Assembly: GCA_019694855.1 (NCBI GenBank)
Contig: JAIBBD010000009.1
Span: 1-51,805 of the forward strand
Direction of reading: 5' to 3'
DNA from: Dehalococcoidia bacterium
Lineage (GTDB): Bacteria; Chloroflexota; Dehalococcoidia; UBA2979
DNA: 51,805 nt
How positions within the stretch are numbered: the stretch's first letter is position 1; every line of letters starts with the position of its first letter. The notes beneath the pieces were generated by a model. It searched no databases and was not told the DNA's origin. It worked only from the letters and a program-made list of their open reading frames with translations. Below are positions 1-51,805 of this stretch, one piece after another. The translations under genes were made by a program, and so were the position numbers.

Positions 1-695
1 GGGCCGACGGCGTCGCGAGGTTCCGCCGAGGGCAGGTATTCCTCGGCGAGGAATCGCCCCATCTCGGCGTAGGCGTCCGCCGCGCGCCTCGCGCCGTCCT
101 CCAACTCGCGCCGCAGCGCTTCGTTACCGACCGCCGAGGCCTCGTATCCCTCGACCAGTGAGTCGAAGAAGGGCGGCGTGCCCTCGTGGCGTCCGCCCCA
201 GACCGCCGACTGCTCCGCGCAACCCTCCGTCTGGCGGCGTGTCGAGCGTAGGCCGAGGCGGACGCCTTCCTCGAGCGTGCGCCGGTAGCTCTGCAGCCCG
301 AAGGGGACCAGGCGGAGGCGAGAGGCGATGTTGCGCCACTGCTCCTCGGTGTCCCGGGGCATGAGGTCGAAGCACTGTCGCACGTCCTGCAGCGGGCTGA
401 AGAGGATGTTCAGCGACTGGTACTGTTCGCCGGCCTCGTGCATCTCGGTGTGCAGACGCAGCCGCTCGGACATCGCTTCCCGAGCGACGCGGTCCCGTTC
501 GTCCTCGACGGGCGCGGCCTCGAGGGCGGCGAGCATCTCGCGTTCGAAGGCAGCGCGCTCGTCCTCGCCCTGTGGCGAGTAGTCGGTCATCTCGTGGTCG
601 TGGCCGGGCACGCCCATGTGCGTGGCGCCAAGCGGATGCAGCGCCGCGGCGCGGTCGACGTACTCGCTGGCGATCTCATAGACGCGTGACGGCAT
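1..695 (-). CDS. DUF885 family protein, 3' part cut off
   Basis: An open frame runs from an ATG (complement of 693-695) leftward to the window edge, giving 231 codons with no stop. The N-terminus has the layout of the DUF885 family, distant relatives of M32-type metallopeptidases: a short helix, then HPLGAT, then a spaced D-x4-DYSP segment, followed by a long helical region rich in Glu and Arg. The zinc-binding HExxH region of that family would lie in the missing part, so activity cannot be judged. A GGAAGG ribosome site lies about 7 nt before the ATG. The gene is divergent from the flavin reductase at 797. The family call is by sequence feel, not by a database match. Confidence 0.72.
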   Translation of the reverse strand, partial: MPSRVYEIASEYVDRAAALHPLGATHMGVPGHDHEMTDYSPQGEDERAAFEREMLAALEAAPVEDERDRVAREAMSERLRLHTEMHEAGEQYQSLNILFSPLQDVRQCFDLMPRDTEEQWRNIASRLRLVPFGLQSYRRTLEEGVRLGLRSTRRQTEGCAEQSAVWGGRHEGTPPFFDSLVEGYEASAVGNEALRRELEDGARRAADAYAEMGRFLAEEYLPSAEPRDAVG

Positions 696-796
696 CAGAG
701 CGCCTTCCGTGGTGCGCTGGCAGGACTCGACATCCTCGATGGTACAGGCGCCATCGGGGCCGCCGTATACTGCGCTCCCGACGAGAGGGGGACGCG

Positions 797-1288
797 ATGG
801 ACGCGGACGTACGCAAGACGGTGCTTCGGATGATCCCGTACGGCCTCTACGTGCTGACGGCCGACAGCGGATCGGACGTGGGCGCGGGGACGATCAACTG
901 GGTGTCGCAGATGTCGTTCGAGCCGCCGCTGCTCGCGCTCGGCGTGAAGAAGGACAGCAAGACGTTCGCGCAGATCAAGGCGGGCGGGAAGCTGGGGCTG
1001 TCATTCCTCGGCAGCGGGCAGGGCGGGCTTGCGTTCGCGTTCTTCGGCGACACGCCGATCGAGGACGGGCAGTTCGTGGCGAAGGAGACCCGTATCCCGT
1101 TCTCGCGGACACCGGGCGGCGCGATCGTCCTCGATGACGCGCACGGCTGGGCGGAGCTGCGGCTGGTGGACACGGTGGAGACCGGCGACCACGCCGTGGT
1201 CGTTGCCGAGGTGACCGACGTGGGACAGCAAGTGGCGGAGCCGCAGGTCCTTACCCTGAAGGAGCTGAACCTCAACTACGGCGGCTAG
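797..1288 (+). CDS. Flavin reductase-like, FMN-binding split-barrel protein
   Basis: A 163-residue protein of the flavin reductase-like FMN-binding family, which reduces FMN or FAD with NAD(P)H for a partner monooxygenase or acts alone. The core motif is visible: GLYVLTA near residue 16, then GTINWVSQ with the hydrophobic strand SFEPPLLALGV, and a helix with TFAQIKAGGKLG. The ATG at 797 was chosen because it follows GAGAGGGGG at a good distance; an upstream in-frame extension to 572 lacks family similarity. A TATACT -10 box lies at 766-771. The stop overlaps the stop of the convergent gene (shared CTAG). The partner oxygenase is not in the window. Confidence 0.85.
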   Translation: MDADVRKTVLRMIPYGLYVLTADSGSDVGAGTINWVSQMSFEPPLLALGVKKDSKTFAQIKAGGKLGLSFLGSGQGGLAFAFFGDTPIEDGQFVAKETRIPFSRTPGGAIVLDDAHGWAELRLVDTVETGDHAVVVAEVTDVGQQVAEPQVLTLKELNLNYGG

Positions 1289-1662
1289 CCGCCGCCGACG
1301 GAGGCCTCGGTCTCATCGAGACTCACCGCCACGGGCAATCCGTTGCGTTCCCAGTCCGAGAGGTCCCCCGCGTAGCCCGGCCGGTACTTCGCGACAAGCA
1401 GCCGACGCGCGAGCGCGTCCTCCGGCGAGGCGCCCTCGACGACGCGGGCCTGGCCGCGGAAGTGACGATCCTCGATGCGCACGCTCACCTCGGGCGTCCG
1501 CACGAGATTGCGCACCCAGTCAGCGCGGGCGCCGTCGCCGGCCATCATGTACAGCGTGTCGCCCTGGAGGGCGAACCAGATCTCGATGGTGTGCGGATTC
1601 CCGCTGACGCGGCCGCGCGTGGTGAGGTAGCAGTACTGCGCGTCGACCAGTGCCCGACCCAT
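1285..1662 (-). CDS. Deazaflavin (F420)-dependent nitroreductase-like protein
   Basis: A 125-residue protein of the Ddn/DUF385 type: split-barrel proteins that use reduced F420 to reduce quinones or nitro compounds. Visible marks are TTRGRVSGNPHTIEIWF near residues 14-30 (the family's T-x-G-R-x-S-G-x-P-H turn) and WVRNLVRTPEVSVRI near 49-63. The start at 1662 is preceded by GGAGA at 7 nt; a longer frame to 1779 has no family similarity. F420 use fits cofE and npdG at 47-49 kb in the same window. It could instead bind FMN, as some split-barrel relatives do. Confidence 0.78.
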   Translation of the reverse strand: MGRALVDAQYCYLTTRGRVSGNPHTIEIWFALQGDTLYMMAGDGARADWVRNLVRTPEVSVRIEDRHFRGQARVVEGASPEDALARRLLVAKYRPGYAGDLSDWERNGLPVAVSLDETEASVGGG

Positions 1663-1840
1663 ATGCGTTCTCCGTTCGGCGGTGATAGCGAGCAGGCTAC
1701 CGCGATCGTTCTCCGTCCGTCGTTTCGTTAGCTCTGGCCCCATTTCGTTACGCAATTGATCCTCGGGCTCGCCCAGCATGGTCGCTCGGCCCGCGGCAGC
1801 TCGCTGCCGGGTGATTCAGCGCGATCAGGAGGATTCGATC

Positions 1841-2323
1841 ATGAGGATGCGACGAGCAGTGAGATTGCGAGTGGCCGTCATGGCCGGTGCGTTCGTAGCG
1901 GCGCTGCTGCCGGCGGCCCTGCTGGCGCAGACGCCGACACAGACCTCGACGGCGACCGCCACCGCGACAGCCACGCAGACGGCGACCGCAACAGCGACGC
2001 AGACCGCGACGATGACCGCCACCGCAACGCAGACGGCAACGGCGACCGCCACCGCGACCCGTACCGCGACCGCGACCGCGACGACCACCGCCACCTCGAC
2101 GGCGACTGCCACGGCGACCGCCACGCGGACGGCCACGCCGACCACGACGGCGACCTCGATCCCAACGTCGACGAGCACGCTCACGCCGGCGCCGCCCCGG
2201 ACTGGTAGCGCGGGCACGGCGAACTCGGACGCGAGCCTGCCCGGGATCCTGGCGTTCGTGGCGCTGACCGGCGGCATGGCCTTCGGGGCGCGGGCGTTGA
2301 GCGGCGCGCGGACGCGCCCCTAG
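1841..2323 (+). CDS. Exported Thr/Ala-repeat protein with PRTG sorting-like C-terminus (1 of 3)
   Basis: A 160-residue protein with a basic N-terminus and signal peptide (residues 1-30, ending ALLAQ), then about 85 residues of almost pure Thr-Ala repeat, a Pro/Ser/Thr stretch, the motif PPRTGSAG near residue 125, a hydrophobic segment and a short Arg tail (ARTRP). This C-terminus has the order of a sortase signal (motif, membrane span, basic tail), with P instead of L at the first position. The genes at 2488 and 2973 share it. AGGAGG lies 8 nt before the ATG. The Thr-rich stretch is probably an extended, possibly glycosylated, stalk. Function unknown. Confidence 0.8.
   Translation: MRMRRAVRLRVAVMAGAFVAALLPAALLAQTPTQTSTATATATATQTATATATQTATMTATATQTATATATATRTATATATTTATSTATATATATRTATPTTTATSIPTSTSTLTPAPPRTGSAGTANSDASLPGILAFVALTGGMAFGARALSGARTRP
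1931..2181 (+). repeat. Degenerate ACN-GCN tandem coding repeat
   Basis: About 250 bases of hexameric ACN-GCN units encode the Thr-Ala stalk of the gene at 1841. The period keeps several other frames open on both strands (for example an Asp/Arg/His-rich frame and an Ala/Val-rich antisense frame). These are shadows of the repeat. Arg and Gln codons interrupt the array at intervals. Confidence 0.85.
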
Positions 2324-2391
2324 CCGAGGCGGCAGGCGGGGGAGCAGCGCGCGCCTTCACGTGCGTGTGTGAAAAACTTCGCGTGTCGGAC

Positions 2392-2420
2392 TGTCGGTAA
2401 CCGGAGCGAGGCTGTAATAT
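2392..2420 (+). promoter_or_regulatory. Probable promoter of the 2488 gene
   Basis: TGTCGG at 2392-2397 and TAATAT at 2415-2420 are separated by 17 bases. The start codon lies about 60 nt downstream of the expected transcription start. The -10 is the AT-richest hexamer in this gap; the -35 is weak. Confidence 0.5.
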
Positions 2421-2487
2421 CGGGCGTGCTCCGGGAGATGCTCTGGAGCGTCATTGAGTCGAATGTTCAGGAGGAGGAATCGTTTTG

Positions 2488-2793
2488 ATGAAGAGGACGC
2501 CCATGCGGCTGCGTGTCGCCGCCGTGATCGTGGGCCTCGTTGCGGCGCTCGCGCCGGCCGCGCTGCTCGCGTACGACGCCAGCACCGCTGGCCCGTCGAC
2601 GGGTGTGGTCGCCCAGGCGACCGCCACCGCGACGAAGACCGCTACGGCTGCTGCCAGCCCGAGCGCTCCGAAGACCGGTAGCGCTGGTCTGATCGACCAG
2701 TCCGGCAGCCTGGCTGTGGCCGCCGTGCTCGTCGTGCTCGCCGTCGGCGTGGTCGCCGGTGGCCGCGTGCTCAGCACCCGCCGCAACATCTAA
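2488..2793 (+). CDS. Small exported protein with PKTG sorting-like C-terminus (2 of 3)
   Basis: A 101-residue protein: signal peptide (about residues 1-29), short linker, a brief Thr/Ala-rich stretch, the motif APKTGSAGL near residues 61-69, one membrane span and the tail STRRNI. It is the minimal version of the three-protein family in this cluster, mostly signal peptide plus anchor, leaving only about 30 exposed residues. The ATG at 2488 is preferred over the in-frame TTG just before it; GGAGG lies 10 nt upstream. It has its own promoter and a strong terminator at 2819. The role is unknown; it may be a spacer or decoy substrate for the anchoring enzyme. Confidence 0.78.
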   Translation: MKRTPMRLRVAAVIVGLVAALAPAALLAYDASTAGPSTGVVAQATATATKTATAAASPSAPKTGSAGLIDQSGSLAVAAVLVVLAVGVVAGGRVLSTRRNI

Positions 2794-2818
2794 GCATCAC
2801 CGCACTTCGTGCAGCAGG

Positions 2819-2847
2819 GGGCCCGCTTCGGCGGGCCCTTTGCTTTG
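2819..2847 (+). terminator. Rho-independent terminator
   Basis: A perfect 8-bp GC stem (2819-2826 with 2831-2838) is closed by a TTCG tetraloop and followed by a T-rich run. It ends the transcript of the 2488 gene. Confidence 0.9.
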
Positions 2848-2972
2848 CCCCGCGTCCCTCTCGTCGAGGCGACCTACGCCGATCCGCAGGGCTCCGAGGG
2901 CCGGTTTGTACGGCTGTTATCATCCAAATTGCGGCGGGGGACATCCGCCGCGCGTGGATGTCGGAGGGCAAC

Positions 2973-3674
2973 ATGCTTGGACGAAATCGCCGCAACGCGC
3001 TGGGCGCGGCGGCCGCGCTCACCCTGGCGCTCGCGGCGCTCGCGGCGCTCGCGCCTGCCATCGTCAGCGGACAGTCGGCGCAGTACTCAGCGCAGCTGAC
3101 CGGCGCCAGCGAGGTCCCGGCCACCACCAGCACCGCGACGGGCACCTTCTCGGCAACGCTGAACGAGGCCGCCAAGACGCTTCAGTGGACGCTGAACGTG
3201 CCGACGATCACGAACGCAACAATGGCGCACATCCACGCCGGCGCCGCGGGCACAAACGGCGGCGTCGTGGTCACGCTGTTCTCACCGCAAAGTCCGGCCG
3301 GATCGGTCTCGGCTTCCGGCACCGCGGGACCGAATGACCTCGCGGGGCCGTTCGCGGGGAACTGGGACGGATTCGTCGCGGCGCTGAAGTCGGGCGGGCT
3401 GTACGTCAACGTGCACACGAGCGCCAACCCGGGCGGCGAGATCCGCGGACAGGTGCAGGCGCCAGGCCAGGGGACGCCGACCGCTACAGCCTCGGCGAGC
3501 GCCACGGCGACCTCGACTGCGTCGAGCACCGCGACCGCGTCGCCGGTGGCCCCGAAGACGGGGCAGGCGGGCCTGGTGCAAGAGTCCTCGAACTCCGGGG
3601 CCGCGATCATCTTCGTCGCGGTGGCGGTGGCACTGGTGGCGGGCAGCCGGCTGCTGACGAGCCGCGACCGCTAG
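2973..3674 (+). CDS. CHRD-domain exported protein with PKTG sorting-like C-terminus (3 of 3)
   Basis: A 233-residue protein: signal peptide (1-34), CHRD domain (about 38-161), Thr/Ala/Ser linker (168-190), APKTGQAGL (193-201), membrane span and Arg-rich tail SRDR. The CHRD fold, also found in chordin, is recognised by LTGASEVP near 42-49, AHIHAG near 85-90 and VNVHTSANPGGEIRGQ near 145-160. CHRD proteins are extracellular; their ligand in bacteria is unclear. GGAGG lies 6 nt before the ATG. A TATCAT -10 box lies at 2918-2923. It shares its C-terminal signal with the two upstream proteins, so the three are likely anchored by the same machinery. Confidence 0.9.
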   Translation: MLGRNRRNALGAAAALTLALAALAALAPAIVSGQSAQYSAQLTGASEVPATTSTATGTFSATLNEAAKTLQWTLNVPTITNATMAHIHAGAAGTNGGVVVTLFSPQSPAGSVSASGTAGPNDLAGPFAGNWDGFVAALKSGGLYVNVHTSANPGGEIRGQVQAPGQGTPTATASASATATSTASSTATASPVAPKTGQAGLVQESSNSGAAIIFVAVAVALVAGSRLLTSRDR

Positions 3675-3682
3675 CGGCATCC

Positions 3683-3722
3683 GTGCGGGGCGACTGTCAG
3701 GCAGGTCGCCCCGCACTCATTT
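3683..3722 (+). terminator. Hairpin terminator after the CHRD gene
   Basis: A perfect 12-bp stem (3683-3694 with 3705-3716), a 10-base loop and a short T-containing tail. The T run is weak. Confidence 0.75.
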
Positions 3723-3763
3723 CCGCAGTAGACTGTTGGCGAATCGTCTTCGGGCGGTGTCTG

Positions 3764-3792
3764 TTGATGCCGATCTGGGGCGGTGCTAGAGT
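3764..3792 (+). promoter_or_regulatory. Promoter of the four-cluster ferredoxin
   Basis: TTGATG at 3764-3769 and TAGAGT at 3787-3792 have 17-base spacing. The expected transcription start near 3799 leaves a 35-nt leader before the TTG start at 3834. Confidence 0.65.
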
Positions 3793-3833
3793 CGAGCACG
3801 AATAGGCACCGATGCCTGACAGGGGTGAAACCG

Positions 3834-4352
3834 TTGTCGTATAAGATCATCGAGACGTGCATCGGCTGTACGGCGTGCGTGAAGCGGTGCCCGACGAGCG
3901 CGATCAGCGGCGTCCGCGACAACCTGCACATGATTGACCCGAGCCTCTGCATCGACTGCGGCGCGTGTGGCGTCGTCTGTCCGCCCGAGGCCATCCTCGA
4001 TGACATGGGCGACATCTGCCGCACGTTCCCGCGCGCGCAGGCGCCCGTGGCGAAGACGATCGAGGAGAACTGCATTGGCTCCGGATGTGAGCTGTGCATC
4101 AACATCTGCCCGTTCGACGCGCTGTCGCTACAGGATTCGCCGCACAACAAGGACTTCTACGGCATGGCCACGGTTGACCCGCGCAAGTGCACGGGCTGCC
4201 GGCTGTGCGAGAACTCGTGCGGCTGGTCCGCGATCTACATCGACCCGCCTCGCGAGATGCTGAAGCGGAAGATCTTCCCGGTCGAGATCCTGACGCCGAA
4301 GAAGGGCCGCGGACTCCAGCGTGCTCGCGAACGGCAGGCCGCCGAGGCGTAG
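3834..4352 (+). CDS. Ferredoxin-type protein with four [4Fe-4S] motifs
   Basis: A 172-residue soluble electron carrier with four cysteine motifs: C9/12/15/19, C39/42/45/49, C80/85/88/92 and C119/122/125/129. The first two form a normal 2[4Fe-4S] ferredoxin unit. The third has a stretched first gap (C-x4-C-x2-C-x3-CP), and the fourth ends in CGW instead of CP, which can change redox potential. A basic tail follows (KKGRG...RARERQ). The TTG start follows AGGGGTGA; an in-frame GTG at 3783 lies inside the promoter. It is monocistronic, flanked by a promoter and a terminator. Partners could be the NuoI/NuoG-like pair at 14-17 kb, but this is only inference. Confidence 0.88.
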   Translation: MSYKIIETCIGCTACVKRCPTSAISGVRDNLHMIDPSLCIDCGACGVVCPPEAILDDMGDICRTFPRAQAPVAKTIEENCIGSGCELCINICPFDALSLQDSPHNKDFYGMATVDPRKCTGCRLCENSCGWSAIYIDPPREMLKRKIFPVEILTPKKGRGLQRARERQAAEA

Positions 4353-4379
4353 CCTCGGTCATTCGTATCGAGCGCAGAG

Positions 4380-4405
4380 AGCCCGCCTCGGCGGGCTTTC
4401 TGCTT
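4380..4405 (+). terminator. Rho-independent terminator
   Basis: A 7-bp stem AGCCCGC/GCGGGCT (4380-4386, 4391-4397) with a CTCG loop, followed by TTTCTGCTT. It ends the ferredoxin transcript just before dut. Confidence 0.85.
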
Positions 4406-4422
4406 GTCACGAGGGCTGCCGC

Positions 4423-4866
4423 ATGGAAGGCCCCTTCGAGCTGCAGGTGAAGCTCCTCCGCCCCGGAGCCAGGCTCCCCGCGCGGCAGAGCGACCTCGCC
4501 AGCGGCTTCGACCTGCATGCCTGCCTCGACGGCGGGACGCTCGAGGTGGGCGGCATGCCGGTGCTCGTCCCGACCGGCGTCGCCATCGCCGCTCCGCCCG
4601 GCACGGACGTGCAGATCCGCCCTCGTTCCGGGCTTTCCTCGCGGGGCGTGATGAGCACCTTCGGCACGATCGACGCCGACTACCGCGGCGAGCTGTTCGT
4701 CACGATGTACTGCCTGCCCTCGGTCGGCAGTTATGTGATCGAGGATGGCGAGCGGATCGCCCAGCTCGTGGTCAGCCGGCTCGCGGAGGTGAGCTGGATC
4801 GTCGTCCAAGCGCTCGACGAGACCTCGCGGGGCGCGAGCGGACACGGTTCGACGGGGCGCGGCTGA
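4423..4866 (+). CDS. dut: dUTP diphosphatase (dUTPase)
   Basis: A 147-residue trimeric dUTPase that hydrolyses dUTP to dUMP and pyrophosphate, keeping uracil out of DNA and supplying dTMP synthesis. All five motifs are visible in order: SGFDLHA (27-33), PRSGLSSRG (67-75), GTIDADYRGEL (81-91), GERIAQLVV (109-117) and RGASGHGSTG (136-145). The last usually reads RGxxGFGSTG; His replaces the stacking Phe. GAGGG lies before the ATG. Length is normal. A strong hairpin follows. The gene is convergent with crcB. Confidence 0.95.
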   Translation: MEGPFELQVKLLRPGARLPARQSDLASGFDLHACLDGGTLEVGGMPVLVPTGVAIAAPPGTDVQIRPRSGLSSRGVMSTFGTIDADYRGELFVTMYCLPSVGSYVIEDGERIAQLVVSRLAEVSWIVVQALDETSRGASGHGSTGRG

Positions 4867-4905
4867 GGCCGCGTACCCGCTCCCACACCCGGCGGCGGAC
4901 AAAGC

Positions 4906-4932
4906 GAGAGCGGGCCACTGGGGCCCGCTCTC
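4906..4932. terminator. Hairpin between convergent dut and crcB
   Basis: An 11-bp perfect stem (4906-4916 with 4922-4932) and 5-base loop. The T run is weak on both sides, slightly better on the minus strand, so it may serve both converging transcripts. Confidence 0.65.
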
Positions 4933-5033
4933 TAGCCAACATCTGCCGTGCGGCGGGGGTAATCGGCAGATGCTGGCGTCTGTGGTCGACGCGCGCCTCG
5001 AGGCGCCGGCGTCGTACTACCTCGAATCCCCCT

Positions 5034-5408
5034 TCATGCCGCAGACCGTCCGGCGGCGAGGCCGAGGGCCACGGCCGCGAGACCGATCGCCACGCTGCCG
5101 CCGAGGTTGAGGCCCGACTGCCACAGCGCGCGACCCTCGATCTCACGCATCGACTCGTACATCAGCGTGGAGAAGGTCGTGTAGCCACCTAGCACGCCCA
5201 CGGCGATGCCCGTACGCAGGACCGGGTCGAGCGACACGCGCTCCTCGGTCAGCCCGACCAGGAGTCCAAGCGCGAAGGCGCCCGTGACGTTCACAAGGAA
5301 CGTGCCCCAGAGGTTCTGGCCGATCAGGCTGGCGAGCCAGCGCGTCACACCGTAGCGCGCGACCGAGCCCAAGGCCCCACCCGTGGCGACCGCAATGGTC
5401 GTGTACAT
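5034..5408 (-). CDS. crcB: Fluoride ion channel CrcB/Fluc
   Basis: A 124-residue, four-helix membrane protein that exports fluoride as a dual-topology dimer. Family marks: GGALGSVARY (10-19), GTFLVNVTGAF (35-45) with the pore Asn, and GVLGGYTTFST (71-81) with the Na+-binding turn and Phe. It is the second gene after the aquaporin (6-nt gap), so probably co-transcribed with it. I saw no fluoride riboswitch upstream. A single copy suggests a homodimer. Confidence 0.93.
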   Translation of the reverse strand: MYTTIAVATGGALGSVARYGVTRWLASLIGQNLWGTFLVNVTGAFALGLLVGLTEERVSLDPVLRTGIAVGVLGGYTTFSTLMYESMREIEGRALWQSGLNLGGSVAIGLAAVALGLAAGRSAA

Positions 5409-5414
5409 CGCCCG

Positions 5415-6113
5415 TCAGCTCGCCTTCGCCGCTGCCGCCTCGGCCTCGCGGTCGAGGAAGAGGTAGTGGTACAGGAGGGCGGCGACGACGGCGCCGATGA
5501 TCGGGCCGATCCAGTAGACCAGGTGGTCGTCCCAGATGCCGTTCGCGAGCGCAGGCCCGAAGGTACGCGCCGGGTTCATCGCGGCGCCCGTTAGCGGGCC
5601 GCCCGCGAGGATGTCCATGGTGATGATGAGGCCGATTCCGAAGCCACCGAGCTTCGGACCTCGAGCGTCCAGCGCGGTCCCGAAGATCGCGGTCATCAGG
5701 AAGAACGTCAGGATGGCCTCGATGAGGACGCCCTGGGTGAAGTCAGTCTCGCTGCTCAGGAGCGGCGTGCCCCAGTTGGCGGCTTCCCCGAGCGCGTCCG
5801 GGAAGAGGCTCTTGAGGGCGAAAGCGGCCGCCGCGGCCCCCACCAGTTGCGCCGCGATGTAAGCGATCGTCGTGACGGTGTCGAGCCGCCTCGTGGCCCA
5901 GAGGCCGATCGCGACGGCGGGGTTGAAGACGCCGCCGGAGACGTGGCCGAGGGCGGACACCATGAGCGCGATGGCCAAGCCGTGGGCGAGCGCGATGGCG
6001 ACGATGTCGGCCTGACCGCCACCGAAGACGATGATGGAGCCCGCGCCCATGAAGATCAGGGCGAAGGTGCCGACGAACTCCGCAACCAGCTTGCGCTCGA
6101 ACCCAGTACCCAT
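5415..6113 (-). CDS. Aquaporin (MIP family channel)
   Basis: A 232-residue, six-helix water or glycerol channel. The two half-helix signatures are intact: GGVFNPAVA with NPA at 64-66 and GAAMNPARTFGP with NPA at 180-182, followed by the selectivity-filter Arg. The start at 6113 follows GAGGAAG; an in-frame ATG at 6158 adds 15 residues with no family match. Small-residue layout around NPA2 looks more like orthodox aquaporins than GlpF. Operon with crcB downstream. Divergent from the 6277 gene. Confidence 0.92.
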   Translation of the reverse strand: MGTGFERKLVAEFVGTFALIFMGAGSIIVFGGGQADIVAIALAHGLAIALMVSALGHVSGGVFNPAVAIGLWATRRLDTVTTIAYIAAQLVGAAAAAFALKSLFPDALGEAANWGTPLLSSETDFTQGVLIEAILTFFLMTAIFGTALDARGPKLGGFGIGLIITMDILAGGPLTGAAMNPARTFGPALANGIWDDHLVYWIGPIIGAVVAALLYHYLFLDREAEAAAAKAS

Positions 6114-6226
6114 CGCCGCACTTCCTCGCTGCAGTAGCTGCTGCTCGGTAGGGAGCATTCAAGCAAAGATCGGCTGAAAAGTCAACGCGCCTGCTCATTT
6201 TTCTGCGGCGAATTCGGGAGGTTTCG

Positions 6227-6256
6227 TTGACCACCCGTTGACGAGACGGCTACGGT
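6227..6256 (+). promoter_or_regulatory. Promoter of the 6277 gene
   Basis: TTGACC at 6227-6232 and TACGGT at 6251-6256 with 18-base spacing, the same box pair and spacing as the lexA promoter at 41.9 kb. AAGGAG and an ATG follow 20 nt later. Confidence 0.7.
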
Positions 6257-6276
6257 GAAATCGAAGGAGCAGCGCG

Positions 6277-6681
6277 ATGGGCAGACGTCTGGTCGGGATC
6301 CTGCTGGCCCTCGGTGGCGCTGTCGGAGGCGCCTTCGCGGGGCGCTACGTCGCCCGCATGCGGCAGGGACACGCGGAGCCGGAGTACGTCGTCGAGGCGA
6401 AACCCGAGCCCTCGATGGGTGGGTTGCGACCCCGCGATGTCATTCCAGGCCTGATCGCCGCGCTGCGCGTGCACGACCGGCCGTGGTCCTACCTGCACAT
6501 CCCCGGTTGGCTGGCTGCCTTCGCAGTCAACTTCGGACTCGGGGCGATGGGGCGCGACTTCGGCCCGCTCGGAGGGTCGTTGCCGGGCGGTGGCTGGAAC
6601 TGGGGCCGTCCGCAGGCCCGCTGGACCGAAGCACGCGTCGTGTCGGAGCCCGCGGAGCCAACCGACAGCTTCACGCAGTAG
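6277..6681 (+). CDS. Small protein with one or two membrane segments, unknown
   Basis: A 134-residue protein I do not recognise. It starts with a glycine/alanine-rich hydrophobic segment (about 5-27), then a charged linker, an amphipathic middle (DVIPGLIAALRVHDRPW), a second weak hydrophobic segment (76-90) and a Gly/Trp-rich tail. AAGGAG lies 8 nt before the ATG, and a good promoter and terminator enclose it, so it is expressed alone. No catalytic motif is visible. Confidence 0.7.
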   Translation: MGRRLVGILLALGGAVGGAFAGRYVARMRQGHAEPEYVVEAKPEPSMGGLRPRDVIPGLIAALRVHDRPWSYLHIPGWLAAFAVNFGLGAMGRDFGPLGGSLPGGGWNWGRPQARWTEARVVSEPAEPTDSFTQ

Positions 6682-6703
6682 TCACTCCTGCACGCCTGGC
6701 GGA

Positions 6704-6729
6704 CGCCTCGCCCGAGGCGCATTTCGTTT
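6704..6729 (+). terminator. Probable terminator after the 6277 gene
   Basis: A 6-bp stem CGCCTC/GAGGCG (6704-6709, 6714-6719) with a GCCC loop, followed by a T-rich tail. Confidence 0.65.
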
Positions 6730-6818
6730 GTCCTCGGGAGGCGGGTAGGCGGGCCACGCTCTACGATCGAGGCGCAGCTCATTTCCCCGGTGCGGTGTTC
6801 CGAGGAGGCGTGGTTCCC

Positions 6819-7181
6819 ATGCGACTGGGACGGCTCTCGATGTTCCTCGCCTGCGTGGCGGTCGTCGCCGGGCTGGCGGCCTGCGGCGGTGGCGGCGATG
6901 ACGAGGCGGCGATCGCGGCGGCGACGGTGACGAGCGGCGCGCGCACCACCTCGATCCACAACAACAAGTTCGAGACGCCGATGCGCGTCGCGGTCGGCTC
7001 GACGGTGACCTGGGTGAACCACGACGGCGTCGGGCATAACGTGATCGCGGACGACAGTTCCTTCAAGTCGGGCAAGCTCGACGAGGGCGACAGCTTCAGC
7101 CATGAATTCGCCACGGCAGGACGCTTTTCGTACGTCTGCACGTTCCATCCCGGCATGAAGGGCGTCATCCAGGTCGAGTAA
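6819..7181 (+). CDS. Cupredoxin (plastocyanin-like) lipoprotein
   Basis: A 120-residue exported copper protein. A lipobox (LAAC, Cys22) anchors it to the membrane, followed by a Gly-rich linker and a single cupredoxin domain (about 45-120). Type 1 copper ligands are all present: His73 (GHNV), then Cys107, His110 and Met113 in the order C-x2-H-x2-M. It should shuttle single electrons outside the membrane. GAGGAGG precedes the ATG by 10 nt, and a TACGAT -10 box lies at 6762-6767. No copper oxidase lies near. Confidence 0.92.
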   Translation: MRLGRLSMFLACVAVVAGLAACGGGGDDEAAIAAATVTSGARTTSIHNNKFETPMRVAVGSTVTWVNHDGVGHNVIADDSSFKSGKLDEGDSFSHEFATAGRFSYVCTFHPGMKGVIQVE

Positions 7182-7201
7182 CGGCGCGGCTGCCAGCGCG
7201 C

Positions 7202-7231
7202 TTGTCGGCCTCTCGCGGGGAACCGTATGCT
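7202..7231 (+). promoter_or_regulatory. Promoter of plsY
   Basis: TTGTCG at 7202-7207 and TATGCT at 7226-7231, spacing 18. The GTG start of plsY lies 23 nt further on, after CCGGAGG. Confidence 0.6.
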
Positions 7232-7254
7232 CGACGCGAGGCCCGGAGGCTGGA

Positions 7255-7827
7255 GTGACGCTCGCGCTCGTCCTGATCGTTGCCTACCTGCTCGGCTCGA
7301 TTCCGACCTCGTACATCGTCGTGTACCGGCTCACCGGGCGTGACATCCGGACGATGGGCACCGGCAACCCCGGAACGATGAATGTCGTGGACACGGTCGG
7401 CCTGCGAGCCGGACTGGTGGTGGGCCTTGGCGACATCTGCAAGGGCATGGCCGCGGTTGGGGTGGCGTACCTAGCGGGGCTCAGCGACCGCGACGCAGTA
7501 CTGGCCGGCATGTGCGCGGTCGCCGGACACGACTGGTCGATCTTCTTGCGTCTCGATGGCGGCAACGGGATGGCAGCGGCCGTGGGCGCACTGATCGCGT
7601 TGCTACCCGAGGCGGCGCTGATCGCCGTTCCCGCCGCCATCGGGCTGTATGTCCTCGGCATATCGAGGCGGATGGCGGGCATCGTTGGCCTGCTGCTGCT
7701 GCTCGCGCTCGCCTACACCTTCAACGCGCCCGAGGTGCGTCTGATCGGGGCCGTCGTCCTGCTCACGTTCACCGTCATCAAGATCTTCCGCTTCGAAGGC
7801 TTCTCCCCCGCCCGGCCGGGCCGATGA
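7255..7827 (+). CDS. plsY: Acyl-phosphate:glycerol-3-phosphate acyltransferase PlsY
   Basis: A 190-residue membrane enzyme for the first acylation of glycerol 3-phosphate in phospholipid synthesis, using acyl phosphate. The three PlsY loops are visible: GSIPTSYIV (14-22), GRDIRTMGTGNPGTMNV (about 28-44), and the GHDWSIFLRLDGGNGMA stretch near 91-107 (usually GHxxPVFLxFKGGKG). The last loop is changed: the Lys of GGKG is Asn here. GTG start after GGAGG. The stop overlaps the next ATG (ATGA). PlsX is not in the window. Confidence 0.86.
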   Translation: MTLALVLIVAYLLGSIPTSYIVVYRLTGRDIRTMGTGNPGTMNVVDTVGLRAGLVVGLGDICKGMAAVGVAYLAGLSDRDAVLAGMCAVAGHDWSIFLRLDGGNGMAAAVGALIALLPEAALIAVPAAIGLYVLGISRRMAGIVGLLLLLALAYTFNAPEVRLIGAVVLLTFTVIKIFRFEGFSPARPGR

Positions 7828-8666
7828 CGGCGTTCGACGACACGCTCGGGCGTTTTCGTGCCGCGGTGGCGGGGCCAATGAGCCTTGTGCCACTGGCGCG
7901 GCCCGCGCTGCTGATCGCGCAGGCCGAGTATCCCGGCCTCGACGTGGAGGCCTACGAGGAACGCCTGCACGACCTGGGCGCGCACCTCGAGGCGCGTATC
8001 CACCCCTCGGCGGACGTGCGCACTCAGCTGGCCGAGGCACACCGGCTACTGTTCGAGGAGTACGGGTTCCACGGCAACGAAGACGAGTACGGGGACCCGA
8101 AGAACCTCTACCTGAACGACGTCATGGAGCGGCGCACCGGCATCCCGGTCACGCTCGCGATCCTCTATGTAGAGGTGTGCCGCACGGCCGGGCTCGACGC
8201 CCATGCGGTGGGACTGCCGGGCCACGTCATCGTCCGCGTAGACAGTCCTGAGGCGAGCGTCCTGGTCGATCCGTTCAATGCCGGCAGCGAGCTGACTGAG
8301 GAGCAGTGCCGGCAGCTGGTCCGCGGCGTCTTCGGCCGGCGCACGCCGTTCCGAGAGCATTTCCTCGAGCCGGTGACCTCCAGGCAGGTGACCCAGCGGC
8401 TGCTGCACAACCTGAAGGCGGGCTACCTCCAGCGGGGGGACGAGGAGCGTGCGGGCCGAGCCATCGAATTCCTGCTGGCGCTGTTCCCCTGGGACCTCGA
8501 CGAGGTGCGTGACCGGGGGATGCTGCGCGAGCGGGTCGGCGACCTACCAGCCGCCCTCGCGGACCTCGAGGAGTACGTGCGGTACCGGGCCGGGGCGCGC
8601 GACATCCAGACGGTGAACGAGGCAGTGCGGTCGCTGCGGCGGCAGACCGGGGCGGCCGAACGGTAG
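7824..8666 (+). CDS. SirB1-type transglutaminase-like protein with TPR tail
   Basis: A 280-residue protein. The SirB1/transglutaminase-like core is clear: FHGNEDEYGDPKNLYLNDV around residues 92-110, then RRTGIPVTLAILYVEVC with the active-site region, and GLPGHVIVR. The C-terminal third is helical and matches the TPR-like tail of this family. Members are often found near translation or release-factor genes, but their reaction is unproven. It is translationally coupled to plsY by a 4-bp overlap. Confidence 0.85.
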   Translation: MTAFDDTLGRFRAAVAGPMSLVPLARPALLIAQAEYPGLDVEAYEERLHDLGAHLEARIHPSADVRTQLAEAHRLLFEEYGFHGNEDEYGDPKNLYLNDVMERRTGIPVTLAILYVEVCRTAGLDAHAVGLPGHVIVRVDSPEASVLVDPFNAGSELTEEQCRQLVRGVFGRRTPFREHFLEPVTSRQVTQRLLHNLKAGYLQRGDEERAGRAIEFLLALFPWDLDEVRDRGMLRERVGDLPAALADLEEYVRYRAGARDIQTVNEAVRSLRRQTGAAER

Positions 8667-8758
8667 CCGTCCCACCCGCCTGCGCTGGCGCCAGTTCGGG
8701 GCCACTGCTACCCTTTAAGCAGGCCGCTCTTCACTTACCAGAAGGCAACCAGATACCG

Positions 8759-9292
8759 ATGAGAGACCCGCTCGACGCCGGCGCCGCCCGGGCGCGGCTG
8801 CGCCCCGTGCAGCCGGCGACCGCACCCGACCTGTCGTTTGTCGTGACCTCGGAGACGCTCGAGTACGCGACGGAGCACGCGCTGCAGTTCATCGACATCA
8901 CCGCCGACGTGCGGCAGGTGATCGCGCGCTCGGGACTCGCGACGGGCCAAGTGAGCGTTGTGTCGGCGCATACGACGGCCGCGGTGATCGTGAACGAGCA
9001 CGAGCCGCTGCTGCTCAACGACATGGCTCGCGTGCTGTCGCGGCTCGCTCCGGCGGGCGACTACTACGAACACAACGACTTCTCGATCCGGACGGTCAAC
9101 ATGACCGCCGAGGAGTGCGCGAATGGCCACGCGCACTGCCAGCACCTCTTCCTGGGCGCGAGCGAGACGATCATCGTCGAGAACTTCGAGATGAAGCTGG
9201 GCCCCTGGCAGAGCATCTTCCTGGTGGAACTGGACCACGCGCGCCGGCGCTCGGTCACGGTCCAGGCGATGGGCCTCGGCCGGCAGGGCTAG
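8759..9292 (+). CDS. YjbQ/UPF0047 family protein
   Basis: A 177-residue protein of the YjbQ family, small trimeric proteins with weak thiamine phosphate synthase activity and unknown main role. Signature parts: SAHTTAAVIVNEHEPLL (about 69-85), the N-G-H-A-H-C-Q-H metal-site segment (122-129) and FEMKLGPWQSIFLVELD. An N-terminal 25-residue extension precedes the core. A TACCCT -10 box lies at 8709-8714 and AGAAGG before the ATG. The His cluster needed for metal binding is complete. Confidence 0.88.
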   Translation: MRDPLDAGAARARLRPVQPATAPDLSFVVTSETLEYATEHALQFIDITADVRQVIARSGLATGQVSVVSAHTTAAVIVNEHEPLLLNDMARVLSRLAPAGDYYEHNDFSIRTVNMTAEECANGHAHCQHLFLGASETIIVENFEMKLGPWQSIFLVELDHARRRSVTVQAMGLGRQG

Positions 9293-9307
9293 CTCCTCGG
9301 CCGCACC

Positions 9308-9958
9308 ATGGGCGTCACTCGCATCCTCCATGCCGCGGGCAACTACCGCGAGACCCTCCCGCTTGCGCGGCTGCCAGAGGTCGACGCCATCGAGGCGGAC
9401 GTCTGGCTCCGCTCAGGTGACGTCTTCGTCAACCACGCACGGCCCCTCGGTCCCATCCCCTACACCATCGGCAGCGACGGACTGCGGCGGAACGACGAGG
9501 ACCGCGTCAACGTGGCGGAACTCCTCGCGGCGGTCGACGGCTGCGCGCGGCTCGTGCTGGACCTGCGGTCGTGGTTCGGCGACCCGGCGCCGGACATCAT
9601 GCGTGCGCTGCACCCGCTGCGAGACCGCTCGCACCTGCTCGTGAGCTGCGAGTCGTGGGCGATCGCCGACCGCCTCCGCGTGTGGCTGCCCGACCTGCTC
9701 GTCGCCTACTCGGTCCGTTCCGAGGGGCAGCTGCGGCGGTTCGTGCAGGGCCGCATCGGCGGCGGGCTCGCAGAGACGGCGGTGATGGTGCGTCACACGC
9801 TGCTGCGCTCGGCCGCGGAGGTGGAGTCATTGCGGCGATGGGCCTCGACGATCGGGGTGTGGACGGTGGACGACGAGCAGCGCGCGCGACAGCTCGCGGT
9901 GTGGGGCGTCGACAGCATCACGAGCAACGAACTGAGCGTGCTCGCCGCGCTCGGCTGA
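9308..9958 (+). CDS. GDPD-like (glycerophosphodiester phosphodiesterase fold) protein
   Basis: A 216-residue TIM-barrel protein of the glycerophosphodiester phosphodiesterase superfamily. Metal-binding features are seen: His8 (HAAGNYRET), Glu29 and Asp31 (EADVW), and His43 (NHARPLG); the C-terminal VWTVDDEQRARQLAVWGVDSITSN is typical. The usual HRG turn is HAA, so the substrate Arg is missing, and the protein is shorter than most active members. It may hydrolyse another phosphodiester or be inactive. It starts 15 nt after yjbQ with no clear ribosome site. Confidence 0.8.
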   Translation: MGVTRILHAAGNYRETLPLARLPEVDAIEADVWLRSGDVFVNHARPLGPIPYTIGSDGLRRNDEDRVNVAELLAAVDGCARLVLDLRSWFGDPAPDIMRALHPLRDRSHLLVSCESWAIADRLRVWLPDLLVAYSVRSEGQLRRFVQGRIGGGLAETAVMVRHTLLRSAAEVESLRRWASTIGVWTVDDEQRARQLAVWGVDSITSNELSVLAALG

Positions 9959-9965
9959 CGGCCGC

Positions 9966-9977
9966 TACGATCGCCGG
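9966..9977 (+). promoter_or_regulatory. Leaderless-type -10 box before the 9978 gene
   Basis: TACGAT at 9966-9971 is followed by 6 bases and then the ATG; no Shine-Dalgarno sequence is present. Transcription from this box would begin at or next to the A of ATG. Confidence 0.6.
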
Positions 9978-11198
9978 ATGAACCGCTCTTTCGACGCGCC
10001 CGGCACGACACCGGCGCACGACGACTTCGCGCTCGCGAACCGGGCGACGCCGCTGACTCCGGTCATCGCGGCCGAGATCGCGGAACGCGGGCCGATGACC
10101 TTTGCGCGCTTCATGTCGCTGGCCCTCGGGCATCCCGAGCACGGGTACTACAGCCGGCCGGACCTCGCGTGGGGCGCGGCCGGCGACTTCGAGACGTCGC
10201 CCGAGGTGCACCCGGTGTTCGGGTACCTCTGGGCGCGACAGATCCTCGAGTGCTGGGAGCGGCTGGGACGGCCGGCGGAGTTCGCGCTGGTGGAGCCGGG
10301 CGCCGGTTCGGGCGCGTTTGCCGTCGCGATCCTCACCTGGCTGCGCGAGCGCGCGCCGGAGTGCGCCGCCGCCGCGCGCCCGGTGATTCTCGACGGCCAT
10401 CCGCGGCGCGTCGAGCATCAGCGCGCGCGCCTGCGCGCGCGAGGGCTCGAGGCGAAGCACGCTCTGCTGGAGGAGTGGCTCGCGCGCGATGAGCATGTCA
10501 CCGGCGTCGTCATCAGCAACGAACTGTTCGACGCGCTGCCCGTGCACCTCGTGGAGCGGCGCGAGGGCGCGTTGCACGAGTGGTACGTGGCCGCGGGAGC
10601 GGATGGCGCGTTCGTCCTCGAGCCGGGCCCCACGAGCACGGCGGACCTCGAGGCGCATTTCGAGCGGCTGCGCATCTGGCCGGGGGAGGAGTGCCGGGCC
10701 GAGGTCTCGCTGGCCGCGCCGCAGCTGATGCGCGCCCTGGCGGGACGCCTCGAGCGGGGGTACGTGCTAACGATCGACTACGGCTACGAAGCGGAGCTGC
10801 TGTACGCCTCCTGGCGGCGGATGGGGACGCTGATGGCGTTCCGCCACCACAGCCCGCAGCCGGACCCGCTGGCGCTGCCCGGGCTGACGGATCTCACCGC
10901 GCACGTCGACTTCACCTCGCTGGCGGGGGCGGGAGCCGAGGCCGGCTTTGAGCCGGCGCCGCTCGTCTCACAGGCCGAGGCGCTGATGGCTCTTGGCATC
11001 GGCGAGGCGCTCGAGGCCGCACGGGCACGCGCCGCCGAGGACTTCGCCGCCTTCGCAAGCGCTCGGCGAGCGGCAGAGACGCTGCTCGACCCCGCCGGCC
11101 TCGGCCGCATCCGCGTGCTGGCAATGGCGAAGGGCGCGCCCCTCGAGGGGCTGGCGTGCCTGCGCAGCCCGGAGGGCTACCGGGCCGCCTCGAGGTAG
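9978..11198 (+). CDS. SAM-dependent methyltransferase, MidA/NDUFAF7 family
   Basis: A 406-residue protein of the MidA/NDUFAF7 family. In mitochondria the homologue dimethylates an arginine of a complex I subunit. Visible: PMTFARFMSLALGHPEHGYY (about 38-57), GAAGDFETSPEV, the SAM-binding VEPGAGSGAFA near 110, NELFDALPVH and TIDYGYEAE. Length is normal. Leaderless-type start. A NuoI/NuoG-like pair lies 3-7 kb downstream, which is suggestive given the family's link to complex I, but the pair is not a full complex I. The 3' end overlaps the convergent SRPBCC gene by 22 bp. Confidence 0.9.
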   Translation: MNRSFDAPGTTPAHDDFALANRATPLTPVIAAEIAERGPMTFARFMSLALGHPEHGYYSRPDLAWGAAGDFETSPEVHPVFGYLWARQILECWERLGRPAEFALVEPGAGSGAFAVAILTWLRERAPECAAAARPVILDGHPRRVEHQRARLRARGLEAKHALLEEWLARDEHVTGVVISNELFDALPVHLVERREGALHEWYVAAGADGAFVLEPGPTSTADLEAHFERLRIWPGEECRAEVSLAAPQLMRALAGRLERGYVLTIDYGYEAELLYASWRRMGTLMAFRHHSPQPDPLALPGLTDLTAHVDFTSLAGAGAEAGFEPAPLVSQAEALMALGIGEALEAARARAAEDFAAFASARRAAETLLDPAGLGRIRVLAMAKGAPLEGLACLRSPEGYRAASR

Positions 11199-11614
11199 TG
11201 CGGCAGCACGCCCTCCCAGCCGCCGACATTGGCGTTCCGCCAGTCTGGCCCGCGTTCACCGAGGCGCTCCCAGCCCGCGTGCTCGATCTCGACGCGGGTG
11301 CGGCCGTCATCGACGGGGTGGAAGCGAATCTCGACGTCGGTCCCGCTCGCGCGGTCCGTCGCGATGTACCACAGGTAGGCGAGGCGATGCGGCGGTTCCC
11401 AAACCGTCACCTCGCCCCAGTCGTGCTCGAGGCCCGCCGGGGTGCGCTCGAAGATGCGCACGCCGACGTGTGGCTCGAAGACGACCTCGAGGCCGCTCTC
11501 GCCGGAGATCGTGTGCGCCTTCGGCCACCACAGCGAGGCGCGCCGCGTCCACACCTCGAAGGCGTGATCCGGCGGACAGCTCAGTTCGAAGGTGAACCGA
11601 AGCGGCTCGGTCAC
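11177..11614 (-). CDS. SRPBCC (AHSA1-like) domain protein
   Basis: A 145-residue single-domain START-like protein of the AHSA1/polyketide cyclase type. The N-terminal strand and helix (FTFELSCPPDHAFEVWTRRASLWWP) and the C-terminal helix ending GWEGVLPHYLEA match the family. The GTG start overlaps the ArsR stop (GTGA), so the two are translated together. ArsR/SRPBCC pairs of this kind are common and their ligand is usually unknown. The SRPBCC pocket probably binds a hydrophobic small molecule. Confidence 0.88.
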   Translation of the reverse strand: MTEPLRFTFELSCPPDHAFEVWTRRASLWWPKAHTISGESGLEVVFEPHVGVRIFERTPAGLEHDWGEVTVWEPPHRLAYLWYIATDRASGTDVEIRFHPVDDGRTRVEIEHAGWERLGERGPDWRNANVGGWEGVLPHYLEAAR

Positions 11615-11943
11615 CCCGCTCGCTCGCGGGGCGTGGTGTTCTCGGCAGCCAGGCGAACGCGCGCCGCAACGTCGCCCCACACGCGCTCGAGGTAGGCCTG
11701 CACGGCGGCGACGCCTTCCGAGTCGAGTTCGTAAATGCGGCGGGTGCCCTCGGGGCGGTCGCTCACGAGACCGGCCTCCTTGAGCAGCCGGAGGTGCCGT
11801 GAGACAGCCGGGCGGCTGATCGGAAGCGTGTCCGCGATCTCGCGGACGGAGCGCCCGCCGCTACCGAGGAGTTCGACGATAGCGCGCCGATGCGGGTCGC
11901 CGAGAGCATCGAAGGGGTCATGGTGGAGAGGACGCGGGGACAC
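11611..11943 (-). CDS. ArsR-family transcriptional repressor
   Basis: A 110-residue winged-helix regulator. FDALGDPHRRAIVELLG (11-27) begins the domain and SVREIADTLPISRPAVSRHLRLLKEAGLV carries the recognition helix; DRPEGTRRIYEL is the wing. No cysteine metal-binding motif is present, so it does not sense arsenite in the classic way. GTG start with a TACCAT box 7 nt upstream and no ribosome site: leaderless type. It likely controls itself and the SRPBCC gene. Confidence 0.9.
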   Translation of the reverse strand: MSPRPLHHDPFDALGDPHRRAIVELLGSGGRSVREIADTLPISRPAVSRHLRLLKEAGLVSDRPEGTRRIYELDSEGVAAVQAYLERVWGDVAARVRLAAENTTPRERAG

Positions 11944-12039
11944 GCCCGCGATGGTAACAGGGTGCGAACCGTAACATCTCGGCTACACTTCGTGTTCATG
12001 CAGGCGGCGGAGGCGCGCCCTCGGGCGTACCATTGAGCC
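11944..12039. promoter_or_regulatory. Divergent leaderless promoter region (arsR / iscU-like)
   Basis: Leftward: TACCAT (complement of 11951-11956), 7 bases, GTG of arsR. Rightward: TACCAT at 12028-12033, 6 bases, ATG of the IscU-like gene. A direct repeat GTAAC occurs at 11954-11958 and 11971-11975 (17-base period), overlapping the arsR -10; it could be an ArsR contact site. Confidence 0.55.
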
Positions 12040-12426
12040 ATGGCTCCCGAGTACTACAGCGCGACCCTGATCGACCATTTCGAACATCCTCGCAACGCCG
12101 GCGCGATGGAGGACGCGGACGCCGAGGCGTACGTCGTGAATCCCGTCTGCGGCGACTCGCTGCGCCTGTTCCTCAAGATTGAGGACGACCGCGTCCAGCG
12201 CGCCTCGTTCCTGACCTCGGGCTGTCCCGCCTCGATCGCCACCTCCTCGGCGGCGACCGAGATGCTGGCGGGCCGGAGCCTCGAGGACGCCGAGGCGCTG
12301 ACCCGCGACGACTACGCGGAGGCGGTCGGCGGGCTGCCGAAATCGAAGGTGCACTGCTCGGTGCTCGCCGCCTCGGCGGTGCGCCAGGCGATCGGCGAGT
12401 GGCGCAAGCAGCGGGCGGCGGTTTAG
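12040..12426 (+). CDS. IscU/NifU-type iron-sulfur cluster scaffold
   Basis: A 128-residue scaffold protein on which [2Fe-2S] or [4Fe-4S] clusters are built before transfer. The three cluster cysteines are in place: NPVCGD (Cys37), SGCPAS (Cys65) and HCSVLA (Cys108). The N-terminus YSATLIDHFEHPRNAG is typical. Leaderless-type start. It heads a rightward run that ends with the cluster-rich NuoI- and NuoG-like proteins, for which it may supply clusters. No cysteine desulfurase lies nearby. Confidence 0.92.
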   Translation: MAPEYYSATLIDHFEHPRNAGAMEDADAEAYVVNPVCGDSLRLFLKIEDDRVQRASFLTSGCPASIATSSAATEMLAGRSLEDAEALTRDDYAEAVGGLPKSKVHCSVLAASAVRQAIGEWRKQRAAV

Positions 12427-12435
12427 TCTCCGAGC

Positions 12436-13059
12436 ATGACGGTCGCCGCGCTCATCCTCGCCGCCGGCGCTTCGAGGCGTATGGGCCGCCCGAAGGGGCT
12501 GTTGCCCTGGGGCGACCGTTCGCTGCTCGCCTGGGAAGTCGATGAGCTGATGCGCTCCTCGGTGGACGACATCGTGGTGGTCCTCGGACATCACGCCGAG
12601 GACGTGCGGCGCTCGCTTGGCGACGGCGCGCGGTATTGCGTCTTCAACCAGCGCTGGCCGCAGGGCCGCGCGACGTCCCTGTCGAAGGGCGCGAAGGCGC
12701 TCGTCGCCGGCGGCCGCGCCGCGCCCGAGGCGATCGTGATCCAGAACGTCGACCAGCCGACGCGCGCCGACATCATCGACCGCCTCGTCGCCGAGCTGCG
12801 CAGCAGCGGCGCTGAGGTGGTGCAGCCCTCGTACCGCGGGAAGCCCGGGCATCCGGTCGTCCTCAGCGGCGCGCTGATCGACGAGCTGATCGGGGCCACC
12901 GAGGCGACCTTCGGCCTGCGTTCCGTCCTCGAACGGCACGCCGCGCACCTCGTCGCGATGGATGACGAGCCGGTGGTGCGCATCGACCTCGACACGCCGG
13001 ACACCCTCGACGAGGGGCGGCGGCTGCTCGGGGTCGCAGGTGTGGCGACGAACAGCTGA
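12436..13059 (+). CDS. MocA/MobA-like nucleotidyltransferase
   Basis: A 207-residue NTP transferase. LILAAGASRRMGRPKGLLPW (6-25) is the nucleotide-binding loop of the CTP:molybdopterin cytidylyltransferase group; QNVDQPTRAD and GKPGHPVVLS follow in the expected order. It would attach CMP to molybdopterin, a cofactor form used by xanthine-oxidase-type enzymes, none of which is in the window. A TAGTCT box overlaps the preceding TAG stop with 6 bases to the ATG, so it may have its own leaderless transcript. A different NTP transfer role cannot be excluded. Confidence 0.82.
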   Translation: MTVAALILAAGASRRMGRPKGLLPWGDRSLLAWEVDELMRSSVDDIVVVLGHHAEDVRRSLGDGARYCVFNQRWPQGRATSLSKGAKALVAGGRAAPEAIVIQNVDQPTRADIIDRLVAELRSSGAEVVQPSYRGKPGHPVVLSGALIDELIGATEATFGLRSVLERHAAHLVAMDDEPVVRIDLDTPDTLDEGRRLLGVAGVATNS

Positions 13060-13061
13060 GC

Positions 13062-13778
13062 TTGCGGCTCGACTGCCTGGGGTCCGGCAACGCGTTTTCG
13101 TTCGGGCGGTACTGGAGCGGTTTCCTCCTCGACCGGCACATCCTCCTCGACTGCCCGCCGCAGACGCTGCCGCACCTGTTCCAGCTCGGCGTGCCGTCCG
13201 AGGAGATCGACCTCATGCTGCTGTCCCACGCGCACAGCGACCACATCGGCGGGGTCGACCTCTTCCTTCTCGACGCCGTCTACCGCACCTGGCCGCGGCG
13301 CACGCGGCCGCTCGCCGTCGGCGGGCCGCCCGGCATCTACGACCGGCTGCGCGAGGTGATCGGAGAGTCGGAGCGACTGCCGCCTCGCGACGACACACGC
13401 ATCACCTGGTTCGAGGGCGGTGACGGCGCCTCATTCGAGTGGGCGGGCGCGACGGTCGAGTGCTTCGAGGTGGAGCACGACCCCGCACTCACCTCGCTGG
13501 GATTCCGGGTGCACGCGGGCGGCTCGGTGGTCGCGTACAGCGGCGACACGAGGCCATGTGCCGCGGTGGAGCGACTGGCCGAAGGCGCGGACCTGCTCGT
13601 GCTCGAGTGCGGCGTGGGGACGTACCACTTCGACTGGCCCGACGTGCTGGCGCTCCGGTCGCGGCTGCCAGCGAGCACGGAGATCGTCGTCACGCACTAC
13701 CCGGATGAGGGCGCGGACGCGGTGCGAGGCGTGCCGGGGGTGCGGCTGGCCGAGGACTTCGGGATGTACGAGGCGTGA
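13062..13778 (+). CDS. Metallo-beta-lactamase fold hydrolase (RNase Z-like group)
   Basis: A 238-residue MBL-fold protein. The metal motif HAHSDH (about 56-61) is intact, later ligands appear in YSGDTRP and VVTHYPDEG, and the GSGNAF opening is like RNase Z and arylsulfatase-type members. The exosite arm of true RNase Z is absent, so tRNA 3' processing is not implied. The TTG start lies 2 nt after the MocA-like stop, so the two are probably coupled. Confidence 0.88.
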   Translation: MRLDCLGSGNAFSFGRYWSGFLLDRHILLDCPPQTLPHLFQLGVPSEEIDLMLLSHAHSDHIGGVDLFLLDAVYRTWPRRTRPLAVGGPPGIYDRLREVIGESERLPPRDDTRITWFEGGDGASFEWAGATVECFEVEHDPALTSLGFRVHAGGSVVAYSGDTRPCAAVERLAEGADLLVLECGVGTYHFDWPDVLALRSRLPASTEIVVTHYPDEGADAVRGVPGVRLAEDFGMYEA

Positions 13779-13923
13779 GTGTGGGATTTTCGTAACCGCT
13801 GCTTCGCGAACGGCGGCTGAACCCCTCGTTCGTGCTACGATTCACATGGCGTGGCGGGGGTGTCCCTTATCTCCTCGTCCGCTATGCTCCGCGACGCACA
13901 CGTTCGGGGGAGACGAGGCTGCC

Positions 13924-14484
13924 GTGGCGTACGGTGCGGGCATCGCCCGAGGCCTGCTGGTCACCTTCAAGCACATTTTCAAGCCCCCTGTCACCGTCAA
14001 CTATCCCGAGGAGACGCGACAGGTGCCGGTGCGCGCGCGCACGAACCTACTCTGGTTCGAGGAGCGCTGCACGGGCTGCTCCACGTGCGCGCAAGCGTGC
14101 CCGGACGGATGCATCCTCGTGCAGACCTCGCCACGCGGTGACGGCACGCTGAACATCGACCGCTATGAGATCGACTTCCGCATCTGCATGTACTGCGGGC
14201 TGTGCACCGAGGCGTGCCCGTACCAGGCGATCCAGGCGGGCGGGCGCTACAACGACGCCGTGTATGTCTTCGAGAACATGTACCGCAACCGCGAGGCGCT
14301 GACGCGCGAGGCGAAGGCGTACATGGAGCAGACCGGCGGGCGCTACCCGAACGGGCAGCTGCAGGAGCTCGCCCCGCCTCGGACGGCGATGCCGACCGCA
14401 CGCAGCCGCGTGCAGACGGCGGGGAGCGACGGGCCGTACGGCCCCCAGCACCTGCCGAGCCGGCAAGACCGCAACGGCAGCTGA
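13924..14484 (+). CDS. NuoI-like 2[4Fe-4S] ferredoxin subunit
   Basis: A 186-residue protein like subunit I of NADH-quinone oxidoreductase. An N-terminal membrane-associating helix (GLLVTFKHIFKPPVTVNYPEE, about 10-30) is the NuoI hallmark, followed by clusters C49/52/55/59 and C88/91/94/98. The C-terminal tail is long and polar. The GTG start follows GAGG; -10-like boxes lie at 13836 (TACGAT) and 13884 (TATGCT). Next gene is NuoG-like, 42 nt away. Other complex I subunits are absent here, so this may be a stand-alone electron module. Confidence 0.88.
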   Translation: MAYGAGIARGLLVTFKHIFKPPVTVNYPEETRQVPVRARTNLLWFEERCTGCSTCAQACPDGCILVQTSPRGDGTLNIDRYEIDFRICMYCGLCTEACPYQAIQAGGRYNDAVYVFENMYRNREALTREAKAYMEQTGGRYPNGQLQELAPPRTAMPTARSRVQTAGSDGPYGPQHLPSRQDRNGS

Positions 14485-14526
14485 CGCGAGCCTCGGCACG
14501 AGGGCGAAGAGAAAGAGCGGGATCGC

Positions 14527-17091
14527 GTGGCCAAGATCACCATCAATGGCACGGAAGTCGAGGCGGAGGCCGGACGCCGGCTGGTCGAGGTGATCAAGGA
14601 GCAGGGGATCCGGATCACGAACCTCTGCTACATCGACGGCCTCGAACCGTATGCCGGCTGCCGCACCTGCCTCGTCGACATCGAGGGCGGGCGCCCGACG
14701 AGCATCCAGCTCTCCTGCACCGCGCAGGTCGCCGAGGGCATGGTGGTGCGCACCGACACTCCCGAGGTGAAGCGCGCGCGCCAGGGCGTGATGTCGCTGA
14801 TCATGGCGAACCACCCCGACCGCTGCCTCACCTGTCACCGCCGCGTGCACTGCCAGCCCGGCGAGATCTGCCTGCGCGACGATGTCGTGACTCACCGCTG
14901 CCTGACGTGCTCAAAGAACTACCGCTGCGAGCTCCAGACCTCGACTGAGATGATCGACATGGGCGAGTACGAGGAGCCCTGGGTCGGCGAGGTGCGCTCG
15001 TACTACGAGACCCCGCCCCCCGAACCCGACCGCGCGAACCCCTACCTCGAGTTCGACCCGCAGATGTGCATCATCTGCACGCGCTGCGTGCGCGCCTGCG
15101 CGGACATCCGGCACACGGGCGCGATCACGCTGTCGGGCAAGGGTTCGTCGACCGCGATCGCGTTCGGCACCGGCGGCCCCGTACATGAGTCGAACTGCGA
15201 CTTCTGCGGCGCCTGCATCGATGTCTGCCCCACGGCGACCCTCATGGAGAAGCCGAACAAGTGGGTGGGGCTCGCCGAGGAGTGGACCAACTCAACCTGC
15301 AACTCGTGCTCCGTCGGCTGCACGATCTCGTACGGCGTCGCCAATGACCGCCCGGTGATCGTGCGACCCGACCGGCTGAACCAGTTCAGCCGCGACCAGA
15401 TTTGCGTACGGGGCCGCTTCCACTACGACGCCGTCGCGGAGAACCAGCGCCTCAGCCGGTCGCTGGCGCGGCGTGGCGAACGGCTGCTGCCGGTGCCCGC
15501 TGACGAGGCGCTGGCGGAGGCCGCGCGGCTCCTCGATGGCGTACGACGCGAGCACGGCGGCGGAGCGATCGCGGTGCTCGGCTCCCCGCTCGCGACGAAC
15601 GAGGAGGCATACCTCCTCGCGCGCATCGCGCGGGACGTCCTCCAGACCCCGCACATCGACTTCTCGCACGGCTCGATCCACCGCGCGGTGCAGGGCGCGA
15701 TTCACGATGCCCTCGGCGTCGACCGGCTGCCTTCGGACCTCACGAGCGTCGAGACGGCGGAGACGATCGTCGTGCTCGCGAGCGACCTCGAGGAGTCGCA
15801 CAACGTCGCGGCCCTCCGCATCAAGGACGCGGTCGTGAAGCGCGGTGCGCGCCTCGTGGTCGTGAGCCCGCGGTGGGGCGAGCTGGTGCCATTCGCCGCG
15901 GCCTGGCTGCAGCCGTCGCCCGGCTTCGAAGCGGCGGCGGTGCAGGCGCTGGTGCGCGCGATCGCTTCGGACGCCTCGCAGCTCGGCGAGCCGGTCGTAC
16001 CGCGCGGCGTGACCGCCTCGTCGCTCGAGAGCGCGGTCGAGGTCGTGCGCGCCGCCGCTGCGAGCGACAAGGGCTTCGCGGTCGTCTACGCGCCGAACCC
16101 GGTGGACGCCGCGGCGGCCGGTGACCAGGCGCGCGCGTGCGCGAACCTCGCGATCGCGGCGCGCGGCCAGGCTGCGGCTTCGTCTCTGCACTACCTGCCG
16201 ACGGACGCGAACGTCCTCGGCATCTCCGACATGGGCGTCGGGCCCGCCGCCAACGGGATGGCGTTCTCGCAGATCATCGAGGCGGCGCGCGACGGCCGCA
16301 TCAAGGCGCTGCTCATCCACGACGACAACCCGCTGTTGAACGGCGCCGGGAGCGACGACATCCGCGCGGCCCTCGAGGCGGCGCAGCTCGTCGTAATCGA
16401 TTCGGTGCGCTCGACGACCGCCGAGCTGGCGGAGGTGGTACTGGCCGAGCTGCCGTTCTTCGCGAAGGACGGCACGATCACCAACGCGGACCGGCGCATC
16501 AACCGCCAGCGGCCCGCCGGCGTGCCGCGTCGCGAGGAGCGCGACGGCGTCGCGCTGCTGACCGCGCTGGCGAACGAGCTCGGCGGGAACTTCGCGTATG
16601 CCGACGCCGCGGCGGTGACGGCCGAGGCCGCCTCGAAGGTCGCGGGCTATCTGCCATACGAGCAGGTCCGCTCGGGCCGATCGCGGGCCGTGGGCGCCGA
16701 GGCCACCACCCAGCCGCGGTTGCAGGCCATCGGCGCGCCGGCGGCGCCCGAGGGCGACGGGCTGCGGCTCGTCGTCGCGCGGTCGCTGTACACGACGTGG
16801 GAGGGCGCCTCGATGCGCTCCGAGGAAGCCGACAAGATGCACCGCGAGGAAGTGGCGACGCTCAACCCTCGCGACGCGGAGGCGGCGGGCGTGCGCTCGG
16901 GCGACGCGGTCGTGCTCACGGACGGCACCCACGAGGTAAGCGTCAGCGTACGGCTCGATGACGGCGTGGCGCCGGGGACGGTGTATGTGCCGCACTACTA
17001 CGACGGCGGCGCGGTGATGTCGTTGCTCCCGCTCGAGGGCACGGCGGCGGCCTCGGTCACGGTTGCCGTGCGGGCGTTGCAGCTGGCGTAG
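14527..17091 (+). CDS. NuoG-like iron-sulfur/molybdopterin-fold protein
   Basis: An 854-residue protein of the NuoG/formate dehydrogenase superfamily. Domains: [2Fe-2S] ferredoxin (C34, C45, C48, C64); His-Cys cluster H96, C100, C103, C109; a second CLTC-x5-C copy (C125, C128, C134) preceded by C115 and H123; two [4Fe-4S] motifs (C181/184/187/191, C224/227/230/234); the molybdopterin-type cluster C258/261/265/293; then the large molybdopterin-fold body and a C-terminal beta-barrel domain. At the place where formate dehydrogenases carry Cys or Sec there is Ile384 (SHGSIH), so no molybdenum ligand is seen. It probably conducts electrons, not formate chemistry. GTG start. Confidence 0.87.
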   Translation: MAKITINGTEVEAEAGRRLVEVIKEQGIRITNLCYIDGLEPYAGCRTCLVDIEGGRPTSIQLSCTAQVAEGMVVRTDTPEVKRARQGVMSLIMANHPDRCLTCHRRVHCQPGEICLRDDVVTHRCLTCSKNYRCELQTSTEMIDMGEYEEPWVGEVRSYYETPPPEPDRANPYLEFDPQMCIICTRCVRACADIRHTGAITLSGKGSSTAIAFGTGGPVHESNCDFCGACIDVCPTATLMEKPNKWVGLAEEWTNSTCNSCSVGCTISYGVANDRPVIVRPDRLNQFSRDQICVRGRFHYDAVAENQRLSRSLARRGERLLPVPADEALAEAARLLDGVRREHGGGAIAVLGSPLATNEEAYLLARIARDVLQTPHIDFSHGSIHRAVQGAIHDALGVDRLPSDLTSVETAETIVVLASDLEESHNVAALRIKDAVVKRGARLVVVSPRWGELVPFAAAWLQPSPGFEAAAVQALVRAIASDASQLGEPVVPRGVTASSLESAVEVVRAAAASDKGFAVVYAPNPVDAAAAGDQARACANLAIAARGQAAASSLHYLPTDANVLGISDMGVGPAANGMAFSQIIEAARDGRIKALLIHDDNPLLNGAGSDDIRAALEAAQLVVIDSVRSTTAELAEVVLAELPFFAKDGTITNADRRINRQRPAGVPRREERDGVALLTALANELGGNFAYADAAAVTAEAASKVAGYLPYEQVRSGRSRAVGAEATTQPRLQAIGAPAAPEGDGLRLVVARSLYTTWEGASMRSEEADKMHREEVATLNPRDAEAAGVRSGDAVVLTDGTHEVSVSVRLDDGVAPGTVYVPHYYDGGAVMSLLPLEGTAAASVTVAVRALQLA

Positions 17092-17499
17092 TCAGGCCTC
17101 GGCCGCCGGCGTGAGCTGGGTGCGCCAGACCGCCTGCCAGCGGCCGCCCTCGTGGGTGAGGACGAAGATCTCGCGGCCGCGCTCGGTGGTGTAGGTGCCG
17201 CTCATCTCGTAGGTGATCGCGAAGTCGTAGGTCGCAACGGCGGTGTCGCCGAACACCTCGACGGCCGGGTGGAGCTCCTCGAAGTGGAGGACGCGCGCCT
17301 CAAGCGCGAACTCGCGGTAGCTCTCGATGCAGGCCTCACGGCCACGTACGGGTTCGGCGGGCGGCGGGGGCGCGACGACGATGGCGGGGTGCAAGAGCGC
17401 CTCGAGGTCTTCGGTGCGGCGCAGCACCCAGGCCTGGTTAATGCGGCGCACGACGTCCCACGCCTCGTCCTGCTGCGGTGAGAGCGGCGTCGTGGTCAT
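17092..17499 (-). CDS. SnoaL/NTF2-like domain protein
   Basis: A 135-residue single-domain protein of the NTF2-like superfamily (SnoaL/DUF4440 type). Marks: an N-terminal helix leading to ...LEALLHPAIVV, the REACIESYREFA helix, then strands ending VLTHEGGRWQAVWRTQL. Such folds bind small hydrophobic ligands or serve as isomerases; no catalytic set can be named. TATAGT sits 7 nt before the ATG on its strand with no ribosome site. The stop abuts the NuoG-like stop. Confidence 0.85.
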   Translation of the reverse strand: MTTTPLSPQQDEAWDVVRRINQAWVLRRTEDLEALLHPAIVVAPPPPAEPVRGREACIESYREFALEARVLHFEELHPAVEVFGDTAVATYDFAITYEMSGTYTTERGREIFVLTHEGGRWQAVWRTQLTPAAEA

Positions 17500-17548
17500 G
17501 AAGGCCACTATAGCGAGGCCCGCCGCCACCGGTGCTAGCATGAAAAGC
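17500..17548. promoter_or_regulatory. Divergent leaderless promoter pair
   Basis: The 49-base gap carries TATAGT on the minus strand (complement of 17507-17512) 7 nt before the ATG at 17499, and TAGCAT on the plus strand (17536-17541) 7 nt before the ATG at 17549. Neither gene has a Shine-Dalgarno sequence. Confidence 0.55.
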
Positions 17549-17917
17549 ATGGCCTCGATGCCCGCGGCATCCTCGGAGCTCGTGCCCTTCGCGCTCACCC
17601 TCGACGACGAGGCGGCGGAGCGCTGGGCGGCGGCCCTCGAACGCGAGGGGATCGAGGCGGAGCTGCGCATCGAGGACGGACGCGCGCTGAACAGCGGCTC
17701 CTCCGTGTTTCCGACTGGCCCTATCTTCGCGACGGCGCTCTACGTCCCCGCCTCGCAGCGCGAGCGCGCGGCGGCGGTGCTGATCGACCTCGGCTGGGAC
17801 GGACGGCAACTGGGCGCAGGGCACCGACGCGGTCTCGGCGACCGTCGCACAGCCCTCATGGGTGCGGTGCTAATGGCGCTGCTGGTGGCCGCAATCGCCC
17901 TGCTCCGGGGCCGCTGA
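17549..17917 (+). CDS. DUF2007-like small protein with C-terminal membrane span
   Basis: A 122-residue protein. The soluble part (about 11-85) has the ferredoxin-like alternation of the DUF2007 signal-transducing group: LTLDDEAAERWAAALEREGIEAEL, then a strand to ALYVPASQRERAAAVL. A C-terminal hydrophobic segment (about 101-119) ends in RGR, so it is tail-anchored. An in-frame ATG at 17540 is possible; 17549 is chosen for its position 7 nt after TAGCAT. Its stop overlaps the next start by one base. Confidence 0.65.
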   Translation: MASMPAASSELVPFALTLDDEAAERWAAALEREGIEAELRIEDGRALNSGSSVFPTGPIFATALYVPASQRERAAAVLIDLGWDGRQLGAGHRRGLGDRRTALMGAVLMALLVAAIALLRGR

Positions 17918-18561
17918 TGGAACTGCGACTGTTCCCGCTGCGGACGGTGCTCTTCCCGGGGATGAAGCTGCCGCTGCAGGTCTTCGAGCCGCGCTACCGC
18001 CAGCTGGTGGCCGAATGCATGGAGTATGCGGAGCCGTTCGGGGTGGCGCTCATCCGCGAAGGCGTCGAGGTCGGGGGGCCGGCCGTGCCACACACGATCG
18101 GCACGACAGCCCGCATCGAGTCCGTCACCCCGGATGCAGAGGGCCGGCTGCAGATCGAGACGCTCGGCCGCCGGCGGTTCCGCATCCTGGAACTGCACAC
18201 GGACCGGCCGTACCTGTGGGCAGACGTCGAGTATCCCCTCGACGAGGGCGGCGGGACGCCGGACGACCTCATCCGGCAGGCCCGCGAGGGACTGCGCGCC
18301 ATCAGCCGCCTGCGCGCCACCGCCGCGGGCGAGTATGAACGCGAGCCGCGCGTGCCGGAGCGCCCGGGCGCCCTCGCCGACGCGATCGGGGCGCTGGGAG
18401 CGGCGAGCCCCGCCGAGCTGCAACAGGTCCTTGAAGCCCTCGATGTCCGCCGCCGCCTGGAGTTCGCGCTGCCGTTGCTCGAGCAGCGGCTGAAGGCGGT
18501 GCACCGGGAGGCGGCTGCAGCAGCGGCAGCGCGATGGGCAGCGCCGGGAAGCACGAACTAG
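17917..18561 (+). CDS. Stand-alone LON substrate-binding domain protein
   Basis: A 214-residue protein that matches only the N-terminal LON domain of Lon protease: LRLFPLRTVLFPGMKLPLQVFEPRYRQLV at the start, then GTTARIE, GRLQIETLGRRRFRI, and a C-terminal helical part. There is no AAA+ or protease domain. Such proteins are widespread and may deliver substrates. The start overlaps the upstream stop (TGATG), so the two are translated together. Confidence 0.88.
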   Translation: MELRLFPLRTVLFPGMKLPLQVFEPRYRQLVAECMEYAEPFGVALIREGVEVGGPAVPHTIGTTARIESVTPDAEGRLQIETLGRRRFRILELHTDRPYLWADVEYPLDEGGGTPDDLIRQAREGLRAISRLRATAAGEYEREPRVPERPGALADAIGALGAASPAELQQVLEALDVRRRLEFALPLLEQRLKAVHREAAAAAAARWAAPGSTN

Positions 18562-18625
18562 GGCGTCGGGCACCCGCACATTGCCGAGTGTGAGATGATT
18601 TGGGTGAGCCGCGCGAGGGCGGAGT

Positions 18626-19339
18626 ATGGAGAGCCACATCCGTGACGGAGAAGAGCCCCATTCCGACATTGCCTCAGGACAACCCGTTCCGTCAGGCGGC
18701 GCGGGTGGTGATCCAGGTCAATCGCAAGGCGTTGGAGATCCTCAGGGACCAGTAGAGCGCGTCTATCGCTGGCCGACACTCGAGGAAATCAGGAATATCC
18801 TCTACGAGCTGGCGGTGGGCCTCACAGACCGAAGCGGTAAGCCGCTTCCCGCGTTCCAGATCGAGAACCAGTCCTACCTCGAGTCCGCGTTGGGCCTGCC
18901 GCATCAGCCGTACTACCGGACGTTCCACAACGCCTTAGCCGCGATGGTTCGGTCAATTGCCGCGAATCATCCCCTTGTGGATGGGAACAAACGCCTGGCA
19001 GTGACGGTGCTGCATTCAACGCTCCTGGTGAACGGCTTCATCTATTTGTGGGACGACGACGACGCTGTGGCGCTCGCACTGCGTTGTGCCACCGGCGAGA
19101 CCGACTTCGGCTGGCTCTCGGAGTTCATCGAGATTTGGGCGGCGCCAGTCGATCTTGGCCCAGTCCGCATGGACGCCGTACCCCTGATGACCCTGATGGA
19201 GCAACAGCGCAGCGTCCTTTCCCCCCTCTGGGCCGACCGGGGCAAGGCCCGACACCTGATGTCAGCGCACGCGCGGGGGCGTGCGGACGAACAACAGGTC
19301 GCTGTGCTCCTCGACGCGGTTCGAGCAGGGGAGATCTAG
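18626..19339 (+). CDS. Fic/Doc family toxin-like protein
   Basis: A protein of up to 237 residues with a Doc-type Fic domain starting near residue 46 (VYRWPTLEEI). Core motif: HPLVDGNKR (115-123), where Leu replaces the usual Phe; the Gly in DGNKR is of the AMP-transferring Fic type rather than the Doc kinase type. The start is unclear: ATG 18626 follows GAGGG at 6 nt but gives a 45-residue extension that overlaps a 37-codon ORF in another frame, and no start codon exists where Doc proteins normally begin. Likely half of a toxin-antitoxin pair. Confidence 0.8.
   Translation: MESHIRDGEEPHSDIASGQPVPSGGAGGDPGQSQGVGDPQGPVERVYRWPTLEEIRNILYELAVGLTDRSGKPLPAFQIENQSYLESALGLPHQPYYRTFHNALAAMVRSIAANHPLVDGNKRLAVTVLHSTLLVNGFIYLWDDDDAVALALRCATGETDFGWLSEFIEIWAAPVDLGPVRMDAVPLMTLMEQQRSVLSPLWADRGKARHLMSAHARGRADEQQVAVLLDAVRAGEI
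18642..18755 (+). CDS. Putative 37-residue antitoxin overlapping the Doc-like gene
   Basis: GTG-started ORF ending in TAG at 18753-18755. The product has a disordered start followed by one predicted helix, NPFRQAARVVIQVNRKALEI, a composition typical of the short helical antitoxins that cap Doc active sites. GGAG lies 10 nt upstream. It ends just where the Doc domain begins in another frame, the usual order for such modules. It is too short for standard gene callers; assignment is inference from position and helix pattern. Confidence 0.55.
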   Translation: MTEKSPIPTLPQDNPFRQAARVVIQVNRKALEILRDQ

Positions 19340-19410
19340 CCGTACGGCGACGGCCGCCACGCTCCAGGCCAGCCCGGATGGACATCGTAGGCCTGTCCCG
19401 CCTGCTCGCC

Positions 19411-19439
19411 TTGCCCGGCGCGGCGGCGCAACATAGGAT
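19411..19439 (+). promoter_or_regulatory. Promoter of tRNA-Ser
   Basis: TTGCCC at 19411-19416 and TAGGAT at 19434-19439, 17-base spacing, about 12 bases before the tRNA 5' end. Confidence 0.65.
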
Positions 19440-19450
19440 CGGTGTCCGCT

Positions 19451-19542
19451 GGAGGGGTCGCATAGTGGCCTAGTGCGGGCGCCTGCTAAGCGCTTACTCG
19501 GGGTTTCCCGGGTCGTGGGTTCGAATCCCACCCCCTCCGCCA
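19451..19542 (+). tRNA. tRNA-Ser(GCU)
   Basis: The acceptor stem GGAGGGG pairs with CCCCTCC (19532-19538). The anticodon GCT at 19485-19487 lies in loop CTGCTAA. A long variable arm (class II) and TTCGAATC T-loop are present. Discriminator G and CCA (19540-19542) are encoded. It reads AGC and AGU codons. miaB begins 18 nt downstream. Confidence 0.95.
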
Positions 19543-19560
19543 GCGTCCGAGGAGTCCTCG

Positions 19561-20856
19561 ATGCCCACGTACCACATCTGGACGCTCGGCTGCCAGATGA
19601 ACGTCGCCGACTCGCTCAAGCTCGCCTCCGGCCTCGACCGGATCGGCTGGAGCGAGAGCCCGGACGAGGGCTCGGCCGACCTCTTCGTCATCAACACCTG
19701 CTCCGTGCGCCAGCACGCTGAGGACCGCGCGTACGGCCGGCTGCACCAGCTGCGGCAGCAGCGGCAACGTGGCGAGCAATTCCAGATCGCGGTCATGGGG
19801 TGCATGGTCGGCCCGAAGACCGACGACCTGCAGCGCCGCTTCCCGTGGGTCGACGTGTGGGCGCGCCCGCAGGAGTACGACCCGATCCTGACTGCCGCCG
19901 GGGTGGCTCGCGACGCCTCGGAAGGTGAGTTCTGGACAGAGACGTACGGGCGGCCGTCCGGCCCGACCGCCTACGTGCCGGTCGTCCATGGCTGCGACAA
20001 ATTCTGCACCTACTGCATCGTGCCGCTCCGTCGCGGCCGCGAACGCTCGCGGCCCGCCGCCGAGGTGCTCGACGAGGTGCGCTACCTCGCCGCGCACGGC
20101 GTGCGCGAGGTCACACTGCTCGGGCAGACGGTCGAGGCGTACGGGCACGACCTGGATGAGGGCGCCGACCTCGCGACGTTGTTCGAGGGGATCGAGGCGA
20201 TCGACGGCATCGTGCGGACGCGGTTCCTCACCTCGTATCCGAAGGACATGACGGACCGCATCATCGATGCCGTCGCGGACCTGCCCAAGGTCTGTGAGCA
20301 CTTCAACATCCCGGTGCAGTCTGGCGACGACGCGATGCTCGAGCGTATGCGCCGCGGCTACACGGTCGCGGAGTACGAGGAGCGCGTCGAGTACATCCGC
20401 AAGCAGATGCCGCACGCCTCGCTGGCGACGGACATCATCGTCGGGTGCCCCGGTGAGACAGATGAGGAGTTCGCGAACACCGTCGCGCTGCTCGAGCGGA
20501 TCGAGTTCGACGTGATCCATGTGGCGGCGTACTCACCCCGGCCGGGCACTTTCGCCTACCGCAAGCAGGTCGACGATGTGCCACGCGAGGTGAAGCGCGA
20601 GCGGCTGCACGTCATCGAGGAGCTGCACGCGCGTTCCTCAAGCGCGATCAACCGGCAGGCCCTCGGCCGCCAGGTGGAAGTGCTCGTGGAGCGCGAGCAG
20701 GACGGCCGCTCGACCGGCCGCACGCGTGGGGGGCAGCTCGTGCACTTCGCGGGGACGGGTCTCGTGGGGCAGCTCGTCGACGTGGCCGTCGACGAGGTCA
20801 CAGCCTGGTCTCTGCACGGCCGGCTGGCGGGCGACCTCACGCTGGCGGTCATCTAG
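19561..20856 (+). CDS. miaB: tRNA-2-methylthio-N6-dimethylallyladenosine synthase
   Basis: A 431-residue radical SAM methylthiotransferase that adds the methylthio group to i6A37 of tRNAs reading UNN codons. N-terminal cluster cysteines C11, C47 and C81; radical SAM motif C145-x3-C149-x2-C152 (CDKFCTYC); then the TIM-barrel body with YPKDM and PVQSGDD, and a C-terminal TRAM domain (GRQVEVLVE...). Length and order are normal. GAGGAG lies 7 nt before the ATG. It may be co-transcribed with the tRNA-Ser just upstream. Confidence 0.95.
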   Translation: MPTYHIWTLGCQMNVADSLKLASGLDRIGWSESPDEGSADLFVINTCSVRQHAEDRAYGRLHQLRQQRQRGEQFQIAVMGCMVGPKTDDLQRRFPWVDVWARPQEYDPILTAAGVARDASEGEFWTETYGRPSGPTAYVPVVHGCDKFCTYCIVPLRRGRERSRPAAEVLDEVRYLAAHGVREVTLLGQTVEAYGHDLDEGADLATLFEGIEAIDGIVRTRFLTSYPKDMTDRIIDAVADLPKVCEHFNIPVQSGDDAMLERMRRGYTVAEYEERVEYIRKQMPHASLATDIIVGCPGETDEEFANTVALLERIEFDVIHVAAYSPRPGTFAYRKQVDDVPREVKRERLHVIEELHARSSSAINRQALGRQVEVLVEREQDGRSTGRTRGGQLVHFAGTGLVGQLVDVAVDEVTAWSLHGRLAGDLTLAVI

Positions 20857-20872
20857 CCGGGGCCTCCACCTC

Positions 20873-21508
20873 GTGACCCCTCCCGTCGTCGCGACCATCG
20901 TCGTCATCTTCGCGATGATCGACGGCTCATTGCAGGTGCTGCTGGTGCATCGGAGCGCCGAGCCGGAGCGCGGACGGTGGGCGCTGCCGGGCGGACGCTG
21001 GGACGGCAGCATGACCCTTGAGGAGGCGGCGGGGCGCAAGCTCGTCGAGGAGACGGGCGCGAGCGACCTCTACCTCGAGCAGCTGTTCACCGCTTCGAAC
21101 CTGGACGCCACGCAGCCGAGCGTCGCGGTCGCCTACTTCGCGCTGGTGGAACAGCGACGCGTCCGGCTGCGCTCCTCGGAGGAGTGGCCGCCGGCATGGC
21201 ACCGGGTGGACGCCCTGCCGGCACTCGCGTTTCGCAACAACGAGGTGATCGCGCAGGCCGTGACGCGGGTGCGGGCGAAGCTGGAGTACACGAACCTCGC
21301 CTACGGGCTGCTCCCGGAGCGCTTTACGCTCCGTCAGCTGCAGACGACGTACGAGGCGATCCTCGGCGAGCGCCTCGACCGGCGGAACTTCCGCAAACGG
21401 ATGCTCTCATCGGGACTGATTGCGCCGACGGGCGAGCTGGAACGGGCCGGCGCGCACCGGCCCGCGTCGTTATACCGCTTCACGAGCCGGGAGCCGGTCT
21501 TCCTCTAG
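20873..21508 (+). CDS. NrtR-like Nudix regulator (degenerate Nudix box)
   Basis: A 211-residue protein with an N-terminal Nudix domain and a C-terminal winged helix (ERFTLRQLQTTYEAILGERLDRRNFRKRML), the build of NrtR, a repressor of NAD biosynthesis that senses ADP-ribose. The Nudix box lacks two catalytic acids: Met where the first Glu should be, and RK instead of RE. This supports a sensor, not a hydrolase. GTG start 16 nt after miaB; no good ribosome site. NAD genes are not in the window, so the target is unknown. Confidence 0.83.
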   Translation: MTPPVVATIVVIFAMIDGSLQVLLVHRSAEPERGRWALPGGRWDGSMTLEEAAGRKLVEETGASDLYLEQLFTASNLDATQPSVAVAYFALVEQRRVRLRSSEEWPPAWHRVDALPALAFRNNEVIAQAVTRVRAKLEYTNLAYGLLPERFTLRQLQTTYEAILGERLDRRNFRKRMLSSGLIAPTGELERAGAHRPASLYRFTSREPVFL

Positions 21509-21509
21509 T

Positions 21510-21995
21510 TCAGCTCGCGACGGCGCGGCCGGACACGCTTGAGGGGAGCGGAGGCGGCGGGCTGTTCAACTCCTCGAGCGTGCCGAGCAAGCGGTGCAGC
21601 TCCTTGAGGTCCTTCTGGCTGAGGCGGGCGAGGATCGCGGAGATGTACTCGGTCACGGTACGCGAGTACTCGCCCACGGCTTCCTCGGCCTGCGGAGTGA
21701 GCTGCAGGCGAAGACGCCGGCGGTCCTGGGGGTCCTCCGTGCGCCAGAGCAGGCCGCGCTCGACGAGCTTGTCGACCTGCTGGCTGGCGGCGGACGGACT
21801 GATGGCGAGGCCATCCGCGAGCGTGCGGAGGTCGATGTCCGGGTGCATGCGCACTCGGAACAGGATCCGCAGCTGCGGGAAGGTGATGCCCTGCTCCTCC
21901 CACATGCGCAGGCGCATGGGGTCGACCAGGCGGGTCGAGCGACCGAAGAGGACGGCCGTTTCCTTGATGAGGGCGCTTGGTTCGTTCTGTTCCAT
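21510..21995 (-). CDS. MarR-family transcriptional regulator
   Basis: A 161-residue winged-helix dimer. ITFPQLRILFRV leads into DLRTLADGLAISPSAASQQVDKLVERGLL (recognition helix) and the wing DPQDRRRLRLQLT. It has a Pro-rich C-terminal tail. It is divergent from the MFS transporter at 22084, with an inverted repeat between them, so it probably represses transporter expression until a toxic compound binds. A TACCAT box lies 8 nt before the ATG, no ribosome site. Confidence 0.92.
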   Translation of the reverse strand: MEQNEPSALIKETAVLFGRSTRLVDPMRLRMWEEQGITFPQLRILFRVRMHPDIDLRTLADGLAISPSAASQQVDKLVERGLLWRTEDPQDRRRLRLQLTPQAEEAVGEYSRTVTEYISAILARLSQKDLKELHRLLGTLEELNSPPPPLPSSVSGRAVAS

Positions 21996-22026
21996 CGCCG
22001 CGCATGGTACCAGCGAACCGCCCGAG

Positions 22027-22073
22027 TTCCTAGCACTCGACCAGATAGTTTAGTATTTCTTCAGTAGCTAAAC
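22027..22073 (+). promoter_or_regulatory. Putative MarR operator and MFS promoter
   Basis: Inverted repeat GTTTAG (22048-22053) and CTAAAC (22068-22073) with a 14-base centre. A TAGTAT -10 (22051-22056) lies inside the left arm, with a weak TTCCTA -35 at 22027. A MarR dimer here would block the promoter. Confidence 0.55.
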
Positions 22074-22083
22074 AGGCGGGACG

Positions 22084-23364
22084 ATGCAGACTCCAGTCGA
22101 GGCCGTCGAGGCACCTCAGGCAGTAGACGAGGGCGCGCGGCGCCTGCGCCTGCCGCCGGCCTTCGCGTCGCTGCGCTATCGCAATTACCGGCTGCTGTGG
22201 TTCGGTCAGCTCGTTTCGAGTTCGGGCGACTGGATGGACCAGGTCGCGCTGAACTGGCTGGTCGTGAGCCAGCTGTACGACGGCCGCGAGGCGGCCCTGC
22301 CCGTCGCCGCACTCAACGCCTGCCGCCTGGTGCCGATCCTCGTGTTCACGCCGATTGGCGGCGTGCTGGCGGACCGCCTCGAGCGGCGGCGGTTGATGTT
22401 CACGACGCAGGCCGCCGCGATGGTGATGGCGTTCGTGCTGGCGACCCTGGTGGCGACCGGACTCGTCGAGTTCTGGATGGTGCTCGCGATCGCCCTCGGA
22501 CGGGGCGTCATGCTCTCCTTCAACATGCCGGCGCGGCAGTCGCTGATCTCGGAGCTCGTGCCTCGCGAGGCGCTGACGAACGCGGTCGCGCTCAACTCGG
22601 CGACGCTGAACCTGACGCGCGTGGCGGGCCCGCTGATTGCGGCGATCTTCTTCCTCACGCCGTTCGGCATCGCTGGCGCGTTCTACTTCAACGGCCTGAC
22701 CTTCCTCGCGGTGCTCGCCGGCCTCGCGATCATGGAGATCCCGAGGCAACCTGCCCGCGCTCGCCAGGGGATGCTCAGCGAGCTGGCGGGCGGGTTCGCC
22801 TACATCAACCGCTCGGTCGTGCTGCGCACGCTGGTCATCCTCGCCACGGTCCCGATGGTATTCGGCATGCCGTACCAGACGATGTCCGCGGTGGTGTCGC
22901 GCGATGTCCTCGGGACCGGCGGCGAGGGGTTCGGCCTACTCACCGCGGCCACGGGGGTGGGCGCCGTCTGCGGCGCGCTCACCGTGGCGTCGCTCGCGCC
23001 GGAGGCGCGCAAGGGGCGGCTGATGCTCGTCGGCCTGTGCTGCTTCGGGCTGAGCATCGTCGTCTTCGCCGCGTCCTCGTGGTTCATGCTGTCGGTGCTG
23101 GCGATGGCCGCGGTGGGCGTGTGTCAGCAGATCTACCTGGCCTCGAACAACACGCTGCTGCAGCTGCACGCCGAGGACGAGTACCGCGGCCGGGTGATGA
23201 GCACGCTCTTCTTGAGCCGCGGCATGGTGCCGCTCGGCACGGTGATCGCGGGCGTCGCCACGACGGTGGTGGGCGTCCAGTGGGCGCTCGGGGCGATGGC
23301 GAGCGTCCTCGTCGTGCTCGCGCTGCTCACGGCGCGGGCGGCGCCGCGCGTGCGCGACCTCTAG
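22084..23364 (+). CDS. MFS transporter, EntS-like exporter
   Basis: A 426-residue, 12-helix MFS protein. FASLRYRNYRLLWFGQLVSSSGDWMDQVALNWLV begins the first span; GGVLADRLERRRLM (about 96-109) is the MFS loop 2-3 motif GxxxDRxxRR. This group exports siderophores, macrolides or other hydrophobic compounds by proton exchange. It lies under a divergent MarR regulator, which suggests a drug or toxic metabolite substrate. The ribosome site is weak (AGGCGGG). Confidence 0.9.
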   Translation: MQTPVEAVEAPQAVDEGARRLRLPPAFASLRYRNYRLLWFGQLVSSSGDWMDQVALNWLVVSQLYDGREAALPVAALNACRLVPILVFTPIGGVLADRLERRRLMFTTQAAAMVMAFVLATLVATGLVEFWMVLAIALGRGVMLSFNMPARQSLISELVPREALTNAVALNSATLNLTRVAGPLIAAIFFLTPFGIAGAFYFNGLTFLAVLAGLAIMEIPRQPARARQGMLSELAGGFAYINRSVVLRTLVILATVPMVFGMPYQTMSAVVSRDVLGTGGEGFGLLTAATGVGAVCGALTVASLAPEARKGRLMLVGLCCFGLSIVVFAASSWFMLSVLAMAAVGVCQQIYLASNNTLLQLHAEDEYRGRVMSTLFLSRGMVPLGTVIAGVATTVVGVQWALGAMASVLVVLALLTARAAPRVRDL

Positions 23365-23422
23365 CGCTGGACTCCGGCGCGACGCCCTGCCACGATCGCG
23401 GCCGACGAGGAGGGAGGTGAGC

Positions 23423-24187
23423 GTGGACCTCGGACTGAGCGGGCGTTCGGTGGTCGTGACCGGAGCGAGCCGCGGCATCGGCCGCGCGATCGCGGAAGCG
23501 TTCGCAGCCGAAGGAGCGCGTCTGACGATCTGTGCGCGCAACGCCGACGTCCTCGAAGCGACACGTACGGCGATTGCCGCCTCTGGCGCCGAAGTCCAGG
23601 CAGTGGTCGCCGACGTCACGGTCGGCGCGGATGCCCAGCGTCTGATCGCATCGGCGGCGGAGCGCTACGGCGGCATCGACGCGCTGGTCAACAATGCCGG
23701 CGGCAGCCCGCGCGGCGAGGACCCGGACCAGCGCTGGCAGGACGCGTTCGACGCGAACGTGCGCTCCGTGGCACGGCTGGCGAACCTCGCGCGGCCACAC
23801 CTCGCGCAGGCAGCCGGCGGCGGGGCGATCGTGAACATCGCCTCGATCTACGGTCGCGAAAGCGGCGGTGGCGCGGAGTACAACGCGACGAAGTCCGCGC
23901 AGATCGCGCTTTCCAAGGCCTACGCGTTACAGTGGGCGCGCGAGGGGATCCGCGTGAACACCGTCGCGCCGGGATCGATCGCCTTCGAGGGCGGTTCCTG
24001 GGGCCGGCGGGTGGAACAGGACCCCGAGGGGATGCGCGAATTCGTCGCGCGCGAGATCCCGGCGGGCCGCTTCGGCCGACCGGAGGAAGTCGCGGCGGTG
24101 GTCGTGTTCCTGGCGTCACCGCGAGCCTCGTGGGTCGTGGGCGCGTCGTGGAACGTCGACGGCGGGCAGTCCCGCTCGAACATCTAG
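23423..24187 (+). CDS. SDR family oxidoreductase (FabG-like)
   Basis: A 254-residue short-chain dehydrogenase with all classic parts: TGASRGIG cofactor loop (residues 13-20), NNAG (about 91-94), catalytic Ser in NIASIYG, and YNATK. The C-terminal region (APGSIAFEGG, FGRPEEVAAVVVFLASP) is as in FabG-type enzymes. The GTG at 23423 is placed 6 nt after AGGGAGG; a GTG at 23417 is possible. Substrate unknown. It follows the MFS gene by 58 bases. Confidence 0.9.
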   Translation: MDLGLSGRSVVVTGASRGIGRAIAEAFAAEGARLTICARNADVLEATRTAIAASGAEVQAVVADVTVGADAQRLIASAAERYGGIDALVNNAGGSPRGEDPDQRWQDAFDANVRSVARLANLARPHLAQAAGGGAIVNIASIYGRESGGGAEYNATKSAQIALSKAYALQWAREGIRVNTVAPGSIAFEGGSWGRRVEQDPEGMREFVAREIPAGRFGRPEEVAAVVVFLASPRASWVVGASWNVDGGQSRSNI

Positions 24188-24226
24188 CGGAGCGACCCGG
24201 CGGCGCGGCCGGGGGGAGAGACGACG

Positions 24227-24652
24227 ATGCGCTTCAAGCGAGCCGACCTGCCGGGCTTCATCATCGCGATGGCCGCCCCTCCGCTGCTGTTCCTGCTCTT
24301 CCTGCGCTCCTTCGAGGTGTGGCACCACCAGGGGACGCCGCTACTGGGGTTCATGGCGACCAACATCGCCGGCGCCGTGGCGACGCTGGCGATCTTCGCG
24401 CGCTTCATCCGCAACTGGGACATCCCGCTGATCCTGCTCGCGGTCCTGGCGGCGGCGGTTGCGGGCGTCATCTGGGCGCAGCAGTCCGACAACGACGGCT
24501 CCGGCTTCGCCACGACGCTGAAGTGGATCGCGCTCGTCGACTTCCTGCTGCTGAACCTCGCGCTGGGACTGCAGGTGCTGCAGAACGGGCTGCTGCCGGT
24601 CCTCGACCGGCGTGACGCCCGCAAGGCGGCGGCCACCGAGGCCGAGGCCTAG
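24227..24652 (+). CDS. Four-helix membrane protein, unknown
   Basis: A 141-residue integral membrane protein I do not recognise. Four hydrophobic segments (about 10-26, 41-58, 65-83 and 97-120) alternate with short loops; the C-terminus is charged (DRRDARKAAATEAEA). GGGGGGAG precedes the ATG. It lies between an SDR gene and another unknown, all in one direction. It resembles small DUF-type four-helix proteins but I cannot assign a family. Confidence 0.75.
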   Translation: MRFKRADLPGFIIAMAAPPLLFLLFLRSFEVWHHQGTPLLGFMATNIAGAVATLAIFARFIRNWDIPLILLAVLAAAVAGVIWAQQSDNDGSGFATTLKWIALVDFLLLNLALGLQVLQNGLLPVLDRRDARKAAATEAEA

Positions 24653-24700
24653 CGCCGCTCCGGCTCACGAGGAAGCGCCGCGGAAACCGACCGGCCCGCA

Positions 24701-25642
24701 TTGACCCTCACACGTCCGCAGCAGGCGGCGCTCGCGATGCTCGCGGGTTGGATGAGCGCGCGCTATTTCCGCACGTTCCGCCTGGCCGAGGAGCGCGACC
24801 GCTTCGATGCGGTGCTCACGCAGCGCGACCGGCGCATCGGCGTCACCGTGGGGACGCTGTGGGATGGGGACGCCCCCTCCGGCGCCGGCGGCCTCGAGTC
24901 GCTGGTCAGCGCCGATCTGGAGGCGGCGGGCGACCGCAACGCGTACGTGCTCTGGGCGCCCCCGGGCGGATCGATACCGACCGAGGAGCCCGGCCTCTCC
25001 GACCTACGCGTCCTGGTCACGCGCGGGGTCAACGGGCTCGAGGCCGCCCAGCGCCGCGAGATCCGGCGGCCGGTCACCCTGCGGCTCGCAAAGATCGACG
25101 CGGCCGGCGCGTACATGTCGGTCAGCGGCGGCATGGCCTCGGTCTGGACGCATCTCTCCGAGAACATCAACGGTTCGTTTCACCTCGACTCTCGCGAGCT
25201 GCTGCGGCTCCCCGAGGAGCAGGCCGAGGTGGAGATCCTCACGACACGGGTGCGAGACCGTGCGGTGCTGCTCGAGCCGGAGGAAATCACGCGCGTCGAC
25301 GTGCACGACTACTGGCTGGTCTCCCGGGTGCCGGGCACCGAGCCCGCCGGACTGACCGTGATCGGATCGCCCGAGGGCGCCGACCCGGCCGACACCGGCG
25401 CCATGCGGCGGATGCTGCGCGGTCACATCGGGCGGGCACTGGAGCAGCGGGCAGGCCATGGCAATGACCTGAGCGTGCTGCTGTTAGTCGCCTCGCTCGC
25501 GCATATGGAGGACGAGCGGGTGACGGCCGCGCTGCGGGGGATGAACCCGGCCTCGTATGGCGCGATCGACCTCATCGCGCTCGTCGCGGACGGATCCGTG
25601 CGACAGGTGCTGCAGCCTCGATCGCTGCCCTGGGAGTCGTAG
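24701..25642 (+). CDS. Unknown 313-residue protein
   Basis: A soluble, mixed alpha/beta protein with no motif I recognise. N-terminal helical part (PQQAALAMLAGWMSARYFRTFRLAEERDRFD), then strands and charged loops, a region with VLLEPEEITRVDVHDYWLVSRVP, and a C-terminal helical part (RRMLRGHIGRALEQRAG...). Codon bias matches neighbours, so it is a real gene. The TTG start has a poor ribosome site; ATG 24737 is an alternative. It is convergent with the RDD gene (16-base gap). Confidence 0.75.
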   Translation: MTLTRPQQAALAMLAGWMSARYFRTFRLAEERDRFDAVLTQRDRRIGVTVGTLWDGDAPSGAGGLESLVSADLEAAGDRNAYVLWAPPGGSIPTEEPGLSDLRVLVTRGVNGLEAAQRREIRRPVTLRLAKIDAAGAYMSVSGGMASVWTHLSENINGSFHLDSRELLRLPEEQAEVEILTTRVRDRAVLLEPEEITRVDVHDYWLVSRVPGTEPAGLTVIGSPEGADPADTGAMRRMLRGHIGRALEQRAGHGNDLSVLLLVASLAHMEDERVTAALRGMNPASYGAIDLIALVADGSVRQVLQPRSLPWES

Positions 25643-25658
25643 CCGCGAGCGCGGTGGG

Positions 25659-26234
25659 CTAACGCTCCTGCCCGACGTCCTCGGCACGCGCGCGCACCAC
25701 CCAGGTGCGACCAATGCGGTCGTGGATGGTGCGGCGGTCGCGGTCGACGAACGCCCAGAGGTAGCCGAGTCCGAACACGTTCCCGACCATCAGGCCGACC
25801 GTGCGCAGCAGCCCGAGGCCGAGGCCGGGCGGCCGGCCGTGCCGGTCGACCGTACGCAGCCCCACGGTGCGCTTCCCCGGGGACCAACCGATGGTGTTCC
25901 AGACGAGGTTGTAGACGAACTGGATCGCCGCTCCCACAACGTAGAGGACGGGGTAGAGGTCCTCGGTCTGACGCTCGACCTCGGCCTGGGGCGCGCTGGT
26001 GTCGACGCCGGCGGCGATCATCACGATCACCATCGCGACCACGACGATGCCCAGCAGGACCAGGAAGTCGACGCCGAAGCCAACCGCGCGTAGCCGGAGC
26101 GGCGCCGACACGGGCCGCTGCTCGGGGCTGGCAACCTCGCGGTCGACGACCGGGCCGCCGAGGCCGCCATCGCCCGACCAGTCGATCCCCGGGTGCCCGA
26201 GGGCAGGGCGCAGCGCCGGGGCCTCTTCGTTCAC
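25659..26234 (-). CDS. RDD family membrane protein
   Basis: A 191-residue protein with a 45-residue polar N-terminus and three hydrophobic segments. The RDD signature is seen in RLRAVGFGVDFLVLL (Arg and Asp near 47-56), the central WNTIGWSPGKRTVGLR, and the final VDRDRRTIHDRIGRTWVV. RDD proteins have been linked to ion exchange but most are undefined. Last gene of the uppP-led operon; its GTG overlaps the upstream stop (GTGA). Confidence 0.88.
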   Translation of the reverse strand: MNEEAPALRPALGHPGIDWSGDGGLGGPVVDREVASPEQRPVSAPLRLRAVGFGVDFLVLLGIVVVAMVIVMIAAGVDTSAPQAEVERQTEDLYPVLYVVGAAIQFVYNLVWNTIGWSPGKRTVGLRTVDRHGRPPGLGLGLLRTVGLMVGNVFGLGYLWAFVDRDRRTIHDRIGRTWVVRARAEDVGQER

Positions 26235-26902
26235 GAGGCGCCCTCGAGCGTCGCGCGGAGCAGAGTGCGGAACGATTCGTTCGCGTGCGGTCCGGATGCG
26301 TGCTCGGGTTCGGGGCTGACGAGGGCCCGCACCAGCACGCCTCGACTGTCCCAGTCCTGCGCCAGCGAGCGCGTGAAAGCGAGGACCGCCGACTGCGCGG
26401 CGGCGTATGCCGCGAGATCGCGCGACGTCCCCTCGTGCAGCGCGGAGACGACGTTGACGACGCGGCCGGAGCCGCGCACGAGCATGCGCCGGCCCGCGCT
26501 CAGCACGGGCATCACCGTCGAGGTGGCGGAGCGCCGGAACTCGGCGTCCCACGCCTCACCATCAAATGCCTCCTCGGCGTGCGGCTGTGGCGCGGGCGGC
26601 ACCGTCACGAGCACCGCGACCGGCCCGTGTTTCGCCTCGATGGCGTCCAGCGCGGCGGCGAGGTGCGCGGCGTCTGTCGCGTCCAGCCGCACCACCTCGC
26701 CGTCACGGCCGAGCGACCAGCACTCGTTCAGGATCGACTGGGCCTCGACCTCCTGGGCGCGGTCATCCGCCTGCGTGAAGAGGGACACGGTCGCGCCGGC
26801 TTCGGCGAGCGCGACGGCGGCAGGGCGGGCGTGCGGCCCCCCCGCGCCCGCGACGAGGGCGTGCAGGCCATCGAGGGGCCGAGCGGACGTGCTGGAGGTC
26901 AT
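26231..26902 (-). CDS. SDR-fold protein lacking catalytic Lys (copy 2)
   Basis: A 223-residue Rossmann protein of the SDR type. The cofactor loop VAGAGGPHARPAAVALAEAG is altered (no TGxxxGIG), and the active-site YxxxK reads YAAAQ. The helix after it (SAVLAFTRSLAQDW) is typical. With Lys replaced by Gln, normal dehydrogenase chemistry is unlikely. It overlaps the upstream paralogue by 4 bp (ATGA), so the two are made together, perhaps as a heterodimer. Confidence 0.83.
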   Translation of the reverse strand: MTSSTSARPLDGLHALVAGAGGPHARPAAVALAEAGATVSLFTQADDRAQEVEAQSILNECWSLGRDGEVVRLDATDAAHLAAALDAIEAKHGPVAVLVTVPPAPQPHAEEAFDGEAWDAEFRRSATSTVMPVLSAGRRMLVRGSGRVVNVVSALHEGTSRDLAAYAAAQSAVLAFTRSLAQDWDSRGVLVRALVSPEPEHASGPHANESFRTLLRATLEGAS

Positions 26903-27609
26903 GGTCGCCCTTCGTGGTCTGCCGCGCCTTCAGGACGCGCCGCCAGATCATAGACCCGGCCGCTGGCACGCGCCGGATCGCCCTGCAGCAGTTCGAGCGC
27001 CGCACGACCCGCGCGCGCGCCGCCGATATTGGCCGGCACGATGAGCGCGCTGATGGTGACTGCCTGTTCGCGGAGCTCATCGGCCAGCGTGGTCACGAGG
27101 CTCAGCGTGGCCGCCTGCGCTGCCTGATAGGCCGCCCCGCCGTCCTCGGACCGTCGCACGACGAGGAGCGCGTGCCCCTCACCGCCGCGCCGGAATTCGT
27201 CGAGCGCCGCGCGCACGGCATAGACGTGCGCGTAGAAGTTGACGGTCGTGACGCGGGCGAGGTCGGAGTCCGTCAGGCGCTCAAACGGGCCGACGAGCGG
27301 TTCGTCGGGCGCGCTCACGACGAAGTCGAGGCCGCCGAGTTCCTTCGCGACCTGCCGGGTCGAGACTTTCACGTTCTGTCCGAGCGTGACGTCGAAGGCG
27401 TACGTGCTCGCCTGGCGCCCGAGTTCGCGTAGCTGGCGCTGCAGGCGGCGCGCGACGAGCACGCCCTCGTCGGCACGCATCGTGGCGAGCGCGAGGTCCG
27501 CGCCCGCCGTCCCGAGCGCCGAGGCGATAGCGGAGCCGGCGTCCGTCTCGACGCCAATCACCAGGCCGCGGCGTCCGAGGAAGGAGCGCCCTGACTCCTC
27601 GACGGACAC
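26899..27609 (-). CDS. SDR-fold protein lacking catalytic Lys (copy 1)
   Basis: A 236-residue SDR-type protein. The start GTG lies 2 nt after the uppP stop. The cofactor loop is eroded (GVETDAGSAIA), the DVT acid turn is kept (FDVTLGQ), and the catalytic motif is YQAAQ, again Gln for Lys. The fold is otherwise complete (LVTTLADEL, SALIVPANIGG). It is paired with the paralogue at 26231. Possible role: a scaffold or ligand-binding pair tied to polyprenol or envelope metabolism, given uppP; this is inference. Confidence 0.82.
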   Translation of the reverse strand: MSVEESGRSFLGRRGLVIGVETDAGSAIASALGTAGADLALATMRADEGVLVARRLQRQLRELGRQASTYAFDVTLGQNVKVSTRQVAKELGGLDFVVSAPDEPLVGPFERLTDSDLARVTTVNFYAHVYAVRAALDEFRRGGEGHALLVVRRSEDGGAAYQAAQAATLSLVTTLADELREQAVTISALIVPANIGGARAGRAALELLQGDPARASGRVYDLAARPEGAADHEGRP

Positions 27610-27611
27610 GT

Positions 27612-28439
27612 TCAGCGGGTGCTCACAGCCGCCACGGCAAGCACGGCGACGCCGGCGGCCAGGCGGTACCACACGAACGGTCGGAGGCCGTGGGACTGCA
27701 GGTAGCCGAGCAGCCAGTGGATGACCGCGGCGCCGGCGACGGCGGAGACGAGGGCGCCGAGGGCCATCGGCCCCCAGCTCACGTCCTCGGTGCCGCGCAC
27801 GGCGTCCGTGAGCTTGAGCGTGGCCGCGCCGAGCACCGCCGGGGCCGAGAGCAGGAAGGAGAAGCGGGCAGCCACAGCGCGGTCGAAGCCGAGGCCGCGC
27901 GCCGCGCTGATGGTGGCGCCCGACCTCGACACGCCGGGCACGAGCGCGACCGCCTGGGCGAGGCCAATGGCGAGCGCGTTGGCCGGCCCGACCGCCTCGA
28001 GGTCGTAGCGACGCGCCGCCGCGCGGTCGGCGACTTCGAGGACGAGCGCGAACACGATGAGCAGCGACGCCACGAGCCAGGCCTGGCGCAGGTGCTCCTC
28101 GATGGCGTTGTCGAACAGCGCGCCGAGGACCACGGCGGGCAGCGTGCCGAGGACGATCCAGAGCCCGAGCCGGGAATGGGGCTGCCAGCGGTCGATGCGT
28201 GGCCCATGGCGCAGGATGTCGCGGAGCCCGCCGAAGACGATGGCGACCCACTCGCGCCAGAAATACGCCAGCACCGCGATCAGAGTCCCGACGTGGAGCC
28301 CGACGTCGAAGGTCAGCGAGTTGGCGCGCTCGCCGAGGATGTGGCCCGCGAGCACGAGGTGACCCGACGACGAGATGGGGAGGAACTCCGTGAGCGCCTG
28401 CACGAGACCGAGCACCGCCGCGCGGAGGTAGTCATCCAT
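27612..28439 (-). CDS. uppP: Undecaprenyl-diphosphatase UppP/BacA
   Basis: A 275-residue, multi-helix membrane enzyme that removes phosphate from undecaprenyl diphosphate, recycling the peptidoglycan lipid carrier. Active-site segments: TEFLPISSSGHLVL (17-30) and PGVSRSGATISAARGLGFDR (about 165-185), with the Glu, Ser, His and Arg residues of the family. Leaderless-type start (TAGCCT, 6 nt, ATG). First gene of a four-gene operon with two SDR-like genes and an RDD gene. Confidence 0.94.
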   Translation of the reverse strand: MDDYLRAAVLGLVQALTEFLPISSSGHLVLAGHILGERANSLTFDVGLHVGTLIAVLAYFWREWVAIVFGGLRDILRHGPRIDRWQPHSRLGLWIVLGTLPAVVLGALFDNAIEEHLRQAWLVASLLIVFALVLEVADRAAARRYDLEAVGPANALAIGLAQAVALVPGVSRSGATISAARGLGFDRAVAARFSFLLSAPAVLGAATLKLTDAVRGTEDVSWGPMALGALVSAVAGAAVIHWLLGYLQSHGLRPFVWYRLAAGVAVLAVAAVSTR

Positions 28440-28451
28440 ACGGCGAGGCTA
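28440..28451 (-). promoter_or_regulatory. Leaderless-type -10 of uppP
   Basis: On the minus strand TAGCCT (complement of 28446-28451) is followed by 6 bases and the ATG, no ribosome site. Confidence 0.55.
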
Positions 28452-28532
28452 CGCCGGGGCGGTGCAGCGGGCCAGCCTGCGACGGTCGCCTCTCGGTGTC
28501 CGCTCGTCTAGCATCGGACGGCGGAGGGAAGC

Positions 28533-29213
28533 GTGACGAACGCCGAGCGGGTCTCCACGGTCGAGTACCCGGACATCTTCGACGCGATCATGGCGGACGA
28601 CCTCGAAGCGATCGAGGCGATGCTGCACGTCGACCCGGCGCTGGCCGCCCGACAGCATCACCGCTCGCCTATCTTGCTCGCGGCATATCGCCAGCGGCGC
28701 GATGCCCTCGAGGCGCTGCTGCGGCGAGAGCCACCACTCGATGTCTTCGAGGCCGCCGCCACGGGCGCCCTCGAGGTCGTGCGCGTGCTGCTGGCCGAGC
28801 GCCCCGGACGCGTCGGGGCCTATTCCGACGATGGACTGACCGCGCTGCACCTCGCGGCGTTCTTCGGCCACGACCCGGTGGTGCAGGAGCTGATCGACCG
28901 CGGAGCCCGGCCCGGCGCGGTCGCCCACAATGAGGAGGAGAGCGCGCCGCTCCACCTCGCGGTCGCCGGAGCGCACCAGAGCACCGCCGCGTTGCTGCTC
29001 GAACTCGGCGCCGCGGTAGACGCCCAGGAGCTGGGCGGGGTGACGCCGCTGCACCTGGCGGCACGGCGCGGCAACTTCGACCTCGTGCGGCTGCTGCTGT
29101 CGCACGGCGCGCGTCGCGAGGTCGAAACCGAGACGGGGAAGACGGCCGCGGACCTCGCGTATGAGTTCGAGCACGACGCGCTGGCGGCGTTCCTGCGCTC
29201 GGGCGGAGGGTGA
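28533..29213 (+). CDS. Ankyrin-repeat protein
   Basis: A 226-residue protein made of about five ankyrin repeats. The best are DGLTALHLAAFFGHDPVVQEL (about 100-120) and GGVTPLHLAARRGNFDLVRLL (about 168-188); one between them (APLHLAVAGAHQST) is diverged. No signal peptide, so cytoplasmic. Ankyrin proteins bind partner proteins; no partner is suggested by the neighbours. GTG start after GGAGGG, with TAGCAT at 28509-28514 as a -10. Confidence 0.92.
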   Translation: MTNAERVSTVEYPDIFDAIMADDLEAIEAMLHVDPALAARQHHRSPILLAAYRQRRDALEALLRREPPLDVFEAAATGALEVVRVLLAERPGRVGAYSDDGLTALHLAAFFGHDPVVQELIDRGARPGAVAHNEEESAPLHLAVAGAHQSTAALLLELGAAVDAQELGGVTPLHLAARRGNFDLVRLLLSHGARREVETETGKTAADLAYEFEHDALAAFLRSGGG

Positions 29214-29228
29214 GCGCGTCCGCCGGCC

Positions 29229-29258
29229 TTGCTCGCGTATCACGGCCAGCACTATCAT
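29229..29258 (+). promoter_or_regulatory. Promoter of the aminotransferase gene
   Basis: TTGCTC at 29229-29234 and TATCAT at 29253-29258, spacing 18. A 63-nt leader to the ATG has no T-box or attenuator that I can see. Confidence 0.55.
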
Positions 29259-29327
29259 CGCTGACACCTACATCCCGGCCTGCAACCCGTACCGAATTCC
29301 GGCCAGGCCGTCGAAACGGAGGTCCGT

Positions 29328-30263
29328 ATGCCCACACCTACCGCGTTCTTTCAGGGCGACTTCGTGCCGCTGGAGCAGGCCCAGATCCCGGTCACGACCC
29401 ACGCCTTCAACTACGGGACCGCGGTATTCGAGGGCATTCGAGGCAACTGGAACGGCGAGCAGAACGAGCTGTACCTGTTCCGGCTGCGCGAGCACATCCA
29501 GCGGCTGCGCCAGAACGCGAAGATCCTGCGCATCGGGATCCGCTACAGCGATGAGGAGTTGATCCGCATCGTCACGGATCTGGCCCTGCGCAACGACTAC
29601 CGCGAGGATGTGTACATCCGGCCGATCGCGTACAAGTCGCAGAGCGTCATCGGCCCTCGACTGCACAATGTCGAGGACGACGTGCTGTTCTATCTGATCC
29701 CGCTCGGCGCCTACCTCGACTCGGACTCGGGGATCACGTGCACGGTGTCCTCGTGGCGACGCGTGGACGACAACATGATCCCGGCGCGCGCCAAGGTCGC
29801 CGGCCTGTACGTGAACAACTCGCTCGCGAAGACGGAGGCGCAGCAGAACGGCTTTGATGAGGCGATCCTGCTCAACCACGACGGGCACGTCTCGGAAGGG
29901 TCGGGCGAGAACATCATCATCGTGCGCGGCGGCAAGCTGATCAGCCCGCCGCCGGCGGACAACATCCTTGAGGGCATCACGCTGGACACGGCGTTCGAAA
30001 TCGCGCGCTCGCTCGGCTACGAGACCGAGCAGCGCACGATCGACCGCACCGAGCTGTACATCGCGGACGAGATCTTCATGACAGGGACCGCCGCGCACGT
30101 GACGCCGGTGCTCTCCGTCGACCGCGTGCCTCTGAACGAGGGAAAGCCGGGTCCGATCACCACCGCGATCCAGCGCCACTTCTTCGAGGCGATCACGGGG
30201 CGCCTGCCTCAGTACGCCTCGTGGCTGACGCCCGTCTACGCGGGGGCCGCCGTCACGGCCTAG
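29328..30263 (+). CDS. ilvE: Branched-chain amino acid aminotransferase
   Basis: A 311-residue class IV PLP aminotransferase for the last step of valine, leucine and isoleucine synthesis. Marks: THAFNYGTAVFEGIRG (about 24-39), the PLP-lysine region ARAKVAGLYVNNSLAKTEA, the GHVSEGSGENIIIV cofactor loop, and EIFMTGTAAHVTPV. Length is typical of IlvE rather than D-amino acid or aminodeoxychorismate relatives. GGAGG precedes the ATG. It stands alone with its own promoter and terminator. Confidence 0.93.
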   Translation: MPTPTAFFQGDFVPLEQAQIPVTTHAFNYGTAVFEGIRGNWNGEQNELYLFRLREHIQRLRQNAKILRIGIRYSDEELIRIVTDLALRNDYREDVYIRPIAYKSQSVIGPRLHNVEDDVLFYLIPLGAYLDSDSGITCTVSSWRRVDDNMIPARAKVAGLYVNNSLAKTEAQQNGFDEAILLNHDGHVSEGSGENIIIVRGGKLISPPPADNILEGITLDTAFEIARSLGYETEQRTIDRTELYIADEIFMTGTAAHVTPVLSVDRVPLNEGKPGPITTAIQRHFFEAITGRLPQYASWLTPVYAGAAVTA

Positions 30264-30285
30264 CCCTCGTCGCCACGGTCAGAGC

Positions 30286-30314
30286 AAAGAGCCGCCGGAA
30301 ACCGGCGGCTCTTT
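30286..30314. terminator. Strong bidirectional terminator
   Basis: A perfect 13-bp stem (30286-30298 with 30302-30314) around an AAA loop, with A on the left arm and T on the right arm, so it can stop both ilvE and the convergent epimerase gene. Confidence 0.9.
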
Positions 30315-30339
30315 CGTCGTCGCTGCCGGGGGCGTCTCG

Positions 30340-31272
30340 TCAGCCGCTCGTCTCGCGGAACCAGCGGACGGTGGCGGCAAGCCCCGTCTCGAGGTCAGTC
30401 TGGGGCTGCCAACCCCACACTTCGCGGGCGCGCGAGGCATCGAGCATGATGCGCTGGATGTCGCCCGACCGCTCCGGGCCGTAGATCGGGGCGCGTTCGT
30501 AGCCGCTCAGGCGCGCGAGGTGTTCGAAGATCTGCTGCGTGCTCGTGCCGATGCCCGTGCCGATCAGGCAGGTCGCCGGCTGGTCCGTCGCGGCGCGCAA
30601 GGCCGCCTCGACGACGTCCTCTACATAGACGTAGTCGCGACGCTGGCTGCCATCGCCGAAGATCGTGGCCTCCGTGTTGGCGAGCATGCGCAGGGCGAAG
30701 ATGGCCACGACACCCGCCTCGCCGTGTGGGTCCTGCGCCGGGCCGTAAATGTTGCCGGGCCGGACGACGGACAGCTCGATGCCGCCCGGGCCCGCGAGTA
30801 GCCGCAGATACTGCTCGGCGGCGAACTTCGAGGCGCCGTAGACCGATTCCGGCGCGGCCGGCATTTCCTCGGTCACGGGCACCACGGCGGGCTCGCCGAA
30901 GAGCGCGCCGCCGGTGGAGACGAAGACGAAGCGCTTCGTCCCCGCCTCGATCGCGGCGCGCATGAGGTGGACGCTGCCGAGCACGTTCGTCTCGATGTCG
31001 ACCTCGGGCTCGCGCATGGAGACCGAGACCGAGGCCTGCGCGGCGAGGTGGTACACGACCTCAGGACGCGCCTCAAGGACCGCCCGACGCACCGCGTCGG
31101 CGTCGCGGATGTCGACACGGAAGTCGCGCATCCCAGACGGCCGAGGCGTGCGCGGCGGCACCCAGTCGAGGCCGCTGACCTCGCACCCCTCGGCGACGAG
31201 GCGGGCGACGAGGTGACCGCCGACAAATCCGGAAGAGCCAGTAACCAGTGCGGGACCATGAAGTTGGGACAT
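30340..31272 (-). CDS. NAD-dependent sugar-nucleotide epimerase/dehydratase
   Basis: A 310-residue extended SDR. TGSSGFVGGHL (11-21) binds NAD; HLAAQASV, the catalytic FVSTGG and YGASK motifs, and RPGNIYGPAQDP are in the right places. It resembles UDP-glucose 4-epimerase and GDP-mannose dehydratase types. It likely makes a nucleotide sugar for surface polysaccharide. The ATG lacks a clear ribosome site. Next upstream on the same strand is mgtE (62-base gap). Confidence 0.9.
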   Translation of the reverse strand: MSQLHGPALVTGSSGFVGGHLVARLVAEGCEVSGLDWVPPRTPRPSGMRDFRVDIRDADAVRRAVLEARPEVVYHLAAQASVSVSMREPEVDIETNVLGSVHLMRAAIEAGTKRFVFVSTGGALFGEPAVVPVTEEMPAAPESVYGASKFAAEQYLRLLAGPGGIELSVVRPGNIYGPAQDPHGEAGVVAIFALRMLANTEATIFGDGSQRRDYVYVEDVVEAALRAATDQPATCLIGTGIGTSTQQIFEHLARLSGYERAPIYGPERSGDIQRIMLDASRAREVWGWQPQTDLETGLAATVRWFRETSG

Positions 31273-31334
31273 GGGCCCATGTTCGAGTCCGCCTCGGACG
31301 AGAGCAACCGAGCCGGCGCGAGCGCGGGGGCCGG

Positions 31335-32693
31335 TCAGGTGAGCTGCGAGATGAAGAGCGTCGCGAGTCCGAGGAGCAGCAGGAACCCGATCACATCGGT
31401 GAAGGTCGTCATCCAGATACCCGCGGAGATGGCCGGGTCCTGGCCGAGGCGGTGCAGCAGGAGCGGGATGAAAACGCCCGTCACCATGCCGTTGGTGATG
31501 TTCGCACACATCGCCAGGCCCACGATGAGGCCGAGCGCGGGACTGCCGTTCACGGCCCAGCCCACCACGCCGACCGGCAGCCCGATGGCGAGGCCAATCA
31601 GCAAGCCGACGACCAGCTCGTGGCGCAGCACGGGCCAAGCGTCGCGCGGAGTAATACGCCCGAGGGCGAGCGACCGCACGACGACGGTCACGGTCTGGAT
31701 GCCCGCGTTGCCGCCCATGCCCGCGACCATCGGCATAAAGGCCGCGATCACGGCGAGACGCGCGATGGTGTCCTCGAACAGGGAGACGATGAAGCCGGCG
31801 AGCAGCGCGGTGAGCAGGTTCACGCCGAGCCACGGCAGCCGGTTGCGGACCGAGGTGCGCACCCCGCGCAGGTCCTCCTCGGTGCCCACGCCGACGATGC
31901 GGTACATGTCCTCGGTCGCTTCCTCCTCGAGGACATCGAGGAGGTCGTCCGCGGTGACGGTGCCGAGCAGGCGGCCGGCGTCGTCGACGACCGGGAGCGC
32001 GAGCAGGTTGTAGCGCTTGAGCAGGCGGGCGGCCTCCTCCTGGTCGGCATCGGCGCGGACTGACAGCACCTCGTCGGTCATGACGCTGCCAACGCGCGTC
32101 TCGGGGGCGGCCGTAATCAGCCAACGGAGGTTCAGCACGCCGACGAGGCGATTCGCGGGGTCGGTGATGTAGACGTAGAACGGCTGATCCGTGTCCGGGC
32201 GCAGCGAGCGCAGGAACTCGATCACCTCGCGGACCGTGCGGTCCGGGCCGACCGCGATGCGCTGGCCCGTCATGCGGCCGCCCGCGGTCTCCGTGCCGTA
32301 ATCGAGGAGCAGGCCGATCTGCCGCCGCAGCGAGAGCGGCAGCGCCGTCAGTGCGGCCTCCGCGACCTCCTCGGGCAGCTCCTGGATGACGTCCGTGGCG
32401 ATGTCGTCCGGCACGGAGCGCAGGACGTCGGCCACCTCGACCGGCGTCAGCTCGCGAAGGAGGTCCTCGCGGTACAGCCGCTCGACGTACGGCAGCGCGC
32501 TCCCGACATCGGGCGGCGAGAGCCGGCTGAGGAGCAGCCGGCGCGCGTCCTCGTCGTCGGTGGCGAGCAGCATCGCGCGGTCGGCGGGGTGCAGCTCACG
32601 CGCAAAGGCGACGGCCTCCTCGAGGCGGCCGTCGGCGAGCAGCGCGTCAAACGTCTCGGACGCCTCGGCGGGCGCCTGTTCCAGTTCCTGCAC
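31335..32693 (-). CDS. mgtE: Magnesium transporter MgtE
   Basis: A 452-residue Mg2+ channel. The N-terminal superhelical domain (about 10-130), two CBS domains (about 135-255, including FYVYITDPANRLVGVLNLRWL and LPVVDDAGRLLGTVTADDLLDVLEEE) and five C-terminal spans are seen. The pore region includes PMVAGMGGNAGIQT and GLAMCANITNG. GTG start; the upstream hexamer GACAAT sits 6 nt away, similar to the leaderless pattern but not matching TANNNT. No Mg2+ riboswitch was recognised. Confidence 0.95.
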   Translation of the reverse strand: MQELEQAPAEASETFDALLADGRLEEAVAFARELHPADRAMLLATDDEDARRLLLSRLSPPDVGSALPYVERLYREDLLRELTPVEVADVLRSVPDDIATDVIQELPEEVAEAALTALPLSLRRQIGLLLDYGTETAGGRMTGQRIAVGPDRTVREVIEFLRSLRPDTDQPFYVYITDPANRLVGVLNLRWLITAAPETRVGSVMTDEVLSVRADADQEEAARLLKRYNLLALPVVDDAGRLLGTVTADDLLDVLEEEATEDMYRIVGVGTEEDLRGVRTSVRNRLPWLGVNLLTALLAGFIVSLFEDTIARLAVIAAFMPMVAGMGGNAGIQTVTVVVRSLALGRITPRDAWPVLRHELVVGLLIGLAIGLPVGVVGWAVNGSPALGLIVGLAMCANITNGMVTGVFIPLLLHRLGQDPAISAGIWMTTFTDVIGFLLLLGLATLFISQLT

Positions 32694-32781
32694 GTCCGAA
32701 TTGTCACATGCCCGCGTTCACACCCGGACCGGCAGCCATGACGAACTGCGCGTGTTATCCGGGTGTAGGATGAGATTCAGC

Positions 32782-32797
32782 CCGCACGATCGTGCGG
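32782..32797. promoter_or_regulatory. Perfect 16-bp palindrome upstream of the flavin reductase
   Basis: CCGCACGATCGTGCGG is perfectly palindromic. It lies 10 bases after a TAGGAT -10 box (32766-32771), so it would sit at or just after the transcription start. It may be a repressor site; no regulator gene adjoins. Confidence 0.5.
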
Positions 32798-32820
32798 AGT
32801 ACGTCGAGGCGAGGGACGGC

Positions 32821-33315
32821 ATGACGAGCACGGCCATCGACCAGCGCCTGTATCGCGACGTGATCGGACGCTTCGCCACCGGCGTCACCGTGATCACGTT
32901 CCGGACGGATCACGTCACGCGCGGGATGACCGCGAACGCCGTTGCGTCGCTATCGCTGGACCCGACGCTGCTCATCGCGTGCATCGACAAGCGGACCTCG
33001 GCGCACGCGGCGCTGGCACAGGCGGACGGCTTCGCGGTGAACATCCTGGCCGAGGATCAGCTCGAGATCTCTCGCCTGTTCGCGCGACCGGGCCTCGAGG
33101 GCATGGGCGATGTCGAGTACCGCACGGCCGTGACCGGGGCGCCCATCCTCGATGGGGTGCTGGCATGGTTCGACTGCGCCGTGCACGAGCGCTTCGACGG
33201 TGGTGACCACACGATCTTCGTCGGCCGGGTGCTGGAGCTCTCACTCGAGCGACCCGAGGCCGACCCGCTGCTGTTCTACGCGGGCGGCTACCGCACGCTC
33301 GGCGACTCGCTGTAG
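32821..33315 (+). CDS. Flavin reductase (HpaC-like)
   Basis: A 164-residue split-barrel flavin reductase. FATGVTVITF (about 17-26), GMTANAVASLSLDPTLLIACIDKRTSAH and FAVNILAEDQ are the family's FMN and NADH site segments; HTIFVGRVLEL closes the barrel. It should supply reduced flavin to a two-component oxygenase. This is the second such protein in the window and the more typical one. AGGGAC precedes the ATG. Confidence 0.93.
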   Translation: MTSTAIDQRLYRDVIGRFATGVTVITFRTDHVTRGMTANAVASLSLDPTLLIACIDKRTSAHAALAQADGFAVNILAEDQLEISRLFARPGLEGMGDVEYRTAVTGAPILDGVLAWFDCAVHERFDGGDHTIFVGRVLELSLERPEADPLLFYAGGYRTLGDSL

Positions 33316-33408
33316 CTCCTCGTTGTGCATGGGAAGGCGCGTTGGTGCGCGCACGGGCGAGGATGCTACACTCGCCGAGTGCGGCCGTGCGGGCCGCATG
33401 CTTGTCGT

Positions 33409-33486
33409 GGTGGGTGTCGCCTAGCGGTCTAAGGCGCCAGGTTGTGGCCCTGGAGAGCGAGGGTTCAAATCCCTTCACCCACCCCA
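33409..33486 (+). tRNA. tRNA-His(GUG)
   Basis: The acceptor GTGGGTG (33410-33416) pairs with CACCCAC (33476-33482). The extra G-1 at 33409 pairs with discriminator C at 33483, the identity mark of tRNA-His. Anticodon GTG at 33444-33446 in loop TTGTGGC; TTCAAATC T-loop; encoded CCA at 33484-33486. Possible promoter TTGGTG (33342) with TACACT (33367-33372), 19-base spacing. Confidence 0.96.
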
Positions 33487-33570
33487 CATCCTCCCTCGAC
33501 CGTCCGCATACGCCGCCAGCGACCGCTCTGCCGAGCCCGACTCGCTCCCACGAGCCTCGAGGGGTCCGCC

Positions 33571-34821
33571 ATGTACCGATGGTCCTTGCTCCTGGCAGCC
33601 GTGGCTGCCGCCGTGCTCGTGGTTGCCTGCGGCGGCGGAGGGGGTGACGACAACGCGACGAAGATCTCGGACCGCGTGCTGCGCCTCGGCGAGGGCGTCG
33701 GCACGGAGGTCGAAATCTTCCCCGGGAAGGTCCCCGACAACCTCAAGGACCTGCTGAACCCGGACAAGACCTCGAAGGACGACCCGGTCGAGCTGACGCC
33801 GCTCCCGAACGCGAAGCTGGTGGGATCGGCGCGCGTGACCCGCGTTGACGGCCTGCACACGTTCTTTCTGATGTACGAGGTGAAGCAGGACGAGCCCGCG
33901 GTCTCCGAGGCCGCGCGCGGCCTGTTCGACGAGACGCCCTGGCAGATCGTGGGTGGCCAGTCGAGCGATGGCGTGACGGCGTATCGCTTCCAGAGCACGC
34001 GTTCGAGCGACCTGGTGGGGACGGTCGTCGTGCAGCCGCTCGCCAGCACCGAGACGTTCGAGGTCGTGATCTCGCGGGGCGGGAAAGAAAAGAAGCTGAC
34101 CCTACACCGGCACGCCTTCACGCCGGTGCTGGGGGCGGAGCTCGACGAGCGCGAGGGCGGGGTCGTGGTGTCCCGCCTCGGCGCGGGCGAGGGCTCGAAC
34201 GCCGGCCTGCAGGAAGGCGACCGCGTCGTCAAGATCGGTGGCAAGTCGATCGACAACCTGGCCTCCGTGAGCGACGCGTTGCGCCAGCTCGGCGACGGCA
34301 AGGACCCCGTGACGAGCGTGATGTACGTGATGCAGATCTCGCCGGCGAACCCGATCGTGTCGCCCTACGTGCTGCCCGACCCGCGGCCGATCCCGCGCTC
34401 CTTCGGGAACGTCGCGCCGTACCTCGTCCTCGACCGCACCATCCCGATCGCGGTGCAGTGGTCCGTGGAAGCCCAGGGGTCGACGTACCAGTTCGTGCTG
34501 CTGAGCGAGGCCACGCTGACGGATGTCGCGGACAACTACCGCAACGTGCTGAAGCGGCAGAACCTCGCCATCACTTCGGACGCCGCGCAGGGCACGGGCA
34601 CGACGATCGAGTTCAGCACGCCGGACAACTCCATGCAGGGGTCAGTCGAGGTGGATTCGTTCGTCCAGGACGACCACTACACGCAAATCTCGATCACGGT
34701 CCAGGCCGAGCCCGGCTTCTCGAACGCGACGCGTCCGCAGACCACGCCGACGCCGAGGGCCACCGCGACCGCGACGGCCACCGCCGGCGCCGCCACCGCT
34801 ACTCCGACCCGGACGCCGTAA
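33571..34821 (+). CDS. PDZ-domain lipoprotein with Thr/Ala tail
   Basis: A 416-residue lipoprotein: lipobox ending at Cys20 (VVAC), Gly-rich linker, an N-terminal beta-rich domain, a PDZ domain near 180-260 (VVVSRLGAGEGSNAGLQEGDRVVKIGGKSIDNL), a C-terminal domain (about 290-390) and a Thr/Ala/Pro tail like the stalks of the 1.8-3.7 kb proteins. No protease domain is seen. PDZ domains bind C-termini, so it may hold unfolded or processed envelope proteins. GAGGGG lies 6 nt before the ATG. Single gene, closed by a hairpin. Confidence 0.87.
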   Translation: MYRWSLLLAAVAAAVLVVACGGGGGDDNATKISDRVLRLGEGVGTEVEIFPGKVPDNLKDLLNPDKTSKDDPVELTPLPNAKLVGSARVTRVDGLHTFFLMYEVKQDEPAVSEAARGLFDETPWQIVGGQSSDGVTAYRFQSTRSSDLVGTVVVQPLASTETFEVVISRGGKEKKLTLHRHAFTPVLGAELDEREGGVVVSRLGAGEGSNAGLQEGDRVVKIGGKSIDNLASVSDALRQLGDGKDPVTSVMYVMQISPANPIVSPYVLPDPRPIPRSFGNVAPYLVLDRTIPIAVQWSVEAQGSTYQFVLLSEATLTDVADNYRNVLKRQNLAITSDAAQGTGTTIEFSTPDNSMQGSVEVDSFVQDDHYTQISITVQAEPGFSNATRPQTTPTPRATATATATAGAATATPTRTP

Positions 34822-34829
34822 CGCTCCAT

Positions 34830-34863
34830 CCGTGGATGCCCGAAACGCCTCGGGCATCCACGG
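34830..34863 (+). terminator. Perfect 14-bp hairpin after the PDZ lipoprotein
   Basis: Arms at 34830-34843 and 34850-34863 pair fully around AACGCC. No T run follows, so it is either a terminator of the hairpin-only kind or an RNA-stabilising stem. Confidence 0.65.
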
Positions 34864-34986
34864 CCAGCGCCTCGACGCACCGCGTGGCCGATCGCGTCGG
34901 TGTCAGCGGACGATCAGGGGCCCCTGCCGCCGTGCGACAATAGGAGTTCCTGGAGTCGCTTTCGCTCACGAGTAAGGGATGCCTGA

Positions 34987-35400
34987 TTGCGCGTCGAGAA
35001 GCCGTGCGACTTCGGCGGCGGGCTCCTGCGTCACGCCTGCGGGCGCGAGGCTATCTCGGAGTGCGTGTACTGCGGCCATCCGTTCTGCGAGCGGCACGGC
35101 GAGCGTGGCCCCGACTTCACCGATGCCTGTGCACGCAAGCGTTGCTCGGCGAAGCTGCGAGACGTGGTCGCCCACCAAGAATGGCGTGAGCGCGTGCGCT
35201 ACGCGAATGCGACGAGCGTGTGCGCGCACGAGGAATGCCTCGAGCGAATGCACCATCAGTGCTCACGCTGCCGGCTCCTCTTCTGCTCGGAGCACGTGAC
35301 ACAGGTCACCGTCGTCTACAACGACGTGCAGCCGCCGAAGAAAGACTTCGCACTCGCCTGTTTCCACTGCAAGGACCGGCGGAAGCTCTGGAACCGATAG
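34987..35400 (+). CDS. Cys/His-rich zinc-binding protein
   Basis: A 137-residue small protein with many CxxC and CxxH pairs: CVYCGHPFCERH (about 26-37), then ACARKRC, CAHEEC, CSRCRLLFCSEH (about 92-103) and CFHCKD. The two C-x2-C-x4-C-x2-H sets look like two similar zinc knuckles (AN1/B-box-like) and probably bind several Zn2+. No family name can be given. TTG start after AGGGA (7 nt). No enzyme motif; an adapter or RNA/protein binder is possible. Confidence 0.78.
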   Translation: MRVEKPCDFGGGLLRHACGREAISECVYCGHPFCERHGERGPDFTDACARKRCSAKLRDVVAHQEWRERVRYANATSVCAHEECLERMHHQCSRCRLLFCSEHVTQVTVVYNDVQPPKKDFALACFHCKDRRKLWNR

Positions 35401-35422
35401 CGCGCGCAGCACGCTCGATCCG

Positions 35423-36190
35423 TCAGGGCGCGGCTGCCACCGGATTCGTGAGCACGCCGACGCCGCCGACTTCCACCTGGACCGTGTCTCCCGCGTGCAG
35501 TTCAGCGGTCGTGCCCGGCGTTCCGGTGTAGACGAGGTCACCCGGTTCAAGCGTCATCGCGCTCGTGACGAACGCCACGCACTTTCGGATCGAGTGAATG
35601 AGCTGTGAGGTGTCGGCCTGCTGCACGACCTCGCCGTTCAGCCGCACGGTCAGCGGGATACGCTCGGGGTCGAGGTCCGTGGCGATCCACGGCCCGACGG
35701 CCGTGAACGTGTCCGAGGACTTCGCCCGCCACCACTGCAGATCGGCGCGCTGCCACTCGCGCGCGGAGACATCGTTGCCGGCGGTGTAGCCGAGGACGTG
35801 CGCATCTACCTCGGACTCTCGCAGGTTGCGCGCCCGCTTCCCGATCACCACCACCACCTCGCCCTCTTCATCGACGCGGCCGGCGTCGGCAGGGAGGACG
35901 ATCGCCTGGCCGGGCCCGATGACCGAGCTCGGCGTCTTCAGGAACGGCTCGGGGTGCGTGGGCTCGTCGTGCGGCACGACCCGCGCCTCGAGGTGGCTGC
36001 GATAGTTGAGGCCGATCGCGACGACCTTGCCCGGCTGGATGGGCGCGAGCAACGTCACTTTCGAGAGCGGGAACGTCTCGCCCGTCGGCTCGAGGCGGCC
36101 GAGCGGGCCACCGCGCACGAGATGCACCGTCCGTCCGCGGAGCACCGCGGTGCTCGCCCTGCCGCCCACCCGCACACGTCCGATGCGCAT
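35423..36190 (-). CDS. Fumarylacetoacetate hydrolase family protein
   Basis: A 255-residue FAH-superfamily enzyme (hydrolases, decarboxylases and isomerases of 2-oxo acids). VVAIGLNYRSHLEA (about 56-69), the metal Glu pair in VDEEGEVVVVIG, GYTAGNDVSAREWQ and TGTPGTT are in order. Substrate cannot be told; aromatic degradation or oxaloacetate decarboxylation are usual. GAGGAG precedes the ATG, with TACAGT as -10 on its strand. Convergent with the zinc protein, divergent from the ligase at 36346. Confidence 0.92.
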   Translation of the reverse strand: MRIGRVRVGGRASTAVLRGRTVHLVRGGPLGRLEPTGETFPLSKVTLLAPIQPGKVVAIGLNYRSHLEARVVPHDEPTHPEPFLKTPSSVIGPGQAIVLPADAGRVDEEGEVVVVIGKRARNLRESEVDAHVLGYTAGNDVSAREWQRADLQWWRAKSSDTFTAVGPWIATDLDPERIPLTVRLNGEVVQQADTSQLIHSIRKCVAFVTSAMTLEPGDLVYTGTPGTTAELHAGDTVQVEVGGVGVLTNPVAAAP

Positions 36191-36345
36191 CGTCCGCTCC
36201 TCGTCTGCTCGCGCGCACTGTACCGCTCGCCCGGGGTACGCGGCAGCGAGGGCAGCGACCGCCGGCCACGCCCGAGCGCGCGACTCGCTGCGTGCTACGA
36301 TGCTGCGAGCGCCGTGAGGGCGGCGCTCAGCGGAGGGCGACGGTC

Positions 36346-37551
36346 CTGCTCGAGATCTACAACTCGCTCACCCGTCAGCGGGAGGCGTTCGAGTCCATCG
36401 AGCCCGGCGTTGCGAAGATGTACGTGTGCGGCATCACGCCGTACGACGTCGGCCACCTCGGGCATGCGCTGGTGTTCGTCACCTTCGACGTCGTGCGCCG
36501 CTACCTCGAGTTCAACTCGTACGAGGTGCGGCACATCCAGAACATCACCGACGTCGACGACGACATGGTGCGCAAGTCGCGCGAGCTCGGCATCTCGATC
36601 CCGGAACTCACGGACCGCAACCACGCGATCTACCTCCGCGAGATGGACGCGCTGAACGTGCAGCGTCCGCTCGCGTTCCCGCGCGTCTCCCAGTCGCTGC
36701 CCGAGATCATCGAGCTGGTGCAGCTGCTGATCGCACGCGGCCACGCCTACGTCGTCGACGGCTACGTGTTCTTCGATAGCTCGAGCTGCGCGGACTTCGG
36801 CCGCCTGAGCGGGCGCACCCGTGACGAGCTACGGCAGGGACCAATCAGCGACAGCACGCCGGAGGAGCCCGACCACCTGAAGCGGGACAAGCTCGACTTC
36901 CTGCTCTGGCAGCCCTCGGACGCGGCGGACGCGCGCTTCCCCTCGCCGTGGGGCGAGGGCCGGCCGGGCTGGCACATCGAGTGCTCCGCGATGGCACGGG
37001 CGGCGCTGGGCGACCGCATCGACATCCATGGCGGCGGGCGCGACCTGCAGTACCCGCACCACGACTCGGAAATCGTCCAGTCGGAGTGCGCGACGGGCGA
37101 AGCGCCCTACGTCCGCACCTGGATGCACGTGGGCACGATGAAGCTCGACGGCGTGAAGATGTCGAAGTCGCTCGGCAACCTCGTCAAGGTGAGCGACCTG
37201 CTCGCGGACGGCCATTCACCGGACGCCATCCGGCTGAACCTGCTACGCACGCACTACCGCGCGGACCACGACTGGGACGCCGAGGAGCTGCGCCGCAGCG
37301 AGGAGATGGCCACCACGCTCCGCCGCGCGGTGGAGAGCCGCGGCGGCCCGCCCGACCGGCTGCAGGTGCAGCATCATCGCCTCGCCTTCATGGACGCGAT
37401 GGACGACGACTTCAACACCCCGCGGGCCGTCGACGTGCTGCTCTCAGTCGCGGCCGAGATCGAGGCCGGGCGCCTGCATGGCGAGACGGCGATCCCGACG
37501 CTGATTGAGCTCGCGGACGTCCTCGGGCTCCGGCTCGGCCGCGAGGGTTAG
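36346..37551 (+). CDS. CysS/MshC-type cysteine ligase, apparent CTG start
   Basis: A 401-residue class I ligase activating cysteine as the adenylate. Zinc and ATP sites: Cys28 (MYVCGITPYD), HLGH (37-40), GWHIECSAMA, HGGGRDLQYPHHDSE and KMSKSLGN. CGITPYDxxHLGHA with NITDVDD is the MshC (mycothiol) pattern, while MDDDFNTP and HGGGxDLxxPHH are like CysS. It is shorter than CysS and lacks the far C-terminal tRNA-binding end. The family N-terminus (MLEIYNSL) requires CTG at 36346, 8 nt after GGAGGG; no ATG, GTG or TTG fits. A TACGAT box lies at 36296-36301. Confidence 0.82.
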   Translation: MLEIYNSLTRQREAFESIEPGVAKMYVCGITPYDVGHLGHALVFVTFDVVRRYLEFNSYEVRHIQNITDVDDDMVRKSRELGISIPELTDRNHAIYLREMDALNVQRPLAFPRVSQSLPEIIELVQLLIARGHAYVVDGYVFFDSSSCADFGRLSGRTRDELRQGPISDSTPEEPDHLKRDKLDFLLWQPSDAADARFPSPWGEGRPGWHIECSAMARAALGDRIDIHGGGRDLQYPHHDSEIVQSECATGEAPYVRTWMHVGTMKLDGVKMSKSLGNLVKVSDLLADGHSPDAIRLNLLRTHYRADHDWDAEELRRSEEMATTLRRAVESRGGPPDRLQVQHHRLAFMDAMDDDFNTPRAVDVLLSVAAEIEAGRLHGETAIPTLIELADVLGLRLGREG

Positions 37552-37625
37552 GCGGGCCTCGGCCATCATTCGAGGGTGCTCACTCATCGTGTACGCTGGC
37601 GGCAGCGCTGCCGCGGGAGGGTCGC

Positions 37626-38924
37626 TTGGCTGAAACCGGCGGAGGACTGCTCGCGGTCCTCGTGCTCGTGTTCGTGAACGGCTTCTTCGTGGCGGCGGAG
37701 TTCGCGCTCGTCACGATCCGGCGCACGCGCGTCGACCAGATGGTCGCCGAGGGACGGCCCGGCGCGGGCAACGTCGCGGACGCCATCGGGCACCTCGACA
37801 GCTACATCGCGGCGTGCCAGCTCGGCATCACGATGGCGAGCCTGGGGCTGGGCTGGGTCGGCGAACCGGCGCTGGCGGGCATCATCGAGCCCGCAGTCGG
37901 GGAGGTGGCCGGGCACGCGGCGGCCGTGGTCGTCTCGTTCGTGGTCATCACCTCGATGCTGGTCGTCGCCGGCGAGCTGACGCCGAAGGGCATCGCGCTG
38001 CAGTACCCGGAGCAGACGACGATCGTCGTCACGGGTCCGCTGCGCCTGTTTCGCGTGATCTTCCGGCCCGCGATCTGGCTCCTGAACGAGGGGGGCTGGA
38101 TGGCCGCGCGTGTGCTGGGCGTCAGCCGGGATGTCGAGAGCCACTCGCACATTGGCGCTGAGGAGTTGCGGCTCGTGGTGCAGGCCAGCGCACAGGCGGG
38201 CGCGATCGAGACCGAGGAGCAGTTCCTCCTCGAGCGCGTGCTCCGCTTCGGCGACCTCACGGTCGCGTCCGTGATGATCCCGCGCACCGAGGTCGTGGCG
38301 CTGCAGATCGACACCTCGACGGAGCAGGCGACCGCGATGGTGGCCGAGCACCACCACTCCCGCTACCCGGTGTATCGCAAGGATCTCGACGACATCCTGG
38401 GCGTGATCCACGTGCGCGACCTGCTGCTCGCCGAGCCCTCGGCGACGCTGCAGCCGCTGCTGCGCGACGCGCTGGTCGTGCCCAGCAGCGTGGGGGTGGA
38501 CCGCCTGCTCGCGGAGATGCGGACGCGGCGCAATCACTTCGCGATCGCGGTCGACGAGTTCGGCGGCACGGATGGCATCGTGACGCTGGAGGACGTGCTC
38601 GAGTCGATCGTGGGCGAGCTGCAGGACGAGTTCGAGGAGCCGGAGCGGCCGCCCCAGCGGGGCCCGGGCGGCCGCCTGCGCATCGACGGGCTCGACAACG
38701 TGGACGTGCTGCCCGGGCTGCTCGGATTCGAGGTGGAGCCGGGACCGTACAACACCGTGGCCGGGTACGTCCTCGACCGCATCGGGCGCATCCCGCAGGT
38801 GGGCGACGCGATCGAGGTCGCGGGCTATCGGTTGCGCGTGGTGGAGATGGACGACCTGCGCATCGCGACCGTCGAGGCCGAGCCGCTCAACGCCGCGCGG
38901 GCGGCCCAGGAAGCCGCCCCCTAA
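37626..38924 (+). CDS. CNNM/CBS-domain membrane protein (HlyC/CorC family)
   Basis: A 432-residue protein: CNNM transmembrane domain (about 1-195, with FFVAAEFALVTIRRTRV and VVAGELTPKGIAL), two CBS domains (about 205-330, SRYPVYRKDLDDILGVIHVRDLL) and the C-terminal CorC/HlyC domain. Members handle Mg2+ or Co2+ efflux despite the old hemolysin name. TTG start after GGGAGGG; TACGCT -10 near 37590. A second Mg2+ gene, mgtE, is 5 kb away. Confidence 0.92.
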   Translation: MAETGGGLLAVLVLVFVNGFFVAAEFALVTIRRTRVDQMVAEGRPGAGNVADAIGHLDSYIAACQLGITMASLGLGWVGEPALAGIIEPAVGEVAGHAAAVVVSFVVITSMLVVAGELTPKGIALQYPEQTTIVVTGPLRLFRVIFRPAIWLLNEGGWMAARVLGVSRDVESHSHIGAEELRLVVQASAQAGAIETEEQFLLERVLRFGDLTVASVMIPRTEVVALQIDTSTEQATAMVAEHHHSRYPVYRKDLDDILGVIHVRDLLLAEPSATLQPLLRDALVVPSSVGVDRLLAEMRTRRNHFAIAVDEFGGTDGIVTLEDVLESIVGELQDEFEEPERPPQRGPGGRLRIDGLDNVDVLPGLLGFEVEPGPYNTVAGYVLDRIGRIPQVGDAIEVAGYRLRVVEMDDLRIATVEAEPLNAARAAQEAAP

Positions 38925-38933
38925 CCAACCCGA

Positions 38934-39479
38934 TCAGGGAGCAGTCGGCGGCGTCTCTTCGTCCGAGGGCGCGGGCGCCGGGCGTTTCTGCAGCTCCTCC
39001 TGCATCGCGTCGATGGCCGGCCGCAGCGGTTGCGGGGTGACAGCCCGCGCCGCCCGTGCGGCGGCGGAGCGCAGCTCGTCGTCGTGCTCACGCGCGAACG
39101 CGGCGGCCTCGCCAGCGGCTCGCTCGACATGGGGTCGGGCGACATCGGCCGCGGCACGCGCCTGGCGTGCGAGGCGTTCGACTTCGGGCTTCGCCGACTC
39201 GACCGCCTGCCTCGCGCGCTCGGCCGCCTCGTGCGCGGCTCGCTCGGCGGCAGGGCGGTGCTGCTCGGCCGCGCGGCGGGCCAGTTCGGCGGCTTCCTGC
39301 ACGCGACGGATCAGCCGCGAAGCGCCCCCACCCTCGCCCGCCGCACCGAAGCCGGCGCCCGTCCCTCGCAACGGTGGGCGGCGCGGGCTCAGTTCAGGCG
39401 GCGGCTCGGGCGCCTCGGGTGGCGTCTCGTTGGTACTGTCGGGAGTGGGCGTATCGCCCGGCCGATCGTCGCCGCTCAT
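38934..39479 (-). CDS. Low-complexity Ala/Arg/Glu-rich coiled-coil protein
   Basis: A 181-residue protein: a Pro/Thr-rich disordered N-terminus (1-50), then a long helix with a heptad-like Ala/Arg/Glu pattern (about 55-160) and a short Pro tail. It looks like an apolipoprotein- or LEA-like helical rod; no enzyme motif. It is the last gene of a five-gene operon starting at 41789. Such sequences resist family assignment, and the function is unknown. Confidence 0.65.
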   Translation of the reverse strand: MSGDDRPGDTPTPDSTNETPPEAPEPPPELSPRRPPLRGTGAGFGAAGEGGGASRLIRRVQEAAELARRAAEQHRPAAERAAHEAAERARQAVESAKPEVERLARQARAAADVARPHVERAAGEAAAFAREHDDELRSAAARAARAVTPQPLRPAIDAMQEELQKRPAPAPSDEETPPTAP

Positions 39480-39495
39480 ACGGCCCCCTGTGGGC

Positions 39496-39840
39496 TCAGC
39501 TGGCCGCCTGCCGCCGCGCGGCACGGGCCTGCGCTTCCTTGATCGCAAAGACGATCATGCCGCGCTCTGGCAAGCGCTGCCAGCCGTCGGGGGTGCTGTA
39601 GTAGCGCGCGCCGGCGGTCGTCTCCGGTGGTTCGCGCTCGGCGTACTCGGCGTCAAAGCCGTCGATGCGCACCGTGGGCGCGCCGAGGCTGCGCTGCGCC
39701 TTCGCTTCGTCGTCGTTGTGGATCGCGATCAGCTCGATCTCCACGTCGGCGAGACCCGCCTGCGCGACGGCCTCGTCGACCAGCTCGCGGGTGCGCTCGA
39801 GGATGGGCTCGCGGTCGTCGCCGTAGATCTGGATGCGCAT
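39496..39840 (-). CDS. Thioredoxin-fold protein without active-site cysteines
   Basis: A 114-residue protein with the layout of the small thioredoxin-like (DF/glutaredoxin-like) family: strand IQIYGD, a helix RELVDEAVAQAG, strand IELIAI, DDEAKAQRSLGAPTVRIDG with the cis-Pro turn. The first loop, which holds CPxC in relatives, reads DDREP, and there are no cysteines at all. It cannot do disulfide chemistry; it may bind a partner. AGAGGAA before the ATG. Confidence 0.75.
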   Translation of the reverse strand: MRIQIYGDDREPILERTRELVDEAVAQAGLADVEIELIAIHNDDEAKAQRSLGAPTVRIDGFDAEYAEREPPETTAGARYYSTPDGWQRLPERGMIVFAIKEAQARAARRQAAS

Positions 39841-39886
39841 CGGTTCCTCTTTCTGCGGTCGCCCCGAGGCGACCTCGAGGCAGCGG

Positions 39887-40480
39887 TCAGCGCGGACTGG
39901 CGGTCGAGCCGGAGGCGGCCGTCCCCGCGGCATTATCGCTGGCCGCGCCGTCTGCGGGGAGTCCCGCCGTGGCCGAGGTCGAGGGATGGTAGCGATAGCG
40001 GAAGTCGCAGAAGGAGGCGCCCTGCATGATGGTCTGCGTGCGCTCCAGGGCGAGGTCGGTGGAGTAGCCCTCGGAGAGCGTGAAGTCGCGCCCGCAGGAG
40101 AGCAGGAAGCCGAGGTCACGCGCTCCGAGGCGTTCATACATCTCGGCGAAGCGGCAGCGGGTCACGTTGAAGTCGAGGCGCTCGCCGTCCTCGCGCAGCG
40201 TCTCGATCGTCAGGTCGCCTCCGGCGCCGCTCCAGGTGTCACGCACCTGGTGGAACCCCTCGAGGTCACTGCGGCCGAGCCCCTCCGCCACCGCGCGGCC
40301 CTGCTCCCGAGCGATCTCCGCGATCGTCTCGCGCGCCAGCTCGTGCGCCCGCTCCAGGCCGAGCTCCGCCTCGAGGCGGCGGATGAAGGGGATCAGGACT
40401 TCGGCCTCGATGCCGCGGCGTTGGAGCAGGGAGAGCACGGGAGGGCGGGCCGCCGGGGACGGATCAGGCGACGAGGTCAT
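39887..40480 (-). CDS. L-2-amino-thiazoline-4-carboxylate hydrolase family protein
   Basis: A 197-residue protein of the ATC hydrolase-like family. Marks: NVTRCRFAEMYERLG (about 104-118), LLSCGRDF with a conserved Cys, and TQTIMQGASFCDFRYRYH near 148-165. Family members open thiazoline rings or are undefined. A Ser/Ala/Gly-rich tail ends the protein. GAAGGGAG lies before the ATG. Middle gene of the operon; a Nudix and an LmbE-type enzyme lie upstream. Confidence 0.84.
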   Translation of the reverse strand: MTSSPDPSPAARPPVLSLLQRRGIEAEVLIPFIRRLEAELGLERAHELARETIAEIAREQGRAVAEGLGRSDLEGFHQVRDTWSGAGGDLTIETLREDGERLDFNVTRCRFAEMYERLGARDLGFLLSCGRDFTLSEGYSTDLALERTQTIMQGASFCDFRYRYHPSTSATAGLPADGAASDNAAGTAASGSTASPR

Positions 40481-40536
40481 GCGCGCTCCCTTCGCGTCGC
40501 TATTGGGTGCTCCCCTGAGCGTACCGTGCGGCAGGG

Positions 40537-41040
40537 TCAGCCGGCGCGCCAGGCGGCGACGATGGCGTCGTCATGCGGGAAGGCGAGGTCGGGCAGCGCG
40601 TCCGGAGGGAAGAGGCCGACCTCGAACGCCTCGGGACCGGCGACGGGAGTGCCGGCCGTGACCGAGCCGGCGTAGGCGACGAAGACGACCGGGTCGCCGT
40701 GGCGGCTGTACACGCCGAGCAGGCGGTCGATGCGCACCTCCACGCCGGTCTCCTCGAACACCTCGCGGATGGCGGCCTCGGGCACGACCTCGCCTGCATC
40801 CACGAATCCCGAGGGGAACGACCAGCGGCCGAGCATGGGCTCGTGGTTGCGGCGCACGAGCAGGATCTGGCCGTCGCACTCGGCGACCACGCCCGTGGCG
40901 ACCTTCGGGTTGTCGTAGCGCACGAAGCCGCAGCGCGGGCAGGCGGGCCGCCCTCCCGGGCCGGCGTCCGCGTCGAGGGCCGTGCCACAGACCGGGCAGA
41001 AGGCGTGGCCGGAAACGGAGCCCGCCCCGGACGGCGTCAC
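40537..41040 (-). CDS. Zinc-ribbon Nudix hydrolase
   Basis: A 167-residue protein: a zinc ribbon (FCPVCG and CPRCG, about 14-38) then a Nudix domain with an intact box, GFVDAGEVVPEAAIREVFEETGV (about 78-100). This is NudC-like in layout but shorter, so NADH pyrophosphatase activity is possible but unproven. GTG start overlapping the LmbE-type stop by 4 bp (GTGA), so the two are coupled. Confidence 0.92.
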   Translation of the reverse strand: MTPSGAGSVSGHAFCPVCGTALDADAGPGGRPACPRCGFVRYDNPKVATGVVAECDGQILLVRRNHEPMLGRWSFPSGFVDAGEVVPEAAIREVFEETGVEVRIDRLLGVYSRHGDPVVFVAYAGSVTAGTPVAGPEAFEVGLFPPDALPDLAFPHDDAIVAAWRAG

Positions 41041-41789
41041 CCGAACATCACCACGCGGCGGAAGTGCTCGAAGGAGCGGCCTTCGGCGTCCTGCCAGCGC
41101 GAGCGCATGTAGTCGATAAACCCGTCGTCGTTGTTGAACTGGCTGCCATGGAGCAGGAGCGCCTCGATCTTCGCCTCGACGACGCTGGAGATGTCGACGT
41201 CACAGTTCGGCTGGTTCGAGCCCCAGAGGTACAGCTCCCGCACGACGTGGGGGGCCAGGCCCTCGGCGACCTGCTCGGGGAAGTTCAGCCGGTCACGTGC
41301 GGCCGGATAGACGGCATCGACGGTGGCGAGGCCGGTCGCGCGGTGGTCGCTGTGGTTGATGAAGCCCTCGTTGTGGACAACGGGCTCGGGGTCGTGCGTA
41401 TAGACGGCATAGGGGCGGAAGGCACGGATCTCGCGGACGATCGCGCCGAGCAGATCGCGCGACGCCGTCAGCTCGCCGTCGGTGAAGCCGAGGAAGCCCA
41501 CGCTGGCGACGCCGAGGTGGGCCGCGGCGACCCGCTGCTCCCCGGCGCGGGTCTCGACCAGCTGATGGGGAGTGAAACTCGGGTCGTCCGAACCCTTCGA
41601 GCCGTCGGTTACGACGAGGTAGCGGACCTCCCAGCCGGAGCGCGCGAGCAGGGCGGCCGCGCCACCCGCCCCGAAGTCGGCATCGTCCGGGTGCGCGGCG
41701 ACGACGAGGGCGCGCCGCAGCTCGCCCCTGGCCGCATCCGGCTCGCCCGGCGGCTGATGGCCCCAGAGATCCTCGAGTCCCGCTGCCAC
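41037..41789 (-). CDS. LmbE/PIG-L family deacetylase
   Basis: A 250-residue zinc-dependent N-acetyl-sugar deacetylase. The metal motif AAHPDDADFGAGG (about 31-43) is intact, with later parts YTHDPEP and NHSDHRATG. Relatives include MshB (mycothiol), BshB (bacillithiol) and LmbE. A MshC/CysS-like ligase is 4 kb away, but no glycosyltransferase or acetyltransferase for a thiol pathway is present. GTG start after GAGGG. Heads the operon ending at 38934. Confidence 0.9.
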   Translation of the reverse strand: MAAGLEDLWGHQPPGEPDAARGELRRALVVAAHPDDADFGAGGAAALLARSGWEVRYLVVTDGSKGSDDPSFTPHQLVETRAGEQRVAAAHLGVASVGFLGFTDGELTASRDLLGAIVREIRAFRPYAVYTHDPEPVVHNEGFINHSDHRATGLATVDAVYPAARDRLNFPEQVAEGLAPHVVRELYLWGSNQPNCDVDISSVVEAKIEALLLHGSQFNNDDGFIDYMRSRWQDAEGRSFEHFRRVVMFG

Positions 41790-41888
41790 GGCTGCCCTCT
41801 CTCGCTCTCGGTCCGCGCCACCCCTCGAGCGCCATCGTATGCGCTCGCGCGAGCACACGCTGCGCCCGCTCCGTGTGTGACGGGACGG

Positions 41889-41936
41889 TTGACGCTACGT
41901 TATGTGGAACGGTACGGTTGTTGCGAACATTTGTAC
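41889..41936 (+). promoter_or_regulatory. lexA promoter with LexA box
   Basis: TTGACG at 41889-41894 and TACGGT at 41913-41918 (18-base spacing). GAACATTTGTAC at 41925-41936 matches the GAAC-N4-GTTC LexA box of Gram-positive and related phyla with one change. It lies at the transcription start, so LexA would repress itself. Confidence 0.75.
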
Positions 41937-42004
41937 CGGTTCGAGGGTGCGCGAGCGCTCAATCGCCGGAAACCCGTATGCGGCGGGGCAGACGGAGCAG
42001 GGCC

Positions 42005-42670
42005 ATGCCAACAGGATCGACCGCGGGATCGGCGGCGGGGGCAGCCGGATTGTCGGACAAGCAGGCGCGCATCCTGCAGTTCGTCGAACAATTCGTGGCG
42101 GAACACGATTACCCGCCTTCCATCCGCGACATCCAGCAGGGGTGCGACATCTCCTCGACCTCGGTGGTGGACTACAACCTGAAGCGGCTCGAGGAGAAGG
42201 GGCTGCTGCGCCGAGACCGCGAGATCTCGCGCGCCATCCAGCTCCCGGGAGCGAGCGCGCGCCGCCGCGCGCAGGCGATACCGCTGCTTGGCAAGATCGC
42301 GGCCGGCCAGCCGATCCCCACGCCGCCCGAGACGCTGCCGCCCGGCTACGACGAGATCGAAGTCACCGAGGAGCAGACACGTGGCCGCTCCAATGCGTAC
42401 GCCCTGCGCGTCGAAGGCACCTCGATGATCGACGCGCTGATCAACGACGGCGACATCGTCGTGCTCGAACCCACCCACAGCTGCGACGACGGGGACATGG
42501 TCGCCGTCTGGCTGAAGGCGGAGAACGAGACCACGCTCAAGAAGTTCTTCCACGAAGGCAGCCGCATCCGGCTGCAGCCGATGAACGCCACGATGTCGCC
42601 GATCTACACCACCCCCGACAACGTCGAGGTGCAGGGCCGGGTGCTCTCCTCGATCCGCTCGGAGTGGTAG
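42005..42670 (+). CDS. lexA: LexA SOS repressor
   Basis: A 221-residue repressor. The N-terminal wHTH (about 17-72: LSDKQARILQFVEQF, YPPSIRDIQQGCDISSTSVVDYNLKRLEEKGLL) binds SOS boxes. Cleavage site Ala100-Gly101 (IAAGQPI), nucleophile Ser140 (GTSMIDALI) and Lys179 (ETTLKKF) carry the RecA-stimulated self-cleavage. GGAGCAGGG precedes the ATG at 42005; the upstream in-frame extension is inside the promoter. Its box is seen upstream. Convergent with the nitroreductase. Confidence 0.95.
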   Translation: MPTGSTAGSAAGAAGLSDKQARILQFVEQFVAEHDYPPSIRDIQQGCDISSTSVVDYNLKRLEEKGLLRRDREISRAIQLPGASARRRAQAIPLLGKIAAGQPIPTPPETLPPGYDEIEVTEEQTRGRSNAYALRVEGTSMIDALINDGDIVVLEPTHSCDDGDMVAVWLKAENETTLKKFFHEGSRIRLQPMNATMSPIYTTPDNVEVQGRVLSSIRSEW

Positions 42671-42682
42671 GGCGGGCCGCGC

Positions 42683-43231
42683 TCAGCCGTAACGGGTGAT
42701 CTGGGGCGGCGACCGGCGCGGGGCGGCGGCAGCGTCCGCCGCCGCGTAGCCGAGGTAGACGAACGCGACAATGCGGTCGCCTTCGGCAAGACCGAGGCGC
42801 TGCTGGACGCCCTCGGAACGCGCGAGCTTGCCGGTGCTCCACTTGGCGGCGAGGCCCTGGGCGTGCGCTGCCAGCAGCAGGTTCTGGGTCGCGCAGGCGC
42901 AGGCGGCATAGTCCTCGAGGTCACGGACGGCGTCACCGTCGCCGCCGGCCTGCGTCACCACGACGAGCACGGGCGCGCGTTCAAATTTCGCGCGGATGGC
43001 GGCGCGCTCCTCGTCGGTGTCGCGGTCCGGAGGCAGGGTCGTTCCGGCCGCCGCGGCGAGTTCGGCCCGCCCGGCGCCGGTAAAGACGTGAAAGCGCCAG
43101 GGCTCGGTCAGGTGATGGTTGGGCGCCCACGTTGCCGCTTCAATGGCGCGTTCGACAGCCTCGAACGGCGGCAGCTCGGGAGCGAACGCGCCGACCGTGC
43201 GGCGGGTGCGCAGCGCATCGAGGACGTCCAT
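42683..43231 (-). CDS. Nitroreductase family protein
   Basis: A 182-residue FMN enzyme of the nitroreductase superfamily. LRTRRTVGAFAP (7-18) is the FMN phosphate loop; WAPNHHLTEPWRFHVF, DYAACACATQNLLLAAHAQGLAAKW and GDRIVAFVYLGY complete the fold. Substrate unknown: nitro-aromatics, quinones or flavin destruction are possible. AGGAGGAA before the ATG. It follows holA by 19 bases. Confidence 0.93.
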   Translation of the reverse strand: MDVLDALRTRRTVGAFAPELPPFEAVERAIEAATWAPNHHLTEPWRFHVFTGAGRAELAAAAGTTLPPDRDTDEERAAIRAKFERAPVLVVVTQAGGDGDAVRDLEDYAACACATQNLLLAAHAQGLAAKWSTGKLARSEGVQQRLGLAEGDRIVAFVYLGYAAADAAAAPRRSPPQITRYG

Positions 43232-43250
43232 ACGTGTTCCTCCTGCCGGC

Positions 43251-44306
43251 TCAGCGGCGCGCTGCGGCGCCGCGCGGCGCGAGTTCGGCCAGGCGGCAGA
43301 CGAGCAGCTCCAGGCTCAGGCTCTCCTCGATCCGCCCGCTCTTGACCGCGTAGTCCGCTGCCTCGACCTCACGCAGCGCCTGCTCAGCGCGCGCGCCGCC
43401 GAAGGCGCCAGCCTGGCGCACGAGCTTTCCGAGCGGAAACGAGTGGGTCACCCCGGTCGCCTCGCCGATCGCTCGCTCCGGCGCGCCATGGGCAATCAGC
43501 TCGGCGGCACGCACGAGGTTACGCAGCTGGCGCGCGATCATCGCCTGCAGGCCCGCCGGGTGTTCGCCGTGGTCGAGCAGCTGGCGCAGCAGCCGCAGGG
43601 CGGCGGGAGCGCGTCCCTCGACGGCCGCGTCGACGAGCGCGAAGACGTCCGCCTCGCGTGAGGCGGGCGTGAGCAGGCGCACGTCCGCCACGGTGACAGG
43701 ACGGCCGGCGGCGTACTGGCCGAGCTTGTCCACTTCCCCGGCCGCCGCCCACAGGTCCGCGCCGACCAGCTCCGAGAGCACCTCGGTGGCGTCGCGCTCG
43801 AAGGCAATGCCGCGCGACCGCGCTCGGTCGGCAATCCAGCGGGCCACCTCGTTGCCCGACTCGCGTCCGAACAGGCGCAGGGCCCGAAATTCCGCGATGT
43901 CGGCGCCCGGCACGGCGCGCAGGGCGCGCAGCAGCGGCGAGCGTTCGAGGCCGAGGCGGTCCTCGCGATCGGGCGCGGGCTCCACCAGCACGAGGTGGCT
44001 CGTCTCGGGCATGACGGGCAGGAAGTCGACGAGCGGCTGCCACTGGTCGAGCACGCCGCGACGGCTGCCGAGTGTCGTGAGCAGGCCCTCGACCGTCACG
44101 AGGCGGGCGGAAGCGAGGAAGGGCACGGTCGAGAGGTGCTGGATCAGGGTGTCCGCGCCCAGGCCGCGGGCCGGCAGCACCGTGGTGTTTGTCGCGAGCA
44201 TGCCGTCGCTGTCCAGCTCGCGGCGCAGCACCTCGTAGGCCTCATGCAGGCGGAAGGCGTCCGAGTCCTCACGGGGGACGAGCGAGCCGGTGTAGAGGTG
44301 CAGCAC
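43251..44306 (-). CDS. holA: DNA polymerase III delta subunit
   Basis: A 351-residue clamp-loader delta subunit, which opens the beta sliding clamp. The pattern of the family is seen: an N-terminal Rossmann-like region (LYTGS, REDSDAFRLHEAYEVL), VEGLLTT, ELVGADLWAAAGEVDKLGQYAAG (about 197-219), VFALVDAAVEGRAPAALRLLRQLL and a C-terminal helical collar. GTG start one base after the upstream stop. Sequence similarity in this family is low, but the order is convincing. Confidence 0.9.
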   Translation of the reverse strand: MLHLYTGSLVPREDSDAFRLHEAYEVLRRELDSDGMLATNTTVLPARGLGADTLIQHLSTVPFLASARLVTVEGLLTTLGSRRGVLDQWQPLVDFLPVMPETSHLVLVEPAPDREDRLGLERSPLLRALRAVPGADIAEFRALRLFGRESGNEVARWIADRARSRGIAFERDATEVLSELVGADLWAAAGEVDKLGQYAAGRPVTVADVRLLTPASREADVFALVDAAVEGRAPAALRLLRQLLDHGEHPAGLQAMIARQLRNLVRAAELIAHGAPERAIGEATGVTHSFPLGKLVRQAGAFGGARAEQALREVEAADYAVKSGRIEESLSLELLVCRLAELAPRGAAARR

Positions 44307-44307
44307 G

Positions 44308-44586
44308 TCAGTCGAGATCCAGTCGCCAGCCGAAGTAGGTCGTGACGGTGGTCAGCACGAAAATGGCGACCCCCGGCCACAGCAGCGTATCGAGAAGCAG
44401 ACGGCCCGCGTCCTCCTCGGCGCCCGCGGCGCGATAGACGGCCCAGGCGACCGCGAGCAGCAGTCCGGGTAGCGGCAGCCACCACGGGAAGGAGGGCTGC
44501 CCGTCCTCGAGCATGGCCGAACGCAGAGTGCCGTCCAGCGTCTCATCAGGCTCGGCCCCGCGGCCGTGGCTCTCGTCTGCTGCCAT
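44308..44586 (-). CDS. Small two-span membrane protein
   Basis: A 92-residue protein: charged N-terminus (1-30), hydrophobic segments at about 38-54 and 66-84, and an acidic end (WRLDLD). GGGGGAAG lies before the ATG. It is coupled to holA. Not recognised; it may be a membrane anchor or remnant of a larger family. Confidence 0.72.
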   Translation of the reverse strand: MAADESHGRGAEPDETLDGTLRSAMLEDGQPSFPWWLPLPGLLLAVAWAVYRAAGAEEDAGRLLLDTLLWPGVAIFVLTTVTTYFGWRLDLD

Positions 44587-44662
44587 GCTTCCCCCGCGCG
44601 GCCGTGCATGGCCATCGTACCCGAGCGCCTCGACGCCCGCGAACCACGACGGCCGAGGCGGG

Positions 44663-45697
44663 TCAGCGCGGGCGGAGCCGGCCGTCCGCACCGTAGAGGC
44701 CGTCGATGATGCTCGTGTCGATGGCGGCCCTCGCGTCAGTCGCGTGGTCGAGCGCGCCGAACTTGAGCAGCGTGGCCTGTAGCGCATCCCACTGCTCCGG
44801 GCTCGAACGGCCGATGCCGTCCGCGCGGCGCGCGTTCGCGAGGTCGGTCTCGAGCAGGTAGCGCTGCTGGCCGGGGTCGGCGCCGTTCGCGTAGCGCAGC
44901 GTGATGTCTACGGCCTCGTCGACGTGCGCCGCCGCGTATTCAACGCCACGCATCGATGCGCGCAGGAAGCGGCGCACGAGGTCGGGGTCGCCACGCACGG
45001 TGTCCTCGTGCGCGAGGAAGGTCAGCCCGAGCGTCGCGACGCCGTAGTCGGCGGGGTCGAAGACGCGGACGTCGACGCCGGCCTTCCGGATGGCGTATGG
45101 CTCGTTGCTCAGGAACACGGGGTAGACGTCCAGCCCGCCCTCGATGAAGACGCGCGGGTCGAACCCCACGCCCTGCAGCTTCACGTCCTTCTCGCTCAGC
45201 CCGCCGCTCGCCAGCAGCGCCTTGAGCTCGGCGGGCACGACGCCAGCCTTGAAGCCGACCGTCTTGCCGGCGAAGTCGGCCGGCCGCTGGATGCCCGAGT
45301 CAGCGCGGACGACGAAGCCCTGGTCGCCGCGTTGCCCGAACAGCGCCACCGCGCGGATTGGCAGGCCATCGGCGCGACGGGCGAGGAGCTGCGCGGCGGT
45401 CCCGGTCGTGAAGTCGACCTCCTTCGCCAGCAGCAGCTTGAGGTGCTCGTCCTGCCCGCTCGAATGCCGGATATCGACCTCGAGGCCCTCGTCGGCGAAG
45501 TAGCCCTTCGCCTGGGCGACGTAGACGGCGACGAAGGGCAGGTTCGCCTGCGCCCGGAAGCCCGCCATGAAGGTGACGTGCCGCGACGCGGGCGTGCCGT
45601 CAGCCTCGGGCGCCCGGTCATCGTCGCCGCATCCGACGAGCGCGAATGCCGTGAGCAGCGCCGCCAGCAGGGCGAAGAGCGCCAGAGAGCGTCGCAT
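44663..45697 (-). CDS. ABC transporter substrate-binding lipoprotein (SsuA/THI5 type)
   Basis: A 344-residue lipoprotein. Signal peptide and lipobox (LVGC, Cys23), then a two-lobed NMT1/SsuA fold: PFVAVYVAQAKGYFADEGLEVDI, FTTGTAAQLLARRADGLPIRAV, KTVGFKAGVVPAELKAL, and SNEPYAIRKAGVDVRVF. The group carries thiamine pyrimidine precursor, sulfonates, nitrate or taurine. The start at 45697 follows GGAAGG; an ATG at 45721 overlaps the permease stop. Last gene of a three-gene importer operon. Confidence 0.9.
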   Translation of the reverse strand: MRRSLALFALLAALLTAFALVGCGDDDRAPEADGTPASRHVTFMAGFRAQANLPFVAVYVAQAKGYFADEGLEVDIRHSSGQDEHLKLLLAKEVDFTTGTAAQLLARRADGLPIRAVALFGQRGDQGFVVRADSGIQRPADFAGKTVGFKAGVVPAELKALLASGGLSEKDVKLQGVGFDPRVFIEGGLDVYPVFLSNEPYAIRKAGVDVRVFDPADYGVATLGLTFLAHEDTVRGDPDLVRRFLRASMRGVEYAAAHVDEAVDITLRYANGADPGQQRYLLETDLANARRADGIGRSSPEQWDALQATLLKFGALDHATDARAAIDTSIIDGLYGADGRLRPR

Positions 45698-45717
45698 TGC
45701 ACGGCCTTCCGGGAGCG

Positions 45718-46572
45718 TCATCCTTCGAACGACTCATGCCAGAAGAGCACCGTACGTTCGAGCAGGGCGAGCGCGCCGCTGAGGAGGACGGCGAGGGCGG
45801 CGAGCACGAGCACTGCGGCGAACAGCGAGGCGGTGTCGAAGTCACCGTTGGCGATCAGGATCACCTGCCCCAGCCCGCCGTCGCCAGACATCCACTCGGC
45901 CACCACTGCCCCGATCAGGGCGAGCGGCACCGAAATGCGCAGGGCCGCGAACAGGTAGGGCAGCGACGCTGGCCCGCGCAGACGCCAGAAGACCTGCCAC
46001 CTCGAGGCGTGGAGCGAACGCAGGAAATCGAGCGCGGCGGGGTCGACGTCGCGCAGGCCGGTGACGGCGTTCACCAGCATCGGGAAGAAGGTGATGAGCG
46101 CGGCGACGAGCAGCTTTGGCCAGATGCCGAAGCCGAACCAGATGATGAACAGCGGCGCGACCGCGACGACCGGCGTCACCTTCACCACCAGCGCCAGCGG
46201 GTAGAGCGCACGCTCGAGGGGGCGCGAATGCGCCATCACCACCGCGAGCAGCAGGGCGCCTCCCGCACCGAGAACCAGGCCGCCGAGCGCCTCGACCAGC
46301 GAGGCGCGGCCGGCATCGACGAAGCGCCATGGGTCATCAATCAGTGCCCGCGCGACCGCCTCCGGCGTGGGCACCAGGTAGCCGGGGACGTCTCGCAGCC
46401 GGACCCAGGCGGACCACGCCAGCAGCGCGAGCGCCACGGCCAGCGCCGGCGGCAGGGTGCTCGCGAGCACCGTGCGCAGCAGGCCGCGCCGGGGCAGCGG
46501 TGAGGGCGCGGCAGAAGCCGCCGTGCGGTTCGCCTCGCGTCGCGCCGCATCGGCGGCCGGCCGGACGGTCAT
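45718..46572 (-). CDS. ABC transporter permease (SsuC type)
   Basis: A 284-residue membrane protein with six or so spans. The permease motif with EAA-like loop is at about 180-205 (DFLRSLHASRWQVFWRLRGPASLPYLF). GDGGLGQVILIAN is as in SsuC/TauC/ThiX types. N-terminal polar leader of 30 residues. Starts by overlapping the ATPase stop (ATGA) and its stop overlaps the alternative start of the binding protein. Confidence 0.93.
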   Translation of the reverse strand: MTVRPAADAARREANRTAASAAPSPLPRRGLLRTVLASTLPPALAVALALLAWSAWVRLRDVPGYLVPTPEAVARALIDDPWRFVDAGRASLVEALGGLVLGAGGALLLAVVMAHSRPLERALYPLALVVKVTPVVAVAPLFIIWFGFGIWPKLLVAALITFFPMLVNAVTGLRDVDPAALDFLRSLHASRWQVFWRLRGPASLPYLFAALRISVPLALIGAVVAEWMSGDGGLGQVILIANGDFDTASLFAAVLVLAALAVLLSGALALLERTVLFWHESFEG

Positions 46573-47354
46573 CGCCGCCGGCCCACGTCGAGCGCCGCCC
46601 GGACGCTTGCCACGCAGTCGAGGAACTCCGTCGTGGCCTCGAGGCGCTCCTCGCGCGGGCGAGGTAGGTCGACCGCGATGTCCGCCAGCACGCGGCCCGG
46701 GGCGGAGCTGAGTACCACGACGCGGTCGGAGAGCAGGACGGCCTCGCGCACGGAATGGGTCACGAATAGGACCGACATGCGCTCTCGCTCCTGGATGCGC
46801 AGCAGCTCGAGTCGCAGGTCCTCCCTCGAGATCTCGTCCAGCGCGCCGAAGGGCTCGTCCATCAGCAGCAGGCGCGGCCGGTGCGCGAGCGCGCGGGCGA
46901 GCGCGACGCGCTGACGCATGCCGCCCGACAGCTGGCGGGGGTAGTACGCAGCGAACTCGGACAGCGAGACGCGATCGAGCAGCTCCTCGACAACCGCGCG
47001 GCGGCGGTCGCCGCCGGCGATCTCGAGGGGGAGCGCGACGTTGGCCGCGACGGTGCGCCAGGGCAGGAGCCCCGCATCCTGCGTGACCAGGCCGAGCTCG
47101 TGCGCCGCCGCGGCGGCGGCCGGCGGCCGACCGAAGACGGTGGACGCCCCCTCGGTCGGCGCGAGGAGGCCCGCGGCCGCACGCAGCAGCGTTGACTTTC
47201 CGCAGCCGCTCGGCCCGACGAGCGATACGAACTCCCCGTCCGCCACCGTGAGCTCGACCGCGTCGAGGGCACGCAACGCCTCGCCTCGGGCCGGGTACCA
47301 GTGAGAGACCTGGCGCAGGGCAAGAGCGGGCGCGGTGGCGGTGATGCTGACCAT
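46569..47354 (-). CDS. ABC transporter ATP-binding protein (SsuB type)
   Basis: A 261-residue ATPase. Walker A GPSGCGKST (about 47-55), Q-loop VTQDAGLLPWRTV, signature LSGGMRQR, Walker B LLLMDEPFGALD and switch His VTHSVREAV are intact. It drives the importer with the genes at 45718 and 44663. The SsuB/TauB/ThiZ group matches the substrate-binding protein class. I saw no TPP riboswitch in the 87-base gap upstream. Confidence 0.94.
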   Translation of the reverse strand: MVSITATAPALALRQVSHWYPARGEALRALDAVELTVADGEFVSLVGPSGCGKSTLLRAAAGLLAPTEGASTVFGRPPAAAAAAHELGLVTQDAGLLPWRTVAANVALPLEIAGGDRRRAVVEELLDRVSLSEFAAYYPRQLSGGMRQRVALARALAHRPRLLLMDEPFGALDEISREDLRLELLRIQERERMSVLFVTHSVREAVLLSDRVVVLSSAPGRVLADIAVDLPRPREERLEATTEFLDCVASVRAALDVGRRR

Positions 47355-47441
47355 CGGTTGTCCCGGGTTCGCTTGCTGGCCGTCGCGGGGTATGCGTACG
47401 CTCGCCCATTGTACGAAGGTCGCCCGTAGCGAGGAGGCACG

Positions 47442-48122
47442 GTGCCACAGCGGATCGCGCTCGTGGGAGGGACTGGACCCGAGGGCCGGGGACTCGCGGC
47501 ACGCTTCGCGCTCGCGGGGCACGAGGTCACGCTCGGCAGCCGCGACGCCACGCGGGCGGCAGACGCCGCCGGCGAGTTGACGGAGCAGCTGGCGGCGGCG
47601 GGCTCGACGGCGCGCGTGCACGGCGCGGCCAACGCCGAGGCGGTGGCGGACTGCGATGTCGCGGTCATCGTTGTGCCATACGAGGCGCATCGGACCACCC
47701 TCGAGTCCCTCGCAACGCCGCTCACCGGCAAGGTCGTGGTAGATGCGGTCGTGCCGGTGCGCTTCGAGCGCGGGCCGCGACCGGTCGAGGTGCCCGAGGG
47801 GTCGGCGACCGAGCAGGCCGCGGCCATCCTCCCCGACTCGCACGTCATCGGCGCCTTTCACAACCTGGCCGCGGACGCACTGCTCGACCTCGAACGGCCG
47901 CTTGACGCGGATGTCCTCGTCACCGGCGGGGATGCCGAAGCGAAAGCGCTCGTCAGCGCGCTCGCGGAACAGATCGAGGGAGTACGCGCCGTCGACGCAG
48001 GGCCGCTGCGCTTCTCGCGCTTCGTCGAGGGCCTGACGGTGTTGCTGATCGGCATCAACGGGCGCTACAAGGCACACAGCGCTCCGCGCATCGTGGGGTT
48101 GCCCGAGCGGACCGCCTCGTGA
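47442..48122 (+). CDS. npdG: NADPH-dependent F420 reductase
   Basis: A 226-residue protein, like archaeal Fno and actinobacterial NpdG, that exchanges hydride between NADPH and F420. IALVGGTGPEGRGLAARFALAGHEVTLGSRD (5-35) holds the NADP-binding loop with its Gly-rich turn; AVIVVPYEAH, GAFHNLAADAL and VDAGPLRFSRFVEGLTVLLIGIN are family segments. GTG start after GAGGAGG; TACGCT -10 near 47400. Overlaps cofE by 4 bp. Confidence 0.92.
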   Translation: MPQRIALVGGTGPEGRGLAARFALAGHEVTLGSRDATRAADAAGELTEQLAAAGSTARVHGAANAEAVADCDVAVIVVPYEAHRTTLESLATPLTGKVVVDAVVPVRFERGPRPVEVPEGSATEQAAAILPDSHVIGAFHNLAADALLDLERPLDADVLVTGGDAEAKALVSALAEQIEGVRAVDAGPLRFSRFVEGLTVLLIGINGRYKAHSAPRIVGLPERTAS

Positions 48123-48877
48123 CGCCCCCCGAGGTGCGCATCATCGGCGTGCGCGGCATCCCCATGGTGCAGGCTGGCGACGACCTCGCGAAGCTGATCC
48201 GCGAGGCCGCACAGGCACAGGAGACGCCGCTGGAGGCGGGCGACGTCATCGTCGTGACGCAACGCGTCGTCTCGAAGGCTGAGGGGCGCGTCGTGCCCCT
48301 CGACGACTTCGAGCCCACTCCGTTCGCCCGTGAGTGGGCAGCACGCACCGGCAAGGACGCGCGGCAGATCGAGGCGGTGCTGCGGGAGTCGGTGCGCGTG
48401 GTGCGGCAGGCTCGAGGCGTCCTGATCACGGAGACGAAGCACGGCTTCATCTGCGCCAACGCGGGCGTCGATGCCTCCAACGTGGGCGGGGACGACCTCG
48501 TGTCGCTGCTGCCGGAGGACCCGGACGGCTCCTGCCGGATCCTGCGCGACGCCATCCGGGAGCGCACGGGCCTCGAGGTGGCGGTGGTGATGACCGACAC
48601 GTTCGGCCGGCCCTGGCGCGAGGGACAGACGAACATCGCCATCGGGCTCGCGGGGATGCGGCCTCTGCATTCCTACGAAGGCGTCGCTGACCTCGACGGA
48701 CGCGAGCTGCGCGTCACGATGCCCTGCCCCGCGGATGAGATCGCGGCAGCGGCGGGCCTGGTGATGGAGAAGCTCGCCGCGATCCCCGTGGCCATCGTGC
48801 GCGGGTTCCCGTACGAGGCAGGCGAGGGCTCGGCGCGCGAGATCGTGCGCCCGTTCGAGCGGGACCTGTTTCCGTAG
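48119..48877 (+). CDS. cofE: Coenzyme F420-0:gamma-glutamyl ligase
   Basis: A 252-residue ligase that adds L-glutamates to F420-0. Marks: VRIIGVRGIPMVQAGDDLA, GDVIVVTQRVVSKAEGRVV (GTP and metal region), ETKHGFICANAGVDASN, RDAIRERTG and TDTFGRPWREGQTNIAIG with the Mg2+/Mn2+ site. It lacks the C-terminal FMN-dependent FbiB domain, so it is the short archaeal-like form. GTG start coupled to npdG. CofG/H, CofC and CofD are outside the window. Confidence 0.95.
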   Translation: MTPPEVRIIGVRGIPMVQAGDDLAKLIREAAQAQETPLEAGDVIVVTQRVVSKAEGRVVPLDDFEPTPFAREWAARTGKDARQIEAVLRESVRVVRQARGVLITETKHGFICANAGVDASNVGGDDLVSLLPEDPDGSCRILRDAIRERTGLEVAVVMTDTFGRPWREGQTNIAIGLAGMRPLHSYEGVADLDGRELRVTMPCPADEIAAAAGLVMEKLAAIPVAIVRGFPYEAGEGSAREIVRPFERDLFP

Positions 48878-48881
48878 GACG

Positions 48882-50498
48882 CTAGGACAGCTGCAGCTTG
48901 CCGGTCCCGACGATGATGTCGTCGAAGTAGACCTGAACCTCCCACGAGCCCCGGGCGTTGTCGACCGGGACGCCGACCCACCAGGTGCCGTGGTCGCCGC
49001 CGGCCCAGGGCACGGCAGCCGACTGGTAGTAGGTCTGTCCGTTCCGGAGCACCACCCAGCGCACGCGCTGGACCGCGGCCGCCTGACGGTAGTCGAAGAA
49101 GGCGAGCACCTGCGTCGAGCTGCCGGTGAGCGCCCCCCCCGGCAGTTGCTCCGGCGAAGCCGACGAGGCGAAGCGGAACGTCTCGACGGCGGGCTTCCTC
49201 GTGACGTCCTGCGGGTTCACGCCGACGAACGCGGTCGAGCTTGCGCGCAGGACCCCCGCCACCCACACCTCGAGGGTCCAGGCGCCATTCGGGATGTTGC
49301 GCGCGTTCGGCGTGGCGAGCCGGTCGGAGACGATGGCGAAGCTGCCCGAGTTCCATGTGTACGAGGAGGAGAGGCTGTCCTGCTGCACGCCGTTCAGGTA
49401 CCAGCGCTCCTGCACCGCCGCGCCCTGCGGGATGCCCTGCGTGGCGAACTCGTACTGCAGCTCACCCTTGTCGCCGGGGAAGGAGTTCGTGTAGTCGAAG
49501 AGGTCGCGATACCCCTGGCCCTCGAGCACGTTCGCCGCGAACGCGGGCCGCGAGATGGCAACGCCGTCGCCCGCCGCGGCCGCCGTGCCGGCGCCCGACA
49601 GCACGGCCGGGTGCGCGAGCGGCGGGGTGAAGCGGGCGTCCGCACCGCCCTGCCTCGCCGCGTTGATGACGTCGATCGCGCGGGAGAGTGGGCGGATCTG
49701 CGCCACGGGCGCGTTCGGGTCGTACGCGAGCTGCGAGGCAATGCCGATGAGCGAGCCGGACTGGTCGAAGGCCGGGCCCCCGACTACGGTCCCCGGCACC
49801 CGGCCATCGAGCTTCAGCCAGGCTCGCGCCTCACCCGCGCCATCGCCTCGGAACCCGGCGATCGAGGTCGACGTGGTCTGGATCGCCTGCGCGCGGTCGT
49901 TTGAGGCCTGGGCGAACAGCCGCAGGCGGTCGCCGCGCTTCAGGGAGGAGGTGTCCGCGAGCACCGCCTCGATGGGGTCGAACTGGGGGTTGGTGATGCC
50001 CTCGCGGGGCTGACCGAGGCGCAGCACAGCGAAGTCGAACTCGGGGCTCGCCGCGACCAGCGTGGCCTGGTACTCGGGCGGGCCGGTGCCGCTGGCGGCG
50101 CCGACGGCGATCATCGCGTAGGCGCGCGTGCCATCCGCCTTGAACGGCGCGACGATGCAGTAGCTCGTCAGGATCAGCCCCTGCGCCTTGTCAACCACCA
50201 CGCCGGACCCGCCGCGCACGACCTTGGCGTTCAGTCCGGCGCCGTCGAGCGCCTGCACCTGCACCACGGAACGAGCCAGCTCGACGTCCGCGATGACGGG
50301 ACGGTTGGGGTCGGCGCCCGCTGCGCCGGCGAGGCGCAGCGTGCTCGGCACCAGCAGCGGCGGCGCGGACACCGGCGGCGGCGTCACTGTCTTCGGGGCC
50401 GCGGGCCCGCCCTCGCCCGGGATGAGATCGGCCGCGCGGCTACAGGCGGTCGCGCCGAAGGCCACCGCGAGGAGCAAGAGGAGCGCGAACCGCCGCAT
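48882..50498 (-). CDS. Trypsin-like lipoprotein lacking catalytic His and Ser
   Basis: A 538-residue lipoprotein (Cys19, ATAC). A trypsin-fold domain spans about 75-290: the loop that should carry His has Cys114 (LTSYCIV, normally LTNAHVV), Asp155 is kept (DFAVLRL), and the GNSGGP motif reads VVGGP with Val239 for Ser. So it is probably a pseudo-protease. Two further beta-rich domains (about 330-430 and 450-538) look like Ig-type binding modules. Leaderless-type start: TACCCT, 8 nt, ATG. It lies next to sppA and htrA. Confidence 0.83.
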   Translation of the reverse strand: MRRFALLLLLAVAFGATACSRAADLIPGEGGPAAPKTVTPPPVSAPPLLVPSTLRLAGAAGADPNRPVIADVELARSVVQVQALDGAGLNAKVVRGGSGVVVDKAQGLILTSYCIVAPFKADGTRAYAMIAVGAASGTGPPEYQATLVAASPEFDFAVLRLGQPREGITNPQFDPIEAVLADTSSLKRGDRLRLFAQASNDRAQAIQTTSTSIAGFRGDGAGEARAWLKLDGRVPGTVVGGPAFDQSGSLIGIASQLAYDPNAPVAQIRPLSRAIDVINAARQGGADARFTPPLAHPAVLSGAGTAAAAGDGVAISRPAFAANVLEGQGYRDLFDYTNSFPGDKGELQYEFATQGIPQGAAVQERWYLNGVQQDSLSSSYTWNSGSFAIVSDRLATPNARNIPNGAWTLEVWVAGVLRASSTAFVGVNPQDVTRKPAVETFRFASSASPEQLPGGALTGSSTQVLAFFDYRQAAAVQRVRWVVLRNGQTYYQSAAVPWAGGDHGTWWVGVPVDNARGSWEVQVYFDDIIVGTGKLQLS

Positions 50499-50598
50499 GG
50501 CCACGCAGGGTAGCGCGGAGACGGTAGGGATGCCAGCGTCGGGGCGAGGGTTCGGGCGTACACTCGTGATGCAGAACCAGCAACGGGAAAGGCCAAGG

Positions 50599-51432
50599 AT
50601 GCTGAGCCTGATCGCGCCCTCCGCGCTGCGGCAGCTACGCCCGCAAACCATCGCCGTCGTCGACGTCCAGGGGGCGATCGGGCCCTCGGTACGTCCGCTC
50701 GAGTACGCGCGACTGTTCACGAAGCTGCGCGACGACGACAGCGTGCGCGCGGTCGTCCTCAACATCGACTCGCCGGGCGGCAGCGCGACGGGCTCCGACC
50801 TCATGGCACGGGCGGTGTTGCGCCTGCGGGAGGAGAAGCCGGTCGTCGCCTTCATCGGAGGCCTCGGCGCCTCCGGCGGCTACATGCTGGCCTCGGCAGC
50901 TCATTATGTCATCGCGCTGCCGGCCGCCCTGGTCGGAGCGATCGGCGTGATCGCGTACCGGCCACTCGTGTTCGAGGCACTCGACAAGATCGGCGTGCAG
51001 ATGCGCGTCTCGAAGTCGGGACGCCTCAAGGACATGCTGTCGCCATTTCGGGAAGCCACCGAGGAAGAGCAGGCCAAAGAGCAGCGCCTGATCGACGCGA
51101 TGTACGACCTCTTCGTCGAGGGAGTCGCGCACGGCCGCAACCTGCCCGAGGAGCGCGTGCGGGAGCTGGCCACGGGTGAGGTGTTCGCGACGCCCGACGC
51201 GCTCGCCGCCGGCCTGATCGACCGCACGGGCGACATCGAGGACGCCATCGACTGGGCGGCCGAGCGCAGCGGCGCGCCGCGCCGTACGCGCATCGTGCGG
51301 CCGAAGCGCGGGCTGCGCGACCTCGTGCTCGGGCGGGCCTCGATGGCGCTGGCGGAGAGCATCGGCGCCGAGCTCGAGGCGAGCCTGTACCGGGGCGGCG
51401 CGGCGCTGTACCGGGGCCCACGCCTCGGGTAG
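50599..51432 (+). CDS. sppA: Signal peptide peptidase SppA (S49 family)
   Basis: A 277-residue S49 protease. The nucleophile is Ser92 (GGLGASGGYMLASAAH) and the general-base Lys lies in KSGRLKD (about 139-145). VVLNIDSPGGSATGSD is the family motif. There is no N-terminal membrane anchor, unlike most bacterial SppA, so it is cytoplasmic or peripheral. ATG 50599 follows AAAGG at 6 nt. A TACACT box lies at 50559-50564. Divergent from the pseudo-protease. Confidence 0.92.
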   Translation: MLSLIAPSALRQLRPQTIAVVDVQGAIGPSVRPLEYARLFTKLRDDDSVRAVVLNIDSPGGSATGSDLMARAVLRLREEKPVVAFIGGLGASGGYMLASAAHYVIALPAALVGAIGVIAYRPLVFEALDKIGVQMRVSKSGRLKDMLSPFREATEEEQAKEQRLIDAMYDLFVEGVAHGRNLPEERVRELATGEVFATPDALAAGLIDRTGDIEDAIDWAAERSGAPRRTRIVRPKRGLRDLVLGRASMALAESIGAELEASLYRGGAALYRGPRLG

Positions 51433-51558
51433 GCATGGCCGCAGCTCTCGAGGGCGTGACATCCGCGTAGCGATTGCACCCTCTTTACATTTGTGCCACG
51501 CACGCTTGACCGCTGTGCCCGAACATCGAGGAAGACGAGTTCGCACAGGAGGTCGGGA

Positions 51559-51805
51559 ATGAAGTCCTGGCTGCAGGCAGCGGTGCTGGGAGCGGTGGTC
51601 GTGGTGGCGATGGTCGCCGGCGGCCTGATCGCGGCGGCCATCGCGGGCGGCAGCGACTCCTCCAGCACGACCGACAACAGCGCGAGCGTCTCCACGAGCG
51701 GCGACGGATCGAAGTCGGACAGCGCCAGCTCGGTCAGCCTGACGGCCATCGACGACCTGCCCACCCTCGTGGACCGCGTCTCCGCCTCGGTCGTCGCGAT
51801 CAGCA
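51559..51805 (+). CDS. HtrA/DegP-type protease, 5' part only
   Basis: The 82 visible residues show a membrane anchor (about 7-31), a Ser/Thr/Asp-rich linker, and the start of a trypsin-like domain (LVDRVSASVVAIS), the usual beginning of membrane-bound HtrA serine proteases. The catalytic residues lie beyond the window. AGGAGGT precedes the ATG by 5 nt. The TTGACC at 51506 has no clear -10 at the right distance. Confidence 0.75.
   Translation, partial: MKSWLQAAVLGAVVVVAMVAGGLIAAAIAGGSDSSSTTDNSASVSTSGDGSKSDSASSVSLTAIDDLPTLVDRVSASVVAIS

Follow-up and report, generated by a model that had tools for sequence, protein, structure and literature searches.

A divergent NuoG-type subunit with a doubled cysteine motif and its likely place in a dispersed second complex I of a Dehalococcoidia bacterium

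In complex I, N5 is the final cluster of NuoG ahead of NuoI, and to our knowledge the cluster set of the complex is treated as fixed except for the off-path N7. NuoG and NuoI themselves are already known. Canonical NuoG/Nqo3 (PDB 8e9g, 7awt and 4hea) shares with the NuoG described here its fold, the N1b, N5, N4 and N7 ligand sets and the lack of a molybdenum ligand, but our protein has a 25-residue, four-cysteine insert in the N5 loop and its gene lies outside the main nuo operon. Its closest PDB relatives by sequence and fold are the alpha subunits of NAD-dependent formate dehydrogenase (FDH; FdsA/FdhA, PDB 6tg9, 9ktl and 7vw6), which have the same domain order with two [4Fe-4S] sets after N5, but differ from it by a Cys/Sec molybdenum ligand, the lysine of a CVKG motif and, in the PDB forms, a single His-Cys3 motif. 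A further group, double-motif FDH-like proteins of Chloroflexota (L040-L048, L054 and G218; also L003-L010), shows the same seven-cysteine motif and spacing; however, where neighbours were checked, these are partnered by NuoE and NuoF and not by NuoI, several are catalytic (Cys/Sec), and residue 123 is not a histidine.

An 11-subunit complex I is known from Dehalococcoides and others (PMC11238625). The complex of this type in the genome studied here (complex I-1) has its own NuoB and NuoI and no NuoE, NuoF or NuoG, whereas a second one (complex I-2) would take B, I, E, F and G from elsewhere. A modified complex I and a contig with fdhA-nuoG-hoxF-hoxE have been described in a Chloroflexi MAG (PMC7117926). 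Our searches of a collection of open-access papers turned up neither the additional cysteines nor a complex I gene set dispersed over four places. Here, we analysed a stretch of 51,805 nucleotides of Dehalococcoidia DNA (contig JAIBBD010000009.1, hereafter the window), which encodes a NuoI-NuoG pair.

The NuoI-NuoG pair and its cluster sites

13924-14484, + strand: NuoI-type 2x[4Fe-4S] subunit (NuoI2), 186 aa, second NuoI of the genome (TIGR01971, PDB matches)
14527-17091, + strand: NuoG-type subunit with FDH-alpha/NuoG fold, non-catalytic, 854 aa (Pfam/NCBIfam domains, fold match, tree)
14626-14718, + strand: [2Fe-2S] N1b-type ligands C34, C45, C48 and C64 (invariant in alignments; Pfam Fer2_4)
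15067-15228, + strand: two [4Fe-4S] ligand sets among C181, C184, C187, C191 and C224, C227, C230, C234 (Pfam Fer4_7/Fer4_Nqo3; position table)
15298-15405, + strand: N7-type/Mo-proximal [4Fe-4S] ligands C258, C261, C265 and C293, followed by Arg295 (Pfam Molybdop_Fe4S4)

The open reading frame 14527-17091 begins with GTG, contains no in-frame stops and is the only NuoG-like gene of the source genome. Its domain order, as in FDH alpha and NuoG, is a [2Fe-2S] domain, a His-Cys loop, two [4Fe-4S] sets, a Mo-proximal/N7 [4Fe-4S] set and a molybdopterin-type fold. All ligand sets of complex I NuoG (N1b, N5, N4 and N7) were found in the position table, and the sets between C181 and C234 are of the FDH type, N4 included. 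Against the NuoG model TIGR01973 the protein scores 252.9 bits, below the cut-off of 470.05; since this cut-off is a naming threshold, we file the protein as a divergent NuoG-type subunit.

The claimed pairing with a NuoI-like gene was borne out at 13924-14484, directly upstream. This gene also starts with GTG, and a longer mechanical reading frame (13420-14484) runs into the preceding gene. NuoI2 matches TIGR01971 with an E value of 3.4e-30 and 104.1 bits, slightly below the cut-off of 113.05, carries two CxxCxxCxxxCP motifs and finds complex I NuoI/TYKY in the PDB. NifU-like, MobA-like and metallo-beta-lactamase genes lie 5' of it, while a DUF4440/SnoaL gene and a Lon-domain gene lie 3' of NuoG. 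The NifU/IscU-like and MobA-like genes (12040-13059 in the window) also precede NuoI-NuoG in nine loci of relatives from the same family (L149, L156, L157, L159, L163, L165, L171, L174 and L176), possibly linking the pair to Fe-S assembly.

15676-15678, + strand: codon of Ile384, the residue that stands in place of the Mo/W-binding Cys/Sec (alignment, position table)

The original prediction placed Ile384 at the Cys/Sec position of formate dehydrogenases and regarded the molybdopterin fold as non-catalytic, and we agree on both points. The equivalent residue is Val in four and Phe in one of five tabulated orthologs, and the FDH lysine of CVKG is replaced by Arg295, within a CVRGRF or CVRGRY string in the clade members matched by pattern (L189 was not matched). 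A catalytic FDH was thus rejected, as both the metal ligand and the conserved lysine are lost. Catalytic double-motif relatives have Cys at the metal-ligand position; in L008 and in the protein of G218 this position is an in-frame TGA, read as Sec.

The doubled motif and its insert

14812-14928, + strand: double cluster motif H96-C134 with His and seven Cys, compared with His and three Cys in single-motif relatives (computed positions, alignments)
14833-14907, + strand: 25-residue insert with four extra Cys, about residues 103-127, edges ambiguous (alignments against single-motif relatives)

The nine residues named in the original prediction (H96, C100, C103, C109, C115, H123, C125, C128 and C134) were all computed at those positions, and the motif reads H96-x3-C100-x2-C103-x5-C109-x5-C115-x9-C125-x2-C128-x5-C134-ELQ. 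The solved relatives have H-x3-C-x2-C-x5-C, with which the double-motif profile aligns in two stretches separated by a gap; likewise, Pfam NADH-G_4Fe-4S_3 (PF10588) matches our protein in two stretches. From H96 to the last cysteine the distance is 38 residues, as compared to 13 in the solved relatives, which leaves 25 additional residues, exactly four of them cysteines, and in a 47-row alignment the segment between C100-L-T and C128 is absent from single-motif dehydrogenases. None of the five PDB profile-search alignments that we examined contained both motif copies, and the remaining matches were known single-motif families.

Is the doubled motif a peculiarity of this gene? A search pattern that placed no constraint on residues 115 and 123 picked up 51 loci of the NuoI-linked clade of orthologs, a few of them from one and the same genome, with 23 distinct motif strings, and 20 further FDH-like loci, for which residue counts were read from the list of motif strings. 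Two NuoI-linked loci were left out of the motif reading, one because its sequence ends before the motif (L160) and one because its stretch holds no NuoG (L202). Residue 115 is Cys and the spacing is constant in all 71 matched loci, which rules out a chance origin. The double motif is therefore not peculiar to the window gene but standard in its clade and in a wider FDH-like family. All seven cysteines and both histidines (H96 and H123) are kept in 51 of 51 NuoI-linked loci; in the FDH-like loci the seven cysteines and H96 are kept in 20 of 20, whereas His at residue 123 occurs in none. We thus rejected H123 as a general ligand: being conserved in the NuoI-linked clade only, it is a weaker candidate than C115.

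Variants of the motif occur elsewhere. In four distant loci (L053, L060, L061 and L064; Planctomycete, unassigned, Bacteroidales and Coatesbacteria) the double motif lacks C115 and has only three extra cysteines, and in L053, L060 and L064 NuoF adjoins the gene. In a groundwater genome (L039, 10001-12449) a frame change close to position 11040 seems to break NuoG in two, which may be a sequencing error or a pseudogene.

H96 and the seven cysteines together make up the count for two full [4Fe-4S] ligand sets. Since the insert adds exactly four invariant cysteines, and with H96 eight potential ligands are at hand, we consider one extra cluster, as originally predicted, the most likely reading of the motif. 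Judged from sequence, the NuoG of the window would quite likely hold such an extra Fe-S cluster, and the insert probably accommodates one iron-sulfur cluster beyond those present in any complex I of known structure.

AlphaFold2 modelled the whole protein with a mean pLDDT of 82 and a pTM of 0.85, and the PDB entries that this model matched best were alpha subunits of FDH and NuoG from bacterial complex I. Within the insert the pLDDT was below 50 at residues 104-108 and 110-127; a second model of residues 1-250, built from double-motif rows only, was poorer as a whole (mean pLDDT 56) and no better in the insert.

Two complex I gene sets in one genome

The original prediction had noted no other complex I subunit beside the pair. 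This holds within the window but not for the genome, where the suggested search for further nuo genes found two complex I sets outside the window. The source genome (G000) encodes NuoH, NuoB and NuoI twice each, and NuoF and a NuoG-like protein once each. Complex I-1, on contig C99, comprises 11 genes (A-B-C-D-H-I-J-K-L-M-N). Complex I-2, on contig C32, runs A-C-D-H-J-K-L up to the contig end; in three relatives (G146, G201 and G202) it is complete as A-C-D-H-J-K-L-M-N, without B, I, E, F and G. As the source contig stops after NuoL, M2 and N2 are seen in relatives only. The second NuoB (NuoB2), on contig C118, keeps the CC...C...C ligands of N2, NuoE and NuoF are adjacent on C116, and NuoI and NuoG are the window pair. 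At its C terminus the sole NuoF (L036; G000:C116:7992-10031) is extended by a ferredoxin-like part that contains Cys motifs, a feature of HydB/FdhB-type subunits.

In the single-contig genome G337, complex I-1 is located around 0.90 Mb and complex I-2 around 2.04 Mb, with E-F about 11 kb from NuoA of complex I-2, while the I-G pair is at 2.42 Mb; G254 has the same arrangement of E-F and complex I-2. Because single-contig genomes show the same split, contig fragmentation does not explain the dispersal, and an assembly artefact is ruled out. In other families than that of the source genome, NuoB2, NuoI2 and NuoG are linked: they are directly consecutive in L189 and L203, one small gene stands between NuoB2 and NuoI2 in L204, and one reverse-strand gene between NuoI2 and NuoG in L195 and L196. 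Since NuoB belongs to the core of the quinone module, this linkage ties the NuoI2-NuoG pair to complex I. Instead of the isolated pair of the original prediction, the two genes most likely encode NuoI and NuoG of a complex I with dispersed genes. In many genomes of the class complex I seems to lack subunits, as its genes are spread over four places, and recognition of this split offers a route to its complete annotation.

In another genome (G218:C50, L209-L210), a double-motif formate dehydrogenase of the selenocysteine type, accompanied by NuoE and NuoF, adjoins the 11-gene complex I, which is suggestive of an electron donor to that complex.

Proposed enzyme, rival readings and ancestry

We propose that the window pair forms the NuoI and NuoG of a second, dispersed NADH:quinone oxidoreductase of the 14-subunit type with an extra [4Fe-4S] cluster near N5, an assignment that we regard as likely when taken as a whole; that this NuoG is a complex I subunit we hold to be very likely. 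Its gene set would lie in four places, with A-C-D-H-J-K-L in one (M-N being past the contig end) and B, I-G and E-F in the other three, and as the genes are not in one operon, we infer their co-assembly into one complex. Electrons from NADH would enter at FMN/N3 in NuoF, pass through N1b, N4 and N5, all three in the NuoG of the window, continue over N6a/N6b in NuoI2 and N2 in NuoB2 and reach quinone, and this transfer would drive the membrane subunits. The insert lies in the N5 (His-Cys3) loop, and its extra [4Fe-4S] would sit near N5, at the NuoI-facing end of NuoG, where it could serve as an additional step or as an N7-like side store. A place on the main electron path rather than on a side branch we consider somewhat less likely than not. 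If the proposal is true, a conserved site beside N5, at the step from NuoG to NuoI, would offer a natural test of rate-limiting electron hops and of the descent of the NADH module from formate-dehydrogenase-like proteins.

The same NuoG could belong to complex I with its ordinary N5 cluster only, if the four extra cysteines bound zinc or were structural. Indeed, the spacing C-x5-C-x9-C-x2-C also fits a zinc site, AlphaFold2 leaves the insert unresolved, and the distant relatives with three extra cysteines would be compatible with such a role. However, the extra cysteines are interspersed in a loop that binds Fe-S, within a protein rich in such sites, each half of the motif looks like a CxxCx5C cluster motif, and H96 with the seven cysteines gives exactly two cluster sets, so that we consider a zinc or structural role unlikely. 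We give considerably less weight to a soluble module that works on its own as an electron carrier or diaphorase, e.g. with NuoEF, outside the membrane complex: the membrane-subunit genes are indeed far from NuoI2-NuoG, and a nuoEFG operon annotated in Desulfitobacterium hafniense has been re-annotated as a soluble FDH (PMC11238625), but the pair exactly complements a complex I cluster without B and I, NuoB2 as a core Q-module subunit adjoins it in relatives, canonical NuoG is its sister in the tree and the FDH active-site residues are absent. That the protein is a formate dehydrogenase or another Mo/W enzyme whose metal ligand is atypical is hardly credible; although FDH alpha subunits are its best PDB matches in sequence and fold and some double-motif relatives have Cys or Sec, Ile, Val or Phe occupies the Cys/Sec position, Arg replaces the conserved Lys, the molybdopterin fold is shortened (854 versus about 940 aa) and the gene is linked to NuoI/NuoB.

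How widely is the proposed complex I subunit pair distributed, and where does its insert come from? Comparison of the window NuoI across 393 genomes of the class gave identities of 70-85% in its own family and 57-75% in other families (about 90 rows), followed by a gap to at most 49%. Among the genomes listed, 40 of 44 of its own family have a NuoI2 ortholog, and a double-motif NuoG adjoins the ortholog in nearly all loci examined (exceptions L160 and L202). A plasmid search returned distant NuoG/FDH matches only.

In a tree of 48 sequences, from which the double motif had been cut out, the NuoI-linked NuoG clade was monophyletic (support 100/100) and sister to four canonical Chloroflexota NuoG (100/99), thus grouping with NuoG and not with FDH. 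Single-motif dehydrogenases were placed among double-motif ones, and a single clade of all double-motif proteins was rejected by the AU test (p-AU 0.0116), so that the insert was gained or lost more than once. The spacing and flanking residues common to double-motif proteins make loss the likelier direction, a reading weakened by long branches and by the lack of a root in the tree. FDH-like relatives without NuoI carry the same insert, which therefore did not arise for NuoI alone.

A still wider proposal is that an extra [4Fe-4S] lies on the main path from N5 to N6a in a wide Chloroflexota group, the insert being ancestral to NuoG and NAD-linked FDH and later lost; we find this rather improbable. 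An ancestral insert would make ordinary complex I a reduced form. On one contig (L057, 10001-17296), a double-motif and a single-motif NuoG/FDH-like gene flank NuoE-NuoF.
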